Positions 1-64,000 of a stretch of 64,000 nucleotides of DNA are shown piece after piece. The stretch's first letter is position 1. Each line of letters starts with the position of its first letter. The notes beneath the pieces are model-generated. The model had not been told where the DNA came from and made no database searches. It worked only from the letters and a program-made list of their open reading frames with translations. A program made the position numbers and the translations under genes. The DNA is from Synechococcus sp. MW101C3. Its GTDB lineage: Bacteria; Cyanobacteriota; Cyanobacteriia; PCC-6307; Cyanobiaceae. The stretch lies in the NCBI RefSeq assembly GCF_002252635.1, contig NZ_NQKX01000006.1, forward strand, positions 62,001 through 126,000, in the 5' to 3' direction.

Positions 1-585
1 TGCAAAGCTGTGGGTGTAAAGCTGCTGGCGTATACCAGCCTTCTGCACGCTGATGTGAGCCCGCTTCCGCTGGCGGCAGAACATCACCAGACGGAAATCC
101 TCCTGCAAGACTCTGGAGTTCCCCACGTTGTCTTGCGGCATGGCTGGTACACCGAGAACTATCTCGCGAGCATTCCGGCCGCCCTTGGCTACGGTGTCGT
201 GATGGGCTGCGCGGGTGAAGGCCGAATTGCTTCGGCAACGCGCGCTGATTACGCAGCTGCCGATGCTGCTGTGTTGCTGGCCGATGATCAGGCTGGCAAG
301 GTGTATGAATTGGCAGGTGATGAGGCTTACACGTTGACGGAGTTTGCGGACGAGCTCAGCCGGCAGGCTCACAAGCCGGTCTGCTATCAGAACATGTCTC
401 AGGCTGACTACAGCCAAGCGCTGGAAGGTGCCGGCTTCCCGCCGCCCTTTGCCATGATGCTGGCGGAGTCAGACACTGGCGCTGCTCAGGGTGGATTGTA
501 TGACGACAGCAGAACCTTGAGCAGACTGATCGGCCGTCCGACGACTCCACTCAGCACATCGATTCAAGCAACACTTCTCGCCTGA
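1..585 (+). CDS. QorB/YtfG-type NAD(P)H:quinone oxidoreductase, 5' end outside window
   Basis: The reading frame is open to the first base of the window, so the gene starts upstream and about 194 C-terminal residues are visible. The visible part follows E. coli quinone oxidoreductase 2 (QorB/YtfG, NmrA-like atypical SDR) closely: GVKLLAYTSLLHAD, LRHGWYTENYLAS, GRIASATRADYAAA and VYELAGDEAYTLTE are the family signatures. The missing part would be the N-terminal Rossmann GxxGxxG region. The likely role is NADPH-dependent reduction of quinones in the cytosol. Family assignment is secure; the substrate is not known from sequence. Confidence 0.82.
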   Translation, partial: CKAVGVKLLAYTSLLHADVSPLPLAAEHHQTEILLQDSGVPHVVLRHGWYTENYLASIPAALGYGVVMGCAGEGRIASATRADYAAADAAVLLADDQAGKVYELAGDEAYTLTEFADELSRQAHKPVCYQNMSQADYSQALEGAGFPPPFAMMLAESDTGAAQGGLYDDSRTLSRLIGRPTTPLSTSIQATLLA

Positions 586-805
586 CCAGCGACTCAAGTG
601 TAGACATCAGGCCTCTGCTCCTGGCGGCTAGCCTTCGGTTGTTCAGTGATTAACGAACAGTGCCGTCAGTGGAGGCATGGGCTTTACGCTGCGCTCTTGA
701 CCCGTGCAGCCGTGATCTCTGTGTGCTGCTTCACGCTTGCATGGCATTCAGGCACGCGCCGTCGACCCCGACGGGAGTGAATCGCGTAGCTAGCATCCAG
801 AGACT

Positions 806-1324
806 GTGTCAACCCTCTTTCCCGTGCCCGCACTGGAACCCGTTTCTGAAGACGAGGCCCGTTCAATCATCCTGGAGTGGGGACGTCTGCACGATCTGCA
901 GGTGGGGTTGTCTGCGTTCCTCCCTGTCATTGCCACGGATGGCTTCTACATGCGTTTTGGTGATAAGCAATGGGTTGGTTACGCGGATTTTGAAGCCCAC
1001 CAGATCGCGAAGAGAAGATTCTTCGATGAGATTCACGATTACACCTCCATCCATGTGGCGGTTCAGGAGCCTTTCACCATGGCCAGGACGGTGATGCTGT
1101 GGACCTATCGCCATCGCCCTGAGAACAGTCCAGCCAGCCAGCTCCTGAAGGCCCGCATTGAGCACACCTGGGAGTTTCGCCGTTGCCCCACGTCTGGACG
1201 TGCCTTCATGCAAGGGCATGTTGTTGATCGTTTCGAATACATCGATGGATTCAGGCCCGTCTCCGCTGAACAAGCGGCTCAGGGCGAAGACCCGCATCTT
1301 GATCCCCGTTGGACAACCCGCTGA
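806..1324 (+). CDS. Hypothetical protein, possible NTF2/SnoaL-like fold
   Basis: 172-aa soluble protein with a GTG start. There is no signal peptide or membrane segment. The pattern FLPVIATDGFYMRFGDKQWVG followed by a helical DFEAHQIAKRRFFDEIHDYTS and alternating strands (VAVQEPFTMARTVMLWTYRH, WEFRRCPTSGRAFMQGHVVDRF) resembles the cone-shaped NTF2-like fold of SnoaL-type proteins, but I cannot name a family. Codon usage is consistent with a real gene. It stands alone, with 220 bases upstream in which I see no gene. The fold assignment is inference. Confidence 0.6.
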   Translation: MSTLFPVPALEPVSEDEARSIILEWGRLHDLQVGLSAFLPVIATDGFYMRFGDKQWVGYADFEAHQIAKRRFFDEIHDYTSIHVAVQEPFTMARTVMLWTYRHRPENSPASQLLKARIEHTWEFRRCPTSGRAFMQGHVVDRFEYIDGFRPVSAEQAAQGEDPHLDPRWTTR

Positions 1325-1642
1325 TGGGCTGCCACGCACGAGCTGGCGATGTGAGTGGTGTGGACTTGCCGGCTGATGGCTCTGGCCGGCGCTGCTTCAG
1401 GCTTCTTTTGAGCCACTCGTTTCGCCATTACCTTCAATTCGGTGAACCCTGGGTGTCATTGGTGAGGTCATTTCAGGGGCTTTTCGGACGACGTCAGGCG
1501 GAAGGCTTGAGGCCATTGTTTGGATCTCGCTTCGGGGCAGACGAGGAGCCATGGTTCAAGTCATTTCTGGATTCAGGCTTGGAGTTTTTTGGCGTTGTCT
1601 CGGTGCGATGCCTGACTGCCGGCTCTAGGTGGTGACCTGCCG
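1325..1642. other. Intergenic stretch, no supported gene
   Basis: About 320 bases between two orphan genes. A plus-strand frame is open through 1309-1635, but it overlaps the end of the previous gene, lacks a convincing ribosome binding site and has a composition unlike a protein. I do not call it. No repeat or strong hairpin was noticed. Confidence 0.4.
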
Positions 1643-2092
1643 ATGACCCGCTTCATCCACATCACATCTGCGAAGTTCTCCATTCTTCCAGGAGAAGCTG
1701 ATCAGATCATCAACGAAGGCACCTATGGGAAGGCCCTGGCGGAGTATCTCACTGACAGACTGCGGGAACTTGGATACCTTGCTCCATTCTTCTGTTGTGA
1801 AGACTGGGGGTGGTGGGTGGAGTTGGCCGGCTACCCCTTCACCTTTGGCGTGTGTATTTATGGGCGTGCCTGTGCTGATGGCAGCCTGGAGCTCTACCTC
1901 GGCGATGGGGCTACTCCCACAAGACGGTGGAGTTGGCGTCGCTTTCGCTTCGTTAACACCGGTGCCGATGAAGCTGCCGGAACATTGCACAACGACCTGG
2001 TGGCTATCCTCTGCGCCGATCCCGATGTGCACGTGCATGCCACCGATCTGGATTCACCATTTTCCGACGAGGTTCTGATGCCACCTTGTTGA
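1643..2092 (+). CDS. Hypothetical protein, 149 aa
   Basis: ATG start with a purine-rich AGGTGG upstream. The product is a small acidic, aromatic-rich soluble protein; a central segment reads CCEDWGWWVELAGYPFTFGVCIYGR, which looks like a beta-sheet core, and two cysteines stand next to each other. No signal peptide or membrane helix. I do not recognise the family. A similar tryptophan-rich WGWWVE motif is seen in small uncharacterised bacterial proteins, some annotated near immunity-type genes, but there is no toxin neighbour here. Confidence 0.6.
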   Translation: MTRFIHITSAKFSILPGEADQIINEGTYGKALAEYLTDRLRELGYLAPFFCCEDWGWWVELAGYPFTFGVCIYGRACADGSLELYLGDGATPTRRWSWRRFRFVNTGADEAAGTLHNDLVAILCADPDVHVHATDLDSPFSDEVLMPPC

Positions 2093-2264
2093 CGGATCCG
2101 TGTGGCTTCTCGCTTCCACCGGTTCTTGTCTTTTTGGCATTCCGCAATGACCCTGAGCCTGGCCATCTCTGTTCCAGGTCCTGAGCCTCAGCAATGCTGT
2201 CGTGATCGCCATGCTTCAGCATGGAGACTGCCATGGATGAGGGGTTGCCGAAGGGTTCGCGCAG

Positions 2265-2405
2265 ATGGCGATCGCGTTGATTGGGTACCACTTCCCTGAC
2301 AGCAGAGAGGAGGATATTGGCTTGCTTGTTGCAGGCTGGTTGCTCGCTGTCTTTCTTGCAAGCGTTGGGGCCAGCCTCTATAACAAGACTGTTGATAAGT
2401 CCTAG
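2265..2405 (+). CDS. Small single-span membrane protein, 46 aa
   Basis: Short reading frame starting MAIALIGYHFPDSREED and continuing into one hydrophobic helix (IGLLVAGWLLAVFLASVGASLY) with a short basic/polar tail NKTVDKS. The arrangement of a soluble acidic N-terminus, one membrane span and a lysine-containing tail is typical of genuine small cyanobacterial membrane proteins. The frame is open back to about 2241, so an earlier GTG or TTG start is possible. There is no recognised family, and support is limited to the protein-like composition. Confidence 0.4.
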   Translation: MAIALIGYHFPDSREEDIGLLVAGWLLAVFLASVGASLYNKTVDKS

Positions 2406-2575
2406 ATGGGAATGCAGGCACACGTCTCGGTCGGCGACATTGACGATGATGAAGAGGAGCGTCCTTTGTCGTCCAGGCCGGAGCGCTTGCCGCCGGCTGG
2501 CTTCACGAGGGGCGTCCGTGTGGGTATGCCCTTGCTCCCAGCTTCAGGCCCAGACCTTCACCTGCAGGTTTCTCC

Positions 2576-3205
2576 ATGGAAATCGGCCTTCTTGTGTTTC
2601 CTCAGGTTGAAGAGCTCGATGTGATCGGCCCATGGGAGATGTTCTCGCTCTGGAAGCAGCATGACGGTGGCCCCAGCAGTTGCCTCACCGTGGCGGAGCG
2701 GCTGGAGCCGGTGGTCTGCGCCAATGGCCTGTCGATCAATCCGCATGTGTCCTTCGAGGCGTGCCCAGCACTCGATGTCTTGCTGGTACCGGGCGGCCAG
2801 GGAACCCGCGTAGAAGTGTTCAACACTTGCCTGCTGGAGTTCGTGGCGGAGCAGGCCCGCTCTTGTCAGGCGGTGTTGTCCGTATGCACCGGTGCTTTTC
2901 TGCTGCAGGCGGCGGGGCTGCTCGCCGGCAAGCGAGCCACCACTCACTGGGCCTCGCTGGATCGTTTGCGTGCCTTTGGCGATGTGGAGGTGGTGGAGGA
3001 GCGATTCACCCGGGATGGAATGATCTGGTGTTCTGCGGGTGTTTCTGCTGGTATTGATCTCACGCTGCGCTTCATTGCTGAGGTGGCGGGTGAGGAGGTG
3101 GCCGGCAAGGTGCAGTTCGATGCCGAGTACTTCCCATCGGGTGTTGTTTATGGCCATGCCCACAGTGATGATCAAGCTCCGGATTATCTCCGGAAAACTG
3201 ACTGA
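2576..3205 (+). CDS. DJ-1/PfpI family protein, isonitrile hydratase-like
   Basis: 209-aa cytosolic protein of the DJ-1/PfpI (class I glutamine amidotransferase-like) superfamily. It opens with the family's first strand and the LDVIGPWEMF motif. The nucleophile elbow is SVCTGAFLLQAAGLL, with the conserved Cys. It is followed by GKRATTHWA, as in isonitrile hydratase (InhA) and the sensory domain of AraC-type regulators. No C-terminal helix-turn-helix is present, so it is the stand-alone form. The length fits the family. The reaction may be isonitrile hydration or a glyoxalase/deglycase-type activity; sequence alone cannot decide. Confidence 0.85.
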   Translation: MEIGLLVFPQVEELDVIGPWEMFSLWKQHDGGPSSCLTVAERLEPVVCANGLSINPHVSFEACPALDVLLVPGGQGTRVEVFNTCLLEFVAEQARSCQAVLSVCTGAFLLQAAGLLAGKRATTHWASLDRLRAFGDVEVVEERFTRDGMIWCSAGVSAGIDLTLRFIAEVAGEEVAGKVQFDAEYFPSGVVYGHAHSDDQAPDYLRKTD

Positions 3206-3705
3206 CTGGCTGCTTCTCGTCAAACCAGCTCTGTTCCCTGGAACCATTCCCGTCGTGCGAGGTGCAGGTGGCCATGCCATTCCTATTGAGCTTCATCCTT
3301 CGCAGATGGGAGGTTCGTAACATCTTGAGTAGCCTCCTTGCGGTTGGCCACGGGGTCGCCCCCGGTTGGCTGCGGCTCGGTCAAAGGTTGGTCACCTGTT
3401 GGCTGGAGGATGGCCACGGGGAGGCCAGGGGGTATCGCCCCTGGGCACACTCAGGACGTCCTGACACAGGATTGGCTCCTGGTTTTGACCTCAGATGAGG
3501 TTTCTGGCTTTGGTCTCCTGATGCGCTTTCATGAGCTCCCTTCAGGGTGATCGCCAGAGCTGGCTCACCTCCTGCGGCCTCTTGTCTGGATCGCTACAGC
3601 ACCCCAGGCCCGCGCCTCAGGTCCGGCTTCTACGTGAGCCCGGTGAGGGCTGGGATTAGGGTCTAGGCCGGCAGACTTCTTTCCTCTCTTGACCAGCAGC
3701 GGCTG
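3206..3705. other. 500-base leader/intergenic region upstream of the BASS transporter
   Basis: No convincing gene. It contains a 7-bp perfect hairpin at 3425-3444 (CCAGGGG/CCCCTGG), a 14-bp perfect palindrome TCAGGACGTCCTGA at 3451-3464, a repeated GGCCACGGGG word (near 3347 and 3413) and the nested stem-loop described separately at 3623-3671. A plus-strand frame is open across 3338-3550, but I see no start signal for it. Confidence 0.5.
3623..3671 (+). promoter_or_regulatory. Candidate structured leader of the BASS transporter gene
   Basis: An outer stem CCGGC (3623-3627) can pair with GCCGG (3667-3671). Between them an inner hairpin AGCCC-GGTGA-GGGCT (3637-3651) is perfect. The structure ends 34 bases before the transporter ATG. 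The layout is compatible with a cis-regulatory RNA or merely with a terminator of an upstream transcript. It does not match any riboswitch consensus I can recall. Confidence 0.3.
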
Positions 3706-4581
3706 ATGCAGAGCACCATCTTCACGGCGGTTCTGCTGCCGCTTGCGTTGGCGATCGTGATGCTGGGCATGGGGCTCAGTCTGGTAGCTGAGGATTTTCA
3801 GCGCATCACACGTGATCCCAAGGCTGTGGCCATCGGTACGTTGTGCCAGCTCCTGGTGTTGCCGCTGATCGGCGTTCTTGTGGCCCTGGTGGTGCCCATG
3901 CAGCCGACGATTGCGGTGGGTCTGATTGTGTTGACGCTCTGTCCTGGTGGCCCCTCCTCCAACCTGCTCACCTATCTGGCGCGGGGTGATGTGGCGTTGT
4001 CGGTCACTCTCACGGCCGTGAGCAGCATCCTCACTGTGTTCACGATTCCGCTGTTCACCAACCTGGCACTGCAGCATTTTCTCAACGCGCAGGCGGCGAT
4101 TTCCCTGCCAATTGGATCCACCATGCTGCAGATCTTCCTGATCACCCTCTTGCCTACAGCGATCGGCATGATCATTCGCCGGCGCTTCCCCAGAACGGCG
4201 CGACGTCTCGAGCCGCACATGAGCCGCCTGGCGGCGGGGCTGCTGGCGCTCATCATTGTGCTGTTGCTCGCGCGGGAGGGCACCAGGCTGCCGGGCTTCC
4301 TGGCGCAGGTGGGCCTCGCTGTGCTGATGCTCAACCTGCTGGCGATGCTGGCGGGTTTCTTCACTGGCCGTCTGTTTCGTCTGCCCCCAGCTCAGCGGAT
4401 CTGCCTGGCGATCGAGGTGGGCCTCCAGAACGGCACGCTGGCGATCGCCATCACCGCCGGCCTGCTCAACAGCCCGGAGATGGCGATACCAGCCGCCGTC
4501 TACAGCCTGTTGATGTATGTCACCGGTTTCGGCGCCATTGTCTATGGCCGTCGCAGCAGCGCAGCACGCGCTGCCCGCTGA
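3706..4581 (+). CDS. BASS-family (bile acid:sodium symporter-like) transporter
   Basis: 291-aa inner-membrane protein with nine to ten hydrophobic segments. Family landmarks are GMGLSLVAEDF near the N-terminus, LTLCPGGPSSNLLTYLARGD (crossover region around residue 75-95), SILTVFTIPL, and the C-terminal EVGLQNGTLAIAI repeat. This is the BASS/SBF fold that moves organic anions with Na+. In bacteria and plastids the substrates include pyruvate, pantoate and 2-keto acids. The exact substrate cannot be read from sequence. A structured leader lies directly upstream. Confidence 0.9.
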   Translation: MQSTIFTAVLLPLALAIVMLGMGLSLVAEDFQRITRDPKAVAIGTLCQLLVLPLIGVLVALVVPMQPTIAVGLIVLTLCPGGPSSNLLTYLARGDVALSVTLTAVSSILTVFTIPLFTNLALQHFLNAQAAISLPIGSTMLQIFLITLLPTAIGMIIRRRFPRTARRLEPHMSRLAAGLLALIIVLLLAREGTRLPGFLAQVGLAVLMLNLLAMLAGFFTGRLFRLPPAQRICLAIEVGLQNGTLAIAITAGLLNSPEMAIPAAVYSLLMYVTGFGAIVYGRRSSAARAAR

Positions 4582-4796
4582 ATGAATGGCTTGCTGCAGG
4601 AAGGTTTCGTGCACGAATGGCATGCTGAAACAATGGTCCGCTCAGTGACTATCCCGCGAGGGGGATGGACTTGGAAAGGCTCCCCGCTCCTTCCCGCCAC
4701 CAGATGCTCTTGCCTCTACGCCTTCATCAGTGCTGTATCCGCAACGCATGAGCAGGTCATCCGCTCTGCATCAACTGAATACCTCCCAGCTGACCA

Positions 4797-5134
4797 CGCG
4801 ATGAACATCGGCGGCACCTGTAGTTCCCCTGGCCGGGCGGATTGACGAGCCTGGCCGCTTAGCTGTGCAGTGCCACTTGGAACACCACGAGCACATCAAC
4901 GGAAGTAGATGCCCTGACGCCCTGCCAGGCAATCAATTGTTGATGGAAGACAGGATCCTGGCTGTGGCCGACGTGGTCGAGACGATGTGTTTCCACCGGT
5001 CCTACCGTGCAGGCTTGGGCCCCACTGCCGCTGTCGAGGAGATCACCCACCACCGCGGTGTTCTCTACGACCCGGAGGTGACGGATGCCTCCCTGGTGTT
5101 GTTCAATGACAAGGGATACCGCTGCCCGAGCTGA
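4797..5134 (+). pseudogene. Decayed HD-GYP domain (RpfG-type c-di-GMP phosphodiesterase) remnant
   Basis: The frame at 4865-5134 reads HHEHINGSRCPDALPG, then EDRILAVADVVETMCFHRSYRAGLG, then TAAVEEITHHRGVLYDPEV. This is the second half of an HD-GYP domain, where the norm is HHExxDGSGYPxGL, RILAVADVVEAM and RPYR. The signature GYP has become RCP. Just upstream the same frame reads IDEPGRLA, matching the IL-KPGRLS segment. A neighbouring frame gives HAMNIGGTCSSP, matching HDIGKI-VPAE. So the metal-binding HD half is missing, a frameshift separates two pieces, and about 30 codons are deleted between PGRL and HHE. There is no sign of the receiver or PAS domain that normally precedes it. Confidence 0.75.
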
Positions 5135-5207
5135 AGGCTGCGTTCCAACGCCGACAACCGCCAGAACAGGACGCCTTCTTTCCGCCGCCTGACCCTGGTG
5201 GCTTCGG

Positions 5208-5579
5208 CTAACGCAGCGAATGCAGCCCGATTGGGTTGCCCTCCGTGTCGATGACCACAGAGATGAAGCCGAAGTTGCCGATCGCCATCTTCGGCCGGCA
5301 CACCGTGCCGCCAGCGGGCACCACGCGGCTTTCCTCCACCGCGCAATCGTCGCAATTGAAATACACCATCGTGCCGCCTTTCCCCGGTTCGCACCCCGCC
5401 ATCTTCATCAGTGCCCCACCGGCGCCCACCTGCCCGTCATCCATCGGGAAGCACCAGTAGGCCATCTCTGGGTTGGAGAAGTCCTGGAATTCCACCTGGA
5501 ACACGGCCGTATAGAACGCTTTGGCACGCTCGATGTCGTGGACGTTCAGCTCAAACCAGGTGACCGGATTCGACGCCAT
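5208..5579 (-). CDS. VOC (glyoxalase/bleomycin-resistance-like) family protein
   Basis: 123-aa soluble protein with the vicinal-oxygen-chelate fold: VTWFELNVHDIERAKAFYTAVF at the N-terminus, AYWCFPMDDGQVGAGGALMK, MVYFNCDDCAVEESRVVPAGG, and the C-terminal GFISVVIDTEGNPIGLHS. This is the short single-module form found in many bacteria (COG3324-like, 'predicted enzyme related to lactoylglutathione lyase'). Substrate unknown. It is transcribed divergently from mtnA, with 142 bases between the two starts. Confidence 0.85.
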   Translation of the reverse strand: MASNPVTWFELNVHDIERAKAFYTAVFQVEFQDFSNPEMAYWCFPMDDGQVGAGGALMKMAGCEPGKGGTMVYFNCDDCAVEESRVVPAGGTVCRPKMAIGNFGFISVVIDTEGNPIGLHSLR

Positions 5580-5721
5580 GGCCTGGAGGGATGGGTTTCG
5601 CCGATTTTAGGTTGGTTTTCTGATCATTTCCTGCCGTGGTGTTCTGGCTCACGTCCCCGCCCGGCGCCGCTGGGCAGCAGGGCGAAACAATGGGGCCGAT
5701 GCCTGCACCCCCCGCACCTCC

Positions 5722-6840
5722 ATGAACATCGACGGCAGGCCCTGGCGCACCATCTGGCTGGAGGATGGCGGCCGCTCGGTCGGTGTGATCGACCAGACCC
5801 TGCTGCCGCACCGCTTCGTGACCCGCTCGCTCACCAGCGTCGAGGAGGCGGCCGAGGCGATCGTCACCATGGTGGTGCGGGGGGCTCCCCTGATCGGCGT
5901 CACCGGGGCCTACGGGCTGATGCTGGCCCTGCAGGCCGACCCCTCCGATGCCTCCCTGGCCGCGGCCTTCGAGCGCCTCGATGCCACCCGCCCCACCGCC
6001 ATCAACCTGCGCTGGGCCCTGGAACGGGTGCGGGCCCAGGTGTTGCCTCTGGCGGCGGAGCAGCGCGCCGAGGCGGCCAAGGCCGAGGCGGCCGCCATCG
6101 CCGAGGAGGACGTGGCCATGTGCGAGGCGATCGGCGACCACGGCCTGCGCCTGTTCCAGGAGATCGCCGCCAGCCGCCCCGAGGAGCGCCGCGGCCAGCC
6201 CCTGAACGTGCTCACCCACTGCAATGCCGGCTGGCTGGCCACGGTCGACTGGGGCACGGCCCTGGCGCCGATCTACAAGGCGCACCGCTCCGGCCTGCCG
6301 ATCCACGTGTGGGTTGACGAGACCCGCCCCCGCAACCAGGGGGCCAGCCTGACGGCCTTCGAGCTGGGCCGGGAGGGGGTGCCCCACACCGTGATCGTCG
6401 ACAACGCCGGCGGGCATCTGATGCAGCACGGCCAGGTGGATGCGGTGATCGTCGGCACCGACCGCACCACCCGCTGCGGCGATGTCTGCAACAAGATCGG
6501 CACCTACCTCAAGGCCCTGGCCGCCCACGACAACGGCGTGCCCTTCTACGTGGCCCTGCCCGCCTCCACCATCGACTGGTCGATCGCCGACGGGGTGGCC
6601 GAGATCCCGATCGAGGCCCGCTCCCCCCTGGAGGTGACCCGCATCGCCGGCAAGCCCGCCGCAGGGGAGCCCACCAGCGTGCAGCTGGTGCCCGATGGCA
6701 GCGACGGCTTCAACCCCGCCTTTGATGTCACCCCCGCCCGGCTGGTGACGGCCCTGATCACCGAGCGGGGCGTGGCGCCGGCCAGCGAGGCGGGCCTCCA
6801 GGCCCTCTATGCCGCCTCGGTGGCGGTGGCCGCGGGTTGA
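5722..6840 (+). CDS. mtnA: S-methyl-5-thioribose-1-phosphate isomerase
   Basis: 372 aa, normal for MtnA. It converts methylthioribose-1-phosphate to methylthioribulose-1-phosphate in the methionine salvage pathway, in the cytosol. The catalytic Cys lies in [11 protein letters not shown] at residue 167 and the catalytic Asp in [19 protein letters not shown] at residue 247. Their 80-residue spacing equals that of the B. subtilis enzyme. The N-terminal [13 protein letters not shown] loop is also intact. No other salvage gene is adjacent. Confidence 0.95.
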
Positions 6841-6860
6841 GCAGCTGCCCGTCGCTCGAT

Positions 6861-7280
6861 TCAGAGCGAGGGCCGCAGCAGGCTGATGGGTTCACCGGCG
6901 CCGTCCGGTCGGACCGTCAGGGTGGAGTAGGTCCAGGTGCCGGCGCTCTGGCGGGCCTCCACGTACAGGGTGCCGTTGCCCCTGGACCCCTGCAGGGGAA
7001 TGGCCAGGTTGGCCTGGCCCGTGCCACCGGAAAGATTGACGCTGCCGGACACCAGCAAGCCCCCATTGATCGGGGCGCCCAGCCGACTGATCACCACCGG
7101 ATCCTTCTGGGCCTTGGCCAGGGCCTGCTGGTAGGGCGTGGTCGATTTGATCAGCCCGAACACGAGGCCGACGATCAGAGCGATGAAGCCGGCAAGCCCG
7201 GCCACCCCCGTGAGGCAGCCGGCCGGCACCAGCCATTTCCAGTTGCGGGCCCACCAGTTGGGGGCTGGCTTGCTGTCCAT
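6861..7280 (-). CDS. Coa1/Tim21-like (DUF1783) membrane protein
   Basis: 139 aa: an aromatic N-terminus NWWARNWKWLVP, one strong membrane helix (about residues 17-45) and a periplasmic/lumenal beta domain. The domain starts YQQALAKAQKDPVVISRLGAPI and contains GLLVSGSVNLSGGTGQANLAIPLQGSRGNG, the pattern of bacterial Coa1-family proteins, named after the yeast cytochrome oxidase assembly factor. Bacterial members have no proven role. It lies 24 bases downstream of a secreted-protein gene on the same strand, so the two are probably co-transcribed. Confidence 0.75.
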   Translation of the reverse strand: MDSKPAPNWWARNWKWLVPAGCLTGVAGLAGFIALIVGLVFGLIKSTTPYQQALAKAQKDPVVISRLGAPINGGLLVSGSVNLSGGTGQANLAIPLQGSRGNGTLYVEARQSAGTWTYSTLTVRPDGAGEPISLLRPSL

Positions 7281-7304
7281 GGGGCCACTCTGGTCCTTGA
7301 CCCC

Positions 7305-7733
7305 TCAGAGCCCTTCGAAGCGGACGTTGAGGTTCAGCTGGTTGGGGCCGAGGGCGGTGGCCTGAAGCACCAGGGCGGCCGCCTTGCCCTCGGCGGTGCC
7401 ATCCACTTTGGTGCCCGCCGGCGGATCCAGCACCAGGTTGAAGCCCCACGGGCCCACCACGGTGTTGATCTTGCGCTCGCTGTAGCCCTGCTTGGCCAGG
7501 GAGGCCTTCACCTTGGCGAGCAGCTCGTCCGGCTTGCCGGGCAGCTGGGTGTTGAGGCTGGTCTGGCCGATGGCGTTCGCGGCGAACAGGCTGGCGGCCG
7601 GCTTGGGCAGCGGCAGTGACAGGCCCTTGAGCAGGGATCCGGCCGGGGTGGCCAGGGCGGCTCCGCCGACCAGGGCGCCGGCTCCCACCAGCAGGGAGGT
7701 GGAGAAGGCCAGCAGACGGGGACGCCAGTCCAT
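7305..7733 (-). CDS. Secreted hypothetical protein, 142 aa
   Basis: I start it at the internal ATG giving MDWRPRLLAFSTSLLVGAGALVGGAALATPAG, a clean signal peptide; the upstream extension MHCCREEQA looks unnatural. The mature part is a small domain with LPGKPDELLAKVKASLAKQGYSERKINTVVGPWGFNLVLDPPAG, which has the look of a compact alpha/beta exported domain found in cyanobacteria. Family not recognised. The Coa1-like gene follows 24 bases downstream. Confidence 0.65.
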   Translation of the reverse strand: MDWRPRLLAFSTSLLVGAGALVGGAALATPAGSLLKGLSLPLPKPAASLFAANAIGQTSLNTQLPGKPDELLAKVKASLAKQGYSERKINTVVGPWGFNLVLDPPAGTKVDGTAEGKAAALVLQATALGPNQLNLNVRFEGL

Positions 7734-7828
7734 GGCTTGTTCTTCGCGGCAGCAGTGCAACCGTACCCCGATTCAGCCGGGCTGGCTGCGGCGAGAATGC
7801 AGTCCCCCGCCACTGCCGCTCCGCCGCC

Positions 7829-8806
7829 ATGGCCCAGGCCCAGCCCGCCGCTCCGGCCCTGACCGCCGCCGCCCCGCCCCCCAACTGGGTGGCTTCGCGC
7901 CATCCCCTCGGCTGGCTGATCGACCGGCTGCTGGCGGTCGAGCCCCTGCGCCGGCTGCTGTTCCTCCAGGCCCGCCAGCTGATCATCCGCACCGCCGAGC
8001 GCCGCGGCATCGCCTGGCGGGCGCGGTGCGAGGAGCTCGTGCGGCAGGCCGAGCCGCTGCTGGCCAGCAGCTCGGATGCGGCCACCCAGGTGCCGCCTTA
8101 CTACCGGGCCCGGTTTCACGCCTACCAGGAGGGCAACCTCTGCTGGCAGGCGGCCGGTGAGGCGGAGCAGGCCACCGATGCGATGGCCCTGCGGGTGTGG
8201 CCGGGGGAGACCCTGGAGCCCCAGGACGCCCAGCGGCGGCTGCGGGACGCGATCTTTGCGGCGATCGAGCCCAGCCTCATCGGCCCGGTGCGCAGCGCTC
8301 TCGACATCGGGTGCTCGGTGGGCGTCGGCACCCTGGCCCTCAAGGACTGGCTGGAGCGACGTGAGGGCACAGGCGTCGCCGTCGACGGCCTCGACCTCTC
8401 CCCCCAGATGCTGGCGGTGGCCAGGGTCCGCGACCCCGGCGGCCGCATCCGCCGCTGGCACCACGCCGCCGCCGAAGCCACCGGCCTGCCGGCGGCCAGC
8501 GTCGACCTGATCACCCTCCAGTTCGTCTGCCACGAGCTGCCCGCAGGCGCCACCCGGGCGGTGCTGCAGGAGGCGGCGCGCCTCCTGCGTCCCGGCGGGG
8601 TGGTGGCCCTGGTGGATCAGGATCCCGATTCGGCCGTGATCCGCCGCCTGCCGGCGCCGATCGCCACCCTGCTCAAGAGCACCGAGCCCTACCTGGCCGA
8701 CTACTTCGGCCTCGATCTGCCCAGGACCCTGGAGCAGGCTGGCTTCCGCGACGTGCGCCGGGAGGCCTGCGACCCCCGCCACCGGGTGCTGGTGGCCGTG
8801 CGCTGA
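7829..8806 (+). CDS. Class I SAM-dependent methyltransferase
   Basis: 325 aa with an N-terminal helical region of about 140 residues and then a Rossmann-type methyltransferase domain. Motif I is ALDIGCSVGVGTLALKDWL, the acidic loop is VDGLDLSPQMLAVAR, motif IV is VDLITLQFVCHELP, and post-motif RLLRPGGVVALVDQDP follows. This arrangement is common in cyanobacterial small-molecule methyltransferases of the Methyltransf_11/25 type. The acceptor is unknown. It is divergent from the secreted-protein gene at 7305-7733. Confidence 0.88.
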   Translation: MAQAQPAAPALTAAAPPPNWVASRHPLGWLIDRLLAVEPLRRLLFLQARQLIIRTAERRGIAWRARCEELVRQAEPLLASSSDAATQVPPYYRARFHAYQEGNLCWQAAGEAEQATDAMALRVWPGETLEPQDAQRRLRDAIFAAIEPSLIGPVRSALDIGCSVGVGTLALKDWLERREGTGVAVDGLDLSPQMLAVARVRDPGGRIRRWHHAAAEATGLPAASVDLITLQFVCHELPAGATRAVLQEAARLLRPGGVVALVDQDPDSAVIRRLPAPIATLLKSTEPYLADYFGLDLPRTLEQAGFRDVRREACDPRHRVLVAVR

Positions 8807-8839
8807 GGCCTCCCCGAGTGCGGCGGGCGCCCATGGCGC

Positions 8840-9841
8840 TCAGCCCCAGCCGCTGAGTGCGATCTTGCCGATCGTGCTCCCGGAGGCCAGCTGGGCATGG
8901 GCAAGCTCCAGGTTGGTGGCGTTGATGGGGCTGAGGGTGCGGCCCAGGGTGGGGCGCAGCTCGCCGGCCTCGAACAGCGCGGCGAGGTGATCCAGGATCT
9001 CCCCCTGCCGCCCCATGTCGGCGGTCTGGAACTGGGAGCGGCTGAACATGAACTCCCAGGCGAAGGTCACGCTCTTGGCCTTGAGCAGGTTGAGGTCGAG
9101 GGGGTGGCGGTTGCCCACGATCGCCACGATCGACCCCAGCGGGGCGATGAGCTCGGCCATCACCTCCCAGTAGGCGTCGGTGTCGCTGAAGTTGGCGATC
9201 CGATCCACCGCCTCGAAGCCCAGGGCGGCCAGCTGGGGAGCCAGGGGCCGGTGGTGGTCGACGACGTGGTGGGCCCCCAGCTCCTGCACCCAGGCGGTGC
9301 TCTCGGGGCGCGAGGCGCTGGCGATCACCACCACCCCGGCCCGGCGGGCCAGCTGGATGGCAATCGAGCCCACCCCGCCGGCGCCGCCGAGGATCAGCAG
9401 GCTGGCGCCCTTGGCGCTCCCGCCACCGCCGTCATCCGGATCCAGCCCGAGGCGCTCGAACAGGGACTCCCAGGCCGTCAGCCCCGTCAGCGGCACGCTG
9501 GCCGCCTCGGCCCAGGAGAGCCGGGTCGGTTTGCGGCCCACCAGGCGCTCGTCCACCAGCACGGCTTCGGCGCTGCAGCCGGCCCTACCCGCATCGCCGG
9601 CGAACATCACCGGATCCCCCACCCGGAAGCGGCGCACCCGCTCCCCCACCGCGCTCACCACCCCGGCACCATCCCAGCCCAGCTGCTTCGGAGCCGCGCC
9701 GGGGCCCACGGCTGCACGCAACTTGGTGTCGATCGGGTTCACCGCCACCGCCTCGATCCGCACCAGCAGGTCGTGGGGGCCGGGCACGGGCTCCGGCAGC
9801 TCCGTGTCCACCAGGGCAGGGGTGGCGAGAATCGCTCTCAT
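8840..9841 (-). CDS. MDR-family quinone oxidoreductase / zinc-free alcohol dehydrogenase-like protein
   Basis: 333 aa. The N-terminal GroES-like domain carries VRIEAVAVNPIDTKLR and GWDGAGVVSAVGERVRRFRVGDPVMFAG. It is followed by a Rossmann domain with LLILGGAGGVGSIAIQLARRAG and GAHHVVDHHRPL. Cysteine ligands for structural or catalytic zinc are absent, as in the ZADH/quinone-oxidoreductase branch (TIGR02817-like). It uses NADPH to reduce quinones or enones in the cytosol. The 3' end lies close to the convergent methyltransferase gene, and a secreted-protein gene starts upstream on the same strand. Confidence 0.88.
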   Translation of the reverse strand: MRAILATPALVDTELPEPVPGPHDLLVRIEAVAVNPIDTKLRAAVGPGAAPKQLGWDGAGVVSAVGERVRRFRVGDPVMFAGDAGRAGCSAEAVLVDERLVGRKPTRLSWAEAASVPLTGLTAWESLFERLGLDPDDGGGGSAKGASLLILGGAGGVGSIAIQLARRAGVVVIASASRPESTAWVQELGAHHVVDHHRPLAPQLAALGFEAVDRIANFSDTDAYWEVMAELIAPLGSIVAIVGNRHPLDLNLLKAKSVTFAWEFMFSRSQFQTADMGRQGEILDHLAALFEAGELRPTLGRTLSPINATNLELAHAQLASGSTIGKIALSGWG

Positions 9842-9851
9842 GGCGGCGGGG

Positions 9852-10316
9852 TCAGTAGCGGCAGTAGCCCACCTCCCCCTTCAGGGGCGGTTTGCAGGGG
9901 AAGCGCAGCGGCACGAAGATCCGGTTGCCGTTGGCGTCGTTGGTGAGCGAGATGTTGTCCTGCACGTAGAGCTCCCGGCGCCAGAGGCCCCCCAGCCGGT
10001 CGCGCAGCAGGTCGCTGCCGCTGGGGTCCTTGCCCTTGCCGGACATCTCCCGGTAGGTCATCGACAGGCCGTCCTTCCAGCGGATCTTCAGGCCGCCGGG
10101 GATCTGCTCATCCACGCAGGCCAGGGGCTTGCCGTTGTACTCGCAGTCCTTCCAGCCGTCGCGGGGAATCTGGGGCGGGTTCGGCTGCTGGGCCGGGCCG
10201 GGCGCCGCCAGGGCCAGCATCACCAGTGGCACCACCGGCAGCAACGCCGCTGCCGCCCACCCCCTGCCTTTCTGCTGCGGGGTGAGCGGGGGCCTGCGGC
10301 GGCAGTGGGACGACAC
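9852..10316 (-). CDS. Exported hypothetical protein
   Basis: Product of about 154 aa. The longest frame would overlap the start of the aldolase/SDR gene on the other strand, so I prefer the GTG that avoids the overlap; other internal starts are possible. It has an N-terminal hydrophobic signal (WAAAALLPVVPLVMLALAAPGPAQQ). A mature part follows with CEYNGKPLACVDEQIPGG, GLSMTYREM, an LYVQDNISLTNDANGNRIFVPL strand region and a closing CKPPLKGEVGYCRY. The four cysteines suggest two disulfides in an exported protein. Family not recognised. Confidence 0.65.
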   Translation of the reverse strand: MSSHCRRRPPLTPQQKGRGWAAAALLPVVPLVMLALAAPGPAQQPNPPQIPRDGWKDCEYNGKPLACVDEQIPGGLKIRWKDGLSMTYREMSGKGKDPSGSDLLRDRLGGLWRRELYVQDNISLTNDANGNRIFVPLRFPCKPPLKGEVGYCRY

Positions 10317-10371
10317 GGGCAGGCCCTGCAGGGTGGCTCCCCGTAGTCTCCCCCAAGCTCCTTCCCGTCCC

Positions 10372-12516
10372 ATGGCCGTGCTCAACCGCTGGTCCGACGC
10401 CGATGCGCAGGCGGCTGTGGCCCACTACGGCGCCCGGGGCGTGAGCGAGGCGCTGGCCCTGCGCACCTACTCCGCCCGCCTGCTGGGCGCCGACCCGGAA
10501 CTGGTGCTGCACGGCGGCGGCAACACCTCGCTGAAAACGAGCGTCACCGACCTGCTCGGCGACACCATCTCCGTGTTGTGCGTCAAGGGCAGCGGCTGGG
10601 ATCTGGCCACGATCGAGCCGCCGGGCCACCCGGCCGTGCAGCTGGAGCCGCTGCTGCGGCTGCGCGCGCTGCCGTCCCTCAGCGACGAGGACATGGTGGC
10701 GGCCCAGCGGCGCCACCTGATCGATCCGGCGGCGCCCAACCCCTCGGTGGAGGCCCTGCTGCATGCCTTCCTCCCCCATGCCTTCATCGATCACACCCAT
10801 GCGGTGGCGCTGCTGGCGCTGGCCGATCAGCCCGACGCCGAGGCGGTGTGCCGTCGGGTCTATGGCGAGCGGGTGGCGATCGTTCCCTACGTGATGCCCG
10901 GCTTCGCGCTGGCCAAGGCGGCCGCCGAGGCCTATGAGGCGGCCGCGGCGTCCGCCGCCGCCCGCGGCCAGGAGCTGGAGGGGATGGTGCTGCTCCAGCA
11001 CGGGCTGTTTTCCTTCGGGGCCACGGCCAAGCAGAGCTACGAGCGGATGATTGCGCTGGTGGAGGAGGCCGAGCGCGCCCTCAGCCACAGCGAGCGCCTG
11101 TTTCAGCCATGCGGACTGCCGAGCCGCCCGGCACCTGCGGCGGCGTTGCTGCCGCTGGTGCGTGGGGCCCTGAGCCGGGCCGCCGAGCGTCAGGGCTGTG
11201 CGCGCCGCTGGCTGCTGGATCTGCGGCAGACCGCCAACTCCCTGGCGGTGGCCAACGACCAGCGCCTTGGCGACTGGGCCGGGCGGGGGGTCGCCACCCC
11301 CGACCATGTGATCCGCACCAAGGCCCAACCGTTGGTGCTGCCGCCGGCGCCGCCGGCAGAGGGTCCCGAGGCCGGGCCGGCCCTGCAGTCCTGGGCGGTG
11401 CAACTGGAAGCTGTGATGCAGGCCTATGTGGACGACTATCAGGCCTACGTGCACCGCCAGAACAGCCGCGTGGGCGGCCACAAGACGCCGCTGGATCCCC
11501 TGCCGCGCGTGATCGCCATCCCCGGCCTGGGCCTGGTGGGAGTGGGCGCCAGTGCGGCGGCGGCCGCCGTCACCGCCGACATCGCCGAGGCCTGGGCCCA
11601 GACGCTGCTGGCCGCCGAGGCGCTGGGCCGCTTTCAGCCCGTTGGTGAGGACGACACCTTCGACATGGAGTACTGGAGCCTGGAGCAGGCCAAGCTCGGC
11701 AAGGGTAAGGAGCTGCCCCTGGCCCGGCACGTGGTGTTGGTCACCGGTGGAGCGGGTGGCATCGGCGCGGCGATCGCCCGGGCTTTCGCTGTCGTCGGTG
11801 CCGAGGTGGCCGTGCTCGATCGTGACGCCGAGGGGGCTGCCGCCGTGGCCGCCAGCTGCGGCAAGCGGGCGCTGGCGCTCAATGCCGATGTCACCGCACC
11901 GGCGCAGGTGCGCGCGGCCATCGATCAGCTGGTGACCCGCTTCGGTGGCCTCGATCTGGTGGTGTCCAATGCCGGCGCCGCCTGGACCGGCCCGATCGCC
12001 ACCCTTGAAGACGCCGATCTGCGTGCCAGCTTCGAGCTCAACCTTTTCGCCCACCAGCACGTGGCCCAGGCCGCTGTCGCCGTGTTCCGCGCCCAGGACG
12101 GCGCAGGCCTCACCTCAGCTGCTCCCGATCCCTCCCCGCTGGGCGGCCAGCTGCTGTTCAACGTCTCCAAGCAGGCCCTCAATCCCGGCCCGAACTTCGG
12201 TGCCTACGGCATCGCGAAAGCGGCCCTGCTGGCGCTGATGCGCCAATACGCGCTCGAGGGGGGTACGGAGTGCATCCGTGCCAATGCCATCAATGCTGAT
12301 CGCATCCGCTCCGGCCTGCTCGACGACGCCATGATCCGCGCGCGCTCCGTCGCCCGCGGCGTCAGCGAGGCCGCCTACATGGGCGGCAACCTGCTGGGCC
12401 AGGAAGTGACCGCCGCCGATGTGGCCGAGGCCTTCGTGGCCCTGGCCCGCCTGGATCGCACCACCGGCGCCGTGCTCACCGTCGACGGCGGCAACGTGGC
12501 GGCGATGGTGCGGTGA
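10372..12516 (+). CDS. Bifunctional class II aldolase / short-chain dehydrogenase
   Basis: 714 aa with two domains. The N-terminal class II aldolase/adducin-like domain contains ELVLHGGGNTSLK and the zinc histidines in HAFLPHAFIDHTHAVALLAL, plus GMVLLQHGLFSFG. The C-terminal SDR begins at about residue 450 with VVLVTGGAGGIGAAIARAF, then VVSNAGAAWTGP and the catalytic YGIAK, ending TGAVLTVDGGNVAAMVR. This is the architecture of the RhaE-type L-rhamnulose-1-phosphate aldolase/lactaldehyde dehydrogenase. Typical rhamnose catabolic neighbours are absent, so the sugar may differ. The start was chosen at the ATG just before the conserved LNRWSDADA segment. Confidence 0.92.
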   Translation: MAVLNRWSDADAQAAVAHYGARGVSEALALRTYSARLLGADPELVLHGGGNTSLKTSVTDLLGDTISVLCVKGSGWDLATIEPPGHPAVQLEPLLRLRALPSLSDEDMVAAQRRHLIDPAAPNPSVEALLHAFLPHAFIDHTHAVALLALADQPDAEAVCRRVYGERVAIVPYVMPGFALAKAAAEAYEAAAASAAARGQELEGMVLLQHGLFSFGATAKQSYERMIALVEEAERALSHSERLFQPCGLPSRPAPAAALLPLVRGALSRAAERQGCARRWLLDLRQTANSLAVANDQRLGDWAGRGVATPDHVIRTKAQPLVLPPAPPAEGPEAGPALQSWAVQLEAVMQAYVDDYQAYVHRQNSRVGGHKTPLDPLPRVIAIPGLGLVGVGASAAAAAVTADIAEAWAQTLLAAEALGRFQPVGEDDTFDMEYWSLEQAKLGKGKELPLARHVVLVTGGAGGIGAAIARAFAVVGAEVAVLDRDAEGAAAVAASCGKRALALNADVTAPAQVRAAIDQLVTRFGGLDLVVSNAGAAWTGPIATLEDADLRASFELNLFAHQHVAQAAVAVFRAQDGAGLTSAAPDPSPLGGQLLFNVSKQALNPGPNFGAYGIAKAALLALMRQYALEGGTECIRANAINADRIRSGLLDDAMIRARSVARGVSEAAYMGGNLLGQEVTAADVAEAFVALARLDRTTGAVLTVDGGNVAAMVR

Positions 12517-12573
12517 GGGATCAAGCCCACCAACCAACTGCCGGCCCATGCGCTTGCAAGCAGCCATTCCCTC

Positions 12574-13137
12574 TCAAGCGGGCTCTGCCACTTCCTTGAT
12601 CGCCGCCGCGATCGCGGCACGCTGCTCGGCGTCGTAGCCCCAGCGCTCCAGGAAAGCCACGTCGTTACCACGGCCTGCCGTGGCCTCCAGCAGCGTTTCA
12701 AGCCGCTCCTTCACAGCCCTGGGGTCCAGCAGGCGCAGCAACTCCACACACCGCTGGTGCACCCGCTCGGAACTGGCCTGCATGGCCCCATCGTCCTGGC
12801 GCTGATGGTGCAAGGCCATCGCCTTGCTCATCGCCAGGTTGCGGGCGGTGAGATCCACCACACCGGCGCCGGCCTGGCGTAACTGCCACACCAGGCCATC
12901 GGGCAGGCGGTCCATCAGGGGGGAATCGCCGGCCAGCGCCACCACGAAGAACCCCCGGGCGCCATCGCGGCTCTGCACCAGCTCCCCCACCCGATCCGCC
13001 AGCACTTCGTCGCTCAGCTCGCCGTTCTCCCACAAGCCCAGCCACTGGGCCGTGATCTCCATGGCCTGCGGAAAGCTGGGAACAGCAGCGGGGCTTCCGG
13101 CTCCCGCACCGAGTGAAGCCGGGGTGGAGGCAGACAT
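12574..13137 (-). CDS. Conserved hypothetical protein divergent from era
   Basis: 187 aa. I start at the ATG giving MSASTPASLG, which leaves 31 bases to the era start; the frame extends further upstream only as antisense of era. The soluble protein has a helical make-up: ITAQWLGLWENGELSDEVLADRVGELVQS, then an alpha/beta core (GARGFFVVALAGDSPLMDRLPDGLVWQLRQ), then a helical ALHHQRQDDGAMQASSERVHQRCVELLRLLD. It looks like a cyanobacterial conserved protein, but I know no function. The shared divergent promoter region suggests linked expression with era. Confidence 0.7.
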   Translation of the reverse strand: MSASTPASLGAGAGSPAAVPSFPQAMEITAQWLGLWENGELSDEVLADRVGELVQSRDGARGFFVVALAGDSPLMDRLPDGLVWQLRQAGAGVVDLTARNLAMSKAMALHHQRQDDGAMQASSERVHQRCVELLRLLDPRAVKERLETLLEATAGRGNDVAFLERWGYDAEQRAAIAAAIKEVAEPA

Positions 13138-13168
13138 CGACGGCCCTTGGGATGACACTGTTGAAGGT

Positions 13169-14182
13169 ATGCATTCTCCGCTCCTACCGGCGAGCCACCC
13201 GCCCGACTTCCGCTCCGGGTTCGTGGCCCTGGTGGGCCGGCCCAACGTCGGCAAATCGACGCTGCTCAACCAGCTGGTGGGGGAGAAGGTGGCGATCACC
13301 TCCCCCGTGGCCCAGACCACCCGCAACCGTCTAAGGGCGATCCTCACCACTCCCGCCGCCCAGCTGGTGCTGCTGGACACTCCCGGCATCCACAAGCCCC
13401 ATCACCTGCTGGGGGAACGGCTGGTGCGCAGCGCCCGCTCCGCCATCGGCGACGTGGACGTGGTGCTGCTGTTGGTGGACGGCAGCCAGCCGGCCGGCCG
13501 CGGTGACGGCTTCATCGTGGAGCTGCTGCGCCAGAGCCGCAGGCCTGTGCTGGTGGCCCTGAACAAATGGGACCTGGTGGATCCGGCGGAAGCCACCGCC
13601 CTGCAACACAGCTATGACGCCCTGCTGAACGACCGAGGAACCACCGGCTTCCGCGGCGACGAGCCCAGCGGCGCCCCTGCTGACGCCACCAGCGGCGCAG
13701 GCGCCCGTGAAGCCCTCGCCCCCTTCGCCGAGCTCTTCCCATGCAGCGCCACCAGTGGCGAGGGCTGCGAGGCGCTGGTGGCGGCCCTCACGGCACGGCT
13801 GCCGCTGGGCCCGGCGCTCTACCCGGCCGACACCATCAGCGACCAGCCGGAGCAGTTGCTGCTCGCCGAACTGATCCGCGAGCAGGTGTTGACCCTCACC
13901 CGCGAGGAGGTGCCCCACTCGGTGGCGGTCCAGGTGGAGCGGATCGTGGAAGACGGCAAGCGAACGGCCGTGCTCGCCACGGTGGTGGTGGAGCGCTCCA
14001 GCCAGAAAGGCATCCTGATCGGCAAGGGCGGAACCATGCTGCGGGACATCGGCAGCGGCGCCCGCGTCCAGATGCAGAAGGTGTTCGACGGGCCCGTGTA
14101 CCTCGAGCTGTTCGTGAAGGTGGTGCCGAACTGGCGCCGCAACCCGGCGCGGCTGGCGGAGCTGGGCTACCGGGAGGAGTGA
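13169..14182 (+). CDS. era: GTPase Era, ribosome assembly factor
   Basis: 337 aa, longer than the usual ~300. G1 is GRPNVGKS at residues 23-30, then TTRNRL (switch I), DTPGIHKP (G3) and NKWD (G4). The C-terminal KH domain carries GKGGTMLRDIG. The extra length is a glycine/alanine-rich insert after NKWD-LVDPAE, around residues 160-185. Era binds the 3' end of 16S rRNA and acts in 30S maturation. It heads a plus-strand run with a CpcS-like gene, trmD, ispF and larB. Confidence 0.96.
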   Translation: MHSPLLPASHPPDFRSGFVALVGRPNVGKSTLLNQLVGEKVAITSPVAQTTRNRLRAILTTPAAQLVLLDTPGIHKPHHLLGERLVRSARSAIGDVDVVLLLVDGSQPAGRGDGFIVELLRQSRRPVLVALNKWDLVDPAEATALQHSYDALLNDRGTTGFRGDEPSGAPADATSGAGAREALAPFAELFPCSATSGEGCEALVAALTARLPLGPALYPADTISDQPEQLLLAELIREQVLTLTREEVPHSVAVQVERIVEDGKRTAVLATVVVERSSQKGILIGKGGTMLRDIGSGARVQMQKVFDGPVYLELFVKVVPNWRRNPARLAELGYREE

Positions 14183-14284
14183 AGGCTGGCCGCGCGAGCC
14201 GCCCGGCGGCGCGCTGGCCCCTGCCGTTGCCGCTGGGCCCTGAGCCGTGCTTCAGGATGGGCGCACCGCCCGCCCACTGCCGCC

Positions 14285-14758
14285 ATGACCGGCCCGAGCC
14301 CAGCGTTCCCACCGGCGGATCTGCCCGCCTTCCTGCAGCTCTGCGCCGGCCGCTGGATGGGTCTGCGCAGCACGCTGGCCGGCAGCGCCAGCAGCAACCC
14401 AGACGACGGCGCCGCTCCCTTGAGCGAGCGGGGGGAGGTGGAGGTGACCCTGCTGGAGGCAGGTGCCGCAGGCGATCTGGGCGGCCTGCAGGTGAATGCC
14501 CCGGAGGGCATCCGCAGCACGCTCGGCTTTGACGGTGACGGCGGCCTGCGGGGCGTCGACGGAACGATCGGTCGCTGGCAACTCTGGCCTGACGGAAGCC
14601 TGGAACTGGAACTTCAGCGCCGTGAGGGCCTGGTGCGGGAACGGATCTGGTTCACCAAGCCCAACCTGCGCCTGCGCAGCAGCGTGGAGCACCGCGCCGA
14701 TGGCAGTGCCGCGGTGGCCAGTTTCTGCAGCGAGATTCGCCGCGTGAGCGCCTCCTGA
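14285..14758 (+). CDS. CpcS/CpeS-type phycobiliprotein lyase family protein
   Basis: 157 aa. The pattern FLQLCAGRWMGLRSTL at the start and the C-terminal RERIWFTKPNLRLRSSVEHR followed by ASFCSEIRRV are the marks of the CpcS/CpeS lipocalin-like chromophore lyases. These attach phycocyanobilin or phycoerythrobilin to phycobiliprotein cysteines. Which bilin and which cysteine (CpcS, CpcU or CpeS type) cannot be decided here. It sits between era and trmD, with its stop 5 bases before the trmD start, so it probably shares their transcript. Confidence 0.82.
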   Translation: MTGPSPAFPPADLPAFLQLCAGRWMGLRSTLAGSASSNPDDGAAPLSERGEVEVTLLEAGAAGDLGGLQVNAPEGIRSTLGFDGDGGLRGVDGTIGRWQLWPDGSLELELQRREGLVRERIWFTKPNLRLRSSVEHRADGSAAVASFCSEIRRVSAS

Positions 14759-14763
14759 GCACC

Positions 14764-15501
14764 GTGAGCGGCCTGCGGATCGATGTCGTGACGCTGGTGC
14801 CGGAGGCCTTCGAGCCCCTGCGCGGGCTCGGGGTGATCGGCCGCTCGTTCGCCGCCGGTCGGGCCAGCCTGCACACCCACAACCCCCGCGATTTCGCCAC
14901 CGACCGCTACCGCAAGGTGGACGATGTGCCCTACGGCGGTGGTGCGGGCATGGTGCTCAAACCCGAGCCGGTCTTCGCCGCCTTCGAGGCGATCCCGCAA
15001 CTGGAGCGCCGTACGGTGTTGCTGATGAGCCCGCAGGGCCAGCCTCTGCGGCAGGCCCACCTGCGCCACTGGGCCACCAGCTGCGACCAGCTGGTGCTGC
15101 TCTGCGGCCACTACGAGGGCTTCGACGAACGCATCCGCAGCCTGGCCGATGCGGAGGTGTCGATCGGCGACTTCGTGCTCACTGGCGGGGAGCTGCCGGC
15201 GATGACCGTGATCAATGGGGTGGTGCGGCTGCTGCCCGGCACGGTGGGCACCGCCGCCTCGCTCGACGACGAAAGCCACAGCGCCCTGCTGCTGGAGCAT
15301 CCCCAGTACACCCGCCCGGCCAGCTTTCGCGGCATGGAGGTGCCCCAGGTGCTGCGCAACGGCCACCACGCGGTGATCGCCAGCTGGCGCCACGCGCAGC
15401 AACTGCAGCGCACCCGCGAGCGCCGCCCCGATCTCTACCAGCGCTGGCTGGAGCAGGGAGGCGGCGCGGACGACGCGTCCGCGCCGGGAGAATGCCCATG
15501 A
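14764..15501 (+). CDS. trmD: tRNA (guanine-N1-)-methyltransferase
   Basis: 245 aa with a GTG start. TrmD makes m1G37 in tRNAs reading CNN-type codons, preventing +1 frameshifting. The SAM-binding trefoil-knot motifs are intact: [26 protein letters not shown] and [15 protein letters not shown]. The rimM, rplS and rpsP partners usual in other bacteria are not adjacent; here it follows the CpcS-like gene and precedes ispF. Confidence 0.96.
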
Positions 15502-15529
15502 TGGCTCCGCTTCGCCTCACGGCTTCGGC

Positions 15530-16009
15530 ATGCAGCTGCGCATCGGCAACGGCTACGACATCCACCGGCTGGTAAGCGGACGGCCCCTGATCCTCGGGGG
15601 CATCCGGCTCGACCATCCGCTCGGCCTCGATGGCCACAGCGACGCCGACGTGCTGGTGCACGCGCTGATGGATGCCCTGCTGGGCGCCCTCAGCCTCGGC
15701 GACATCGGCCGCCATTTCCCGCCGGAGGACGCGCGCTGGAAAGGCGCCGACAGCCTGCTGCTGCTTGAGCGGGTGATGGAGCTGGTGCGCGAGCAGGGCT
15801 GGCAGGTGGTGAACGTGGATGCGGTGGTGGTGGCGGAGCAGCCCAAGCTCAAGCCCCACATCGAGGCCATGCGTGCCGCCATCGCCGCACGGCTGGCGGT
15901 GGAGCCGGAACAGGTGGGGGTGAAAGCCACCACCAACGAAGGTCTGGGGCCTACCGGCCGTCAGGAGGGCATCGCCTGCCATGCCGTCGCCCTGCTGCAG
16001 AAACCATGA
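15530..16009 (+). CDS. ispF: 2-C-methyl-D-erythritol 2,4-cyclodiphosphate synthase
   Basis: 159 aa, standard for IspF. Metal ligands occur in GYDIHRL and [20 protein letters not shown]; the substrate loop is [13 protein letters not shown], and the C-terminal signature [22 protein letters not shown] is intact. It forms the cyclic diphosphate in the MEP isoprenoid pathway, which supplies carotenoids, phytol and quinones. The stop overlaps the ATG of the next gene by 4 bases, so the two are translationally coupled. Confidence 0.97.
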
Positions 16010-16485
16010 AGGGTTGGTGGCTGGCGCTCTGCCTGGGGCTGGCCCTGCTGGTGGCGCCTGGGCTACAACCGGGCATGGCTCTTGCCGCGCCGGGCGCTGC
16101 CGGCTCAGGCCTGGAAGCTGGCGCAGACGTGGCAGCCAGGGCCGACGTGGGCGCCGGAGCTGGAGCCATCGAGCTCTTGCGGTTGCGGGTGCCGGCAGAG
16201 CAGCGCAACTGCTGGTTGCAGGCTGAAGCGGTGGGGTGGGGGCCCTGGTTGGAGCGGCAGCAGGGTTTCGCGGGCCGGGAGCTGTTCTGGAACGCCCGCG
16301 ACACGGAAGGCGTGCTGCTGATCCGCTGGCGGCGGGCGTCCGACTGGCATGGCCTTGCAGAAACCAGCCTGGCGGAGCCCCAGCAACGCTTCGAGGCGGA
16401 GGCACGCCGCTGTCTGGCTCTGCCCACCACCGCAGACAACCCCTTTGCGCTGCTGGGCAGCGCCGAACTGCTGCCGCAACCATGA
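16006..16485 (+). CDS. TIGR03792-type exported cyanobacterial protein
   Basis: 159 aa with a signal peptide ([30 protein letters not shown]). The mature domain starts [21 protein letters not shown] and continues [31 protein letters not shown]. This is the pattern of the cyanobacterial TIGR03792 family, which resembles an ABM-type ferredoxin-like fold. Function unknown. It overlaps ispF by 4 bases and larB by 4 bases, so it is part of the operon. Confidence 0.8.
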
Positions 16486-17273
16486 ACACCTTCGGCACCG
16501 GGCCGATCCCTCCTCACAACGACCCCGAGATCGCGTCTCAGCACAACCCGGGGCCCGGCCTGATTGCTGGGGTGGCCGAGCTCGATCTGGAGCGTCCGCT
16601 GCGGCTGGGGATGACGGAAGCGATCTGGGGCCAGGACAAGAGCGCTACACAGATCGCCGCCATCCTGCTGCGGCTGGCCCAGACCGCCCAGACCGTTCTG
16701 GTGACGCGCGTGAGTGACGAGAAGGCTGCCGCTGTTGCCGTTCTCTGCCGAGAGGCGCTGCCGCCGCTACCGGCAGAGCGGGCTCTGGCCTATCACCCGA
16801 TCGCCCGCTGCCTGACGCTCGGCCTGCAGGAGGGCAGCAGCGAGCCGCCGGTGGCTGCCACGCCGTCGGTGGCGGTGGTGTGCGCCGGCAGCAGCGATCT
16901 GGCCGTGGCCCAGGAGGCGGGCCTGGCCCTGCGCTGCCACGGCATTGCCCACGACCTGGTGGTGGACGTGGGCGTGGCGGGACTGCAGCGCCTGCTCGGC
17001 AAGCTGGAGCGGCTGCGGCGTGCCCGCGTGTTGATCGTGTGCGCCGGCATGGAAGGGGCCCTGCCCACCGTGGTGGCCGGGCTGTTGCCCCAGCCGGTGA
17101 TCGCCGTGCCGGTGTCGGTGGGCTACGGCGTGAGTGCCGGCGGCATGGCGGCGCTGCACGGCATGCTCGCCAGCTGCGCGCCAGGGCTTGCCGTGGTGAA
17201 CATCGACAACGGCTACGGCGCCGCCATGGCCGCTCTGCGCATCCTCAACGCAAATGAACAGGGCGATCACTGA
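16482..17273 (+). CDS. larB: LarB-type (AIR carboxylase-like) nickel-pincer cofactor biosynthesis protein
   Basis: 263 aa. The C-terminal PurE-like domain has VAVVCAGSSDLAVAQEAGLALR, VVDVGVAGLQRLL, LIVCAGMEGALPTVVAGL, and VPVSVGYGVSAGGMAALHGML, then VVNIDNGYGAAMAAL, typical of LarB. LarB carboxylates and hydrolyses NaAD when the nickel-pincer nucleotide of lactate racemase is made. LarC, LarE and LarA are not in the window, so the cofactor pathway role is inferred from the family. ATG chosen at the 4-base overlap with the preceding gene. Confidence 0.85.
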   Translation: MNTFGTGPIPPHNDPEIASQHNPGPGLIAGVAELDLERPLRLGMTEAIWGQDKSATQIAAILLRLAQTAQTVLVTRVSDEKAAAVAVLCREALPPLPAERALAYHPIARCLTLGLQEGSSEPPVAATPSVAVVCAGSSDLAVAQEAGLALRCHGIAHDLVVDVGVAGLQRLLGKLERLRRARVLIVCAGMEGALPTVVAGLLPQPVIAVPVSVGYGVSAGGMAALHGMLASCAPGLAVVNIDNGYGAAMAALRILNANEQGDH

Positions 17274-17291
17274 GCGGGTTGCCAGTTCAAG

Positions 17292-17328
17292 CAGTTGAAG
17301 CGGCTGTGGCCGAAAGCCTCTTCAACTG
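17292..17328 (+). terminator. Hairpin downstream of larB
   Basis: Perfect 9-bp inverted repeat CAGTTGAAG / CTTCAACTG with a 19-base loop, beginning 19 bases after the larB stop. It lacks a T-run, so it may be a processing or 3'-end stabilising structure rather than a strict intrinsic terminator. It lies between the convergent larB and DUF1517 genes. Confidence 0.4.
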
Positions 17329-17415
17329 ATGGGATCGAGCGGCTGCAGCCGTTGCTTGGCCTTTGCAGGGGTTGAACGGCTATGGCTGTGTGGCGCGTGC
17401 AGCCGTGGCTGAGGC

Positions 17416-18399
17416 TCAGAGGTGCTGCAGCTGTGGGTAGGCGGTAAGCAGTTCCTCGGTGCTGAGCACTTCGCCCTCGCCTTCGGGCTGCCAGATCACT
17501 TCGAGGGCCAGCAGATCAGTGGAGCTCACAGCTCCCAGCACGCCAAGCGCGTTGCGGAGGTCGTCGGCAGTGCTGGCGGATTTGATCGGGATGCGGCCGC
17601 GGCTGGCCACCAGCAGGGTGATGGCGATGAAATCGCTGGTGGCATCGGCGTTGCCCACCGGCGCGGCGGCATCCTGGAAGCGCTTGCCGCCCACATTGGA
17701 GGTGACCTCGCGGCGCAGCTTGCTGCGCTCTGTCATCGAGAGGCGGTTGAAGGTGGTTTCGGCGCTGGGAAAGGGCACCTGACCCACTTCCACGTTGGCG
17801 TACACCCAGAGATCGGGGTTGCGCAGCAACGAGAGGGTGGTTTCCTGCAGCACCCGCTGCAGGCCGGCGCTGCTGCCGGTGTCCGCCTGTGCTGCCAGGC
17901 GGCGCAGATCGCTCTGCAGATCGCGGGCCGTGGCGAGCAGGCCCATCTGCAGCTGCGCCACTGCCACGGGGCCGTCCGCGCGGGGAGCGACCATCGCCCC
18001 GCCGCCATTGCCGCCGGTCAGCGCGCCGCCACCTCCACCGCGCAGGGTGTTGGCGATCACGCCCACGATCGCCATCAGGACCAGGAAGCCGAACAAGCCG
18101 CCGCCGCCGAAGCCGAAGATCGGGATCAGGAAGGGGAAGCCGATGCCGCCGCCGAAGCCGCCACCGCCGCCCCGGTAGCCGCCACCCCCGAAGCTCCCGC
18201 CACCACCGCCGCTGAAGTTACGCGGCATGGAGGGGGCGGAACGGAAACTGCCGCCGCCGATGCGGCCACCGCTGGCGGCCTGGCTCGGCTGCGGCGCAGC
18301 GAACATCACCAGGGTGCTGAGCAGGAACGGCAGCACCAGCCAGGCCGACAGGCGCAGGCGCCCCGCGCTGGCACGGCCGGTGGCTTGGGGAGAGGACAC
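17416..18399 (-). CDS. DUF1517 family membrane protein
   Basis: About 327 aa from the GTG that leaves 28 bases after thiS. Hydrophobic N-terminus (LSAWLVLPFLLSTLVMFAAP), then a glycine-rich stretch of roughly 70 residues interrupted by SMPRNFS. A second membrane segment follows (FLIPIFGFGGGGLFGFLVLMAIVGVIANTL), and then a globular domain with VAQLQMGLLATARDLQSDLRRLA and the strands ending SSTDLLALEVIWQPEGEGEVLS. This is the DUF1517 family of cyanobacteria and plastids; the role is unknown. It is the third gene of thiE-thiS-DUF1517. Confidence 0.85.
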   Translation of the reverse strand: MSSPQATGRASAGRLRLSAWLVLPFLLSTLVMFAAPQPSQAASGGRIGGGSFRSAPSMPRNFSGGGGGSFGGGGYRGGGGGFGGGIGFPFLIPIFGFGGGGLFGFLVLMAIVGVIANTLRGGGGGALTGGNGGGAMVAPRADGPVAVAQLQMGLLATARDLQSDLRRLAAQADTGSSAGLQRVLQETTLSLLRNPDLWVYANVEVGQVPFPSAETTFNRLSMTERSKLRREVTSNVGGKRFQDAAAPVGNADATSDFIAITLLVASRGRIPIKSASTADDLRNALGVLGAVSSTDLLALEVIWQPEGEGEVLSTEELLTAYPQLQHL

Positions 18400-18427
18400 G
18401 TCAGTTGCCGCTGCGAATGGCTCGAAT

Positions 18428-18637
18428 CTAGGAACCACCCCCCACGATGGTGACGACTTCCAGAACGTCGCCATCGTTGAGGGGCTGCTCCGGCCAATGC
18501 CGCCGGGCCAGCACCGTGCCGTTGAACTCGACCACCACCAGGCGGGGCTCGTAGCCGAAGTGCTTCAGCGCCTCCTGCAGGCTGAGACCTGCCTGGCACT
18601 GGCGGGCCTCACCGTTGAGTTTCAGAGAGAGGGTCAC
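18428..18637 (-). CDS. thiS: Sulfur carrier protein ThiS
   Basis: 69 aa with a beta-grasp fold: LKLNGEARQCQAGLSLQEALKHFG, then VVEFNGTVLARRHWPEQPLNDGDVLEVVTIVGGGS. ThiS is adenylated and thiocarboxylated at its C-terminal glycine and donates sulfur to the thiazole of thiamine. Here the last residues are GGGS, so a serine follows the diglycine; in related cyanobacteria a short tail of this kind is common, and trimming or tolerance is an inference. It lies just downstream of thiE. Confidence 0.9.
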   Translation of the reverse strand: MTLSLKLNGEARQCQAGLSLQEALKHFGYEPRLVVVEFNGTVLARRHWPEQPLNDGDVLEVVTIVGGGS

Positions 18638-18676
18638 GGCAGCGGAAGGGCGAAGAGGTGGTGGAGGCGACGGAGT

Positions 18677-19783
18677 TCAGGGCAGGGGTGGTGAGGGAAG
18701 TGGTGCTGAGTGAAGTGGTGGCAGGGCGGCCAGCAGCTCGCGGCTGGCCGCCGCCGGATCGGCGGCCTCCATGATCGCGCGCACCACCGCCACCCCCCGG
18801 GCGCCGGCCGCCAGCACCGGCGCGAGCGTGGCGGCCTCGATGCCGCCGATGGCGAAGAAGGGCAGCGGGCTCTCCGCCGCGGCCTCACTGAGATAGGCGA
18901 ACCCCACCGGCGCGCGGCCGGGCTTGGTGGGCGTGGCATGCACGGGCCCCACCCCCACGTAGTCACAGCCATCGGTCACGGCCTGGCGCAGCTGCTCGAT
19001 GCAGTGGGTGCTGCGGCCGATCAAGCGCTCCGGCCCGAGCAGGCGACGGGCGATCGCCGGCGGCAGATCCCCCTGGCCCAGGTGCACGCCATCGGCGTCC
19101 ACCGCCAGGGCCAGATCCACCCGGTCGTTCACCAGGAACAGGGCACCATGGCGGGCGCAGAGCCGGCGCAGGGCGGTGGCTTCGGCGAAGCGCTGGCTGT
19201 CGTCGGCCTGCTTGGCCCGGTACTGCACCAGACGGACCCCCGCCTCCAGGGCCGCCGCCACCGTGGTTTCGAGAGCTTCAAGGGTCTGGCAGGGGCTGGT
19301 GATCAGATACAGCCGGCAGGAGGCCAGCTGCTGGCGCCGGTGGCCCAGGCCCGCCGTGGCCTGCAGCACGGCCACTTCCAGGTCGTAGGCGAGATAGCGC
19401 AGCGCTGAGGCCTCCGCCGCCAGCTCCGGATCGCTGCTGCGGCCGAATTCCTCGAGCACCCGCAGGGCTTCCTGCACCCGGGCGGCATTGGCCCCCAGCA
19501 CTGCCGCGGAGCCAAGCCGCTGCTGCTGGGCCGGATGGGCCAGGCCCGCCGCCGGATCGGTGGCGCTGTGGCGCGCCTGCTTATAAATGTCCTGATGGCG
19601 CCGGCCGAGACGCTGGCGCATGTCCTTGCTGCGGGCCACCAGGTCGTCGCGGCCGAGGCCGAAGCGGCACCAGTCTTCGATCACCCGCAGCCCCTCCCGG
19701 GCCCGGTCGAGGTTGGCGTCCAGCAGGCGCAGCACGGCCGGCTCCGCCAGCTGTGGACCGGAGGCAGAGAAAGGAATGTCCAT
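18677..19783 (-). CDS. thiE: Thiamine-phosphate synthase, long cyanobacterial form
   Basis: 368 aa, about 150 longer than E. coli ThiE. The N-terminal extension (VLRLLDANLDRAREGLRVIEDWCRFGL to RYLAYDLE) is an all-helical domain typical of cyanobacterial ThiE. The C-terminal TIM barrel has LVQYRAKQADD, FLVNDRVDLALAVDADGVHLGQGDLP, IGRSTH and YVGVGPVHATPTKPGR, the pyrophosphate and pyrimidine binding loops. It joins HMP-PP and the thiazole phosphate to give thiamine phosphate. It is the first gene of thiE-thiS-DUF1517. The last residues are proline/serine-rich low complexity. Confidence 0.94.
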   Translation of the reverse strand: MDIPFSASGPQLAEPAVLRLLDANLDRAREGLRVIEDWCRFGLGRDDLVARSKDMRQRLGRRHQDIYKQARHSATDPAAGLAHPAQQQRLGSAAVLGANAARVQEALRVLEEFGRSSDPELAAEASALRYLAYDLEVAVLQATAGLGHRRQQLASCRLYLITSPCQTLEALETTVAAALEAGVRLVQYRAKQADDSQRFAEATALRRLCARHGALFLVNDRVDLALAVDADGVHLGQGDLPPAIARRLLGPERLIGRSTHCIEQLRQAVTDGCDYVGVGPVHATPTKPGRAPVGFAYLSEAAAESPLPFFAIGGIEAATLAPVLAAGARGVAVVRAIMEAADPAAASRELLAALPPLHSAPLPSPPLP

Positions 19784-19970
19784 CGGAGCAGGGGAAGGGT
19801 TGAGGCAGGCAACGGTGAGGCCGCGTGGCGGCGGGCCAGTGAAGCAATGAGACGGCGTGGAGGTGAGCCAGCCAGGTGGCAGGCGGGCGGACCGCGCCGG
19901 GATGGCGCGGCGGGAATGTGGGGACGGGACGGAATGGGCTCGTTAGGGTGGAGGACCATTCCCAGAGCCC

Positions 19971-20087
19971 ATGAATTCCGGCGGCGGCGACAGCCCGATG
20001 TGGGTGCTGGTTTCAGGGATTCTGCTGCTGGGCGGCATCGCGGCCTTCATCAGCTGGGGCCTCACGAACGCCTATCCCGCCGCCTGA
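19971..20087 (+). CDS. Small single-span membrane protein, 38 aa
   Basis: Frame MNSGGGDSPMWVLVSGILLLGG then IAAFISWGLTNAYPAA. A polar, glycine-rich N-terminus is followed by one hydrophobic helix and a short tail, the pattern of small photosynthetic or unknown membrane proteins of cyanobacteria. It overlaps the 3' end of ribF on the opposite strand by 75 bases. In that overlap the ribF product is an atypical tail (ASSGGGIGVREAPADEGRDAA), which suggests that the small gene dictates the sequence. Family not recognised. Confidence 0.55.
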   Translation: MNSGGGDSPMWVLVSGILLLGGIAAFISWGLTNAYPAA

Positions 20088-21029
20088 GCTGGCCACCGCC
20101 GCTTCAAGCATGCGCTCGGGCATCAAGGCGCGGGCCTGCTCGGCATCCCGGCCGATCTGGGCCTTTAGGTCCTCCAGGCTCTCGAACCGCTGCTGGCAAC
20201 GCAGCAAGGCCAGCGGCTGCACCTCCAGCACGCGCCCCTCCAGCTCGATCTGGCGATCCAGCAGGTGTACCTCCACCGCCGAGGGCGCCAGTGGGTCCAC
20301 CGTGGGCTGCGGCCCCAGATTCATCACCGCCGCCATAGGGCCGCCACCCTGGGTCCAGGCCAGGGCGGCATACACCCCCTCCAGCGGCAGGAACTTGCGC
20401 CCGTCCACCGCCAGGTTGGCCGTGGGCCAGCCGAGCGTGCGGCCCAGCCGGCGCCCACGCCCCACAGTGCCGCTGAACCGGTAGGGACGCTCCAGCAGCC
20501 GCCCGGCCTCATCGATCCGGCCAGCGGCCAGGGCCCTGCGGATGCGGCTGCTGCTCACCCGCTCGCTGCCATCCCACAGCATCGGCAGCACCGACACCTT
20601 CAGGCCGTGCTGGGCGCCGATCGCGACGAGGGCAGCCGCATCACCGCAGCGGTTCACGCCGAAGCGGAAATTCTCTCCCACTGCCACCTCACGGCACTGC
20701 AGCGCCCCCACCAGAACCCGTTCGACGAACTCCTGCGGTGTGAAGCAGGCGAGCTCGCGGGTGAAGGACACCATCACCAGCTGGCGGATGCCGAAGGGTT
20801 GAAGCAGCGAGAGCTGCTCGCTGGGCAGATCGAGGCGCAGGCGGGGCTCGCCATGCAGCAGCTCGCGGGGATGGGGCCAGAAGCTCACCACCGTGGGCAC
20901 CAGGCCAGCGGTGGGGGCGGCAGCGATCGAGGCAATGACCCGTTGGTGACCCTGGTGCAGGCCGTCGAAGCTCCCAAGGGCGACGGCGGTGGGGGTCAGG
21001 GCATCCTGGGGAGATCGCAGCGGTATCAA
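20013..21029 (-). CDS. ribF: Bifunctional riboflavin kinase / FMN adenylyltransferase
   Basis: 338 aa. FAD-synthetase domain: TAVALGSFDGLHQGHQRVI at the N-terminus, FWPHPRELL, GENFRFG, and VSSSRIRRALAAGRIDEA. Riboflavin-kinase domain: GRTLGWPTANL, then GVYAALAWTQGG and VMNLGPQPTV. It makes FMN and FAD. I place the start at a TTG giving LIPLRSPQDALTP, because longer versions add an unnatural sequence. The last 25 residues are outside the usual family end and overlap the convergent 38-aa gene. Confidence 0.92.
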   Translation of the reverse strand: MIPLRSPQDALTPTAVALGSFDGLHQGHQRVIASIAAAPTAGLVPTVVSFWPHPRELLHGEPRLRLDLPSEQLSLLQPFGIRQLVMVSFTRELACFTPQEFVERVLVGALQCREVAVGENFRFGVNRCGDAAALVAIGAQHGLKVSVLPMLWDGSERVSSSRIRRALAAGRIDEAGRLLERPYRFSGTVGRGRRLGRTLGWPTANLAVDGRKFLPLEGVYAALAWTQGGGPMAAVMNLGPQPTVDPLAPSAVEVHLLDRQIELEGRVLEVQPLALLRCQQRFESLEDLKAQIGRDAEQARALMPERMLEAAVASSGGGIGVREAPADEGRDAAQQQNP

Positions 21030-21168
21030 CTGTCCAGACGGTTCCCGCGGGGGTCCATCCTTCCACGCGGCGCCGGGCGCTGTGGCCCGGCGGTCAGGGC
21101 CTCGCAGCACGGGTGGCCGGCCATGCCAAGTTTGTTGCCATTCGCCCTTCCCCACGCAAGCGCCGCCG

Positions 21169-21768
21169 ATGGCCGATCGCCTCGATCTCCAGCTGGTTTC
21201 CGCGGCGGTGCGTCGCATGGCCTGGATCCGTTTCTGGACCCAGGTGGTGCTGTCCGTGGTGGTGGTGGGGGTGCTGATCTTCAACAACATCGGCACCCGG
21301 CTGATGGCCAACACCCAGCGGGCCCTGGGGCTGGGCCCCGGGCTGTCGCTCACGACGCTGTCGTTTTTCGTGCTGCTCTGGAGCCTCTGGCAGGGCTGGC
21401 TGATGGTGCGCTGTGGCCGCGCCCTGGCCAGCCCGGTGCGGCCCAGCCGCGGCGAAACCGGCCGGCTGATCAAGCGCAGCGTGCTGGGCGATCTGCTTGG
21501 CCTCACCCTGGCGGCGGTGGGCTACCAGGCCCTGGCCGGCAGCCTGTTCGTGCAGGCCTCCATGCAGGTGCCCGGCTTCTTCGGCGCCCAGATCACGACC
21601 CCCGGCGGGGCCGGCGGCAACGTGATGGGTCTGCCGATCACCTCGATCGAGATGCTCTCGGTGCTGAGCAACACCCAGGTGCTGTTCGCCCATCTGGTGG
21701 GCCTGCTGCTCAGCCTGTGGCTGCTGCAGCGGGTCTACAGGCCGCTGCCGTCAGAGCGGCCCGGCTGA
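21169..21768 (+). CDS. DUF3611 / Tic21-like membrane protein
   Basis: 199 aa with four membrane segments: a first at FWTQVVLSVVVVGVLIFNNIG, then LTTLSFFVLLWSLWQGWLM, then DLLGLTLAAVGYQALAGSLFVQ, and a last VLFAHLVGLLLSLWLLQRV. The middle motifs RPSRGETGRLIKRSVLGD and GLPITSIEMLSVLSNTQ match the DUF3611 family, which includes the plastid protein TIC21/PIC1. It is probably a thylakoid or inner-membrane protein of uncertain role. It is divergent from ribF and its last 18 bases overlap the end of surE on the other strand. Confidence 0.85.
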   Translation: MADRLDLQLVSAAVRRMAWIRFWTQVVLSVVVVGVLIFNNIGTRLMANTQRALGLGPGLSLTTLSFFVLLWSLWQGWLMVRCGRALASPVRPSRGETGRLIKRSVLGDLLGLTLAAVGYQALAGSLFVQASMQVPGFFGAQITTPGGAGGNVMGLPITSIEMLSVLSNTQVLFAHLVGLLLSLWLLQRVYRPLPSERPG

Positions 21769-22578
21769 AAGGGACCCCCGCACCAGCAGGGGATCGAGTG
21801 CCGCCAGCTGCGACAGCGCCCCGCGCCAGAACAGTTCCGGCTGCAGCGGCGTGAGTGCCGCACCACCGCTGTGCACCTGCTCCACATCCGTGGGCCAGTC
21901 GCGCGGGCCGGCGGTGGCCGCCTCCAGATCGTTGACCACCTCACCAGCGAGCCAGTAATAGGTGCGGCCGCGGGGATCGGTGCGGCAATCGAACTGATCC
22001 ACGTAGCGGCGCACCGCCGGGCGGCACCAGCGCACCGGGCCGATCGCAGCGGCGGGCTGGGCCGGCACGTTCAGGTTCAGCAGCAGGCCTTCGGGCCAGC
22101 CACCGGCGAGCATCTGCTCGGCCACCTCCAGCGCCAGCCCGGCCGCCGGGCCGAACTCGCGCCAGTCGAAGCAGGCGCTGCTCACCGCCAGCGCCTTGAG
22201 GCCCTCCAGGGTTCCCTCCATCGCCGCCGACACCGTGCCGGAATAGAAGACATCGCTGCCCAGGTTGGGGCCGTGGTTGATGCCGGAGAGCACCAGATCG
22301 GGCGGTTCCGCCAACAGGCGGCCCAGGGCCAGCTTCACGCAATCGGAAGGGGTGCCGCTGCAGGCCCAGGCCACCACCCCTTCGGCGAACAGGGCATCGG
22401 CCCGTTCCGCCCGCAGCGGGGTCTGCAGCGTGAGGCCGTGGCCGGTGGCGGAGCGTTCCTGGTCGGGGCAGACCACCGTGACCCGATGCCCCCGGGCGGC
22501 GGCGGCATTCGCCAGGGTACGGATGCCCTCGGCGAACACCCCGTCGTCGTTGCTGATCAGGATGCGGAGGGGATGCAT
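21751..22578 (-). CDS. surE: 5'/3'-nucleotidase SurE
   Basis: 275 aa. Metal-dependent nucleotidase of the SurE family: MHPLRILISNDDG carries the metal-binding DD, followed by ERSATGHGLT, and the signature LVLSGINHGPNLGSDVFYSGTVSAAMEG. The C-terminal part LDPLLVRGSLSAG is short. It acts in the cytosol on nucleoside monophosphates and polyphosphate. I use the internal ATG (MHPLR) rather than the upstream MLAP. Divergent from pheS, with 97 bases between the starts. Confidence 0.95.
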   Translation of the reverse strand: MHPLRILISNDDGVFAEGIRTLANAAAARGHRVTVVCPDQERSATGHGLTLQTPLRAERADALFAEGVVAWACSGTPSDCVKLALGRLLAEPPDLVLSGINHGPNLGSDVFYSGTVSAAMEGTLEGLKALAVSSACFDWREFGPAAGLALEVAEQMLAGGWPEGLLLNLNVPAQPAAAIGPVRWCRPAVRRYVDQFDCRTDPRGRTYYWLAGEVVNDLEAATAGPRDWPTDVEQVHSGGAALTPLQPELFWRGALSQLAALDPLLVRGSLSAGPL

Positions 22579-22675
22579 CGGCGCGAGCACAGCGGCGGCA
22601 GAGGTGGAGGGATCCAGCCTGGCGGCAACCTAGGCGGCCCGGATCCGTACAGTCGAGCCGCTACGCCACCCCTCC

Positions 22676-23683
22676 GTGAGCGCCACGATCACCCTCCAGC
22701 AGCTCACCGATCAACTCGATGCCCTTGAGGCAGAAGCGGCCGCCGAGGTGCGGGCAGCTCCCGCCGCCGCCGACCTGGAGCAGTTGCGGGTGGCGCTGCT
22801 GGGCAAGAAGGGGCGGCTTTCGGCGGTGCTGGGTGCCATGGGCAAGCTCTCGGCCGAGGAGCGGCCGCTGGTGGGACAACGGGCCAACCGGCTCAAGGAG
22901 CAACTGCAGGCCCTGCTGGGCGAGCGGCTGGAGGCGCTGCGCGAGGCCGCCATGGCCGAGAAGTTGCGCGGCGAGAGCCTCGATGTGACCGCACCGAGCC
23001 GCTACGTGCCCGCCGGCCACCGCCATCCACTGATCACCACCACCGAGGAGATCGTCGACATCTTCGCCGGTCTCGGCTACCGGGTGGAGGAAGGCCCGGA
23101 GGTGGAGACCGACCACTACAACTTCACCGCGCTCAACATCCCGCCCCACCACCCGGCGCGGGACATGCAGGACACCTTTTATCTGACGGCCAGCACCCTG
23201 CTGCGCACCCACACCTCACCGGTGCAGATCCGCCATCTGGAGCAGAACCCACCGCCGGTGCGGATCGTGGCGCCGGGGCGCGTGTACCGACGGGATGCAG
23301 TGGATGCCACCCATTCGCCGGTGTTTCACCAGGTGGAGGTGCTGGCGATCGACGAAGGGCTGGATTTCAGCCACCTGCGCGGCACGGTCACCACCTTTCT
23401 GCAGGCCTTCTTCGGCGACCTGCCGGTGCGGTTCCGCGCCAGCTACTTCCCCTTCACCGAACCCTCCGCCGAGGTGGACGTGCAGTGGCGCGGCCGCTGG
23501 CTGGAGGTGATGGGCTGCGGGATGGTTGATCCGGCGGTGCTGGAGGGGCTGGGACTGGACCCCGAGCGCTGGAGTGGCTTCGCCGCCGGACTGGGGGTGG
23601 AGCGCTTCTGCATGGTGCGCCACGGCATCGATGACATCCGCCGCCTCTACACCAGCGATCTGCGCTTCCTCGAACAGTTCTGA
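22676..23683 (+). CDS. pheS: Phenylalanyl-tRNA synthetase alpha subunit
   Basis: 335 aa with a GTG start. The N-terminal coiled-coil arm covers residues 1-100. Then come [34 protein letters not shown] and motif 2, [28 protein letters not shown]. Motif 3 is [32 protein letters not shown]. It catalyses the charging of tRNA-Phe together with PheT, which is not in the window; separated pheS and pheT genes are common in cyanobacteria. Confidence 0.96.
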
Positions 23684-23775
23684 CCCTGCGGAGCGCCCGC
23701 CAGGATCCCCACACCAGCACCACCACTGAGAGCCGGACCCCCCTCATAAACTCTCGAAACCCCTGCGCGCGATCG

Positions 23776-24732
23776 GTGCCCTGCGTCGGACTGATCGTCA
23801 ACGACGGCAAGGCTGTGGCCGTCCGCACCGCCGATGCGATTGAGGCGCGCTTCATCGCCGCCGGCAACAGCGTGGTGCGGGTGAGCAGTTCCGGCGGCAT
23901 GGTGGGCTTCGCCAACCCCGACACGCACCTGCGCAGCCTCGGCTACGCCGCCTGCGTGCCGTCCAGTTTTCATGGGGCAATGGAACTGGCGGTGGTGCTC
24001 GGCGGGGATGGCACCGTGCTCTCCGCCGCCCGCCAGACGGCCCCGATCGGGGTGCCGATCCTGACGATCAACACCGGCCACATGGGCTTCCTGGCCGAGG
24101 CCTACCTCAACGAGCTCGATGCCGCCATCGACCAGCTGCTGCAGGGCAACTGGACGGTGGAGGAGCGCACCATGCTGGTGGTGAGTGTGATGCGGGGGGA
24201 GCATCGCCGCTGGGAGGTGCTCTGCCTCAACGAAATGGCCCTGCACCGGGAGCCGCTCACCAGCATGTGCCACTTCGAGATCGCCATCGGCCGCCACGTG
24301 CCGGTAGACATCTCCGCCGACGGGGTGATTCTCTCGACCCCCACGGGCTCCACCGCCTATGCCCTCTCCGCCGGCGGTCCGGTGATCACCCCCGACTGCC
24401 CGGTGCTGCAGCTCACCCCGATCGCGCCCCATTCATTGGCGTCCCGCGCCCTGGTCTTCAGCGACCGGGAGCCAGTGACCGTGTTCCCCGCAACGCCCGA
24501 GCGGCTGATGATGGTGGTGGACGGCAGTGCCGGCTGCTACGTGTGGCCGGAAGACCGGGTGCTGATCCGCCGCAGTGAACATACGGCCCGCTTCGTGCGG
24601 CTGCACGACCACGAGTTCTTCCAGGTGCTGCGCAACAAGCTGGGCTGGGGCCTGCCCCATGTGGCCAAACCCGACAGCCATGAGCACGGCGGCGGCGGCC
24701 CGCGCCCGGAGACCGGGGATGAGCGGGCGTGA
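23776..24732 (+). CDS. nadK: NAD kinase
   Basis: 318 aa with a GTG start. It phosphorylates NAD to NADP. Signatures are [37 protein letters not shown] and [20 protein letters not shown]. The C-terminus carries an extra tail of about 20 residues rich in Gly and Arg ([13 protein letters not shown]). The gene overlaps the following regulator gene by 4 bases (GTGA), so the two are translationally coupled. Confidence 0.95.
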
Positions 24733-25397
24733 GCCAGCCGTTGATCCTGCTGATCGGCCCGGAGGCCGAAGCGATGGCGCCGCGGCTGGAAGCCTCCGGT
24801 TACCGCACCGCCCTGGCGGGCTCCCTGCCCGAGCCCGCCGCCGCGGTGCTGCTGTCGGGGGAGATCGGCGCTCTCAGCATTCCTGCCCTGCGGCTCACGA
24901 TGGAGCAGGTGCCCCTGCTGCTCGACATCGTCGAGGACAGCGTGGAGGGCCGCTCCGAGTGCCTCAGCGCCGGTGCCAATGATTTCTGGCTGTCGTCGGC
25001 CGGTGCCAGCGATCTGCTGACGCGGCTGCGGCTGATCCTGCAGCGGCGCGTGCAACCCCTGCCGATCAAGGCCGTGCTGGAGGTAGCCGATCTGCGGCTC
25101 GACCCCACCCTCAAACGCGTCCAGCGCGGCAACCGCGTGCTCACCCTCACGGGCCGTGAATACCGGCTGCTGGTGCTGCTGGTGCGCCAGGCGGGCGAGG
25201 TGCTGAGCCGCGAGCAGATCCTGCGGGAAGCCTGGGACGACCAGACCGAAGCTGCCAGCAACGTGGTGGAGGTGTATGTGCGCTACCTGCGCCAGAAGCT
25301 GGAGGAGGGTGGTGAGCGCCGCTTGATCCATACGGTGCGGGGGCGGGGCTACTGCCTCTGCGATCGTCAGCTTCCCAGCGGCAAGCCGGCGCCATGA
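24729..25397 (+). CDS. OmpR/PhoB-type winged-helix regulator with degenerate receiver
   Basis: 222 aa. The C-terminal half (from [10 protein letters not shown]) is a clear OmpR-type DNA-binding domain: [33 protein letters not shown] then [32 protein letters not shown]. The N-terminal half has the length and pattern of a receiver, including [12 protein letters not shown]. However, the acidic pair is replaced ([10 protein letters not shown]) and the usual phosphorylation Asp position reads VLLSGEIG. So it probably cannot be phosphorylated in the normal way. It is coupled to nadK upstream and DUF192 downstream by 4-base overlaps; no histidine kinase is adjacent. Confidence 0.85.
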
Positions 25398-26002
25398 CAC
25401 CCACCCCCCTGCGCACCAGCGGTCAGAGGCCCGCAGCCTTGCCGGCCCTCAGTGGTCCCGTACGAGTAGTCGGGCGGGGGGACTTGCTCCGGGTGATGGG
25501 GCTGGGCGTGCTGGCGGCGGTGGTCGGGCCGGTTGGGGCCATAGGGGCCGCTGCGGCCGGCGCGGCCTCCACTGCGCAGGGGCCCCCGCAGTTTCTGCCG
25601 CTGGAAGCGGAATGGTGTCTGGAGCATCCCGCCAGGCCTGCTGGCTGCATTCAGCTGGAGGTGCCGCGCAGCGTGCGCCAGATGGCCCTGGGGTTGATGG
25701 AGCGGCCCCCGCTCGGCCCGTTGCGGGGCATGTGGTTTCGCTTTGATCCGCCCACACCTGTGAGCTTCTGGATGCACCGTGTTCCCCAGCCACTCGACCT
25801 GATCTACCTGCGCCAGGGGCGGGTGATCGCCATCGATCCAGCCGTGCCGCCCTGTCCACGCCTGCCATGCCCCAGCTACGGGCCGGCGGAACCCGCCGAT
25901 GGGGTGGTGGAGCTCCAGGCTCACGAAGCCCAGCGGCTCGGGATCGTGGTGGGCAGCCCGGCACCCCTGCGCTGGCTCCCCGGCAGGGGAGCTGGCCGCT
26001 GA
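25394..26002 (+). CDS. DUF192 family protein, exported or membrane-anchored
   Basis: 202 aa. An N-terminal hydrophobic helix (LLRVMGLGVLAAVVGPVGAIGAAAAG, about residues 31-56) probably acts as a signal peptide or anchor. The DUF192 domain follows: VPRSVRQMALGLMERPPLGPLRGMWFRFDPPTPVSFWMHRVPQPLDLIYLRQGRVIAID, with PCPRLPCPSYGP and VELQAHEAQRLGIVVGSP. Members are beta-rich exported proteins of unknown function. It overlaps the regulator gene by 4 bases and closes the nadK run. Confidence 0.85.
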   Translation: MTPTPLRTSGQRPAALPALSGPVRVVGRGDLLRVMGLGVLAAVVGPVGAIGAAAAGAASTAQGPPQFLPLEAEWCLEHPARPAGCIQLEVPRSVRQMALGLMERPPLGPLRGMWFRFDPPTPVSFWMHRVPQPLDLIYLRQGRVIAIDPAVPPCPRLPCPSYGPAEPADGVVELQAHEAQRLGIVVGSPAPLRWLPGRGAGR

Positions 26003-26083
26003 TCGGTGCGTGGCCAACCACAGACGGAAAACAGGAAGCACTGATCTCTGAGCACCGATTCTCTGAGCACGGAGCGCTTCGTC

Positions 26084-26111
26084 GCTGAACGCTGAACGCT
26101 GAGCGCTGAAC
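26084..26111. repeat. Four tandem heptamers (GCTGAAC-type)
   Basis: GCTGAAC, GCTGAAC, GCTGAGC, GCTGAAC follow each other without gap inside the 274-base interval between the convergent DUF192 and cbiET genes. Related words (CTCTGAGCACCGA, CTCTGAGCACGGA, GAGCGCTAAGCACAGAGCG) lie on both sides. The rest of the interval shows no gene. Confidence 0.7.
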
Positions 26112-26276
26112 AGTGCGTACCGAGCGCTAAGCACAGAGCGGCTACATCAGGGAAAGCTGGGGCAAGCAGCTCAGCGGATGCGCAGGATTGGATTGGCGGA
26201 AGTGGGCCCGTTGCCGCTGACAGCCCTGCCGACCGCCCTTGCCTGGAGCCGCCGCCTGCAGGCCGTACCGCCGCGC

Positions 26277-27686
26277 TCAGGCCCCGGCCACTGAGCGGCG
26301 CCCTTTCAGCACCAGCACCGGGTTGAGCGGCGCGAGGCGGGTGCCGTCGGCCAGGGGCGCACCGCGCCAGGCCTGGTGCTGGCTCACGCCCACCTCCAGC
26401 TGGCCCCGCTCCAGCACTGGCCGCAGCTCCGCCAGCGCCTCCACGGTGGCCAGCGGAATCACCACCACACCGCCGGGACGCAGGCGTTGCAGCACGGCCG
26501 CCAGCAGTGCGGCGCGGCCGTGGCCGCCACCGCCGATCAACACGCGGTCGGGGTCGGGCAGGGGGGACGGGTGCTCGCCAGGGGCGCAGGCTGCCAGCGC
26601 CTCCAGCTCCAGCACCCCGGCGGGCCGCACCCCCAGCCGCTCGGCATTGGCCTGGATCAGCGCCGCGGAGCCGCCGCGCCGCTCCACCGTCCACAGCTGC
26701 AACTGGGGCCGCAGGCGCAGGGCCTCCAGGCCGATCGAGCCCACCCCGGCGCCCAGATCCCAGAGCACGCCCTTGGCCGGCAGCTCCAGGTCAGCCAGCA
26801 GCTGGATCCGTACCTCCCGCTTGGTCATCAGACCGGGCCGATCGGGATGCTGCAGCCAGAGGCCGTCGTCGAGGCCGAACAGGGGCAGGCCGGCCGGTTC
26901 GGGAGCGGCCGGGGGCTCGGCGATCAGCAGCACCAGGTGCAGCGGATCGAGATCACTGGGCAGGGGTGCGGTGGGAGCCAGCCGCATCAGCCGCTCCTGC
27001 GGATGTCCCAGCCGCTCGGCCAGCCACAGGCTGTAGGCGGCCTCCAGGCCACTGGCCCGCAGGAGGTGGCGCACCTCCTCGGCACCGCCACGCGAGGGGT
27101 CGGTGAGCACCGCCAGCGCCGCCGGTCGCTGCTGCAGCCGCTGGGCCAGGGGTTCCGTCTCGCGACCATGCAGGCTCACCCAGCCGGCGTCCTGCCAGGG
27201 GCGGCCCAGGCGCGCGAAGGCCAGCTGCAGGCTGGTGGGCGCCGGATGGAAGCGCAGGCGCTCCGGCGGAATGTGCTGCAGCAGCAACCGGCCGATGCCG
27301 AACCAGAGCGGATCGCCGCTGGCCAGCAGTACCACCGACTCGCCAGCGGCAAGGGCCTGCTGCAGGGCCGCGAGCAGCGGCTCGGGCTTGTCGCTGGCCA
27401 GCAGACGTGGGGGCTTCCAGGCGAGGGCGGGGCGGGTGGTGGCCTCGATGGCCTCACTGGGCTCGACGGCCTCGACAGTTTCAGTGGCCGCAGCCGCCTG
27501 CGCTGCCCAGGCGGCCAGCTGGGCCTCAAGGCCGGAATGCTGCCGGGACGGTGCCGCCAGCAGGGACGCCCCCCGCACCAGCTCCAGCGCCGCCGCGGAC
27601 AGGGAGGCGAGGCCGCCCGCGTCGGTGCCGATCACCTGCAAGGGCGGGCCTTGCTGCCGCCGGCCGGCCTGCGGGTCGCTGCTCAT
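26277..27686 (-). CDS. cobL: Precorrin-6Y C5,15-methyltransferase (decarboxylating), CbiET fusion
   Basis: 469 aa with two domains. The N-terminal CbiE tetrapyrrole methylase has VIGTDAGGLASLS, LASGDPLWFGIGRLLL, SLHGRETEPLAQRL and VLTDPSRGGAEEVRHLL. The C-terminal CbiT Rossmann methyltransferase has the GLMTKREVRIQLLADLELP entry and GVLWDLGAGVGSIGLEALRLRP. It methylates C5 and C15 and decarboxylates C12 of the corrin ring in B12 (pseudocobalamin) synthesis. An Ala/Glu-rich low-complexity insert lies near residue 70-90. The internal ATG (MSSDPQ) is chosen over the upstream MAGF. Confidence 0.93.
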   Translation of the reverse strand: MSSDPQAGRRQQGPPLQVIGTDAGGLASLSAAALELVRGASLLAAPSRQHSGLEAQLAAWAAQAAAATETVEAVEPSEAIEATTRPALAWKPPRLLASDKPEPLLAALQQALAAGESVVLLASGDPLWFGIGRLLLQHIPPERLRFHPAPTSLQLAFARLGRPWQDAGWVSLHGRETEPLAQRLQQRPAALAVLTDPSRGGAEEVRHLLRASGLEAAYSLWLAERLGHPQERLMRLAPTAPLPSDLDPLHLVLLIAEPPAAPEPAGLPLFGLDDGLWLQHPDRPGLMTKREVRIQLLADLELPAKGVLWDLGAGVGSIGLEALRLRPQLQLWTVERRGGSAALIQANAERLGVRPAGVLELEALAACAPGEHPSPLPDPDRVLIGGGGHGRAALLAAVLQRLRPGGVVVIPLATVEALAELRPVLERGQLEVGVSQHQAWRGAPLADGTRLAPLNPVLVLKGRRSVAGA

Positions 27687-27739
27687 GCCGGCAGGGCGGC
27701 GAGGGAATCCGGCCATGATGACCGCCCCCCCGTTCCGCC

Positions 27740-27991
27740 ATGGCCGAGCCGCCCGATGCCGCGATCCGCAGCCGTCGCCAGCGGATCCACGAACTGGTGC
27801 TGGCCCTGCTGGCGCAGCAGGGGGATCTGGAGCTGCTCGACGGCGATGGAGCCGCCCTCAGCGGCAACCCGGGCGAAGCCGGCCAGTGGCTGGAGCGCAA
27901 CCGGCGGGTGGTGGCCCGCTACCAGGCCCTGGTGCGCTCGGCCGTTACCCTCGACGCCCTGATCGACCAGGACAGCAACGGCCAGCTCTGA
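27740..27991 (+). CDS. Small conserved-looking protein, 83 aa
   Basis: 83 aa, soluble, mostly helical: IRSRRQRIHELVLALLAQQGDLELLDGDGAALSGNPGEAGQWLERNRRVVARYQALVRSAVTLDALI. No motif beyond a helix-loop-helix pattern, and I do not recognise the family. It lies 27 bases before the GH116 gene on the same strand and is divergent from cbiET, so it could be first in the GH116-DUF3122-ribD run. The codon pattern is coding. Confidence 0.6.
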   Translation: MAEPPDAAIRSRRQRIHELVLALLAQQGDLELLDGDGAALSGNPGEAGQWLERNRRVVARYQALVRSAVTLDALIDQDSNGQL

Positions 27992-28018
27992 CAAGCTGGC
28001 CCCACCTTGTGCAGCACC

Positions 28019-30526
28019 ATGGCGCGCTTCGGCTTCTCCGCTCTCCAGACGCTGCTGGGACGCGGGGGCGGCAAGGAGGGGTGGCAGGCGCCGCCGGCCA
28101 GCTGGCAGCGGCCCTTCGGCCTGGGCTGGGACTCGCCCTATACGGTGCGCTACGCCAGCAACCTGGACGACGGCCCCTGGCACGGCATGCCGCTGGGCGG
28201 CTTCGGCGCAGGCTGCATCGGCCGCAGCTCCGCCGGCCATGTGAATCTCTGGCACCTCGATGGCGGTGAGCACTGGTTCGGCACCCTGCCCGACTGCCAG
28301 TTCGCCCTGTTCGAAAGCGACGGCACCACACCGTTGGCCATGGCGCTGGCCACGGCGCCGGAGCAGGACGACTCCCGGCCGGGCTCCGGCGAGAACCCCT
28401 TGCCTGCCTGGCAGTGGTACCCGGCCAGCAGCGCCGAGCAGCAGACCGGCACCTACGCCGCCCGCTACCCGCTCAGCTGGTTCCAGCACAGCGGCGTGTT
28501 CCGTGCCGGTGTCTGCTGCGAAGCCTTCAGCCCGATCCTGCCGGGCGACTACGCGCGCAGCAGCTACCCGGTGGCCGTGTTCCGCTGGCAGCTCAGCAAT
28601 CCCACCGAAGCGCCGCTGGACCTCTCGCTGCTGGTGAGCTGGCGCAACACCACCGGCTGGTTCACCAACACCGATCCCAGCGCTGCCGTCACCTTCCGTG
28701 ATGACGGCAGCCCCGAGCACAGCTACGTGCCGGCGATCGGCCATGGCGCCGGCCAGCGCAACCGCCAGATCAACCAGCCCGGCCTGAAGGGGGTGCTGCT
28801 GGAGGGGCCGATCAGCACGCCGATCGCCGAAGGGGAAGGCCAGTGGTGCGTGGCGGTGCCCGACGACCTGCCCGGCGTGGAAGTGCTGCGCTGCAGCCGC
28901 TGGGATCCCACCGGCAGCGGCGCCGAGATCTGGGCCCCGTTCGCCCGCGACGGCTCCATTCCCGCCAGTGACAACGACCGCCGCAGCAGCGCCGGCGAGC
29001 AGGCCAGTGCCGCCATCGCCCTGCGGCTGCGGCTGGAGCCCGGGGCCACGATCGAGCTGCCGGTGGTGATCAGCTGGGACCTGCCGGTGACCGCCTTCGC
29101 CAGCGGCCAGCAGGCGCTGCGCCGCTACACCGATGTGTTCGGTGGGAGTGGCACCAATGCCACGGCGATCGCCGCCGAGGCCCTGCGCGACTGGCCCCAG
29201 TGGCGCGAGGCGATCGAGGCTTGGCAGCAGCCGGTGCTGGAGCGCAGCGACCTGCCCGAGCCGATCCGCATGGCGCTGTTCAACGAGCTCTACGACCTCG
29301 CCAGCGGCGGCAGCCTCTGGACCGCCGCCACAACCGCCGACCCGGTGGGCCGCTTCGGGGTGCTCGAGTGCCTGGATTACGCCTGGTACGAAAGCCTCGA
29401 CGTGCGCCTCTACGGCTCCCTCGCCCTGCTGCAGCTGTGGCCCGAGCTCGACAAGGCGGTGCTGCGCAGCTTCGCGAGGGCCATCCCCGCCGCCGACGCC
29501 ACGCCACGACCGATCGGTTGGTACTTCACCCAGGGCAAGGGGCGGGTGGAGGCGGCCCGCAAGCTGGCGGGGGCCACGCCCCACGATCTGGGCGCTCCGA
29601 ACGAGCGGCCCTTTGATGCCACCAACTACACCGCCTACCAGGACTGCAACCTCTGGAAGGACCTGGCCAGTGATTTCGTGCTGCAGGTGTGGCGCACCTT
29701 CCAGCTGGCGCCCACCGGCAGTGACCTGCGCTTCCTGGCCGACTGCTGGCCCGCCGCGGTGCAGGCCCTGCAGTACCTCAAGACCTTCGACATCAACGAC
29801 GACGGCCTGCCCGACAACGGCGGCGCCCCGGACCAGACCTTCGACGACTGGGCCCTGAAGGGGGTGAGCACCTATTGCGGCGCCCTCTGGATCGCGGCCC
29901 TGGAGGCGGCCCTGGCGATGGGGCAGCGGCTGCAGCTGGATCTGGGGCTCGACACCAGCGCGGAGCAGCGGCAGTTCAGCGACTGGCTGGAGCAGTCGCG
30001 GGCGAACTTCGACCGGCTGCTCTGGAACGGCGAGTACTACCGCATCGATGCCGGCAGCGGCACGCCGGTGGTGATGGCCGATCAGCTCTGCGGCGACTTC
30101 TACGCCCGCCTGCTGAACCTGCCGCCGGTGGTGAGCGACGCCAACGCGCTGTCCTCGCTCACGGCGATCCGCGAGGCCTGCTTCGAGCGCTTCGAGGGCG
30201 GCAAGCTCGGGGTGGCCAATGGCCTGCGCCGCGACGGCACGCCGCTCGACCCCAACGGCACCCACCCATTGGAAGTGTGGACCGGCATCAACTTCGGCCT
30301 GGCCGCCTACTACCGGCTCATGGGCCAGACCGGCACCGCTCTGGCGATCACCGGCGCCGTGGTGCAGCAGGTGTACGACGGGGGCCTGCAGTTCCGCACC
30401 CCCGAGGCCCTCACCGCCGCAGGCACCTTCCGCGCCTGCCACTATCTACGGGCGATGGCGATCTGGGCTCTGTGGGCCACACACACCCAGTGGCAACCGA
30501 TTCCGGGCAGTGCCCGTCAGCCATGA
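28019..30526 (+). CDS. GH116 family glycosidase (GBA2-type, DUF608)
   Basis: 835 aa, cytosolic. It has the family layout: an N-terminal beta-sandwich (GMPLGGFGAGCIGRSSAGHVNLWHLDGGEHWFG) and an (alpha/alpha)6 barrel (FGVLECLDYAWYESLDVRLYGSLALLQLWPELDKAVLRSF and so on). The segments FNELYDLASGGSLW and DQTFDDWALKGVSTYCGALWIAAL lie where the nucleophile Glu and acid/base Asp occur in GBA2 and archaeal homologues. The bacterial substrate is probably a beta-glucoside; glucosylglycerol or a glucolipid are possible but unproven. The ATG at 28019 is chosen over a TTG 12 bases earlier. Confidence 0.9.
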   Translation: MARFGFSALQTLLGRGGGKEGWQAPPASWQRPFGLGWDSPYTVRYASNLDDGPWHGMPLGGFGAGCIGRSSAGHVNLWHLDGGEHWFGTLPDCQFALFESDGTTPLAMALATAPEQDDSRPGSGENPLPAWQWYPASSAEQQTGTYAARYPLSWFQHSGVFRAGVCCEAFSPILPGDYARSSYPVAVFRWQLSNPTEAPLDLSLLVSWRNTTGWFTNTDPSAAVTFRDDGSPEHSYVPAIGHGAGQRNRQINQPGLKGVLLEGPISTPIAEGEGQWCVAVPDDLPGVEVLRCSRWDPTGSGAEIWAPFARDGSIPASDNDRRSSAGEQASAAIALRLRLEPGATIELPVVISWDLPVTAFASGQQALRRYTDVFGGSGTNATAIAAEALRDWPQWREAIEAWQQPVLERSDLPEPIRMALFNELYDLASGGSLWTAATTADPVGRFGVLECLDYAWYESLDVRLYGSLALLQLWPELDKAVLRSFARAIPAADATPRPIGWYFTQGKGRVEAARKLAGATPHDLGAPNERPFDATNYTAYQDCNLWKDLASDFVLQVWRTFQLAPTGSDLRFLADCWPAAVQALQYLKTFDINDDGLPDNGGAPDQTFDDWALKGVSTYCGALWIAALEAALAMGQRLQLDLGLDTSAEQRQFSDWLEQSRANFDRLLWNGEYYRIDAGSGTPVVMADQLCGDFYARLLNLPPVVSDANALSSLTAIREACFERFEGGKLGVANGLRRDGTPLDPNGTHPLEVWTGINFGLAAYYRLMGQTGTALAITGAVVQQVYDGGLQFRTPEALTAAGTFRACHYLRAMAIWALWATHTQWQPIPGSARQP

Positions 30527-31041
30527 GCAGCGGCTTGCCGTCCAGGGCGCTCACCCTCGCGCTCTCCCTGCTGCTGGCCCTGGGCGCACTGGCTGGCCTG
30601 ATCGGCCTGGCGCCACCAGCCTTCGCCCAGATTCACAGCCACCCCGACGAAAACGGCACGCCGGTGGTGCGCAGCCTCGAGAGCCTGCGGGATCTCGACG
30701 ACCAGAGCTGGCAGCTGGTGGGCTACCGGCAGGGGCCACCCGGCGGCCCGCTGCGCCTGCGCATCGTGGGCTATCCGGGCAAGTTGCGCCTCGATCACCC
30801 CACCCCGCTGGCGGTGCGCTCCGGGGTGTTCCAGTGGGAGCTCGCCGATCTCACCCTCGCCAATCCCCAGCTCACAGCCGATGCCCGGGCGGCCGCGGCC
30901 GAATTCGATCTGGCGCCGCTGCTGGCCGACCTTGACCGCGACCGGCCGCTGCGTCTGCGGCTGCGCGGCGGGTTCACCGATCTGCTGGTTCCTCCCTACG
31001 TGGTGGCTGAATGGCGGCAGCTGCCGGACGCGCCCCTTTGA
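30523..31041 (+). CDS. DUF3122 family exported protein
   Basis: 172 aa with a signal peptide (LTLALSLLLALGALAGLIGLAPPAFAQ). The mature part reads IHSHPDENGTPVVRSLESLRDLDDQSWQLVGY, then LRIVGYPGKLRLDHPTPLAVRSGVFQWELADLTL, then DRPLRLRLRGGFTDLLVPPYVVAEWR, which is the cyanobacterial DUF3122 family. The role is unknown; the fold appears all-beta. The ATG overlaps the GH116 stop by 4 bases, and ribD begins inside its 3' end, so the three genes are probably co-translated. Confidence 0.85.
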   Translation: MSSGLPSRALTLALSLLLALGALAGLIGLAPPAFAQIHSHPDENGTPVVRSLESLRDLDDQSWQLVGYRQGPPGGPLRLRIVGYPGKLRLDHPTPLAVRSGVFQWELADLTLANPQLTADARAAAAEFDLAPLLADLDRDRPLRLRLRGGFTDLLVPPYVVAEWRQLPDAPL

Positions 31042-32159
31042 GCGCTGCGCCGGCTGACTCCGGCCACCGCCCCTGGCTGGCCTGGATGGACCGGGCGCTG
31101 CAACTGGCCGCCCTCGGCCGGGGCCGCACCAGCCCGAACCCGATGGTGGGCGCCGTGGTGCTCAGCGCCGACGGCACCCTGGTGGGGGAGGGCTTCCATG
31201 CCGCCGCCGGGCAGCCGCATGCGGAGGTGGGGGCGCTGGCCCAGGCCGGGGCACGAGCCCGGGGGGGCACCCTGCTGGTGACCCTGGAGCCGTGCTGCCA
31301 CCACGGCCGCACGCCACCGTGCAGCGAGGCCGTGATCGCCGCCGGCATCCGCCGGGTGGTGGTGGCGATGGAGGATCCCGATTCGCGCGTGGCGGGCGGT
31401 GGCCTCGCCCGGCTGCGGCAGGCGGGGGTGGAGGTGATCGGCGGGGTGCGTCAGGCGCAGGCCCTGGAACTCAATCGCGCCTTCGTGCACAGGGTGCTCA
31501 ACGGCAGGCCGCTGGGCCTGCTCAAGTGGGGCATGAGCCTCGACGGGCGCACCGCCCTGCCCAGCGGGCAGAGCCAGTGGATCACCGGCCCCGCCGCCCG
31601 CGACTGGGTGCACCGTCTGCGGGCCCGCTGCGATGCCGTGATCGTGGGCGGCGGCACCGTGCGGGCCGACAACCCGTTGCTCACCAGCCGCGGCCGGCGC
31701 CAGCCCGAACCGCTGCGGGTGGTGCTCAGCCGCCAGCTGGAGCTGCCCGGCCTGCCAATGCAGCTCTGGAACCAGGCGCAGGCCCGCACCCTGGTGGCCC
31801 ACGGTCCGGAGGCGCCGCCGCAGCGCCGTGACGCACTGGCGGCGCTCGGCGTGGAAACGCTGGAGCTGAGCGCCTGCGAACCACGGCCGCTGCTGGAGGC
31901 CCTGGCCGGACATGGCTGCAACCAGGTGCTGTGGGAATGCGGGCCCGACCTGGCGGCGGCCGCCCTGCGCCAGGGTTGTGTGCAACGGCTGGCGGCCGTG
32001 ATCGCGCCGCGGCTGCTTGGTGGGGCGGCCGCCCGCACGCCGCTGGGTGATCTGGAGCTGGCGGATCTGGCCGAGGCCCGGCTGTGGACGGGCCAACAGC
32101 TGAGCCGCTGCGGGCCTGATCTGCTCTGGGAGCTGGTGGCGCCGGAGCCTGATCCGTAG
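31011..32159 (+). CDS. ribD: Riboflavin biosynthesis deaminase/reductase
   Basis: 382 aa. The N-terminal cytidine-deaminase-like domain binds zinc via HAEVGAL and TLEPCCHHGRTPPC. The C-terminal reductase domain has KWGMSLDGRTALPSGQSQWITG, then ADNPLLTSRG, and LWECGPDLAAAALRQG. It catalyses the second and third steps from GTP to riboflavin. The ATG at 31011 overlaps DUF3122 by 31 bases; a TTG at 31038, overlapping the upstream stop, is an equally plausible start. Confidence 0.93.
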   Translation: MAAAAGRAPLSAAPADSGHRPWLAWMDRALQLAALGRGRTSPNPMVGAVVLSADGTLVGEGFHAAAGQPHAEVGALAQAGARARGGTLLVTLEPCCHHGRTPPCSEAVIAAGIRRVVVAMEDPDSRVAGGGLARLRQAGVEVIGGVRQAQALELNRAFVHRVLNGRPLGLLKWGMSLDGRTALPSGQSQWITGPAARDWVHRLRARCDAVIVGGGTVRADNPLLTSRGRRQPEPLRVVLSRQLELPGLPMQLWNQAQARTLVAHGPEAPPQRRDALAALGVETLELSACEPRPLLEALAGHGCNQVLWECGPDLAAAALRQGCVQRLAAVIAPRLLGGAAARTPLGDLELADLAEARLWTGQQLSRCGPDLLWELVAPEPDP

Positions 32160-32207
32160 AGCGCCGGAGCCAGATCCGTAGGGTGTCGGGCAGCCACCAC
32201 GGCCGCC

Positions 32208-33248
32208 ATGCCGGTGCCTGCCCTGCTGCCCCCCCGCTTCCCGATACCGATCGCCGGCCTGCTGCTGGCGGTGGCGGTGTGGGTGGCCTTGCAGCTGATC
32301 GGCACAAGCCTGCGGCGGGATTCCCTGGCCCGGGCCCTGCTGATGCGCAGCCGGCTCAGCCTCTGCCTGACGATCCTGCTGTCCAGCGTGGGCTGGTGGG
32401 TGGCCACGCTGATCGGCACCGAGCTGCTGCCGCTGCCCCGCGGCGGGCTGGAGGTGCGCGACGGGCTGATCGTGATCGGCCTGGTCTGGACGGTGCTGCG
32501 CTGCAAGGGGGAGCTGCTGCGCCGGGTGGACACCTACTCCAAGCAGGTGTTCCCGAACCTGCCCGAGCGCGACCGCCTGTTCCTGTTCGACCTGGCCGAC
32601 AAGCTGATCGCGATTCTGGTGGCGGTGATCGTCACCCTGGAGCTGCTGCGGCTGCTCGGCACCCCCACGGCGTTGCTCGCCACCGCCGGCGGCTTCGGGG
32701 CGGCGGCCCTCGGCTTCGGCGCCAAGACGATCGTGGAGAACGCCCTCAGCGGCATCAGCCTTTACATCAACCGCCCCTTCGTGGTGGGGGATGTCATCCG
32801 CATCCCCTCCGAAGAGCTGACCGGCACCGTGGTTCAGATCGGCTGGTTCTACACCCAGCTGCGCGATCCCGAGCGGCAACCGGTGTTCATTCCCAATGGC
32901 CTGTTCACCACCCAGCCGGTGATCAACATCGCCCGCATCGATAACCGCAGGATCTGGATCGATTTCGGCGTGCGCTACGAGGATCGCCCTGTGCTGGAGG
33001 CGATCATCAACGCCCTGCAGCACCAGCTGGCCGCCGATCCCGCCATCGATCACGACAAGACCCTGGCGGTGCACTTCGTGGGCTACGGCGAGTCCAGCCT
33101 GCAGTTGCGGCTGCTCTGCCACGCCAGCGATGGCGACATGGCCACTGCCTGGGACCTGCAGCAACGGCTGCTGCTGCAGATCGGCCGGGTGGTGGAGGAG
33201 CACGGTGCCCAGATGCCAGCTCCGCTCCACTCCCTGCTCAAGACTTGA
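32208..33248 (+). CDS. MscS-family mechanosensitive channel
   Basis: 346 aa. About three N-terminal membrane helices precede the pore helix: LIAILVAVIVTLELLRLLGTPTALLATAGGFGAAALGFGAKTIVENALSGISLYINRPF. The beta domain VVGDVIRIPSEELTGTVVQIGWFYTQLRD and the conserved IPNGLFTTQPVINIAR follow. It acts in the inner membrane as a tension-gated channel releasing solutes on osmotic downshock. ribD ends 48 bases upstream on the same strand. Confidence 0.92.
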   Translation: MPVPALLPPRFPIPIAGLLLAVAVWVALQLIGTSLRRDSLARALLMRSRLSLCLTILLSSVGWWVATLIGTELLPLPRGGLEVRDGLIVIGLVWTVLRCKGELLRRVDTYSKQVFPNLPERDRLFLFDLADKLIAILVAVIVTLELLRLLGTPTALLATAGGFGAAALGFGAKTIVENALSGISLYINRPFVVGDVIRIPSEELTGTVVQIGWFYTQLRDPERQPVFIPNGLFTTQPVINIARIDNRRIWIDFGVRYEDRPVLEAIINALQHQLAADPAIDHDKTLAVHFVGYGESSLQLRLLCHASDGDMATAWDLQQRLLLQIGRVVEEHGAQMPAPLHSLLKT

Positions 33249-33265
33249 GCCGCTGCCCCCTCACC

Positions 33266-34795
33266 ATGCCGCTCACCTTCGAGGAACTCCAACAGCAGCT
33301 GCGGCCCGCCTGGGGGGCACTGGATGTGGGCGCCAGCGATGGCCTCGATCCCGAGGGCTGCGATCTGCTGGTGGTGCCGTCGTTGAGCCTGGATCAGAAC
33401 CAGATCGACCTGGTGGCCGGCGTTCACCACTACGAGGAGCGGCAGCTGTTCTCGCTGATCAGCCTGCGGCATCCGGCTGTGCAGGCCGTATACCTCACCA
33501 GCAAGCTGCTGCCCGATCTGGTGGTGGATGCGGTGCTGGAGCTGCTGCCGGGGGTGCCCGCCTCCCACGCCCGGCGCCGGTTGCAGCTGTTCGACACCGA
33601 CGACGCCTCGCCGCGGCCCCTCACCCAGAAACTGCTGGAGCGGCCCGCCCTGCTGCAGCGCATCCGCGAGCGGCTGCGGCCAGGCCGCAGCTTCATGACC
33701 TGCTTCAACGTGACGCCACTGGAGAAGGAACTCTCGGTGCGGTTGCAGGTACCGCTGCTGGGCACCGATCCCGGCCTGGGGCGCTGGGGCAGCAAGGCGG
33801 GCAGCCGCGAGCTGTTCTGCCGCTGCGGGGTGCCCCATCCGGCCGGCAGCGCGCTGGTGCACGATCTCGACGCCCTCAGCGAAGCCACCGCTGCCCTGTG
33901 GGAGGCCCATCCGGATCTGGAGCGGGTGGTGGTGAAGCTGAACGAAGGCTTCAGTGGCGAAGGCAACGCCCCGCTGGAACTGGGGCCGCTGCAGCTGGCG
34001 GAACGCAGTGGCGGCGAACGGCGCCGGCTGCTGCGTCAGGTGCTGGAGGTGCTGCCGATGCCGCCGCCCCAGTGGCAGCAGTTGCTGGTGGAGCAGGGGG
34101 CCCTGGTGGAGGCCTGGCTGCAGGGGGGAGAGGCGCTCAGCTCACCCAGCGTGCAGGGCACGATCCACCCGGGCGGGCAGGTGGAGATGCTCTCCACCCA
34201 CGAGCAGATCCTCGGCGGTCCGAACGGGCAGACCTATCAGGGCTGCCGCTTCCCCGCCGAGGCCGCCTACCGGGAGGCGCTGCTGCGCCATGGACGGGCG
34301 GTGGGGGAAGCGCTGGCGCAGGAGGGCGCGCTGGAGCGCTTCGCGGTGGATTTCATCGCCCGCCGCTTCGCGGAGCAGTGGGATGTGCAGGCGATCGAGG
34401 TGAACCTGCGCAAAGGGGGCACCACCCATCCGTTCATGGCCCTGCGCTACGCCACCAATGGCCGGATCGATCCGGTCAGTGGCGTGTTCCATTCGCCCAC
34501 GGGCCAGGAGCTCTGCTACGTGGCCACCGACAACCTTTGCGATGCCCGCCTGCGCGGTCTGTTGCCGATCGACCTGATCGACATCGTGGCCGTGGCGGGG
34601 CTGCACTTCGATCCCGCGGAGCTGCGCGGCAGCCTGTTCCACCTGCTGGGTTGCCTGTCCCAGTACGGCAAGCTCGGCATGACTTGCATCGGCCATGACG
34701 CCGCCGAAGCCAGTCGCCTCTACCAGGCCACAGCCGAGCGGTTGATGCAGGGCGCGCAGGCGCTGCGGCGGGAGCCACACCCCGGCACACGCTGA
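33266..34795 (+). CDS. ATP-grasp peptide ligase, PGM1-related
   Basis: 509 aa. The N-terminal alpha/beta region (VVPSLSLDQNQIDLVAGVHHYEERQLFSLISLR) and the central segment, SFMTCFNVTPLEKELSVRLQVPLLGTDPGLGRWGSKAGSRELF, lead into an ATP-grasp fold. ATP-grasp features are VVVKLNEGFSGEGNAPLEL, then LVEAWLQGGEALSSPSVQG, and FAVDFIARRF with the metal-binding VQAIEVNLRKGGTTHPFMAL. This is the family of uncharacterised bacterial proteins related to the peptide ligase PGM1 of pheganomycin synthesis. The substrates are unknown. It follows mscS by 17 bases. Confidence 0.85.
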   Translation: MPLTFEELQQQLRPAWGALDVGASDGLDPEGCDLLVVPSLSLDQNQIDLVAGVHHYEERQLFSLISLRHPAVQAVYLTSKLLPDLVVDAVLELLPGVPASHARRRLQLFDTDDASPRPLTQKLLERPALLQRIRERLRPGRSFMTCFNVTPLEKELSVRLQVPLLGTDPGLGRWGSKAGSRELFCRCGVPHPAGSALVHDLDALSEATAALWEAHPDLERVVVKLNEGFSGEGNAPLELGPLQLAERSGGERRRLLRQVLEVLPMPPPQWQQLLVEQGALVEAWLQGGEALSSPSVQGTIHPGGQVEMLSTHEQILGGPNGQTYQGCRFPAEAAYREALLRHGRAVGEALAQEGALERFAVDFIARRFAEQWDVQAIEVNLRKGGTTHPFMALRYATNGRIDPVSGVFHSPTGQELCYVATDNLCDARLRGLLPIDLIDIVAVAGLHFDPAELRGSLFHLLGCLSQYGKLGMTCIGHDAAEASRLYQATAERLMQGAQALRREPHPGTR

Positions 34796-34854
34796 GGTGG
34801 CCACATCAGCGGCAGCCTGGCCCGGCGCGACAACCCTCTGCGAAAGGCCCGAAA

Positions 34855-35157
34855 ATGGAGGGCCCCTGTGCCCTTTCCATGGAAGCCCGCTGGAACGACT
34901 GCGTGATCGCCTCCAGTGACGACATCGTCAAGCTCGAAGGCAATGCCTACTTCCCGCCGCAGGCCCTGCGGCCGGAATGCTTCCGCCCCTCCACGCACCG
35001 CAGCGTCTGTGGCTGGAAGGGGGAAGCCCACTACTACGACGTGGTGGTGGGAGACCAGGTGAACGTCAATGCCGCCTGGTTCTACCCGTCGCCCAAGCCA
35101 GCCGCGGAGGAGATCGCCGGACGGGTGGCCTTCTGGAAAGGCGTCAGCGTGGCCTGA
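34855..35157 (+). CDS. DUF427 domain protein (short form)
   Basis: 100 aa from the first ATG (92 aa from the ATG at 34879). Single DUF427 domain: EARWNDCVIASSDDIVKLEGNAYFPPQALRPECF, then THRSVCGWKGEAHYYDVVVGDQVNVNAAWFYPSPKPAAEEIAGRVAFWKGV. The CxWKG and AWxYPxP motifs define the family, which has no established function. A second, longer DUF427 gene lies 3.1 kb downstream on the other strand. Confidence 0.9.
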   Translation: MEGPCALSMEARWNDCVIASSDDIVKLEGNAYFPPQALRPECFRPSTHRSVCGWKGEAHYYDVVVGDQVNVNAAWFYPSPKPAAEEIAGRVAFWKGVSVA

Positions 35158-35161
35158 ACGC

Positions 35162-35779
35162 TCAAGCCAACGCGGCCAGCTGCGACAGCGGCAGCCCGTG
35201 GGGTCCGTAGGCCCGCTGCAGGTGGTGGACCAGCCCTGGCTCCGGCGTCCAGCGCAGTTCCGTGATCAGCGGTTCACCCGGCAGGCGCGGGTTGGTGGTT
35301 TCCAGCTGCAGGTTCGCCTCCAGCTGCCAAAGCTCCCGGCTGCCGCCGGCGGGCTGGCGACGCACCCGATGGGGCGCTGCCGGCGCCGCCTCCTGGAGGC
35401 CGGGGCGGGCTTCCACCACCAGCACCACGGCTTCGAGGCGCTCGGCGCCGTGCCGCACCACCACCCGCCGGCGCCGCTCGCCGTGCACGAGGCAGAGCTC
35501 GGTGAGACAGCTCCAGGGACCAACCTTGTCGGGGCCGAGGCTCCAGTGCCCCTGCGGGGAGATCTCCATCTCGGCGGGAGGCTCCTGAAACCGCATCGTG
35601 GCCACCCGGCCGGTGTGGCGGTAGGTGAGGGCGGCCTCCACGTTGCCGTCCACCTCCCGCACCTCCAGTCCGGTGGGAAAGCGCTCAGCTTCGATCCCAG
35701 CCCCATCCAGCCGGATGAAGGTGCCCTCCCACAGCCCGGCGCTGGCATCGAGAAGGATCTGGCGCGGCGATCGGGGCAT
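35162..35779 (-). CDS. DUF3598 (lipocalin-like) family protein
   Basis: 205 aa. I start at the ATG giving MPRSPRQILLDASAGLWEGTFIRLDGAG. The protein is rich in beta-strands and has repeated elements: LEVREVDGNVEAALTYRHTG, then PAEMEISPQGHWSLGPDKVGPWSCLTELCLVHGERRRRVVVRHG. This fits DUF3598, a cyanobacterial family with a calycin-like barrel related to phycobiliprotein lyases of the CpeS/CpcT kind, though no lyase function is proven for it. The gene is convergent with DUF427, ending 4 bases from it. Confidence 0.75.
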   Translation of the reverse strand: MPRSPRQILLDASAGLWEGTFIRLDGAGIEAERFPTGLEVREVDGNVEAALTYRHTGRVATMRFQEPPAEMEISPQGHWSLGPDKVGPWSCLTELCLVHGERRRRVVVRHGAERLEAVVLVVEARPGLQEAAPAAPHRVRRQPAGGSRELWQLEANLQLETTNPRLPGEPLITELRWTPEPGLVHHLQRAYGPHGLPLSQLAALA

Positions 35780-36079
35780 GGGGCGCTGATGAGGCCGCCC
35801 ATGCTGGCAAGCGTGGCACTGGCCGCGCGAGCGGAGGCACTGAATGGCCTGCGCCATGGTGCGGCCGGAGCCCGGGCCGGGACAGGGGCCTTGGCAAGGA
35901 CCGAGCCTTGGCCAAGGCTTGTGGCTGGGTCATCGCCGGTGGCTTCGTTCCGCAGCAGGCCTGCCTACCATCGGGGAATCATCGTGATTCCGAGGCCCGC
36001 GCCTGAGCCTTCAATTGCTGCTGACCTGCAGCCCCCTTCTCCGTCCACTCACGGCTTCGGCGGCAGCCGCCCCCCAACG

Positions 36080-37342
36080 ATGATCCCGTCCGTCACCACT
36101 TCCACCCAACCTGGCGCCAATTCGCCGGGCCCGGCGTCACGCGCTGCGGCTGCGCAGAGCAGGCCTTCAGTTGCCGCCCAGCCGCAAGCAGGCCAGGCCC
36201 TGCCATCCCGCCGCGTGCGCCGCTCCGATTTCATCCTCACCCCCTATTGCCGCAGCGACGACCGCATCGCTAGCTGGCAGCTGGTCAACACCGTGGTGCC
36301 CTACCTGTTGCTGTGGGCGCTGGTGATGCGGCTGCTGGCAGCCGGTCACCCTTGGCTGTGCGCCCCGCTGCTGGTGGTGATGGTGCTGTTCTCCGGGCGG
36401 TGCTTTTCGCTGATGCACGATTGCGGCCACCGCTCGCTGTTCCGCACCGCCTGGATGAACCGGGGCGCGGGCTTCCTGCTGGGTGTGATCAATGCCATTC
36501 CGCAGCATCCCTGGTCGGAAGGGCACGCCTATCACCACCGCCACAACGGCAACTGGGAGCTCTACCGAGGCCCATCGGCGCTGATTTCGGTAGACGAATT
36601 CCTCAACCTCTCAGCCGGCCAGCAGCGTTTTTACCAGTTTCTGCGTCACCCGCTGATGCTGTTTCCCGGTGGCTTCTTCTATCTGGTGATCAAGCCCCGC
36701 GTGGCCCTGTTGCTTGGCAGTGTGGATGCGCTGCGCCATGCGGCGCGCACCTGGCGCCAGAACCCACGCACGCCCTTCAACAAACTGCTCAGCACCCACA
36801 CCTCAAAGCACTGGTATTCCTCTTCCCAGTTTGTTGATCTGCTTCTGAACAACATCTGCGTGATCAGCGGCTGGGTGCTGCTCTCCCATTGGCTGGGGGC
36901 CGGACGTTTCTGGAGTGTGTATTCGATCGTGATGGCCTGCTCGGCGGCGCTGTTCATCTGCATCTTCTTCGTGCAGCACAACTTTGAAACCTCCTATGCC
37001 CATCGCACCGAGGGCTGGAGTGGCTTAACCGGCGCTCTCGATGGCACGAGCCTTTTGTTATTGCCGCCGATCCTGAACTGGTTCACCGCCGACATCGGCT
37101 TCCACAACATCCATCACCTCTGCGAAACGATCCCGAACTACCGCCTGCGGGCCTGCCACGAACGCAACGCAGAGCTCCTGAAACACGCCCAGGTTCTGCA
37201 CATCCGCGACATACCGGATTGCTTCAAGTTCGTCCTGTGGGATCGCAACCGCGATCGCCTGCAGTCGGTGGCGGCCGCCCTCGCGGAAGCGTTGGCCGGC
37301 GCCGCCGGGCCACAGGCTCCTGTGGTTGAGGCACGGGCCTGA
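36080..37342 (+). CDS. Membrane fatty-acid desaturase
   Basis: 420 aa. Histidine boxes: HDCGH, HAYHHRHN and, near the end, HNIHH, with HNFETSYAH between. Hydrophobic segments include VVPYLLLWALVMRLLA and LNNICVISGWVLLSHWLGAG. The N-terminal 45 residues are Ala/Ser/Pro-rich and probably disordered, so a later start is possible. The family resembles DesA-type acyl-lipid desaturases (delta-12 group), acting on membrane lipids with ferredoxin. The exact regiospecificity cannot be assigned. Confidence 0.9.
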   Translation: MIPSVTTSTQPGANSPGPASRAAAAQSRPSVAAQPQAGQALPSRRVRRSDFILTPYCRSDDRIASWQLVNTVVPYLLLWALVMRLLAAGHPWLCAPLLVVMVLFSGRCFSLMHDCGHRSLFRTAWMNRGAGFLLGVINAIPQHPWSEGHAYHHRHNGNWELYRGPSALISVDEFLNLSAGQQRFYQFLRHPLMLFPGGFFYLVIKPRVALLLGSVDALRHAARTWRQNPRTPFNKLLSTHTSKHWYSSSQFVDLLLNNICVISGWVLLSHWLGAGRFWSVYSIVMACSAALFICIFFVQHNFETSYAHRTEGWSGLTGALDGTSLLLLPPILNWFTADIGFHNIHHLCETIPNYRLRACHERNAELLKHAQVLHIRDIPDCFKFVLWDRNRDRLQSVAAALAEALAGAAGPQAPVVEARA

Positions 37343-37565
37343 GGGGGGCACCTCCCTCAGGGTCAGGGCGTCAGCCCGAATGACGGCGTCGGCCTCAACC
37401 CCCGGGCCGGGCTTCAGACATTGATTGGTTAAGCAACCCGACGCTCTCAGGCTGACGTCATTGCTTGGGCGCCATTCGCGTTGATTGATCTAGGCACCAG
37501 GGTGTGGCTCCTTGATGCCTCTGGACGCCGATAACGGCGCCCGTTTCGGAGGATCTGCTCGGTGC

Positions 37566-37793
37566 TCAGCGCTCGCCGAGCAGCTCAGCCCAGCTGAGTG
37601 GCTGGTGGGCGCGCTCCTTGCTGCGACGCGCTTTCGAGGCCATGGAAGCCAGGCCGGCGAAGTGGCTGGCGCGATCGATGCTGCAGAACAGGGCGCTGGT
37701 GGCGGCCGGGGCCGGCAGCACCTGGCGGCGGGCCGATCGGGTGGTACGCGTCGCCGGGCTGGTGGTGGTGGGCAAGGTGGTGATGATGGTCAT
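37566..37793 (-). CDS. Small basic hypothetical protein, 75 aa
   Basis: ATG start reading MTIITTLPTTTSPATRTTR, then RQVLPAPAATSALFCSID, and ending SKARRSKERAHQPLSWAELLGER. Codon third positions are strongly G/C, as in neighbouring genes, in contrast to the other frames. There is no good Shine-Dalgarno, and the frame also extends upstream. The C-terminal helix is basic. I do not recognise the family; the only support is codon usage and a protein-like C-terminus. Confidence 0.45.
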   Translation of the reverse strand: MTIITTLPTTTSPATRTTRSARRQVLPAPAATSALFCSIDRASHFAGLASMASKARRSKERAHQPLSWAELLGER

Positions 37794-38285
37794 GGAAACA
37801 GTGGGCATGAAAAAACGGGTCAAGGAAAACGGGTCAAGAACGTTGGATGAAGTGAAAAAGCGGGGCATGGAAACGCCCAGGAGCAAGGAGCAAGCACGGC
37901 ACGGACCCAGAAAGCCCGGGCTTGACGCAGAAACACCGGATCCGGCCACGAGGCGCCGTTGGATCCAGTCACCGAACAAGCCGCCTCACGCGCTGCGTGA
38001 GAAAGGGCCATCAAGGGAGGAAGGCCGGAGCCGGATTGACCACGAGCAGAGGAAGACCGGAATCCCGGAAAGCCATGCAGCTCTTGCCTGGCGCTGAAGC
38101 GATGCAGCCAGGCGATGAAACAGGTGGGTTGAGCCAGCTTGGAGGAAGCCGCTGAAACAAACCGTTGATTGAATCGGCCCCTCGCGGAGCTTCGGCCGAC
38201 ACTTCACGGTACACCCTCAAGGGAATTCCACGATGCTCCGGATCAGATCGGCTGCTGGTGGGGGGTCCGGGCAGATCAGATCCAC
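37794..38285. other. Intergenic stretch of about 490 bases
   Basis: No supported gene. Contains a direct repeat AACGGGTCAAG (near 37814 and 37829) and an A/G-rich stretch with AAGCGGGGCATGGAAACG. Plus-strand frames across 37618-38097 give a protein with an improbable Arg/Lys/Glu-rich composition, which I reject. Confidence 0.4.
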
Positions 38286-38750
38286 TCAGATCAGCTCCGG
38301 GTGCCGTGGATCTCCCTTGAACGGGCCGCACACCTGCGAGGTGATCCAGCCACCGTAGAAGCCTCCGGGTTGCGGCGTCACCCGCTCACCATCGAGGAAA
38401 CAGGCGTCCATCAAGGCCGGATAGAAGCTGAACCAGCCGGCCAGCTCACGGAACGCCGGCGTGGGGTCTGTGTAGGTCCAGCCGGCACGGCGCAGGCGCC
38501 GCTCGTCCAGCACCACATCCACGTAGGTGGCCAGCCCCTTCCACTCGCAGAAGCTGCGGCCCGGCACAGCCTCAAGCAGCTCCAGCTGCACGGCCTCCGG
38601 TGGTAGGTAGACCGTGGGGGGATGGAAGGTTTCCTTCACCAGCAGGGAGCGGTGGCTGTCGGCGAGCCGCCTGCCCAGGGCCTGCACTTCCACATGGGCT
38701 GTGCTCGCCACGAGGGCGGGGGGACGGGGATAGTCAGCGACGCGCTCCAT
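38286..38750 (-). CDS. DUF427 domain protein (long form)
   Basis: 154 aa, ATG MERVADYPRPP. The pattern is complete for DUF427: PRPPALVASTAHVEVQALGRRLADSHRSLLVKETFHPPTVYLPPEAVQLELL, then CEWKGLATYVDVVL, then AGWTYTDPTPAFRELAGWFSFYPALMDACFLDGERVTPQPGGFYGGWITSQVCGPFKG. This is the long form carrying the PQPGGFYGGW tail. Function not established. It lies 32 bases downstream of a two-span membrane protein gene on the same strand. Confidence 0.9.
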   Translation of the reverse strand: MERVADYPRPPALVASTAHVEVQALGRRLADSHRSLLVKETFHPPTVYLPPEAVQLELLEAVPGRSFCEWKGLATYVDVVLDERRLRRAGWTYTDPTPAFRELAGWFSFYPALMDACFLDGERVTPQPGGFYGGWITSQVCGPFKGDPRHPELI

Positions 38751-38782
38751 GGTCCTGGCTGTGCTGCCGTCAGTGTGATGGC

Positions 38783-39082
38783 TCAGAACTTGCCCCGCAG
38801 CAGCAGCAGCGCGCCGAGGAAGAGCGGCACGTTGATCACCGCCGCGATCACCAGCACGGCACTGGCCCAGCCTGGCTGGTGAATGGCGGCGGCAGCCAGC
38901 AGGAAGCTGCCGTCCACCACCACCAGCGAGCCCATCCAGGCGAGCGGAAACCGAATCGACCCCTGACGCTGCTGGGGCTCGGCGCCCATTGGAGGGGGCG
39001 TGAGCGGGGACAAAGGTGGAGATGGGGATGGAGCCAGCGGATCCTTGAGCGAGGGGTTGTTGGAGGAAGCAGGAGCGGCCAT
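38783..39082 (-). CDS. Small two-span membrane protein, 99 aa
   Basis: ATG giving MAAPASSNNPSLKDPLAPSPSPPLSPLTPPP, a proline/serine-rich N-terminal tail, then two hydrophobic helices, LAWMGSLVVVDGSFLLAAAAIHQPG and SAVLVIAAVINVPLFLGALLLLRGKF. Family not recognised. It precedes the long DUF427 gene on the same strand. Confidence 0.55.
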   Translation of the reverse strand: MAAPASSNNPSLKDPLAPSPSPPLSPLTPPPMGAEPQQRQGSIRFPLAWMGSLVVVDGSFLLAAAAIHQPGWASAVLVIAAVINVPLFLGALLLLRGKF

Positions 39083-39251
39083 GACGTTCCGGGGAAACTC
39101 CCAACTTCGAAAAAAACAATGGCAACGGTGGTCAGGTCTGGGAAGCCCGCCCAGCCAGCCAGCGAACGGGCTGGGGGCTCTCAGGCAGCCGGCCCGCCCC
39201 AGGCGCCCCCTACCCGATAGCGTCGGACGCGCCAAGGAGCGTTGGCTAACG

Positions 39252-39905
39252 ATGCCGCTTCCAATCCTGCCGGGGCTGCAGCCGGCCCCAGGCCTTCGCC
39301 CGCCGTTTCTCCCGCGGCTGCCGCTGATGGCGAACGGCTCCGGTGTGATGGTCAAACTGAAGCAGACCTTCTGGCTGCCGCTGTTGGTGGTGGCGGTGCC
39401 CTGGGGCCAGGAGCTGATCGACCAGATCTTCTTCGGCGGCCAGTGGAACCTGCCGATGCAGCCCGGTGGCTCGTTTATGGGCGTGCTCACGGCGCCGTTC
39501 AGCCACGGCGGCTTCGGCCACCTGATCGGCAACACCCTCTGGTTCCTGCCGCTGTCCTGGCTGGTGCTGCTGAAGAGCTGGCGCGACTACCTGGCGGTGT
39601 GGCTCGGGGTGTACGCCACCGCCATTCCGGTGTGGCTGCTCTGGCCCAATGGCAGCCATGGCCTTTCGGGGGTGGTGTTCGGCTTGCTGGGCTATCTGCT
39701 GGTGATCGGTTTTCTGGAGAAGCGCCCGCTGGTGTTGGCCCTGTCGCTGTTCAGCCTGGTGAGCTACGGCGGCCTGCTGCCCAGCCTGATTCCCTTCTTC
39801 TCCCCACCGGGAGTGAGCTGGATCGGCCATGCGTCCGGATTCGCAGGCGGCATACTGGCGGCTGGGGCGATCTACCGGGAGCCCGCACCAGGACCGAGGC
39901 TTTAG
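39252..39905 (+). CDS. Rhomboid-family intramembrane serine protease
   Basis: 217 aa with the start after AAGGAG (12 bases upstream); starts at 39327 or 39348 are also possible. Six hydrophobic segments. The catalytic serine sits in NGSHGLSGVVFGLLGYLL and the catalytic histidine in SWIGHASGFAGGILAAGAI, with HGGFGHLIGNTLWF as the family's first-helix motif. It cleaves membrane-embedded substrates; targets are unknown. A zinc-ribbon gene follows 49 bases downstream. Confidence 0.85.
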   Translation: MPLPILPGLQPAPGLRPPFLPRLPLMANGSGVMVKLKQTFWLPLLVVAVPWGQELIDQIFFGGQWNLPMQPGGSFMGVLTAPFSHGGFGHLIGNTLWFLPLSWLVLLKSWRDYLAVWLGVYATAIPVWLLWPNGSHGLSGVVFGLLGYLLVIGFLEKRPLVLALSLFSLVSYGGLLPSLIPFFSPPGVSWIGHASGFAGGILAAGAIYREPAPGPRL

Positions 39906-39954
39906 GGCCTGTCCTTCGCAAGGCCCTTTCCCCTTCGACTCTGCGCTTGTTCTG

Positions 39955-40224
39955 ATGTCCTGCCCCCGCTGCGGCAGTTGGAGTGTGCGAAGGGACCGCA
40001 GCCTGGCCGGACGCATGGTGTGCGGTAACTGCAGCCTGCCGCTGGGCCCGAACGCCAGTCGCGGCGGTGCTCCCCGTTCCGGTCTGCCACGCCTGGGCGG
40101 GCTCTCCCGGCTGCGGTCATGGCGCTGGACGCTGCCGCTCGGCCTGCTGCTGGTGAGTGCCTACCTGGCACAGGTGAGCGCCGATCGCCCCCAGGAGTGG
40201 CCACCCGCCACTCAGGTCCGCTGA
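39955..40224 (+). CDS. Zinc-ribbon membrane protein, 89 aa
   Basis: N-terminal zinc ribbon CPRCGSWSVRRDRSLAGRMVCGNC (two CxxC pairs 18 residues apart), then a basic linker and one hydrophobic segment LPLGLLLVSAYLAQV near the C-terminus. Stands 49 bases downstream of the rhomboid gene on the same strand. Family not recognised beyond the zinc ribbon. Confidence 0.65.
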   Translation: MSCPRCGSWSVRRDRSLAGRMVCGNCSLPLGPNASRGGAPRSGLPRLGGLSRLRSWRWTLPLGLLLVSAYLAQVSADRPQEWPPATQVR

Positions 40225-40316
40225 CCGTTCGTTGAACCGCTTAGCCGCCCCAACCCGGCGCAGCCGCGAACTGCGTGGGTGCCCTGCGCCGGCAGCTCTG
40301 CTTGAAGGCCTGCCGC

Positions 40317-40562
40317 TCAGCCAGGGATGAAACTGCGCAGGCGGCGGGCATCGGCGCCTGCCCGCTGCTGCAGCTCGGCGGCGCTGCACTGCGACTCATC
40401 CCGTTCGCGCGCGGCGAGCACGTCGCGCTCCTCCACCGCGTAACCCTCCTGAGAGGCCAGGGCGAGGAACGCCTCCAGCTCCAGCGGTTCAGCCAGGCGC
40501 GCCTGCAGGGCCGGAGTGCGGCGGGCGTGAGCCAGGAAGGCATCGAGTTGGGCGAGGCTCAC
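40317..40562 (-). CDS. Nif11-like leader peptide family protein
   Basis: 81 aa with a GTG start, reading SLAQLDAFLAHARRTPALQARLAEPLELEAFLALASQEGYAVEERDVLAA. This is the Nif11 (TIGR03798-type) pattern of leader peptides for lanthipeptides and nitrile-hydratase-like precursors, with the LxxFLxxxxxxPxLQxxL and AxxxGYxxxxxDL positions. The tail RERDESQCSAAELQQRAGADARRLRSFIPG has no double-glycine cleavage site and only one cysteine. So it may be a stand-alone Nif11 protein without a modified core. No LanM or transporter gene is seen nearby. Confidence 0.7.
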   Translation of the reverse strand: MSLAQLDAFLAHARRTPALQARLAEPLELEAFLALASQEGYAVEERDVLAARERDESQCSAAELQQRAGADARRLRSFIPG

Positions 40563-40753
40563 GGTGTCCGGGCGGATCGGCTCTGTCCTAACGGATCGCT
40601 GCCAAAAGAACTCAGTCGAACGAGGCACTCGGGCCTCCGGCAACCGGCCAACCGGGAACCTTCGGTGCGATGGCGGGCGGTCAACCTGCAGGTGGGCGTC
40701 CGGCAGAAGGGCGTCCGGCGAAGGGCCAACTGGCGAGCGGCCAGCGTCAACCC

Positions 40754-41560
40754 TCAGGGCGATGGCGGACGACCGGCCTTGAGCTGCCTGAGCGCTTCCG
40801 CCACCTCCTGCGCCTCGGCGGAATTGGAGCGGTTGATCAGCAAGCCCAGCACCAGGGCCATGTAGGTGGGGCCGATCACGCAGAAGCTGATCGTGAGCAT
40901 CTGCGCCTGCGGGGTCTGGGGGGCGATGTCCCCGAAGCCCACGGTGGTGAGGCAGACGAAGGCGAAATAGTTGAGCCGCACGAAATCGAGCTGCCAGATG
41001 AGCTTCTGCATCTCGGCCGAGGTGATCGGCCCGAGCAGCTGCGTCGAGGCATCCAGCGCCGTGAAGCTGCCGGGCACGATCGTCTCGAGGATCGTCATCA
41101 ACAGCCCGGCGGTGAGGCCGAGCAGCAGATAGCCGGCCACGGCACCCATCAGCACCCGCCGCTCCACCGTGGGCTCCAGTGCCAGCAGCGCCAGCAGCCG
41201 CAGCACGCTCCAGGTGATGAATACCGTGACCATCACCAGCAGCGGCAGCCCGCTGCGCTGCGCGCCGGCGGGGGCAAACGACCACAGCCCTTGCACCATC
41301 AGGACCGAGAGGCCCAGCAGGCGGTAAAGGAGATTGCCGAGACAGGGCCGTCCCGCGAGCCGGATCGGTCCGCCCATGGCGACCACGAGCAGCAGCAGGG
41401 TGAGCCCGTAGCCGAGGGCGCCGAGCGGGCGCCATTCCATCGGCAGGGCGAAGCTCGCCATCACCAGCACGGTGAGCAGCAGCAGGGCGGGGTAGAAGCG
41501 CAGGCGACGTTCCAGGCGCAGCAGCGCGCTGGGGTCATGCCGGAAGGCCGGAGCGAACAA
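40754..41560 (-). CDS. Two-pore-domain-like potassium channel protein
   Basis: 268 aa with six hydrophobic segments. The pore loop and selectivity filter read [27 protein letters not shown], containing TTVGFGD, followed by an inner helix [19 protein letters not shown]. The first part has four hydrophobic helices ahead of the pore. No cytosolic RCK/TrkA domain is present, so it is a simple voltage-independent or voltage-like K+ channel of the Ion_trans_2 type. It is 191 bases from the Nif11 gene on the same strand. Confidence 0.87.
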
Positions 41561-41634
41561 GGGCGCGACCGCAGCGGGCCACCCATTGTGTCGACGGCAG
41601 CACCGAAACCAGCAGCAGCAGCCCCGGCCAGCGC

Positions 41635-42312
41635 TCAGCCGAACAGATCCAGCTGCGCTGCCGCTCTGCCGGTCTCCCTGGTGTCAGTCCCGAGTGGATC
41701 CGCCTGCCAGGCCTCCGGCTCCCAGCCGCGCAGCAGCGGCTCCAGGGCCCGCAGCCCCGCGCCATCGCTGGGCGCCAGCCACGCTTCCTCCAGGCCGTCG
41801 GGAAGGATCACCGGCATGCGGTCGTGGATCGGCGCCATCAGCGCATTGGGCGCGGTGGTGAGCACGCAGCAGCTCTCCACCTCGCTGCCGTCAGGGCCGA
41901 TCCAGCGGTCCCATACTCCCGCCAGCCAGAACAGCTGCTGATCGCGGCGGTGGATCCGCCAGGGCCGGCGCCGTCCCTTCGGGCCGCTCCATTCGTAGAA
42001 AGCGTCGGCGGGCAACAGGCAGCGGCGGTGGCGCCAGGCGCCACGGAAGGAGGCTTTCTCCGCCACCGTTTCGGCGCGGGCGTTGATCGGCCGCGGTGCC
42101 CCGAGCGGGTCCTTGGCCCATTCCGGCAGCAGGCCCCAGAGCAGCAGGGCGGCGCCGATCACGCCGTGCTCCTGGCGCAGGGCCAGCACCGGCTCGCCCG
42201 GGCGCACCTCGGGCCGGGCGGCGTGATGGGCCGCCAGATCCGCCGGCAGGCGACCGCCGAGCCGCGGCAGCAGGCGGTCGAGATCGCTGGTGAGGGAGTA
42301 GCGGCCACACAT
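41635..42312 (-). CDS. SRAP family (YedK/HMCES) abasic-site protein
   Basis: 225 aa. The conserved catalytic Cys2 follows the initiator Met: [10 protein letters not shown]. Other invariant positions are [19 protein letters not shown], then [14 protein letters not shown], and the HDRMPVIL histidine. SRAP proteins form a covalent crosslink to abasic sites in single-stranded DNA, protecting them. It is divergent from ftsH, with 108 bases between the starts. Confidence 0.93.
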
Positions 42313-42420
42313 GGCGTTACACGTTCAGGCGGTTCAGGTCACGTTCGGTTGTCACCCCCCGGAGCAGGGGCCGCTGCCTCAGGAGGGCCGCTTAGCTTGG
42401 CTCCACTGCATCTTCAGGCG

Positions 42421-44319
42421 ATGGCCCTCCGTCAGGACGAGAACAAGCCGAACCGCCGTTTCAGCATCATCAATCTGGTGCTGATCGGCTTCGGCGTGTT
42501 GCTGCTGTTCAGCAACTTCCTGCCGAACCCGGCCACCCAGGTGCCGCGCGTGCCCTATTCCCTGTTCATCGACCAGGTCAATGACGGCAATGTCAAACGT
42601 GCCTTCATCACCCAGGATCAGATCCGCTACGAGCTGAGCAACGCCCCTGAGGGATCGCCGTCGGTGCTGGCCACCACGCCGATCTTCGACATGGACCTGC
42701 CCCAGCGCCTGGAGCAGAAAGGGGTGGAATTCGCCGCTGCGCCACCGAAGCGCCCCAGCTTCTTCACCACCCTGTTGAGCTGGGTGGTGCCGCCATTGAT
42801 CTTCATCGTGGTGCTGCAGTTCTTCGCCCGCCGTTCGATGGGCGGTGGCGGTGCCCAGGGCGCGCTCAGCTTCACAAAATCCAAGGCCCGCGTTTACGTG
42901 CCTGATGAGGAATCCCGCGTCACCTTCGCTGACGTGGCCGGCGTGGATGAAGCCAAGGCCGAGCTCTCCGAGATCGTCGACTTCCTCAAGACCCCTGAGC
43001 GCTATGTGGAGATCGGCGCCCGCATCCCCAAAGGCGTGCTGCTGGTGGGCCCTCCGGGCACCGGCAAAACCCTCCTGGCCAAGGCAGTGGCGGGTGAATC
43101 CGGCGTGCCGTTCTTCATCATCTCCGGCTCGGAATTCGTGGAGCTGTTCGTGGGTGCCGGTGCCGCCCGCGTGCGTGATCTGTTCGAGCAGGCCAAACAG
43201 AAGGCACCCTGCATCATCTTCATCGACGAACTCGATGCCATCGGCAAGAGCCGGGGCGGCTCGATGGGCGTGGTGGGCGGCAACGACGAACGGGAGCAGA
43301 CCCTCAACCAGTTGCTCACCGAAATGGATGGCTTCACCTCCAAGGACAAGCCGGTGATCGTGGTGGGAGCCACCAACCAGCCGGAAACCCTCGATGCCGC
43401 CCTGCTGCGTCCTGGCCGTTTCGACCGCCAGGTGCTGGTCGACCGCCCCGACCTCTCCGGCCGCAAGACGATCCTGGAGATCTACGCCGACAAGGTGAAA
43501 CTCGCCCCTGGCGTCGATCTCGACAAGATCGCCCAGGCCACCAGCGGCTTCGCCGGTGCCGACCTGGCCAACCTGGTGAATGAAGCGGCCCTGCTGGCGG
43601 CACGGGTCAAGCGCACCTCGGTGGAACAGGGCGACCTCAACGAAGCGATCGAACGGGTGGTGGCGGGCCTCGAGAAGCGCAGCCGCGTCCTGCAGGACGA
43701 CGAGAAGCGGGTGGTGGCCTACCACGAAGTGGGCCACGCGATCGTGGGGCACCTGATGCCCGGCGGCGCCAAGGTGGCCAAGATCTCGATCGTGCCGCGC
43801 GGCATGTCGGCACTCGGCTACACCCTGCAGCTGCCGCAGGAAGAGCGCTTCCTCAATTCCAAGGAAGACCTCGAAGGCCAGATCGCCACCCTGCTGGGCG
43901 GCCGTTCCGCCGAAGAGGTGGTGTTCGGTGAAATCACCACCGGCGCCGCCAACGACCTGCAGCGCGCTACCGATATCGCCGAGCAGATGGTGGGCACCTA
44001 CGGCATGAGCGACACGCTCGGCCCCCTGGCCTACGACAAGCAGGGCGGCAACCGCTTCCTCGGCAACGGCAGCAACCCCCGCCGGGTGGTGAGCGATTCC
44101 ACGGCGGTGGCGATCGACCGCGAGGTGCGCAGCCTGGTGGACCGGGCCCATGAACGGGCGCTGGCGATCCTCAAGGGGAACCGCGGCCTGCTGGAGGACA
44201 TCGCCGCCAAGATCCTCGAGAAAGAGGTGATCGAAGGCGACGAGCTCAAGCAGCTGCTCTCCTCCAGCGTGATGCCTGAGGACGCCGCCTTCGCCGAGCC
44301 GGTGCCGGTTCCCGCCTGA
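42421..44319 (+). CDS. ftsH: ATP-dependent zinc metalloprotease FtsH
   Basis: 632 aa. An N-terminal membrane helix [20 protein letters not shown] and a second ([21 protein letters not shown]) flank a periplasmic/lumenal loop. The AAA domain has Walker A GPPGTGKT (about residues 208-215), [16 protein letters not shown] and the second-region-of-homology arginines in [22 protein letters not shown]. The zinc motif is HEVGH (about 435-439). It degrades damaged membrane proteins, including photodamaged PSII D1 in cyanobacterial homologues. It is followed by a hairpin and argF. Confidence 0.97.
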
Positions 44320-44370
44320 GCCCGGCCAGTAGCCGCACCAGCACCGGCGCGCCCACCACCAGCGGGATCT

Positions 44371-44391
44371 CCCCCCTTGACGTCAGGGGGG
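44371..44391 (+). terminator. Hairpin between ftsH and argF
   Basis: CCCCCCT-TGACGTC-AGGGGGG: a perfect 7-bp stem with a 7-base loop, 52 bases after the ftsH stop and 35 bases before the argF start; only two T bases follow. The loop extends the pairing by symmetry (TGACGTCA). It fits a terminator or attenuator. Confidence 0.5.
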
Positions 44392-44425
44392 TTGATCTCG
44401 CATAAGTGTTGTTTGCCGTGGGCCG

Positions 44426-45409
44426 ATGGCGTTCTCCTTCGCCGCCCTGAACCCGCTCCAAGGCCACGACCTGCTCTCCTCAGCCGATCTCAACGGGGAC
44501 CAGACGCTGGAGCTGCTGCGGCTGGCGGCGGCGCTCAAGCGCGGTGAGCAACGCATCGATCTCGGCGGCAAAGTGCTGGGGCTGATCTTCCAGAAGGCCT
44601 CCACCCGCACGCGGGTGAGTTTTTCAGTGGCGATGGCCCGCCTCGGCGGCCAGACCCTCGACCTCAACCCGGCCGTCACCCAGGTGGGGCGCGGCGAACC
44701 GATCGCCGACACCGCCCGCGTGCTGAGCCGCTACGTGGACGTCCTGGCCATCCGCACCTTTGCCCAGAGCGAGCTGGAGGAGTACGCGCACTGGGCCTCG
44801 ATTCCGGTGATCAATGCCCTCACCGATCTGGAGCACCCCTGCCAGGCCCTCGCCGACTACCTGACCCTGCAGGAGGCCTTCTGCGGCAGTGGCTCCAGCA
44901 GCCGTGCGGCGGCGGATGGCCTTGCCGGCCTCACATTGGCCTACGTGGGCGATGGCAACAATGTGGCTCACTCGCTGTTGCTCTGCGGCGCCTTACTGGG
45001 GGTGAATGTGAGGATCGGCTGCCCGCCGGGCTTCGAGCCGTCGGCGCAGGTGCTCGACCACGCCCGCCAGCTGGCGGGCAGCCGCAGCAGCATTGAGGTG
45101 AGCCACGATCCGGTGGCGGTGGTACGCGGCGCCCATGGCCTCTACACCGATGTGTGGGCCTCGATGGGGCAGGAGCAGGAGCAGCGCCAGCGCGAGCAGG
45201 CCTTCGCCGGCTTCTGCCTTGATGAAAACCTGCTGGCGGAAGCCGATCCGCGCGCGATCGTGCTCCACTGCCTGCCGGCCCACCGGGGCGAGGAGATCAG
45301 CGCCGGTGTGATCGAAGGCAGCGCCAGCCGCGTCTTCGACCAGGCGGAGAACCGCCTACATGTGCAGCAGGCGCTGCTGGCGGCCCTGCTGGGGGGTGTG
45401 GCGGGCTGA
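44426..45409 (+). CDS. argF: Ornithine carbamoyltransferase
   Basis: 327 aa. The carbamoyl-phosphate binding motif is STRTRVSF; the ornithine-binding segments are HPCQALADYLTLQE and HCLPAHRGEEIS. Forms citrulline in arginine synthesis. The family's SMG-like loop is present as WASMGQEQEQ. It lies 106 bases downstream of ftsH; other arginine genes are not adjacent. Confidence 0.95.
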   Translation: MAFSFAALNPLQGHDLLSSADLNGDQTLELLRLAAALKRGEQRIDLGGKVLGLIFQKASTRTRVSFSVAMARLGGQTLDLNPAVTQVGRGEPIADTARVLSRYVDVLAIRTFAQSELEEYAHWASIPVINALTDLEHPCQALADYLTLQEAFCGSGSSSRAAADGLAGLTLAYVGDGNNVAHSLLLCGALLGVNVRIGCPPGFEPSAQVLDHARQLAGSRSSIEVSHDPVAVVRGAHGLYTDVWASMGQEQEQRQREQAFAGFCLDENLLAEADPRAIVLHCLPAHRGEEISAGVIEGSASRVFDQAENRLHVQQALLAALLGGVAG

Positions 45410-45469
45410 ACCCAGGCCGGCGAACCGCACCGAAACCAGGCCAGGGACTGGACAAGTGCACCGATCGAT

Positions 45470-45483
45470 GGCACAAATGTACT
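45470..45483 (+). promoter_or_regulatory. LexA-box-like operator upstream of lexA
   Basis: GGCACAAATGTACT matches the cyanobacterial LexA box RGTACNNNDGTWCB at all fixed positions except one (C for T). It lies 12 bases before the lexA GTG start, so it could mediate autorepression. Confidence 0.5.
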
Positions 45484-45494
45484 GACCGGCAACT

Positions 45495-46241
45495 GTGACC
45501 TTGCCCATGGTGCCCCGCTCTGCCCCGTCCCGTTCTGGCCCATCGCGATCTGCACCATCGCGCTCCAACCCCTCGCACGCCCCGTTCGGCGCCCCGCTGC
45601 CGCTGGCGCCTGCCGGCTCCGGCGGCGAGAACGGCCCCCAGGGCGAGCTCACCAGCGCCCAGCAGGAGCTGTTCGACTGGCTTGCCGGCTACATCGGTGA
45701 ACACCGCCACAGCCCCTCGATCCGCCAGATGATGGAGGCCATGGGGCTGCGCTCCCCGGCGCCGATCCAGAGCCGCCTGCGCCACCTGCAGCAGAAAGGC
45801 TGGATCACCTGGCAGGAGGGTCAGGCCCGCACCCTGCAGCTGCTGGGCGGCCAGCGGCCGGGCATTCCGGTGCTTGGCACGGTGGCGGCGGGCGGGCTGG
45901 TGGAACCCTTCCACGACAACGAGGAGCGGCTCGATCTGCAGCCCGTGCTCGACACCCGCGGCCTGTTCGCCCTCACCGTGAACGGCGACAGCATGGTGGA
46001 CGCCCACATCGACCACGGCGATGTGGTGCTGATGGAGCCGGTGGCCGACCCGGCCCGGCTGAAGCCGGGCACGATCGTGGCGGCGCTGGTGCCAGGCAGC
46101 GGCACCACCCTCAAGCACTTCCAGCGGGTCGGGCGCCAGGTGCGGCTGGAGGCCGCCAACCCGGCCTACGAACCGATCGTGCTGGACGCCGATCAGGTCA
46201 CGGTGCAGGGCCGGCTGGTGGCCGTCTGGCGCCAGGTGTGA
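45495..46241 (+). CDS. lexA: LexA repressor (SOS regulator or CRP-like in cyanobacteria)
   Basis: 248 aa, with a GTG start before a PSRS-repeat N-terminal tail of about 45 residues that standard LexA lacks. A start at the ATG at 45507 is possible. The winged-helix domain has LTSAQQELFDWLAGYIGEHRHSPSIRQMMEAMGLRSPAPIQSRLRHLQQKGWI. The autocleavage site is Ala132-Gly133 (TVAAGG). The catalytic Ser166 is in GDSMVDAHI and Lys207 in TTLKHFQRV, so self-cleavage should be possible, unlike in some cyanobacterial LexA proteins that have lost it. Confidence 0.93.
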   Translation: MTLPMVPRSAPSRSGPSRSAPSRSNPSHAPFGAPLPLAPAGSGGENGPQGELTSAQQELFDWLAGYIGEHRHSPSIRQMMEAMGLRSPAPIQSRLRHLQQKGWITWQEGQARTLQLLGGQRPGIPVLGTVAAGGLVEPFHDNEERLDLQPVLDTRGLFALTVNGDSMVDAHIDHGDVVLMEPVADPARLKPGTIVAALVPGSGTTLKHFQRVGRQVRLEAANPAYEPIVLDADQVTVQGRLVAVWRQV

Positions 46242-46326
46242 GGCCGCTGCCGGGGGCCAGTCAGCCTGCGGTGTAAGCTTTTCGAGGCAAAACGGCGGGG
46301 CTTTCGAGCATCGGCGTGAGCCCAAT

Positions 46327-46399
46327 GGGGCCATAGCTCAGCTGGTAGAGCACCTGCATGGCATGCAGGGGGTCAGCGGTTCGAATCCGCTTGGCTCCA
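46327..46399 (+). tRNA. tRNA-Ala(GGC)
   Basis: 73-nt cloverleaf. The acceptor pairs GGGGCCA with TGGCTCC, including the G3:U70 wobble pair that marks tRNA-Ala. The anticodon stem CCTGC/GCAGG encloses the loop ATGGCAT, with anticodon GGC. The T-loop has GGTTCGAATCC. No CCA is encoded. It lies 85 bases downstream of lexA. Confidence 0.95.
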
Positions 46400-47126
46400 T
46401 TCACTTTCTGGATCACCGCCAGACACCCTTGTTGCAGAAATGGGCGCACATCTGCTCCCCATCTCAGCACCATTTTTTTGTGCGCAGAATCCACGGGTGG
46501 GTGACCAGATCGTCCTCCTTTCGAGCGGTCGAAAGCCAACGATCGGAACCCATTGCAGCCGGGGGCTGACGACACCCACCAATTCGGACAGCAGCCAACA
46601 GGGGTGAGACCACCAGGGCGGGGCGCCACTACTCCTGCCAAGACCGCACACCGATCGCTGGTAGCTCCCCAATCAGCCTGCAGCGCCTGATGTGTCAGCG
46701 CCTCGTCGATGCCGTGCCGCTCCAGACCCTTGCAGAGGGAACCGGGCAGTGCTGCCGAGAAGCCTGCCGGCTCACGCCTGAGCAGCTCGTCCATGCGGTT
46801 GTGGTTGCGTAAGGCGGCGCTGGACCTGGGCTGGACCCGGGTTGGACGAGGGCCTGAGATCGGCGGCAGCCGCTCAGCGGTCTGTATTGAGGTGCTCTCC
46901 ATTGACGAAGGTGTGGTGACGAAGGTGTGGGGGAGCGCAGGTGCCTCATCAGCCTGGAGGGTTCCCCTGGCAGTGGCTCGCCCAGCTGGGGTTTGAGCAA
47001 GCTGGTGGGTAAACACGAGGGACAGGTGCGTCCATCCCCCCATCCCCTCCTCCATCACCTCGCCCAGGGCTCGGCCATGCATCTGGACCGTCAGGGACCC
47101 ATGCCGCTGTTGCAGGAGATCAGCGC
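46400..47126. other. Intergenic region of about 730 bases
   Basis: No supported gene. A minus-strand frame across 46261-47082 is the antisense of the tRNA and flanks and is rejected. Within it, a protein-like segment (MDELLRREPAGFSAALPG near 46738-46800) may be a gene remnant. A tandem 14-bp repeat TGACGAAGGTGTGG occupies 46903-46930. Confidence 0.4.
46903..46930. repeat. Perfect 14-bp tandem duplication
   Basis: TGACGAAGGTGTGG is present twice head to tail in non-coding sequence between tRNA-Ala and the antiporter gene. Confidence 0.8.
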
Positions 47127-48827
47127 GTGATCAACGTCTCCATGCTGCTGGTGGGCGTGCTGCTGCTGGTGGGCATCGGCTCCAGCAAATTCTCCGCCCG
47201 CCTCGGTGTGCCGGTGCTGGTGCTGTTTCTCGGCGTGGGCATGCTGGCGGGTTCGGAGGGCCTCGGGCGCATCCCCTTCGAGGACTACGCCTTGGCCAGC
47301 AACGCCGGCAGCGCGGCGCTGGCTTTGATCCTGTTCGACGGCGGCCTGCGCACGTCCCTGAGCGCGGTGCGATCCGTCTGGCGCCCGGCGTTGGCGCTCT
47401 CCACCGTGGGGGTGCTGATCACCTCGCTGCTCACGGGCCTGACAGCCGCCTGGGTGCTGCAACTGCCATTGCTGCAGGGGCTGCTGCTGGGAAGCATCGT
47501 CGGCTCCACGGATGCGGCGGCGGTGTTTTCGGTGCTGCGCACCAGCGGGCTGAAGTTGCCAGAGCGCCTCACCGACACCCTTGAAGTGGAAAGCGGGTCG
47601 AACGACCCAATGGCCATCTTCCTCACCGTTGGGCTGATCAGCCTGATCACCGGCAGCAGCGATTCCTTCCAGGGTCTGGTGGGGTTGTTTTTCAGTCAGT
47701 TCGGCGTGGGCAGCCTGGTGGGCATCGCCGTGGGCCGGCTGGCGGCCTGGGCGGTGAACCGGATCCATCTCCATTACCCGGGCCTCTATCCGCTGCTGGC
47801 ACTGGCCTTTGGGCTGGTTGCCTTCGGGTTGGCGGCGGTGCTGGGGGGCAGCGGCTTTCTGGCGGTGTACGTCGCCGGCATCGTGCTCGGCAACAGTTCG
47901 ATCGTGTTCCGGCGCGGCATCTTCTCCTTTCACGATGCGCTGGCCTGGCTGGGCCAGATCGTGCTGTTCGTGATGCTCGGCCTGCTCAGCTTTCCCAGTC
48001 GGCTGCTGGCCGTTGCCGGCGAGGGGCTGCTGATCGCCCTGGTGCTGATCCTGTTGGCGCGACCCTTGGCGGTGGTGGTGTCCCTGCTGCCGTTCCGTTT
48101 TCGACGGCGCGAGCTCACCTTTCTTTCCTGGGTGGGCCTGAAGGGGGCGGTGCCGATCACCCTGGCCACCTTTCCGCTGCTGGCCGGAGTTCCCCAGAGC
48201 CAGCTGATCTTTAATGCGGTGTTTTTTGTGGTGCTGATCTCGGCGATCACCCAGGGCTGGTCGTTGCCGTTGGTGGCGCGCTGGCTGCGCATCGGCCGCC
48301 CGGCGGATCCGGCACCGGCCCTGTCGGTGGAGATCCACGCCTTGCGCCATGTCGATGGCGAGATCGTTGATTACACCGTGAAGCCAGGCGCCCAGGTGGC
48401 CGGCCAGCACCTGCGCGATCTGGCCCTGCCCGATGGTGTCCTGGTCACGTTGATCCTGCGGGGCAAGCAGGTGGTGATGCCCCGGGGCTCCACGCCCCTG
48501 GAGCCAGGCGATCACGTGTTCGTGGCGTTGCGCACCCGGCTGCAACCCCTGATCGACCGGCTGTTCGATCCTCAGCCGGAGCCACCCTCACTGCCCGCGG
48601 ATCTCTCGCTCAGCTTCAACGCTGCCACCACGGTGGAGCAGCTGCATCGCTTTTTCGGCTTCCCCCTGCCGGCTCCAGGGCCCGCCTCCAGCCCTGGTCA
48701 GAGCCTCGCGTCCTTGCTGCCAGAAGACACCCCCAAGGCAATGACTCGCCTTGGCGTCTTCCGCCTGGAGGCTGGAGCGGACGGTGACTACGTCTCTGTC
48801 CGGATGGCCCGCAGCGATCACGACTGA
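47127..48827 (+). CDS. CPA1-type K+/H+ antiporter with TrkA-C domain (NhaP2/CvrA-like)
   Basis: 566 aa. The Na+/H+ exchanger domain with 12 or so helices covers residues 1-390. The conserved ion-binding motif is GSIVGSTDAAAVFSVLRTSG, followed by LEVESGSNDPMAIFLTV and WVGLKGAVPITLATF. A TrkA-C domain follows (VKPGAQVAGQHLRDLALPDGVLVTLILRGKQVVMPRGSTPLEPGDHVFVALR) and then a C-terminal tail. Likely exports K+ or Na+ in exchange for H+. Ion specificity is not decided by sequence. Confidence 0.92.
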   Translation: MINVSMLLVGVLLLVGIGSSKFSARLGVPVLVLFLGVGMLAGSEGLGRIPFEDYALASNAGSAALALILFDGGLRTSLSAVRSVWRPALALSTVGVLITSLLTGLTAAWVLQLPLLQGLLLGSIVGSTDAAAVFSVLRTSGLKLPERLTDTLEVESGSNDPMAIFLTVGLISLITGSSDSFQGLVGLFFSQFGVGSLVGIAVGRLAAWAVNRIHLHYPGLYPLLALAFGLVAFGLAAVLGGSGFLAVYVAGIVLGNSSIVFRRGIFSFHDALAWLGQIVLFVMLGLLSFPSRLLAVAGEGLLIALVLILLARPLAVVVSLLPFRFRRRELTFLSWVGLKGAVPITLATFPLLAGVPQSQLIFNAVFFVVLISAITQGWSLPLVARWLRIGRPADPAPALSVEIHALRHVDGEIVDYTVKPGAQVAGQHLRDLALPDGVLVTLILRGKQVVMPRGSTPLEPGDHVFVALRTRLQPLIDRLFDPQPEPPSLPADLSLSFNAATTVEQLHRFFGFPLPAPGPASSPGQSLASLLPEDTPKAMTRLGVFRLEAGADGDYVSVRMARSDHD

Positions 48828-49160
48828 CCAGGTGCCTGAAAGGCTTGAATCGGTGGCTGACTGCGCCCTGAAATGTCTACCGCTAGGCGAGAGAGGGCAG
48901 GAATTGTCTCTTTGTTGAGCCCTGTTGAGCCTCACGGGGCTGCGATGGAAGGCCCAAAACGTTGGCCAGCAGCCTCCTAAGCGTTGCAATCACAGGTAGG
49001 CGGTGATCGGCGGCCGGGGGGTCGCGTTCTCGGCAGGGCGGTTCATCTCTCGGCAGCGTTGTGCATCCCCAGGAACTGCTGCATCGCCACCGCCCCGGGC
49101 TGCGCCATGGCCGCCCGTGCCGGAACGCCTTCATCGTGGGAGCAGCCTCGTGGAGCTGCC
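48828..49160. other. Intergenic region of about 330 bases
   Basis: Between the antiporter and CopD-like genes. No supported gene; a short hairpin AGCC-TCACGG-GGCT occurs near 48928. A longer reading frame of the CopD-like gene runs back to 48984 but lacks a translation signal and a protein-like sequence. Confidence 0.4.
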
Positions 49161-49610
49161 GTGTCGCCCTTTCCGCTGCTGGTGATCGTTCATGCCCTGG
49201 CGGCCACGGTCTGGACCGGTGGCCATCTGGTGCTGGATCTGGGGGTGCTGCCCAAGGCGCTGCGGGAGCGGGAGGCAGCACAGATCCGCGCGTTTGAGGA
49301 CACGTTCGAGCCGCTGGGGCTCAGCGCTCTGGCCATTCAGGTGGTCACCGGCGCCTGGATGGGCTGGATCTACCTGCCCGGCTTCCGCGGGCTGCTCAAC
49401 CCGGCGAACCCGATCGGAATGCTCGTGGGGGTGAAACTGCTGCTGCTGGCCGGTACGGCCGCCCTGGCCCTGCACGCCCGGCTGCAGCTGATCCCCACCC
49501 TCAACGACGACAATCTCAACGGCCTGGCCTGGCACATCCGCGCCATCACCGCCCTGGCGATCGCTTTCGTGGTGGTGGGCGCCTTGATCCGTCTGGGCGG
49601 GCTGGGGTGA
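49161..49610 (+). CDS. CopD-family membrane protein
   Basis: 149 aa from a GTG with GGAG five bases upstream. Four hydrophobic segments. The first, PLLVIVHALAATVWTGGHLVLDLGVLP, has the HxxxxxxWxGGH pattern of CopD/DUF-type heme or copper proteins. The others carry LSALAIQVVTGAWMGWIYLPG, KLLLLAGTAALALHARLQLIP and AITALAIAFVVVGALIRLGG. The histidines suggest metal or heme b binding within the membrane. A longer frame adds 59 residues that look non-coding. Confidence 0.78.
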   Translation: MSPFPLLVIVHALAATVWTGGHLVLDLGVLPKALREREAAQIRAFEDTFEPLGLSALAIQVVTGAWMGWIYLPGFRGLLNPANPIGMLVGVKLLLLAGTAALALHARLQLIPTLNDDNLNGLAWHIRAITALAIAFVVVGALIRLGGLG

Positions 49611-49904
49611 TGAGTGGCTAGGCCGTTGCCGCAAGCTGGTCTTCTGGATTGGCTTGAGCGGCTGGCAAGGGGAGGGCTGGCGGAATTACAGCGTCCAACA
49701 GATCTGGTTGGCATAGCGCGGTGCTTTTTCCGCGCTGGATCGCATGCTCCAGCTCTTGTGATGCCTTCAGCATTGGGATAGCTCCTTGATCACCAACACG
49801 TAGCCATCACCTTGCCCTCGTGAGCCGTTGGGCATCACAGCAATGATTGACCCACAGCCCTGTGGTCTGGGATTCCAGTAGGCACGGCCTGCTGGTGCTG
49901 GTGC

Positions 49905-50663
49905 TCAACGCTGCTGAAAGCCCTGCAGATGCGCCGGCACCTGGCGGCTGAACAGCACGCCCAGTGGCGGGGCGGCGAGGCCGGCGTCGCTGAGCCGCTG
50001 CAGCGTCCACCAGTTGCAGTTGCGCGTCCAGAGATAGGCGCCGTGGGCGGGGAGGAAACGGGCGGTGCGGCCCGCGGGCAACGGCAGGGGATCGGGCCGG
50101 CCGCCGGCGGGGCTGCGGGGCAGCGAACGCTCCAGGCTGGTGAGCAGGGCGTGCAGGGTGGGGGCATCCACCCGGCGTTCATGCACGCGGACGGCTCCCT
50201 TCAGCAGCGGCGGATCGGGGTGGCCAGCGAGGAACAGCGCCGCCTCAGTGGGCAGGAACAGAGCGGCCGCCACCGCCTGGGGGCGGCGATCGCCGGCGGC
50301 GTAGTAGCGCCGGTCACCCCAGGCGATCTCCAGGAAGGGAGCCGCCTCAGCGCCGGGAGGACCAAGCCGCCAGCCCGGTGGCTGCTCCACCACGATCGCG
50401 GAGTGCAGCCCCCAGTCGGCCACCAGCACCGCATAGCTGCCGGGCGGCGGCAGGGGCAGCGGCGCCGCCAAGCGGGCGCGGGGTTCGGACTGCACCGCAG
50501 CGTGCAGCAGCGGCCAACCCACCAGTGCCAGCAGGATCAGGAGTTCGATGCCACCCCCACCGAAACGGACCCCGGCCGACAACGGAATGCAGCCCCGCCC
50601 CGCGCAGCGCAGCCGCAGCAGCAACAGTGGCGTCAGGGCAGCCGCCTGGAGGGACGGCGTCAC
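49905..50663 (-). CDS. DUF2459/TIGR02117-like protein
   Basis: 252 aa. An N-terminal membrane region (IELLILLALVGWPLLHAAVQ) is followed by the domain AVLVADWGLHSAIVVEQPPGW, EIAWGDRRYYAAGDRRPQAVAAALFLPTEAALFLAG, and the C-terminal WTRNCNWWTLQRLSDAGL. The WG-HS motif and the NCNWW cysteine suggest a papain-like or amidase-type active site, as proposed for this family (the 'urease-associated' TIGR02117), but that is not established. It lies opposite the genes on both sides. Confidence 0.75.
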   Translation of the reverse strand: MTPSLQAAALTPLLLLRLRCAGRGCIPLSAGVRFGGGGIELLILLALVGWPLLHAAVQSEPRARLAAPLPLPPPGSYAVLVADWGLHSAIVVEQPPGWRLGPPGAEAAPFLEIAWGDRRYYAAGDRRPQAVAAALFLPTEAALFLAGHPDPPLLKGAVRVHERRVDAPTLHALLTSLERSLPRSPAGGRPDPLPLPAGRTARFLPAHGAYLWTRNCNWWTLQRLSDAGLAAPPLGVLFSRQVPAHLQGFQQR

Positions 50664-50885
50664 GGACGTGCGCGGATGCTGTTCCTGAAACCTGGAGGCA
50701 GGCAGCGCTCAAGCTGGGGTGCTGAGGGGAAGCCTAGGCATCGGTTCCGGCGGAATGGTCAGGCCTGCAGGGGATGGATTGCACGCAACGGTGAGGCCAT
50801 CCCGGCCGAATCGTGCGCCAGATCATGCTCGTGAACCACAGGGAAGGAAACGACAGGCCGTTGGCCCCAGCAGAGGAAAACACCA

Positions 50886-51836
50886 GTGAAAATGAAGGTC
50901 AATCGATGCCGGGCGATGGCCGATCTTTCCACCTTCACCCAGGCGGGACTGGCCGCCGGTGCCGCCGCCACCGAGAAGCTGCGTCATGGCCTGTCTCGCA
51001 GCAGCAAGGTGCTGGCCATGGCGAGCGGCGCGGTTGCTGCGTCATTGAGTGAGCTCCACAACATCGCCGTCGATCCCCAGCTGATCAGCCGGATCAGCTC
51101 CGCCACCACCAATCACGGCGTGGCAGCGGCGGATCTGCTGGCCAGGTTGCCAGGCGAACTGGAGCACTACGGCACCGCTGCTGTTGACGCGTTCCTCAAA
51201 GGTGGTGATGCCCTCGGCAAGCACTGGTCTCACCTGGAGAGCCAGGCCAATGCGCCCCACCGGGCGGCGGAGGCCGCCAATGCCATCTGGGAGGACGGCA
51301 CGGTCAACATCGCCCGGGGCAGCGCCAACATGACCGGGCTGGAGCGCCTTCGCGCCAGCGGCGACAACCATCTCGATGGTCTGATCGCCGCAGCTCAGAC
51401 GCCGGAGTTCTGGCAGCGCACCCTCGGCAATGCCGTCGAGGCAGGCGCCTATTCAGCGGCGATCGCCGCCGTGGATCAACTGCTGGTGCACCGCGATGAA
51501 CTGATCAATGGCAGCGCAGCGGCGCGTCAGGAGCGGCTGCTGCAGATCCTGCAGAACAGCGGCCTGGTGGCGGCAGGCGCCCTGCCGATGTCGGTGGTGC
51601 TGGCGGTGGCGCTGATGCTGGTGCCAGGCCTGGCCGTGGTGATGGGCCCTCTGGGGGTGATCGGCAGCGCCGGTCTGGGCCTGCGGCTGCTCCATTCAGC
51701 CGTACGCCACCCCAGCCGCCAGGAGCAACAAGCTGTGCAGCAACTGCAGGGGCTGATGCAGCAACAGCTCTACGCCCTGCAACGCGACAGCGACGGCCAT
51801 CTGACCATCACCGTGAAGGCTCAGCCCGCTGGCTGA
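50886..51836 (+). CDS. Orphan protein, 316 aa, with a hydrophobic C-terminal hairpin
   Basis: GTG start with GAGG 9 bases upstream; an ATG at 50916 (MADLSTFTQAG) is the alternative. The first 220 residues are helical and Ala-rich (ATEKLRHGLSRSSKVLAMASGAVAASLSELHNIAVD). A hydrophobic stretch at about 230-270 (LVAAGALPMSVVLAVALMLVPGLAVVMGPLGVIGSAGLGL) forms a membrane hairpin, and a charged helical tail follows. Family not recognised. The pattern suggests a membrane-associated helical protein. The gene is flanked by genes on the opposite strand. Confidence 0.65.
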   Translation: MKMKVNRCRAMADLSTFTQAGLAAGAAATEKLRHGLSRSSKVLAMASGAVAASLSELHNIAVDPQLISRISSATTNHGVAAADLLARLPGELEHYGTAAVDAFLKGGDALGKHWSHLESQANAPHRAAEAANAIWEDGTVNIARGSANMTGLERLRASGDNHLDGLIAAAQTPEFWQRTLGNAVEAGAYSAAIAAVDQLLVHRDELINGSAAARQERLLQILQNSGLVAAGALPMSVVLAVALMLVPGLAVVMGPLGVIGSAGLGLRLLHSAVRHPSRQEQQAVQQLQGLMQQQLYALQRDSDGHLTITVKAQPAG

Positions 51837-51863
51837 ACACTGCCCTCACTCTCACTGGGGGAG

Positions 51864-52568
51864 TCAGGGTGAGCCATACCAACTCCTGTACCACTGCCTC
51901 ATCTGCTCAATCTCCTGGCTCTGGGCCTTCACCATGGCCTGCTGCAGCAGGCGCAGCTCTTGGTGCTGACTGTTGGCCTGGGCCATCGTTGCCATTCGCA
52001 CGCCCATCTGGTGGTGGGGAATCATCTGCTCGATGAAGGCACGATCAAAGTCCGGGGCTGTGCTCAAGGCGGTGAGATCCGTGCCCCCGCCCATCTGCCC
52101 CATCCCCATGCCGCCGCCTGCGCCCCCGGTCCTGCCCAGGCGTGTGCCCTGGTTCCAGTTGGGCACGGGTTGGCCGAACCACTGCCGGTACCAGGCACGC
52201 ATCTGAGCGTTTTCGCTCGTCTGGCTGTTCTTGATGCTCCGGGCCAGCTCTTTGATTTCGGGACGGGTGGCGCGGCTGAGGGCAAGATCGGCCATGGCGA
52301 TCGCGCCGTCGTGGTGAGGAATCATCATCACGATGAAGTGTTGATCCATCGACCGGGCACCCATCCGGCCCATCCCCCCCGGACCTCCCATCCCTGCTCC
52401 CGGCCCTGGCCCCGGTGAGCTGGATGGCGCTGGGGGCTGGGAAAACGCTGGAACTCCCAGCATCAGAACGAACGCCCCCAGCCCTGCTGTGGCAGTGCAT
52501 CGGAACACCACGGCCCATCGGAACGCCATCGGATGGAAGCGGCCGGTTACGAGTCGGTGCCTCTTCAT
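51864..52568 (-). CDS. DUF305 exported protein
   Basis: 234 aa, started at the internal ATG MKRHRLVTGRF. The N-terminus carries a signal sequence (VFRCTATAGLGAFVLMLGVPAFSQ). Two repeats follow: HFIVMMIPHHDGAIAMADLALSRATRPEIKELARSIKNSQTSENAQMRAWY and AFIEQMIPHHQMGVRMATMAQANSQHQELRLLQQAM. Each has the IPHH motif of DUF305, which is proposed to bind copper or other metals in the periplasm. A Gly/Met-rich linker GGAGGGMGMGQMGGG lies between. It sits next to a copper ATPase gene on the same strand. Confidence 0.88.
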   Translation of the reverse strand: MKRHRLVTGRFHPMAFRWAVVFRCTATAGLGAFVLMLGVPAFSQPPAPSSSPGPGPGAGMGGPGGMGRMGARSMDQHFIVMMIPHHDGAIAMADLALSRATRPEIKELARSIKNSQTSENAQMRAWYRQWFGQPVPNWNQGTRLGRTGGAGGGMGMGQMGGGTDLTALSTAPDFDRAFIEQMIPHHQMGVRMATMAQANSQHQELRLLQQAMVKAQSQEIEQMRQWYRSWYGSP

Positions 52569-52649
52569 CAACTCTTCTCCATCGCATCTGCCTCTGCTCA
52601 GCATGGAGACGCTGTGAAAAGTTGGCCGCGGCTGCGGGTCATTGCTTCA

Positions 52650-52709
52650 TTGGATCGGTGCCCGTTGGATCGGTATCCGTTCGTTCGGTGTCTGTTTGAT
52701 CCGTCGGGC
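52650..52709. repeat. Four imperfect 15-bp tandem repeats
   Basis: TTGGATCGGTGCCCG, TTGGATCGGTATCCG, TTCGTTCGGTGTCTG and TTTGATCCGTCGGGC follow each other between the DUF305 and copper-ATPase genes. The array could be a regulatory or replication-slippage product; a plus-strand reading frame through it gives only a GSVPVGSVSVRSVSV-type repeat. Confidence 0.6.
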
Positions 52710-52815
52710 TCCAGGTCGTCGGAATGACACTGGCAACCACTGCGACCCGCGAAGGCTTCAGTGTTCACGCCAACGGCTGCCACGGCCGGATGTGCACGGA
52801 CGGCACGCACACCGA

Positions 52816-54923
52816 TCAAGCCACCCGAAAACGTCGCAGCAAGGAGGAATTTACGATCACCGACAGCGAACTCAGGGCCATGGCCGCACCGGCGATCATC
52901 GGATTGAGCCAACCGAAGGCGGCGATCGGGATGCCGATCCCGTTATAGATAAATGCCCAGAACAGGTTCTGGCGGATCTTGCGCATCGTCGCCCGCGACA
53001 GTCCGATGGCCGTCACCACCTGCCGCACATCGTTGCCGATCAGGATGATGTCGCCAGCTTCTTTGGCCACATCCGAACCGGAGCCGATGGCGATGCCGAC
53101 ATCGGCAGTGGCCAGGGCCGGGGCGTCATTGACGCCATCCCCCACCATCGCCACCTTCTGCCCCGTGAGCTGCAGCGACTTGATCGTTCCAGCCTTCTCG
53201 GCGGGCCGCACTTCGGCGATCACCTCGCTGATGCCCAGCTGCGCGGCAATGGCCTCCGCGGTGGTGCGGGAATCGCCGCTCAGCAGGATCACCCGCACGC
53301 CATGGCGACGCAGCTGGGCCACAGCCTGCTCGGCCTCAGGCCTGACCGTATCGGCCACGGCCAGCAGACCGAGAAGGCGCGTCGCCCGGCCCAGCAGCAT
53401 CGACGTGCGTCCACCGAGCTCAAGGTCGCCCAGTTGTTGCTGCAGGGCTTCCGGCAGGTCGCCGATGAAGCGAGCGGCCAGGTGCCGGTTCCCCAGCCAG
53501 ACCGGCTCTCCCCCCTGCATGGCGGTGAGGCCTTCGCCGACCCGGGCCTCGAAGTGGTCGATCGGCAGCAGATCGACGCCGTGCGTTGCCACCGCGCGCC
53601 GATGGCCCCGGCCAAGGGATGCTCCGAGCCATGCTCCAGTGACCCTGCCAGTTGCAGCACGTCCCGCTCCGAACTGCCCGGCAGGGCGATCAGATCCGTG
53701 AGGATCGGCCGGCCCTGCGTGAGCGTGCCCGTCTTGTCGAAGACCACGGTGGTGAGCTGCTCGGCCCGCTCCAGCACGGCGCCGCTGCGGATCAGGATGC
53801 CCTGCTCGGCGGCCTTGCCCACTCCCACCATCAGCGCCGCCGGGGTGGCGATGCCGAGGGCACAGGGGCAGGAGATCACCAGCACGGCAATGAAGGCCAG
53901 CAGTCCGCTGCTGAACTGGCCGGCCAGTGTCCAGATCACGAATGCCGCGACGGCGATCAACACCACGGCAGGCACGAACCAGCCGGTGACCTGATCTGCC
54001 AGGCGCTGCACGCTGGCCGTGCTGGCCTGAGCCTCTTCCACCAGGTGCACGATCTGGGCCAGGGCGGTGGCGGATCCCACCCGGGTGGCACGAAAACGCA
54101 GCACCCCCCGGCCATTCACGGTGCCACCGATCAGCTCGGCGCCCACGGACTTGGCCACCGGCAGGGATTCACCGGTGAGCAACGACTCATCCACCGAGCT
54201 GCTGCCTGCGGTCACGACCCCATCGGCGGGAATCTTCTCGCCCGGGCGCACCAGCACCTGCTCATCGATGGCGACGGTGTCGGCAGGAACGGTCAGCTCC
54301 ATGCCGTCCCGGATCACCGTGGCGGTGGCGGGCTGGAGATCGAGCAGCTTCCGCACCGCAGCCGAGGAGCGTTGCTTGATGCTTTCCTCCATGAACTTGC
54401 CCAGCAGCACGAAGGCAATCACCACCGCCGATACTTCGAAATAGACGTCGCGATCACTCACACCGACCGGCAGCCAGGTGGGCACGAACACCACCACCAC
54501 GCTGTAGAAGTAGGCAACAGAGGTGCCGAGGGCGATCAGCACGTCCATGTTGAGGGCGCGGCGCTTCAGGGCCGCCCAGGCGCCGGCATAGAACGACCAG
54601 CCGCCGATGAATTGCACCGGGGTGGCGAGCACGAACAGCCACCTCCCCCAGCTCATCCAGGGCAGAGCCGGCAACGGCACCCACGCCATCAAACTGATGC
54701 CTGCCGCCAGAGCAAGGAACGCCCCGGCCCGCAACAACGCCAGCGCCAACACCCCGCCGATCACCAAGCCGACGCGGCGACGCAGGACGCGCAATTCGCG
54801 GTCGGGATTGCGGAACGTCTGCAGACAGCTCTGGCTGCAGAAGTAGTAGCTGCGGCCATTTCTCTGCGTCGAAAGAGCTGTGGCCTTCGGTACCACCATC
54901 CCGCAGATCGGATCTTTGGCCAT
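52816..54923 (-). pseudogene. Copper-translocating P1B-type ATPase with YHS head, frameshifted
   Basis: The protein begins [23 protein letters not shown] with a YHS/TRASH metal-binding domain (DPICGM and [11 protein letters not shown]) instead of the usual HMA. Eight membrane helices follow, and the ion motif [18 protein letters not shown] and phosphorylation motif DKTGTLTQG are intact, as is [14 protein letters not shown]. At 53593-53600 the frame shifts by one base in a GC-rich tract, and the remainder ([15 protein letters not shown], then [43 protein letters not shown]) continues in another frame. Both halves are otherwise complete. It is either a recent pseudogene or a sequencing error. 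Start chosen at the internal ATG; a longer one begins at 55025. Confidence 0.88.
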
Positions 54924-55298
54924 TTCACCCGCTTCACCACCGATCGCGGGCAGGTGGCGGTTGTCTTGGTTGTGGTGCGGCCCGGGCGGATCGCTGGGTT
55001 GTGGCCTGAGCGTTGGCGAGTTCATCCTGGCCGCTTCAGATCCGTGGGGATGGCTATGGGTGGTCTAGGCAGGATGTCGCGCAACGACCAACCCCGGCAT
55101 CGTTATGGCGGTGCGAAAAACTCAGCCGTTGCATAGCCACCTGCAGCGGATGTGCAGCAGCAGGATCAGGTGATTCCGCCCTCAATCGCAGCAGGGCTTG
55201 AGGCCCAACGGGTGTGGCCGCCCTGGAGCTGGCAGGCGTGATGGCGTCGCGCCGCTTTCAGCTGACTGCCAGCCTGGGCACCGCTTGGATCCGGTCGC
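54924..55298. other. Intergenic region of about 375 bases
   Basis: Between the copper ATPase and P450 genes, which run divergently. No supported gene or strong structure was seen. The frame for an N-terminal extension of the ATPase covers the first 100 bases. Confidence 0.4.
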
Positions 55299-56684
55299 TT
55301 GCTCCTCGATTCCGCCACCCTTCAGCCCCTGCCGTGCACGCCAGCCGTGAGCGGCGTGCTCGAAACCATCGCCTTTTTCCGTGATCCCGATTTCGCCCGT
55401 AAGCGCTTCGAGCGCTACGGGGATGTGTACGAAACCAGCCTGCTGGGACAGTGCACCGTGTTCATCCGCGGCGACCAGGCGATCAGCGATCTGTTCGCCC
55501 AGGGTGACGCGGTCCAGGGCTGGTGGCCGGACAGTGTGCGGGAGCTGCTGGGGCCGTTGTCGCTGGCCAATCGCAATGGTGCGGATCACAAGGCCCGCCG
55601 GCGGGTGGTGGGGCAGCTGTTCGCTGCCGCTGCCCTGAAGCGCTACAGCCCGGCGATCGTGGCGCAGGTGGAGGTGCTCCACCAGGACCTGCTGGGTGCC
55701 CAAGCGCCGCTGGCCCTGGTGCCGCAGCTGCGGCGCTTCGCCTTCAGCGTGATCGCCAGCACCGTGCTGGGGCTCGATGCGGTCGATCGCGAGGCCCTGT
55801 TCGTGGATTTCGAGATCTGGTGCCAGGGCCTCTTCTCCCTGCCGTTCGCCCTGCCCGGCAGCCCGTTCGCCCGCGCCCGTCAGGCCCGCAGGCGCCTGTT
55901 GCAACGCCTGGGCGCCGTGCTTCAGAGCGCCCAGGCCGCCGCCGCTCCCGGAGCCCCCCTCAGCGCCGGCGGTCTCGATCTGCTGGCTGGAGGCCTTGAT
56001 GAAGCCGGCCTCCCCCTCGCCGACGACGATGTGGCAGAGCAGTTGCTGCTGCTGCTGTTCGCCGGCTACGAGACCACCGCCTCCGCGCTCAGCTGCCTGC
56101 TGCTCACCCTGCTGCAGCATCCCGCTGAGCTGGCCTGGCTGCGGGAGGAACTCGACGGCTTGCCCTGGCCACCGGCCGAAGGCGAGGCCGTGAACGCCTA
56201 CGACGCCGTGCGGGCGCCGCGGCTGGAGGCGGTGGTGAAGGAGGTGATGCGGCTGACACCGCCGGTGGGTGGCTTCTTTCGCCGCACCCGGGAGCCCATC
56301 GCCCTGGCGGGTGTGCGGGTGCCGGCGGATCGGGTGGTGCAGGTGAGCATCAGCGCCAGTCAGCGCCACGGCGCTGACCCTGACGACCTGGCAACCTTTC
56401 GGCCCCAGCGGTATCTGGAAGGGGCGGAACCGGTGACCCTGCTTCCCTTCGGCGGCGGTGAACGGGTGTGCCTGGGCAAGGCGCTGGCGGAACTGGAGAT
56501 CCGGCTGCTGGCGGTGGGGCTGCTCAAGCAGCTGAGCCTTGCGCTGGAGCCCGATCAGGACCTCACACTCGTGGTGATCCCCAGCCCCACCCCGAAGCAG
56601 GGCCTGCGGGTGCGCGCCAGCCGCCGGGGAGCGACAGGCCAAACCATGGCGAGGCCGTCATCCACTGCGGACGCGCCGTCCTGA
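55299..56684 (+). CDS. Cytochrome P450
   Basis: 461 aa from a TTG start, so without an N-terminal membrane anchor. I-helix LLLLLFAGYETTASALSC (the AGxxT oxygen-activation motif, near residue 255), ExxR in VVKEVMRLTPPVGGFFRR, and heme ligand Cys391 in LPFGGGERVCLGKALAELE. The class resembles CYP120/CYP110-type soluble cyanobacterial P450s, which act on retinoids, carotenoids or fatty acids; the substrate is not known. It stands 311 bases before hli, on the same strand, and a decayed partial copy lies at 60973-61215. Confidence 0.93.
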   Translation: MLLDSATLQPLPCTPAVSGVLETIAFFRDPDFARKRFERYGDVYETSLLGQCTVFIRGDQAISDLFAQGDAVQGWWPDSVRELLGPLSLANRNGADHKARRRVVGQLFAAAALKRYSPAIVAQVEVLHQDLLGAQAPLALVPQLRRFAFSVIASTVLGLDAVDREALFVDFEIWCQGLFSLPFALPGSPFARARQARRRLLQRLGAVLQSAQAAAAPGAPLSAGGLDLLAGGLDEAGLPLADDDVAEQLLLLLFAGYETTASALSCLLLTLLQHPAELAWLREELDGLPWPPAEGEAVNAYDAVRAPRLEAVVKEVMRLTPPVGGFFRRTREPIALAGVRVPADRVVQVSISASQRHGADPDDLATFRPQRYLEGAEPVTLLPFGGGERVCLGKALAELEIRLLAVGLLKQLSLALEPDQDLTLVVIPSPTPKQGLRVRASRRGATGQTMARPSSTADAPS

Positions 56685-56995
56685 GCGGCAACTCCCGTCT
56701 GAATGGGGCCGTTGCAGAGCAGGTGGGCGGAGAAAGTGGAGGAGGAAGGCGGAAGGGGTGAGCGCCGCAGGCTCTCGGCGGGCTGGGCACCCGCACTGGT
56801 TCCGCAAGGTCGCCCGGGTGCAACGAACCTGGCAGAGCACCTGCAGGCCCCATGCGGAGCAACCAGCAGCGCCCTGGAACCACAACGCGGCGCATTGGCG
56901 GTACAACCTGCAAGGCCCCATCGCCGCCCAGAAGCGACATCTGTTCAAAATCCGAAACAGTCTGTTACAGTTCTCTCATCCCAAGCGAGAGCCCC
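56685..56995. other. Intergenic region between P450 and hli
   Basis: 311 bases without a gene. It holds a CTGTT/AACAG inverted repeat and the HLR1-like site described separately close to the hli start, and G/A-rich sequence near the P450 end. Confidence 0.45.
56954..56969 (+). promoter_or_regulatory. HLR1-like element (RpaB binding) upstream of hli
   Basis: GAAACA-GTCT-GTTACA: two direct hexamers with a 4-base spacer, matching the HLR1 layout (G/T)TTACA-N4-(G/T)TTACA. The second half is exact and the first differs in two bases. It lies 26 bases before the hli ATG. RpaB is the regulator that controls hli genes in cyanobacteria; it is not encoded in the window. Confidence 0.55.
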
Positions 56996-57265
56996 ATGGC
57001 CCAAGCCACCGCCACCGCCCCCAGCGCCCTTGACTGCGCCACCATTCGCGGCGCCACCGTCACCACCGAAGACGGCGGCCGCCTCAATGCCTTCGCCACC
57101 GAGCCCCGCATGGAAGTGGTGAGCGCCGAGAGCGGCTGGGGCTTCCATGAGCGCGCCGAGAAGCTCAACGGCCGTATGGCCATGCTCGGCTTCATCGCCC
57201 TGCTCGCCACTGAATTCGCCCTCGGCGGTGAGGCCTTCACCCGCGGCCTGCTCGGCATCGGCTGA
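56996..57265 (+). CDS. hli: High-light-inducible protein (Hli/Scp, one-helix CAB-like)
   Basis: 89 aa. The CAB-family signature in its membrane helix is [40 protein letters not shown], with ExxNGRxAM for chlorophyll and arginine ligation. The N-terminal 40 residues are soluble ([17 protein letters not shown]). Such one-helix proteins sit in the thylakoid membrane and protect against excess light by binding chlorophyll and carotenoid. A 60-aa gene follows 44 bases downstream. Confidence 0.95.
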
Positions 57266-57309
57266 ACCCATTGCCCCGATCAGCTCCTCCCCCTCCAACA
57301 GGCATCGCC

Positions 57310-57492
57310 ATGAGCCAGTCCCTTTCGGTCAGCAGAGAGTTCTTCGTGGAAGCCCACTCCCGCGCCATCGACAACTGCACGGAGTTGGAAGACCTGCGCA
57401 AGGTGTCCAAAACGCTCCTGAGGGCCTGGCAGATCCAGGCCATGTTCAGCGAGCAGTACGGCGCCCAGGCGCTCGGCATCAAGCGGCCCTGA
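57310..57492 (+). CDS. Small helical protein linked to hli, 60 aa
   Basis: 60 aa, predicted to be all helical: SLSVSREFFVEAHSRAIDN then TELEDLRKVSKTLLRAWQIQAMFSEQYGAQALGIKRP. No signal or membrane segment. The length and heptad-like pattern recall small phycobilisome-related helical proteins such as NblA, but no motif supports that. It lies 44 bases after hli and before a strong terminator, so it is likely co-transcribed. A decayed copy, at the same distance from a remnant of hli, lies at 61345-61520. Confidence 0.7.
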   Translation: MSQSLSVSREFFVEAHSRAIDNCTELEDLRKVSKTLLRAWQIQAMFSEQYGAQALGIKRP

Positions 57493-57512
57493 GCGTCCCA
57501 CGTCACTGGGCT

Positions 57513-57546
57513 GGCACTCCTGTACCAAACGCTGTACAGGAGTGCC
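57513..57546 (+). terminator. Strong intrinsic-type terminator after the hli/60-aa pair
   Basis: Perfect 13-bp stem GGCACTCCTGTAC / GTACAGGAGTGCC with an 8-base loop (CAAACGCT), followed by TTTG. It begins 20 bases after the 60-aa gene stop, closing the hli transcript. Confidence 0.8.
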
Positions 57547-57708
57547 TTTGCCGTAGATCTCTCTGGCAAGGCGCTCCCTGGAACTGCAGAGGAGATGCTG
57601 ACCCTTAAGGATCGACTTGCCTGCCTGTCCATTGCCGAACGAAGGACCTGCACCTTCGCCCTCTGGGTCTTGGTGGCTCGGGTCCAACCCGCCACCTAGC
57701 CAAGCTGG

Positions 57709-58239
57709 TCAGGGGCGCGTTGCGCCTGGAGTATCCAGCTGGTCGGTGTCTGCCCAGGCCCCCAGGCCTCGAAAGCGGTTGGCAAGGAAGGCGAGTAGGC
57801 CGGGCGGCTGGGTCAGCTCCTGCTCCGCCGCCCATTCGGCTTCGAGAATCTCTCGGTCGTCGATCTTCAGACCCTCAACCAGCCGCCGGTACGCCAACTT
57901 CTCATCGGTATTGATGCTCGAGGTGTCTTCCGGTCGCCGGCTGATGCGAAGCACCTGATACGCAAGCTTCACGGCCAGCTGCCGGTCATCGGCCGTGGTG
58001 ATCCTTGGCAGAAGCGTCTCGAGTGCCTCCGGCCCCAGCGCCTCGGCCGCAAGGGCATCCACAGCGGTGGAAGCGGCTTCTGGGCCGGCATCTGCCGCTG
58101 CCGTGCGCTCCGCCAGCTTCTTGAGCAGCCTTCGCTCCTGCTCAGACATCTCCCCATCGGACCAGGCGACACAGCAGAGGATGCGTAGCAGATCGAGGTC
58201 GCCGGCCGGCTGTTCTGCGCTGAGATCCGGCATGGTCAT
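57709..58239 (-). CDS. TerB-family helical protein
   Basis: About 176 aa from the ATG giving MTMPDLSAEQPAGDLDLLRILCC; the frame extends upstream, but that extension looks unnatural. The pattern DLDLLRILCCVAWSDGEMSEQERRLLKKLAERT is the opening of the TerB (tellurite resistance B-like) helical domain, with the acidic DGEMSEQE segment that binds metal in TerB proteins. LAVKLAYQVLRISRR and INTDEKLAYRRLVEGLKIDDREI follow. The function in cyanobacteria is unknown. No other Ter gene is adjacent. Confidence 0.75.
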   Translation of the reverse strand: MTMPDLSAEQPAGDLDLLRILCCVAWSDGEMSEQERRLLKKLAERTAAADAGPEAASTAVDALAAEALGPEALETLLPRITTADDRQLAVKLAYQVLRISRRPEDTSSINTDEKLAYRRLVEGLKIDDREILEAEWAAEQELTQPPGLLAFLANRFRGLGAWADTDQLDTPGATRP

Positions 58240-58484
58240 GGCGCCCAGGATGAGTATCGATCCCATTGTGAGGCTCCGGCGCCCACTGCGGCCTACCGCT
58301 AACCCGTTACCCAAAGCCACGCCCAGCGCGGCGGCAAGCGCAGTCTCCGGGGAATCGGGAGAAGCGTCAGTGATGTCCAAGGCCTTTGGTCCAGGGCTCA
58401 TGCCCGAGCGGGTCCTTCAGTGAGCTGCCGGATCTTGAACCTGAAGATCAATCAGCGGCACGCCTCCATACGGATTGACCCGTC

Positions 58485-58809
58485 GTGACTTCTTGCACCT
58501 TCTCCCAAGTGAATCAGGGCGTGCTGCTGACGATCCTTGATCCCACCGGGAACGGCCGCACCATCCATCATGTCGAGCGAAGCGGCTTAACACGGCAGCC
58601 TGATGCGTTCGTGGCCCTGCCCGATGCTGAGATGGCGCAAGGGATGTTTTGCCTGGATGAGTGTCAGCCCCAAGGTTTCTTCACAGCCTCTTCATCATCT
58701 CTTCGAAGCCGCACGTCGCCGCTTGCTGCTACTGCGCACCGCAAGTGCGTATCCTGCCCATGTTCCTGAAGATTGTCTTCGGGCCTTTCCCGGTGAGATT
58801 CCCGCATAA
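58485..58809 (+). pseudogene. Possible frameshifted orphan gene
   Basis: Frame one (58485-58690) reads MTSCTFSQVNQGVLLTILDPTG, then HVERSGLTRQPDAFVALPDAEMAQGMFCLDE. At about 58660-58680 a second frame takes over with SVSPKVSSQPLHHLFEAARRR, then LRTASAYPAHVPEDCLRAFPGEIPA and its stop, 6 bases before the next gene. Both halves look protein-like and the second has clean coding sequence. The joined product would be about 105 aa. A sequencing error is as likely as true decay. Family not recognised. Confidence 0.35.
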
Positions 58810-58814
58810 GTGGC

Positions 58815-59396
58815 ATGCGCAACCTTCGTGGCTTGATTCGATTGACAGCTGTATTGATGATGACTGTGCCGATCGCCTCGCATGCGGCAGGTGGGCCGCC
58901 AGCTTCTCCGTTGACGATGAAGTTTGCTGATCAGACTTATCTCCTTCGATGGTCGTCAAAACATCAGCATGAGTTCACTCCATCTGATCAGACTGACCTC
59001 AGTCGCTGGACGGACATGATAACCATCAACACGTACCCAGATGTCAGCGATGGGGATGGGCTGGCCAATGTTGCCAATAGGGTGCTCGATAACTACAAGC
59101 AGAACAAGGCCGTGGTGGTTCGCACTTTATCGATTCCCCGCACTGCCGTGAAGCCCGCAGAACATCTGATCGTCGTTCTTTTCCCTGTTCGTAACTTTAT
59201 CGAGGCTGTCTTTGCGCGATTCAGGCTGGCAGATGGTCGTGGCACTGCGGTGATCTACAGCCATCGCATCTATGGGCAAAAAGTGGGAGATACCACGGCG
59301 GCCTGGATGAAGGCCAATGGAGCCACCATTGAGCGTCGCTTGATGGCTCTCCATGAGGTTCCCTCCCACCGCATCCTGGAGCCGGCCAGCCGGTGA
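58815..59396 (+). CDS. Exported hypothetical protein, 193 aa
   Basis: ATG start with a signal peptide (MRNLRGLIRLTAVLMMTVPIASHAAG). The mature domain has LTMKFADQTYLLRWSSKHQHEFTPSDQTDLSRWTDMITINTYPDVSDGDGLANVANRVLDNYKQN, then HLIVVLFPVRNFIEAVFARFRLADGRGTAVIYSHRIYG. The family is not named here, but the length and strand pattern are protein-like. Its base composition is lower in GC than the core genes. The stop overlaps the next gene by 4 bases, so the two are coupled. Confidence 0.7.
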   Translation: MRNLRGLIRLTAVLMMTVPIASHAAGGPPASPLTMKFADQTYLLRWSSKHQHEFTPSDQTDLSRWTDMITINTYPDVSDGDGLANVANRVLDNYKQNKAVVVRTLSIPRTAVKPAEHLIVVLFPVRNFIEAVFARFRLADGRGTAVIYSHRIYGQKVGDTTAAWMKANGATIERRLMALHEVPSHRILEPASR

Positions 59397-59689
59397 CCGG
59401 GAGCCTCTCTGCACCATGGTGGGTGGAGATCAGCGACAACGGGCGTAGCGGGGTTGTCGTCTACCACGAAGGGATCAACACCATCTCCTGTTACTGGGAG
59501 TTCTGCGGTGGCGACACCGTTGCATCCATCTTGATCGGCGACATCAGTGAATGGAACACCTGCTATCCATGGGCGGTCGGGCGGAGAATGGACGTTCTCA
59601 TGCGCATCGCCGCAGAGGTGGTGCGCCAGAAGGCTCCCACCTGCAGCGCCTTGATTGAGGATCAGCTGGGCTTCATCAGCATCAAGTAG
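59393..59689 (+). CDS. Hypothetical protein, 98 aa, coupled to the exported protein
   Basis: GTG start that overlaps the stop of the previous gene by 4 bases. Soluble, beta-rich sequence: WWVEISDNGRSGVVVYHEGINTISCYWEFCGGDTVASILIGDISEW, then a helix RRMDVLMRIAAEVVRQK. I do not recognise the family. Translational coupling to the exported protein gene suggests a shared role. Confidence 0.6.
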   Translation: MTGSLSAPWWVEISDNGRSGVVVYHEGINTISCYWEFCGGDTVASILIGDISEWNTCYPWAVGRRMDVLMRIAAEVVRQKAPTCSALIEDQLGFISIK

Positions 59690-60334
59690 CTCCCGGAGTG
59701 CAATGCAAGGCCTTGGTTGACGTCTGACCCGATGTCACCGCCGTGCGACACCGGCCAGGGAGAACGGCATGTTCAGACACATCGGCAGGCTCGTGTTGCG
59801 TCGATCGTCATGACGCGAATCAGGTCCCCCCTGATCAGTGCAGAACACTGTTGGGACGCGCACAATTGATCACCGCCTGCGCAGCATGGTGACGACGTCT
59901 TTCCCTGGCATCGGCTTTGCCGATGAAGTGAATGAACTGATGCATGCGGGCGCTTTAGCATTGTCAGCGAGTGGCGATCCGCTTGATGAGTGAGCACGAC
60001 GCTGTGGATGGCACAGTGCTGGGAGTGGCTTCTGGCCCATCTGAGCCGAACTGCCCAAGTGTGCGTGCCCGCCGGGTGGCTTCCCTTCCCAACAGCGACA
60101 TGATCACCTCCTGGCATGAACAACATGGTGGCGACTCAAAGCAGCCCCGATGCCATCTCCGGCGATGTGCTCGCCTGCAGCCCTTGCTAACAGTTCGATT
60201 CAGTAGCGACGGCTCTCCCTGGCTCAAGCAAAGAACATCCCGCCATCTTCGGCTTGGATGATGTGGCGCATCCAGATCCCATACCAATAACTGACCTTTG
60301 TGATCGGCCTCGGATTTTGACGGAAGAGTAGAGC
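59690..60334. other. Region of about 645 bases with a possible small gene
   Basis: A plus-strand frame starting at GTG 59838 and ending at 59993 encodes a 51-residue peptide (TRTIDHRLRSMVTTSFPG then IGFADEVNELMHAGALALSASGDPLDE), possibly real from the ATG at 59886. The rest shows no supported gene. Longer frames on the minus strand look like chance openings. Confidence 0.35.
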
Positions 60335-60775
60335 TTAACAATACGATGACCCAACGAAGCAATAGCGGAGATAGCCATATGCAAGAGAAGCTGCCATGAA
60401 GATGTAAATGCCGCTCATCGTCCAGGCAAAGAATCTGGGTTTCATTCTCATCACCCACCGGTATCCAAATGTGCTTGCAGTCAGTCCGCCAATTAGCCCT
60501 CCCAAGGCAATGAAAGCCAGGCTTACCAGTGCTGACAATGATCCCAGCCCTCCCCCCGCTCCCCATGACTCCAGGGAGCCAGGGGTGCAAATCAGTGGGC
60601 TGCTGCAAGCCAGGATGCAGCCTAAAAAAGCGCCCCTTATGCTCACTGCGAATGTGCTTGGAATTGATCGCCGAAGTGCCCCAGTGACAACACCAATAGC
60701 AACACCCAAAATCGCTCCCAGGACACCACTGAGAAGCGTATGAGTGAATAGCCGCGACAAAACAAAGGCAAGCAT
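60335..60775 (-). CDS. Small membrane protein, 146 aa
   Basis: I start at the ATG giving MLAFVLSRLFTHTLLSGVLGAILGVAIGVVTGALRR. Four hydrophobic segments in all; the others are SIRGAFLGCILACSSPLI, LSALVSLAFIALGGLIGGLTAS and FFAWTMSGIYIFMAASLAYGYLRY. The composition is lower in GC than the core of the window, so it may be a transferred gene. Family not recognised. Confidence 0.6.
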   Translation of the reverse strand: MLAFVLSRLFTHTLLSGVLGAILGVAIGVVTGALRRSIPSTFAVSIRGAFLGCILACSSPLICTPGSLESWGAGGGLGSLSALVSLAFIALGGLIGGLTASTFGYRWVMRMKPRFFAWTMSGIYIFMAASLAYGYLRYCFVGSSYC

Positions 60776-60972
60776 TTCATTGCCCCCAGGACTTGCGAAG
60801 AGAATGGATGCTTGGAAATGAAAAATTAGCTGCAGCCGCAATCATCTCTGCCATGGAACCCAGTCGCACTTGTGACAATCGACATTTCTCGTTTCTGCCG
60901 AGATCTGCATCATGTCGCAACCAGCCCTCCGCCTGAAGCCAAAAAGTCGTGTCCTCAAATGATAATGGCTTC

Positions 60973-61608
60973 AGGCGCCTGACCTCGCCGGTGGGGGGCT
61001 TTCGCCGCACCCTGGAGCCCATTGCCTTGGAGCCCTTTGGCGGCAGTGAACGTGTGTGCGTGGGCAAGGCGCAGGTGGAGCTGGCACTCCGGCTGCTGGG
61101 ATGCCCTGTGCAGACTGCTGAGCTTTGCGTTGGAGCCTGATCAAGACCCCATGCTCGTGGTTGTCCCAAGCCCCTCCCCGAAGCATGGGCTGCTGCTGCA
61201 CCAAGCGGCTGCGAGCCTCAGCATTGATCGGTACCTGTTGTTCTGTTCGGCGGTGAGGCCTTCATCCGCGGCCTGCTGGGCATCAGTTGACTTCACTACC
61301 GAGAGTTGTTCATCGCACTCCAGCAGGTATTCCGGTTGGGCCATCCCTTTCGGTCAGCAGAGAGTTCTTTTTCGAATCCCCTCCTGCGCGATTGACAGCC
61401 GCACGTAGCTTGAGGACCTCCGCAACGTATCCAAATCGCTGCCCACCATGGCTTGTCAGATTCAGGTCATGTTCAGCGGCCAGTGCTGCGCTCGGGTCTC
61501 GCAATCAAGCGCCCCTAAGCGCCCCGAACAATGTGGTGCGTTCTTGTGCCAGCTCTGTGGTTGAGTGCCTTCGCTGCAGGCATCCCCGAAAAGGTGCTCC
61601 TTGGGTCT
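60973..61608 (+). pseudogene. Decayed duplicate of the P450-hli-60-aa module
   Basis: Three remnants occur in the order and orientation of the intact genes at 55299-57492. (1) 60973-61215 is the P450 C-terminus, RLTSPVGGF-RRTLEPIALEPFGGSERVCVGKAQVE, missing about 44 codons before the heme loop and frameshifted after LLG. (2) 61246-61290 is the C-terminal end of hli, GGEAFIRGLLGIS and stop. (3) 61345-61520 matches the 60-aa gene, starting SLSVSREFFFES and then breaking frame. The distance from the hli stop to the shared SLSVSREFF region is 55 bases in both copies. Homology continues to about 61608. Confidence 0.85.
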
Positions 61609-62734
61609 GTATGGGAGGTGTGGCTTGATGAGATCTGACTCATTCGGGTTGCACCAGGCGGATAGCTCTACTTCAGGCCTTCGATGGTGGTTCGAGTTCA
61701 ACTTCGATTCGAGTTGAGATGATCTTCCTGGAAATGCACAAGATGAGTAAGCCCCTGAGTTGGTTGGTCTCCAGGCTTTGTGTCAAACAGCTGAGTTTGC
61801 CGCGCGAAACCAGATAAGGATTGGGAGAGAGGGCTGTCCAGTTCTTGGGGAGATCCAGTTAGGCGTTGAGGCTCACAACAAGCTCAAGTGGCTGATGAGG
61901 ACGTTGACCAGCGCCCTCCGCAGTGGTCCGATCGTCATTGCCAAGCGTTCTGCAACAGTACTCTGATTCCAGCACGGCAGCTGAAGTTATACGCTGACTA
62001 CTTCACCTGGGCAGGCGTGGCCTTAGGCCTTCTCTTGTTTGTTTCCGTCAGGAGGAAGGTGTTGATCTTGGTCGGCTCTGCGGGAGGTGAATTGTGGGCC
62101 TGGATCTACGAACATTGTTTACCGTCGGGCCACGGTGGATTGGTGCGGCCGAATTGCCAACGGATCGTCCTGCTACTACCAGCGGATGGCGAGCGACCAG
62201 GTCTCATCGACCGAGTTGACATGACCATCAAGCTCTCGGTGGAGTTTGCCGAATGGATTCATCAAGTGATCACGCCGTAGCTGTTGCTTCTGCTCATCGG
62301 CATGAATGGACTGATCGGTTCAAGACCTCAGCGCGATGGGCTGGATCACAGTGGGAGCTGGTGGCGATCACCACAGGGGGCGCAGGGCGCGGCGGCCGCC
62401 GGCTAGTCGTTGGTGCCGTGCGCCTTCGGGTGCCCAGCCCCCCTGGCATGCCAGGTCTGTGCTCCAACCCTGGCAGCGACGGATGAGCAGGGCGATGCAG
62501 TTCACTTCGGCGGGATGATGGAGAGCGTGGTTGATGATGCTGCCATGCTGTTGCGTACGGGCAGCAAGACTTCGACAGTCCATTGGGGCCCGGCCTCGAT
62601 CGTCTGCTACTGATCGCCGTAGGCGCGAGGTCAAGTAGCTGCAAGCTCAAGAGTTCACTCGAGGTGGACCCAGTTGAGGCGCGTCCTAGAACCCTTTGGA
62701 TGAGGATGCTGGTAACCACGGATGGAGCATCGTC
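61609..62734. other. Low-GC region of about 1.1 kb with one weak reading frame
   Basis: A plus-strand frame across 61888-62280 contains ADYFTWAGVALGLLLFVSVRRKVLILV, then NCQRIVLLLPADGERPGLIDRVDMTIKLSVEFAEWIHQVI, which look protein-like in parts. A start and family cannot be assigned; it could be an orphan or a remnant. The remaining sequence shows no supported gene. Confidence 0.35.
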
Positions 62735-63376
62735 GTGACACCGTCCCGCTGGTTCCGCGCATGGTTCAGTCATGCCTGGAGGGCCTGCTTGTTTCAGGCT
62801 GCCAGGCGAGAGGCTGCCTTTCTGAAGGGAAACTGTTGCCCTGCTGCCGCCGGTATTGCTTTCGCTCTGTGTCTGGTGCTTTCACCAGGTGAGGCTCCAG
62901 CCCGGCCCGACAAGGTCGTGGCGCTGCAGGGTCTCTGCTTCCGTTCCCCACGCGCCCTCTCTAGCCCCTTATCGGTGGGTCTCGATGCTGTGTCTGTGGT
63001 GCATCCGCCGGCAGCCGACGCGCAGAGCGAGCGCTTCAGCCTCACCGCTGTTCGCTTTCCGCTTGACGTCACCGATGCCAAGGCCGGCATGACCCCGGCC
63101 GAACTGCGTGCCTACGTGGCAACGGTGTTCCTCGCCGGCCAGGCCCATCAGGGAAGGCCGATTCAGCGCCACTTGCTGGAGCGCAGTGTTGAAGGGCTGG
63201 CCTTCTCCACCTCGATTCCCGCTCCTTCCTTCGCCGAGGTCTACGCCCTGCGGCTTCAGAATCGAGAAACGGTGGTGCTGGGCTTTAAGTTCCGCAGCGG
63301 CTGGCGCAATGAGGCTGGGAACCTGATCACTGCGATCGCTGGGAGCCTGCGGGAGTGCAACGTCAACCAGCCCTGA
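62735..63376 (+). CDS. Exported or membrane-anchored hypothetical protein, about 213 aa
   Basis: GTG start; a TTG at 62696 is the alternative. An N-terminal hydrophobic segment (CCPAAAGIAFALCLVLSPGEAPARP) is preceded by a basic-aromatic tract. The mature domain contains FSLTAVRFPLDVTDAKAGMTPAELRAYVATVFLAGQAHQGRPIQRHLLERSVEGLAFSTSIPAPSFAEVYALRL and ends FKFRSGWRNEAGNLITAIAGSLRECNVNQP. It looks like a periplasmic protein. Family not recognised. A convergent secreted-protein gene follows. Confidence 0.6.
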   Translation: MTPSRWFRAWFSHAWRACLFQAARREAAFLKGNCCPAAAGIAFALCLVLSPGEAPARPDKVVALQGLCFRSPRALSSPLSVGLDAVSVVHPPAADAQSERFSLTAVRFPLDVTDAKAGMTPAELRAYVATVFLAGQAHQGRPIQRHLLERSVEGLAFSTSIPAPSFAEVYALRLQNRETVVLGFKFRSGWRNEAGNLITAIAGSLRECNVNQP

Positions 63377-63383
63377 AGCTGAC

Positions 63384-63788
63384 TCAGCGCGTCTCACACC
63401 GCACCCGAAGCACTTCACCCTCCACCCCCGTGCTGACCAGCCGCAGGCGGTCTCCGCCCGGATCCAGGCTCAGCAGGCCGAGGTACAGCCAGGTACTGCC
63501 TTCCCCGGAGAGCGCGATGATCACGCCGATCCGATCGGGCCCCTCTCCCGCCACCGCTAGCACCGGCCCACTGCTCTCGTAGAAGCTGAGGCGATCGGCC
63601 TCGATGCGAAGCCACGACTCGTCGCTCTGCGTGGCAGTGCAGTGCCGCGCCTCTGCCATCCAGAGGCCCCGGAAGACTGCGGGGATGGCCCCGAGCCGCT
63701 CGGCGGCTTGCGCCGGAGGAGCGAGGGTGAGCCCCGCAGCCAGTCCGGCGATGAGTCCATTGAGAAGGTGCTGGGCGGTGGTCGTCAC
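63384..63788 (-). CDS. Exported hypothetical protein, 134 aa
   Basis: ATG start with signal peptide (LLNGLIAGLAAGLTLAPPAQAAE). The mature part is a compact beta domain: FRGLWMAEARHCTATQSDESWLRIEADRLSFYESSGPVLAVAGEGPDRIGVIIALSGEGSTWLYLGLLSLDPGGDRLRLVS. It has two cysteines likely to form a disulfide. Family not recognised. It ends 8 bases from the end of the convergent exported protein gene. Confidence 0.7.
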   Translation of the reverse strand: MTTTAQHLLNGLIAGLAAGLTLAPPAQAAERLGAIPAVFRGLWMAEARHCTATQSDESWLRIEADRLSFYESSGPVLAVAGEGPDRIGVIIALSGEGSTWLYLGLLSLDPGGDRLRLVSTGVEGEVLRVRCETR

Positions 63789-64000
63789 GGCTGTAGCCGG
63801 TGATCGAGCTTCTCAACAATGGCTGGATCACACCGCTCCAATGGCTGGTGCTGCCAATCTCCACATCAAGGCTGTGGAGGGTGCCTCGACACAAGCCGGG
63901 TGCTCCGCAACCGATGCATCTCTGAGATCTCCGTGACTGGTTTGGTTGAGGCCGCAGGAGCTTCACGCCCAGGCACTTGAACGGATGCTCTGGGTGCGGC

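Follow-up and report, generated by a model that had tools for sequence, protein, structure and literature searches.

Positions 60973-61525 of the 64,000-nt stretch of Synechococcus sp. MW101C3 DNA analysed here (the window, to which coordinates refer unless another contig or locus is named) most probably form a pseudogene cluster, the neutrally decaying rest of a second contiguous copy of three genes that lie intact further upstream. Judging from the sequence, we put the probability of this reading at about 0.88. The intact genes of this freshwater picocyanobacterium, all on the forward strand, encode a cytochrome P450 of 461 aa (55299-56684), an hli-like protein of 89 aa (56996-57265) and a protein of 60 aa (57310-57492). 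As a marker within one picocyanobacterial genus, the remnant dates a duplication or a transfer, and it provides a neutral yardstick next to constrained copies of the same genes.

Homology and lesions of the remnant

A repeat search and local alignment placed 60973-61525 against the intact module in three collinear blocks on the same strand, each 76-83% identical to the intact genes, and the order and orientation described in the earlier note are thereby confirmed. The local score of 204 between remnant and intact module compares with 35 for the best of 300 dinucleotide shuffles and a maximum of 36 among 94 other 636-nt stretches of the window, which rules out chance similarity; the alignment that the earlier note had suggested as a check thus gave matches far above both controls. 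Searched against the whole genome, each block was significant singly (E 1e-45, 2e-33 and 3e-9). Separate origins of the three matches are ruled out by their collinearity and by the 60-aa remnant, which scores 158 with the linked gene but 33 with a paralogue on contig C11. The hli tail alone cannot discriminate, the linked copy and a paralogue on contig C1 both being about 91% identical to it over 44 nt; a 60-aa gene follows hli in the linked copy only and not in the C1 paralogue. A blastn search of the neighbourhood found no duplicated part besides the remnant, so a larger duplication taking in the adjacent ATPase or hid genes was rejected, and short scattered tblastx matches around the module were taken as GC-rich noise.

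The first stretch of the P450 remnant (60973-61032) corresponds to about codons 317-337, with one codon deleted, and aligns to 56247-56309 at 83% identity. The second (61033-61198) runs from the haem-loop region (FGGSERVCVG) to near the C-terminus and aligns to 56445-56612 at 79%. These are followed by a 48-nt scar without reliable alignment (61199-61246), whose flanks match 56612 and 57222. The last block, 61247-61525 aligned to 57222-57499, holds the end of hli, namely its last 14 codons (GGEAFIRGLLGIS) and stop (61247-61290 against 57222-57265, with 4 mismatches), and a remnant of the entire 60-aa gene with its terminal TAA (61336-61525 against 57311-57499, score 153). All of these parts lie on the forward strand. 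The earlier note had correctly named the P450 C-terminus and the hli end, but had seen only the start of the 60-aa gene, which is represented at full length, and had carried the remnant on to 61608; the last 83 nt, 61526-61608, resemble the intact module at chance level and the remnant ends at about 61525.

Damage is extensive. The P450 sequence before about codon 317, some 316 codons on the 5' side, has no counterpart. The internal P450 deletion reported earlier as 44 codons is real and in frame, measures 135 nt (45 codons), and stands beside the single-codon deletion mentioned above; indels at about 61099-61111 then produce a net change of frame. Between P450 and hli some 608 nt of the intact module have shrunk to the 48-nt scar, with loss of the P450 end, the intergenic region, the hli upstream element and the first 75 hli codons, so the claim of conserved spacing fails here and holds for hli and the 60-aa gene, which are still about 45 nt apart. 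The 60-aa remnant has lost its start codon and single bases near 61343, 61380 and 61493, has a net insertion of about 3 bases near 61441, and carries an in-frame TAG (61406-61408) in place of Glu25. Three-frame translation showed disrupted reading frames in all three remnant genes, and the frameshifts noted earlier are borne out by frame-changing indels in the P450 and 60-aa parts. Collinearity, broken frames and the tree described below uphold the view of one collapsed duplicate of a contiguous P450-hli-60-aa segment.

The intact genes provide the reference for these comparisons. The P450 scores 143.2 bits against PF00067 (curated cut-off 22.8), and its nearest solved structure is CYP120A1 of Synechocystis (2VE3, E 1.6e-71), to which it aligns over residues 6-439; CYP120A1 is a retinoic acid hydroxylase (PMC7014017). 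The hli product appears to be a Psb34-like paralogue: it matches NF033486 over residues 23-75 at 36-37 bits, below the curated cut-off of 45, and Chloroa_b-bind at 20.3 bits, below the cut-off of 22.3, while a separate gene on contig C4 of the same genome scores above the NF033486 cut-off. Psb34 (ssl1498) is a PSII-associated assembly protein (PMC9458560). A putative upstream element of hli (56934-56995, forward strand) has a core, CTGTTACAGTTCTCTC, common to most hli loci, in which CTGTTAC is invariant in all nine loci from several genera, the C1 paralogue included; a consensus scan between P450 and hli found no promoter or terminator, and it is therefore conservation that points to this element. 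The hli gene with its 62 nt of upstream sequence (56934-57265) is 91% identical to the C1 copy (394770-395105 of that contig), and the similarity stops at the stop codon. The 60-aa protein, which has a family alignment of 24 members, is predicted by AlphaFold2 to fold as a two-helix hairpin (mean pLDDT 87.6, helices 7-22 and 26-55). Its family is uncharacterised; 15 of 60 searched genomes hold relatives, and weaker paralogues occur as well. Size and helical hairpin had suggested NblA, an identity we rejected: the genome has no PF04485 match, one of 24 relatives reached E 0.068, and no NblA appeared among the fold matches.

Neutral decay, age and origin of the second copy

Substitutions specific to the remnant are spread evenly over codon positions 1/2/3 (13/13/10 in P450 and 9/10/14 in the 60-aa gene), whereas differences between the intact copies of the window's genome (G000) and its congener G002 are concentrated at third positions (2/1/14 and 2/1/13), and the pooled spectra differ (Fisher p = 1.4e-5). 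An even spectrum of this kind indicates neutral decay, and by this measure the remnant has evolved as non-coding DNA over most of its branch. Its GC content is 62%, compared with 68% in the matching intact blocks; strong AT-biased decay was rejected as per-site GC-to-AT and AT-to-GC rates are alike (13% and 14%). The reductive decay seen by the earlier note is sound as local pseudogenisation, but nothing points to reduction of the genome as a whole, which at 3.03 Mb is among the larger ones of its family.

In trees the remnant is sister to the genus' intact copies, beside rather than inside them, with bootstrap support for the clade of 98 in a large set and 91 in a small one, and 95 when the hli-60-aa part was added with other taxa. 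Pairing the remnant with the G000 copy alone is disfavoured by the AU test (p = 0.035). At 16 of the sites where G000 differs from both known congeners, G001 and G002, the G000-derived state is missing from the remnant; at 4 the remnant has it too. Its position beside the intact copies suggests that the second copy is probably older than the split of the window's species from its two congeners. This timing is not firm, since the remnant's long branch (0.25, compared with 0.08 for the intact copy of G000) may pull it towards the base and the SH and KH tests reject no alternative. We propose that the lineage probably gained a second copy, by duplication or by entry from outside, before that split, and that this copy was then released from selection. 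It would have lost about 316 P450 codons from the 5' side and two larger internal stretches, one of 135 nt within P450 and one of about 608 nt reaching from the end of P450 across most of hli. Small indels, loss of a start codon and gain of a nonsense codon would have been added, and the copy should now yield no P450, hli or 60-aa product.

Each congener carries the module once, and the complete second module that the earlier note had proposed looking for in related strains was not found in any congener. In both, about 220 bp separate the module from genes for a methyltransferase, an FAD-oxidoreductase and a type III PKS, the gene set of hierridin-like hid clusters (PMC8086630). Similar hidABC-like genes lie just past the right end of the window (L012:11034-14120, about 64.0-67.1 kb). 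The congeners thus join 57497 to 64102 across some 220 bp, and in the window's genome a block of about 6.6 kb (57.5-64.1 kb) is interposed. Its in-window part (57500-64000), which holds the remnant and unrelated small genes, is absent at this site in both congeners. Family searches of the block recognised no integrase or transposase, and it contains no tRNA, RNA family or known defence gene. Within it, 58815-59689 holds two adjacent genes of unknown family, a pair kept in some other genera (L174, L175, L184) and absent from the congeners. On the other side of the module the copper-type P-ATPase neighbour (52816-55025) is split between overlapping open frames at 52816-53592 and 53289-55025, as a frameshift would cause, and the same gene in G002 lacks about 1.3 kb.

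The block raises the possibility that the remnant is no in-lineage duplicate, but arrived, its decay complete or under way, with lower-GC DNA from a related picocyanobacterium. We regard this as a possible though distinctly less likely origin. Consistent with it, the block has no substantial DNA match in the congeners, GC in its middle is mostly 54-60% compared with 66-72% around it, and among about 250 genomes sampled in the family, 20 others, no congener among them, hold relatives of the gene at 58815-59396. In G093, G060 and G204 this relative is found some 7-9 kb upstream of a P450, which is decayed in G060 and G204. Against it, the trees put the remnant with the copies of its own genus (bootstrap 91-98) rather than with those from G093 or other genera, and the family searches recognised neither integrase nor transposase in the block, which has no tRNA either. 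Of the two origins we infer duplication, although the tree would be equally compatible with an old duplication within the lineage that the congeners have since lost and with a transfer from a close or unsampled sister lineage.

Linkage of the three genes in relatives

From the survival of the linked order the earlier note had concluded that P450, hli and the 60-aa gene probably function as a unit, a conclusion that the relatives do not bear out and that we now consider unlikely. The order P450-hli-60-aa does recur at seven of the fetched loci, which span several genera and have P450-hli gaps of 86-1387 nt (one additional locus shows P450-hli at a contig end), and in G170, which also has a complete module, a second hli-60-aa pair follows a P450 remnant. 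However, among 30 P450 loci with enough sequence to be informative, hli and the 60-aa gene are missing at 23, each of which has at least 3 kb of downstream sequence. The hli gene has its own conserved upstream element. Each gene also occurs or decays without the others: the C1 paralogue of hli has no 60-aa neighbour, in L111 a broken 60-aa gene stands beside an intact hli, and on contig 31 of G170 hli and the 60-aa gene are intact downstream of a ruined P450 fragment. Type III PKS genes are about as frequent neighbours of the P450, lying within 10 kb of it in 7 of 41 fetched loci, distant genera included. Linkage is thus loose, short of what would mark the three genes as one operon. Nor does the duplicate add evidence of joint function, because copying one contiguous segment preserves order whatever the genes do; the remnant itself shows the three genes to be separable in loss, and it cautions against reading 'duplicated together' as 'works together'.

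Residual function of the remnant, as a short peptide or as a regulatory or antisense RNA acting on the intact genes, is very improbable: a 63-codon open frame (60949-61140) retains the haem-loop motif and the identity to the intact genes could permit pairing, but there is no third-position bias and no Rfam match, and the remnant is absent from the congeners.

Comparison with other decayed copies

Second P450 copies of the same family are found elsewhere in various states, and in other genera, too, some have decayed. Both P450 genes of G146 are intact, as are both of G105, whereas in G204 the gene on contig 60 is intact and that on contig 41 has an internal deletion. G060 has a shredded gene on contig 34, and G170 has the fragment on contig 31. 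One metagenome-assembled genome (LE-02apr19-128; L131, L138) carries two different P450 genes of the family, both at about 80% identity to the query; they may be real paralogues or reflect mixed strains.

It is tempting, if speculative, to suppose that hli and the 60-aa gene, together with an upstream element of their own, make up a small cassette which has been copied repeatedly behind P450 genes in freshwater picocyanobacteria, where second P450s are repeatedly destroyed while the cassette is perhaps kept. Extra P450s would then be selected against, and extra stress-type gene pairs tolerated or favoured. We hold this to be rather doubtful, but the uncharacterised hli-60-aa pair, loosely associated with P450, is the broader lead from this work.

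The decayed genes of G204, G060 and G170 resemble the remnant in belonging to the same family and in being fragmented, and differ from it in their breakpoints and loci, G170 moreover keeping its hli and 60-aa genes intact. With an ordinary bacterial pseudogene cluster the remnant shares truncation, internal deletions, frameshifts, a nonsense codon, changes spread evenly over codon positions and an intact copy nearby. It does not differ from such a cluster in kind, and the order of its three genes is still legible after about 20-25% divergence.
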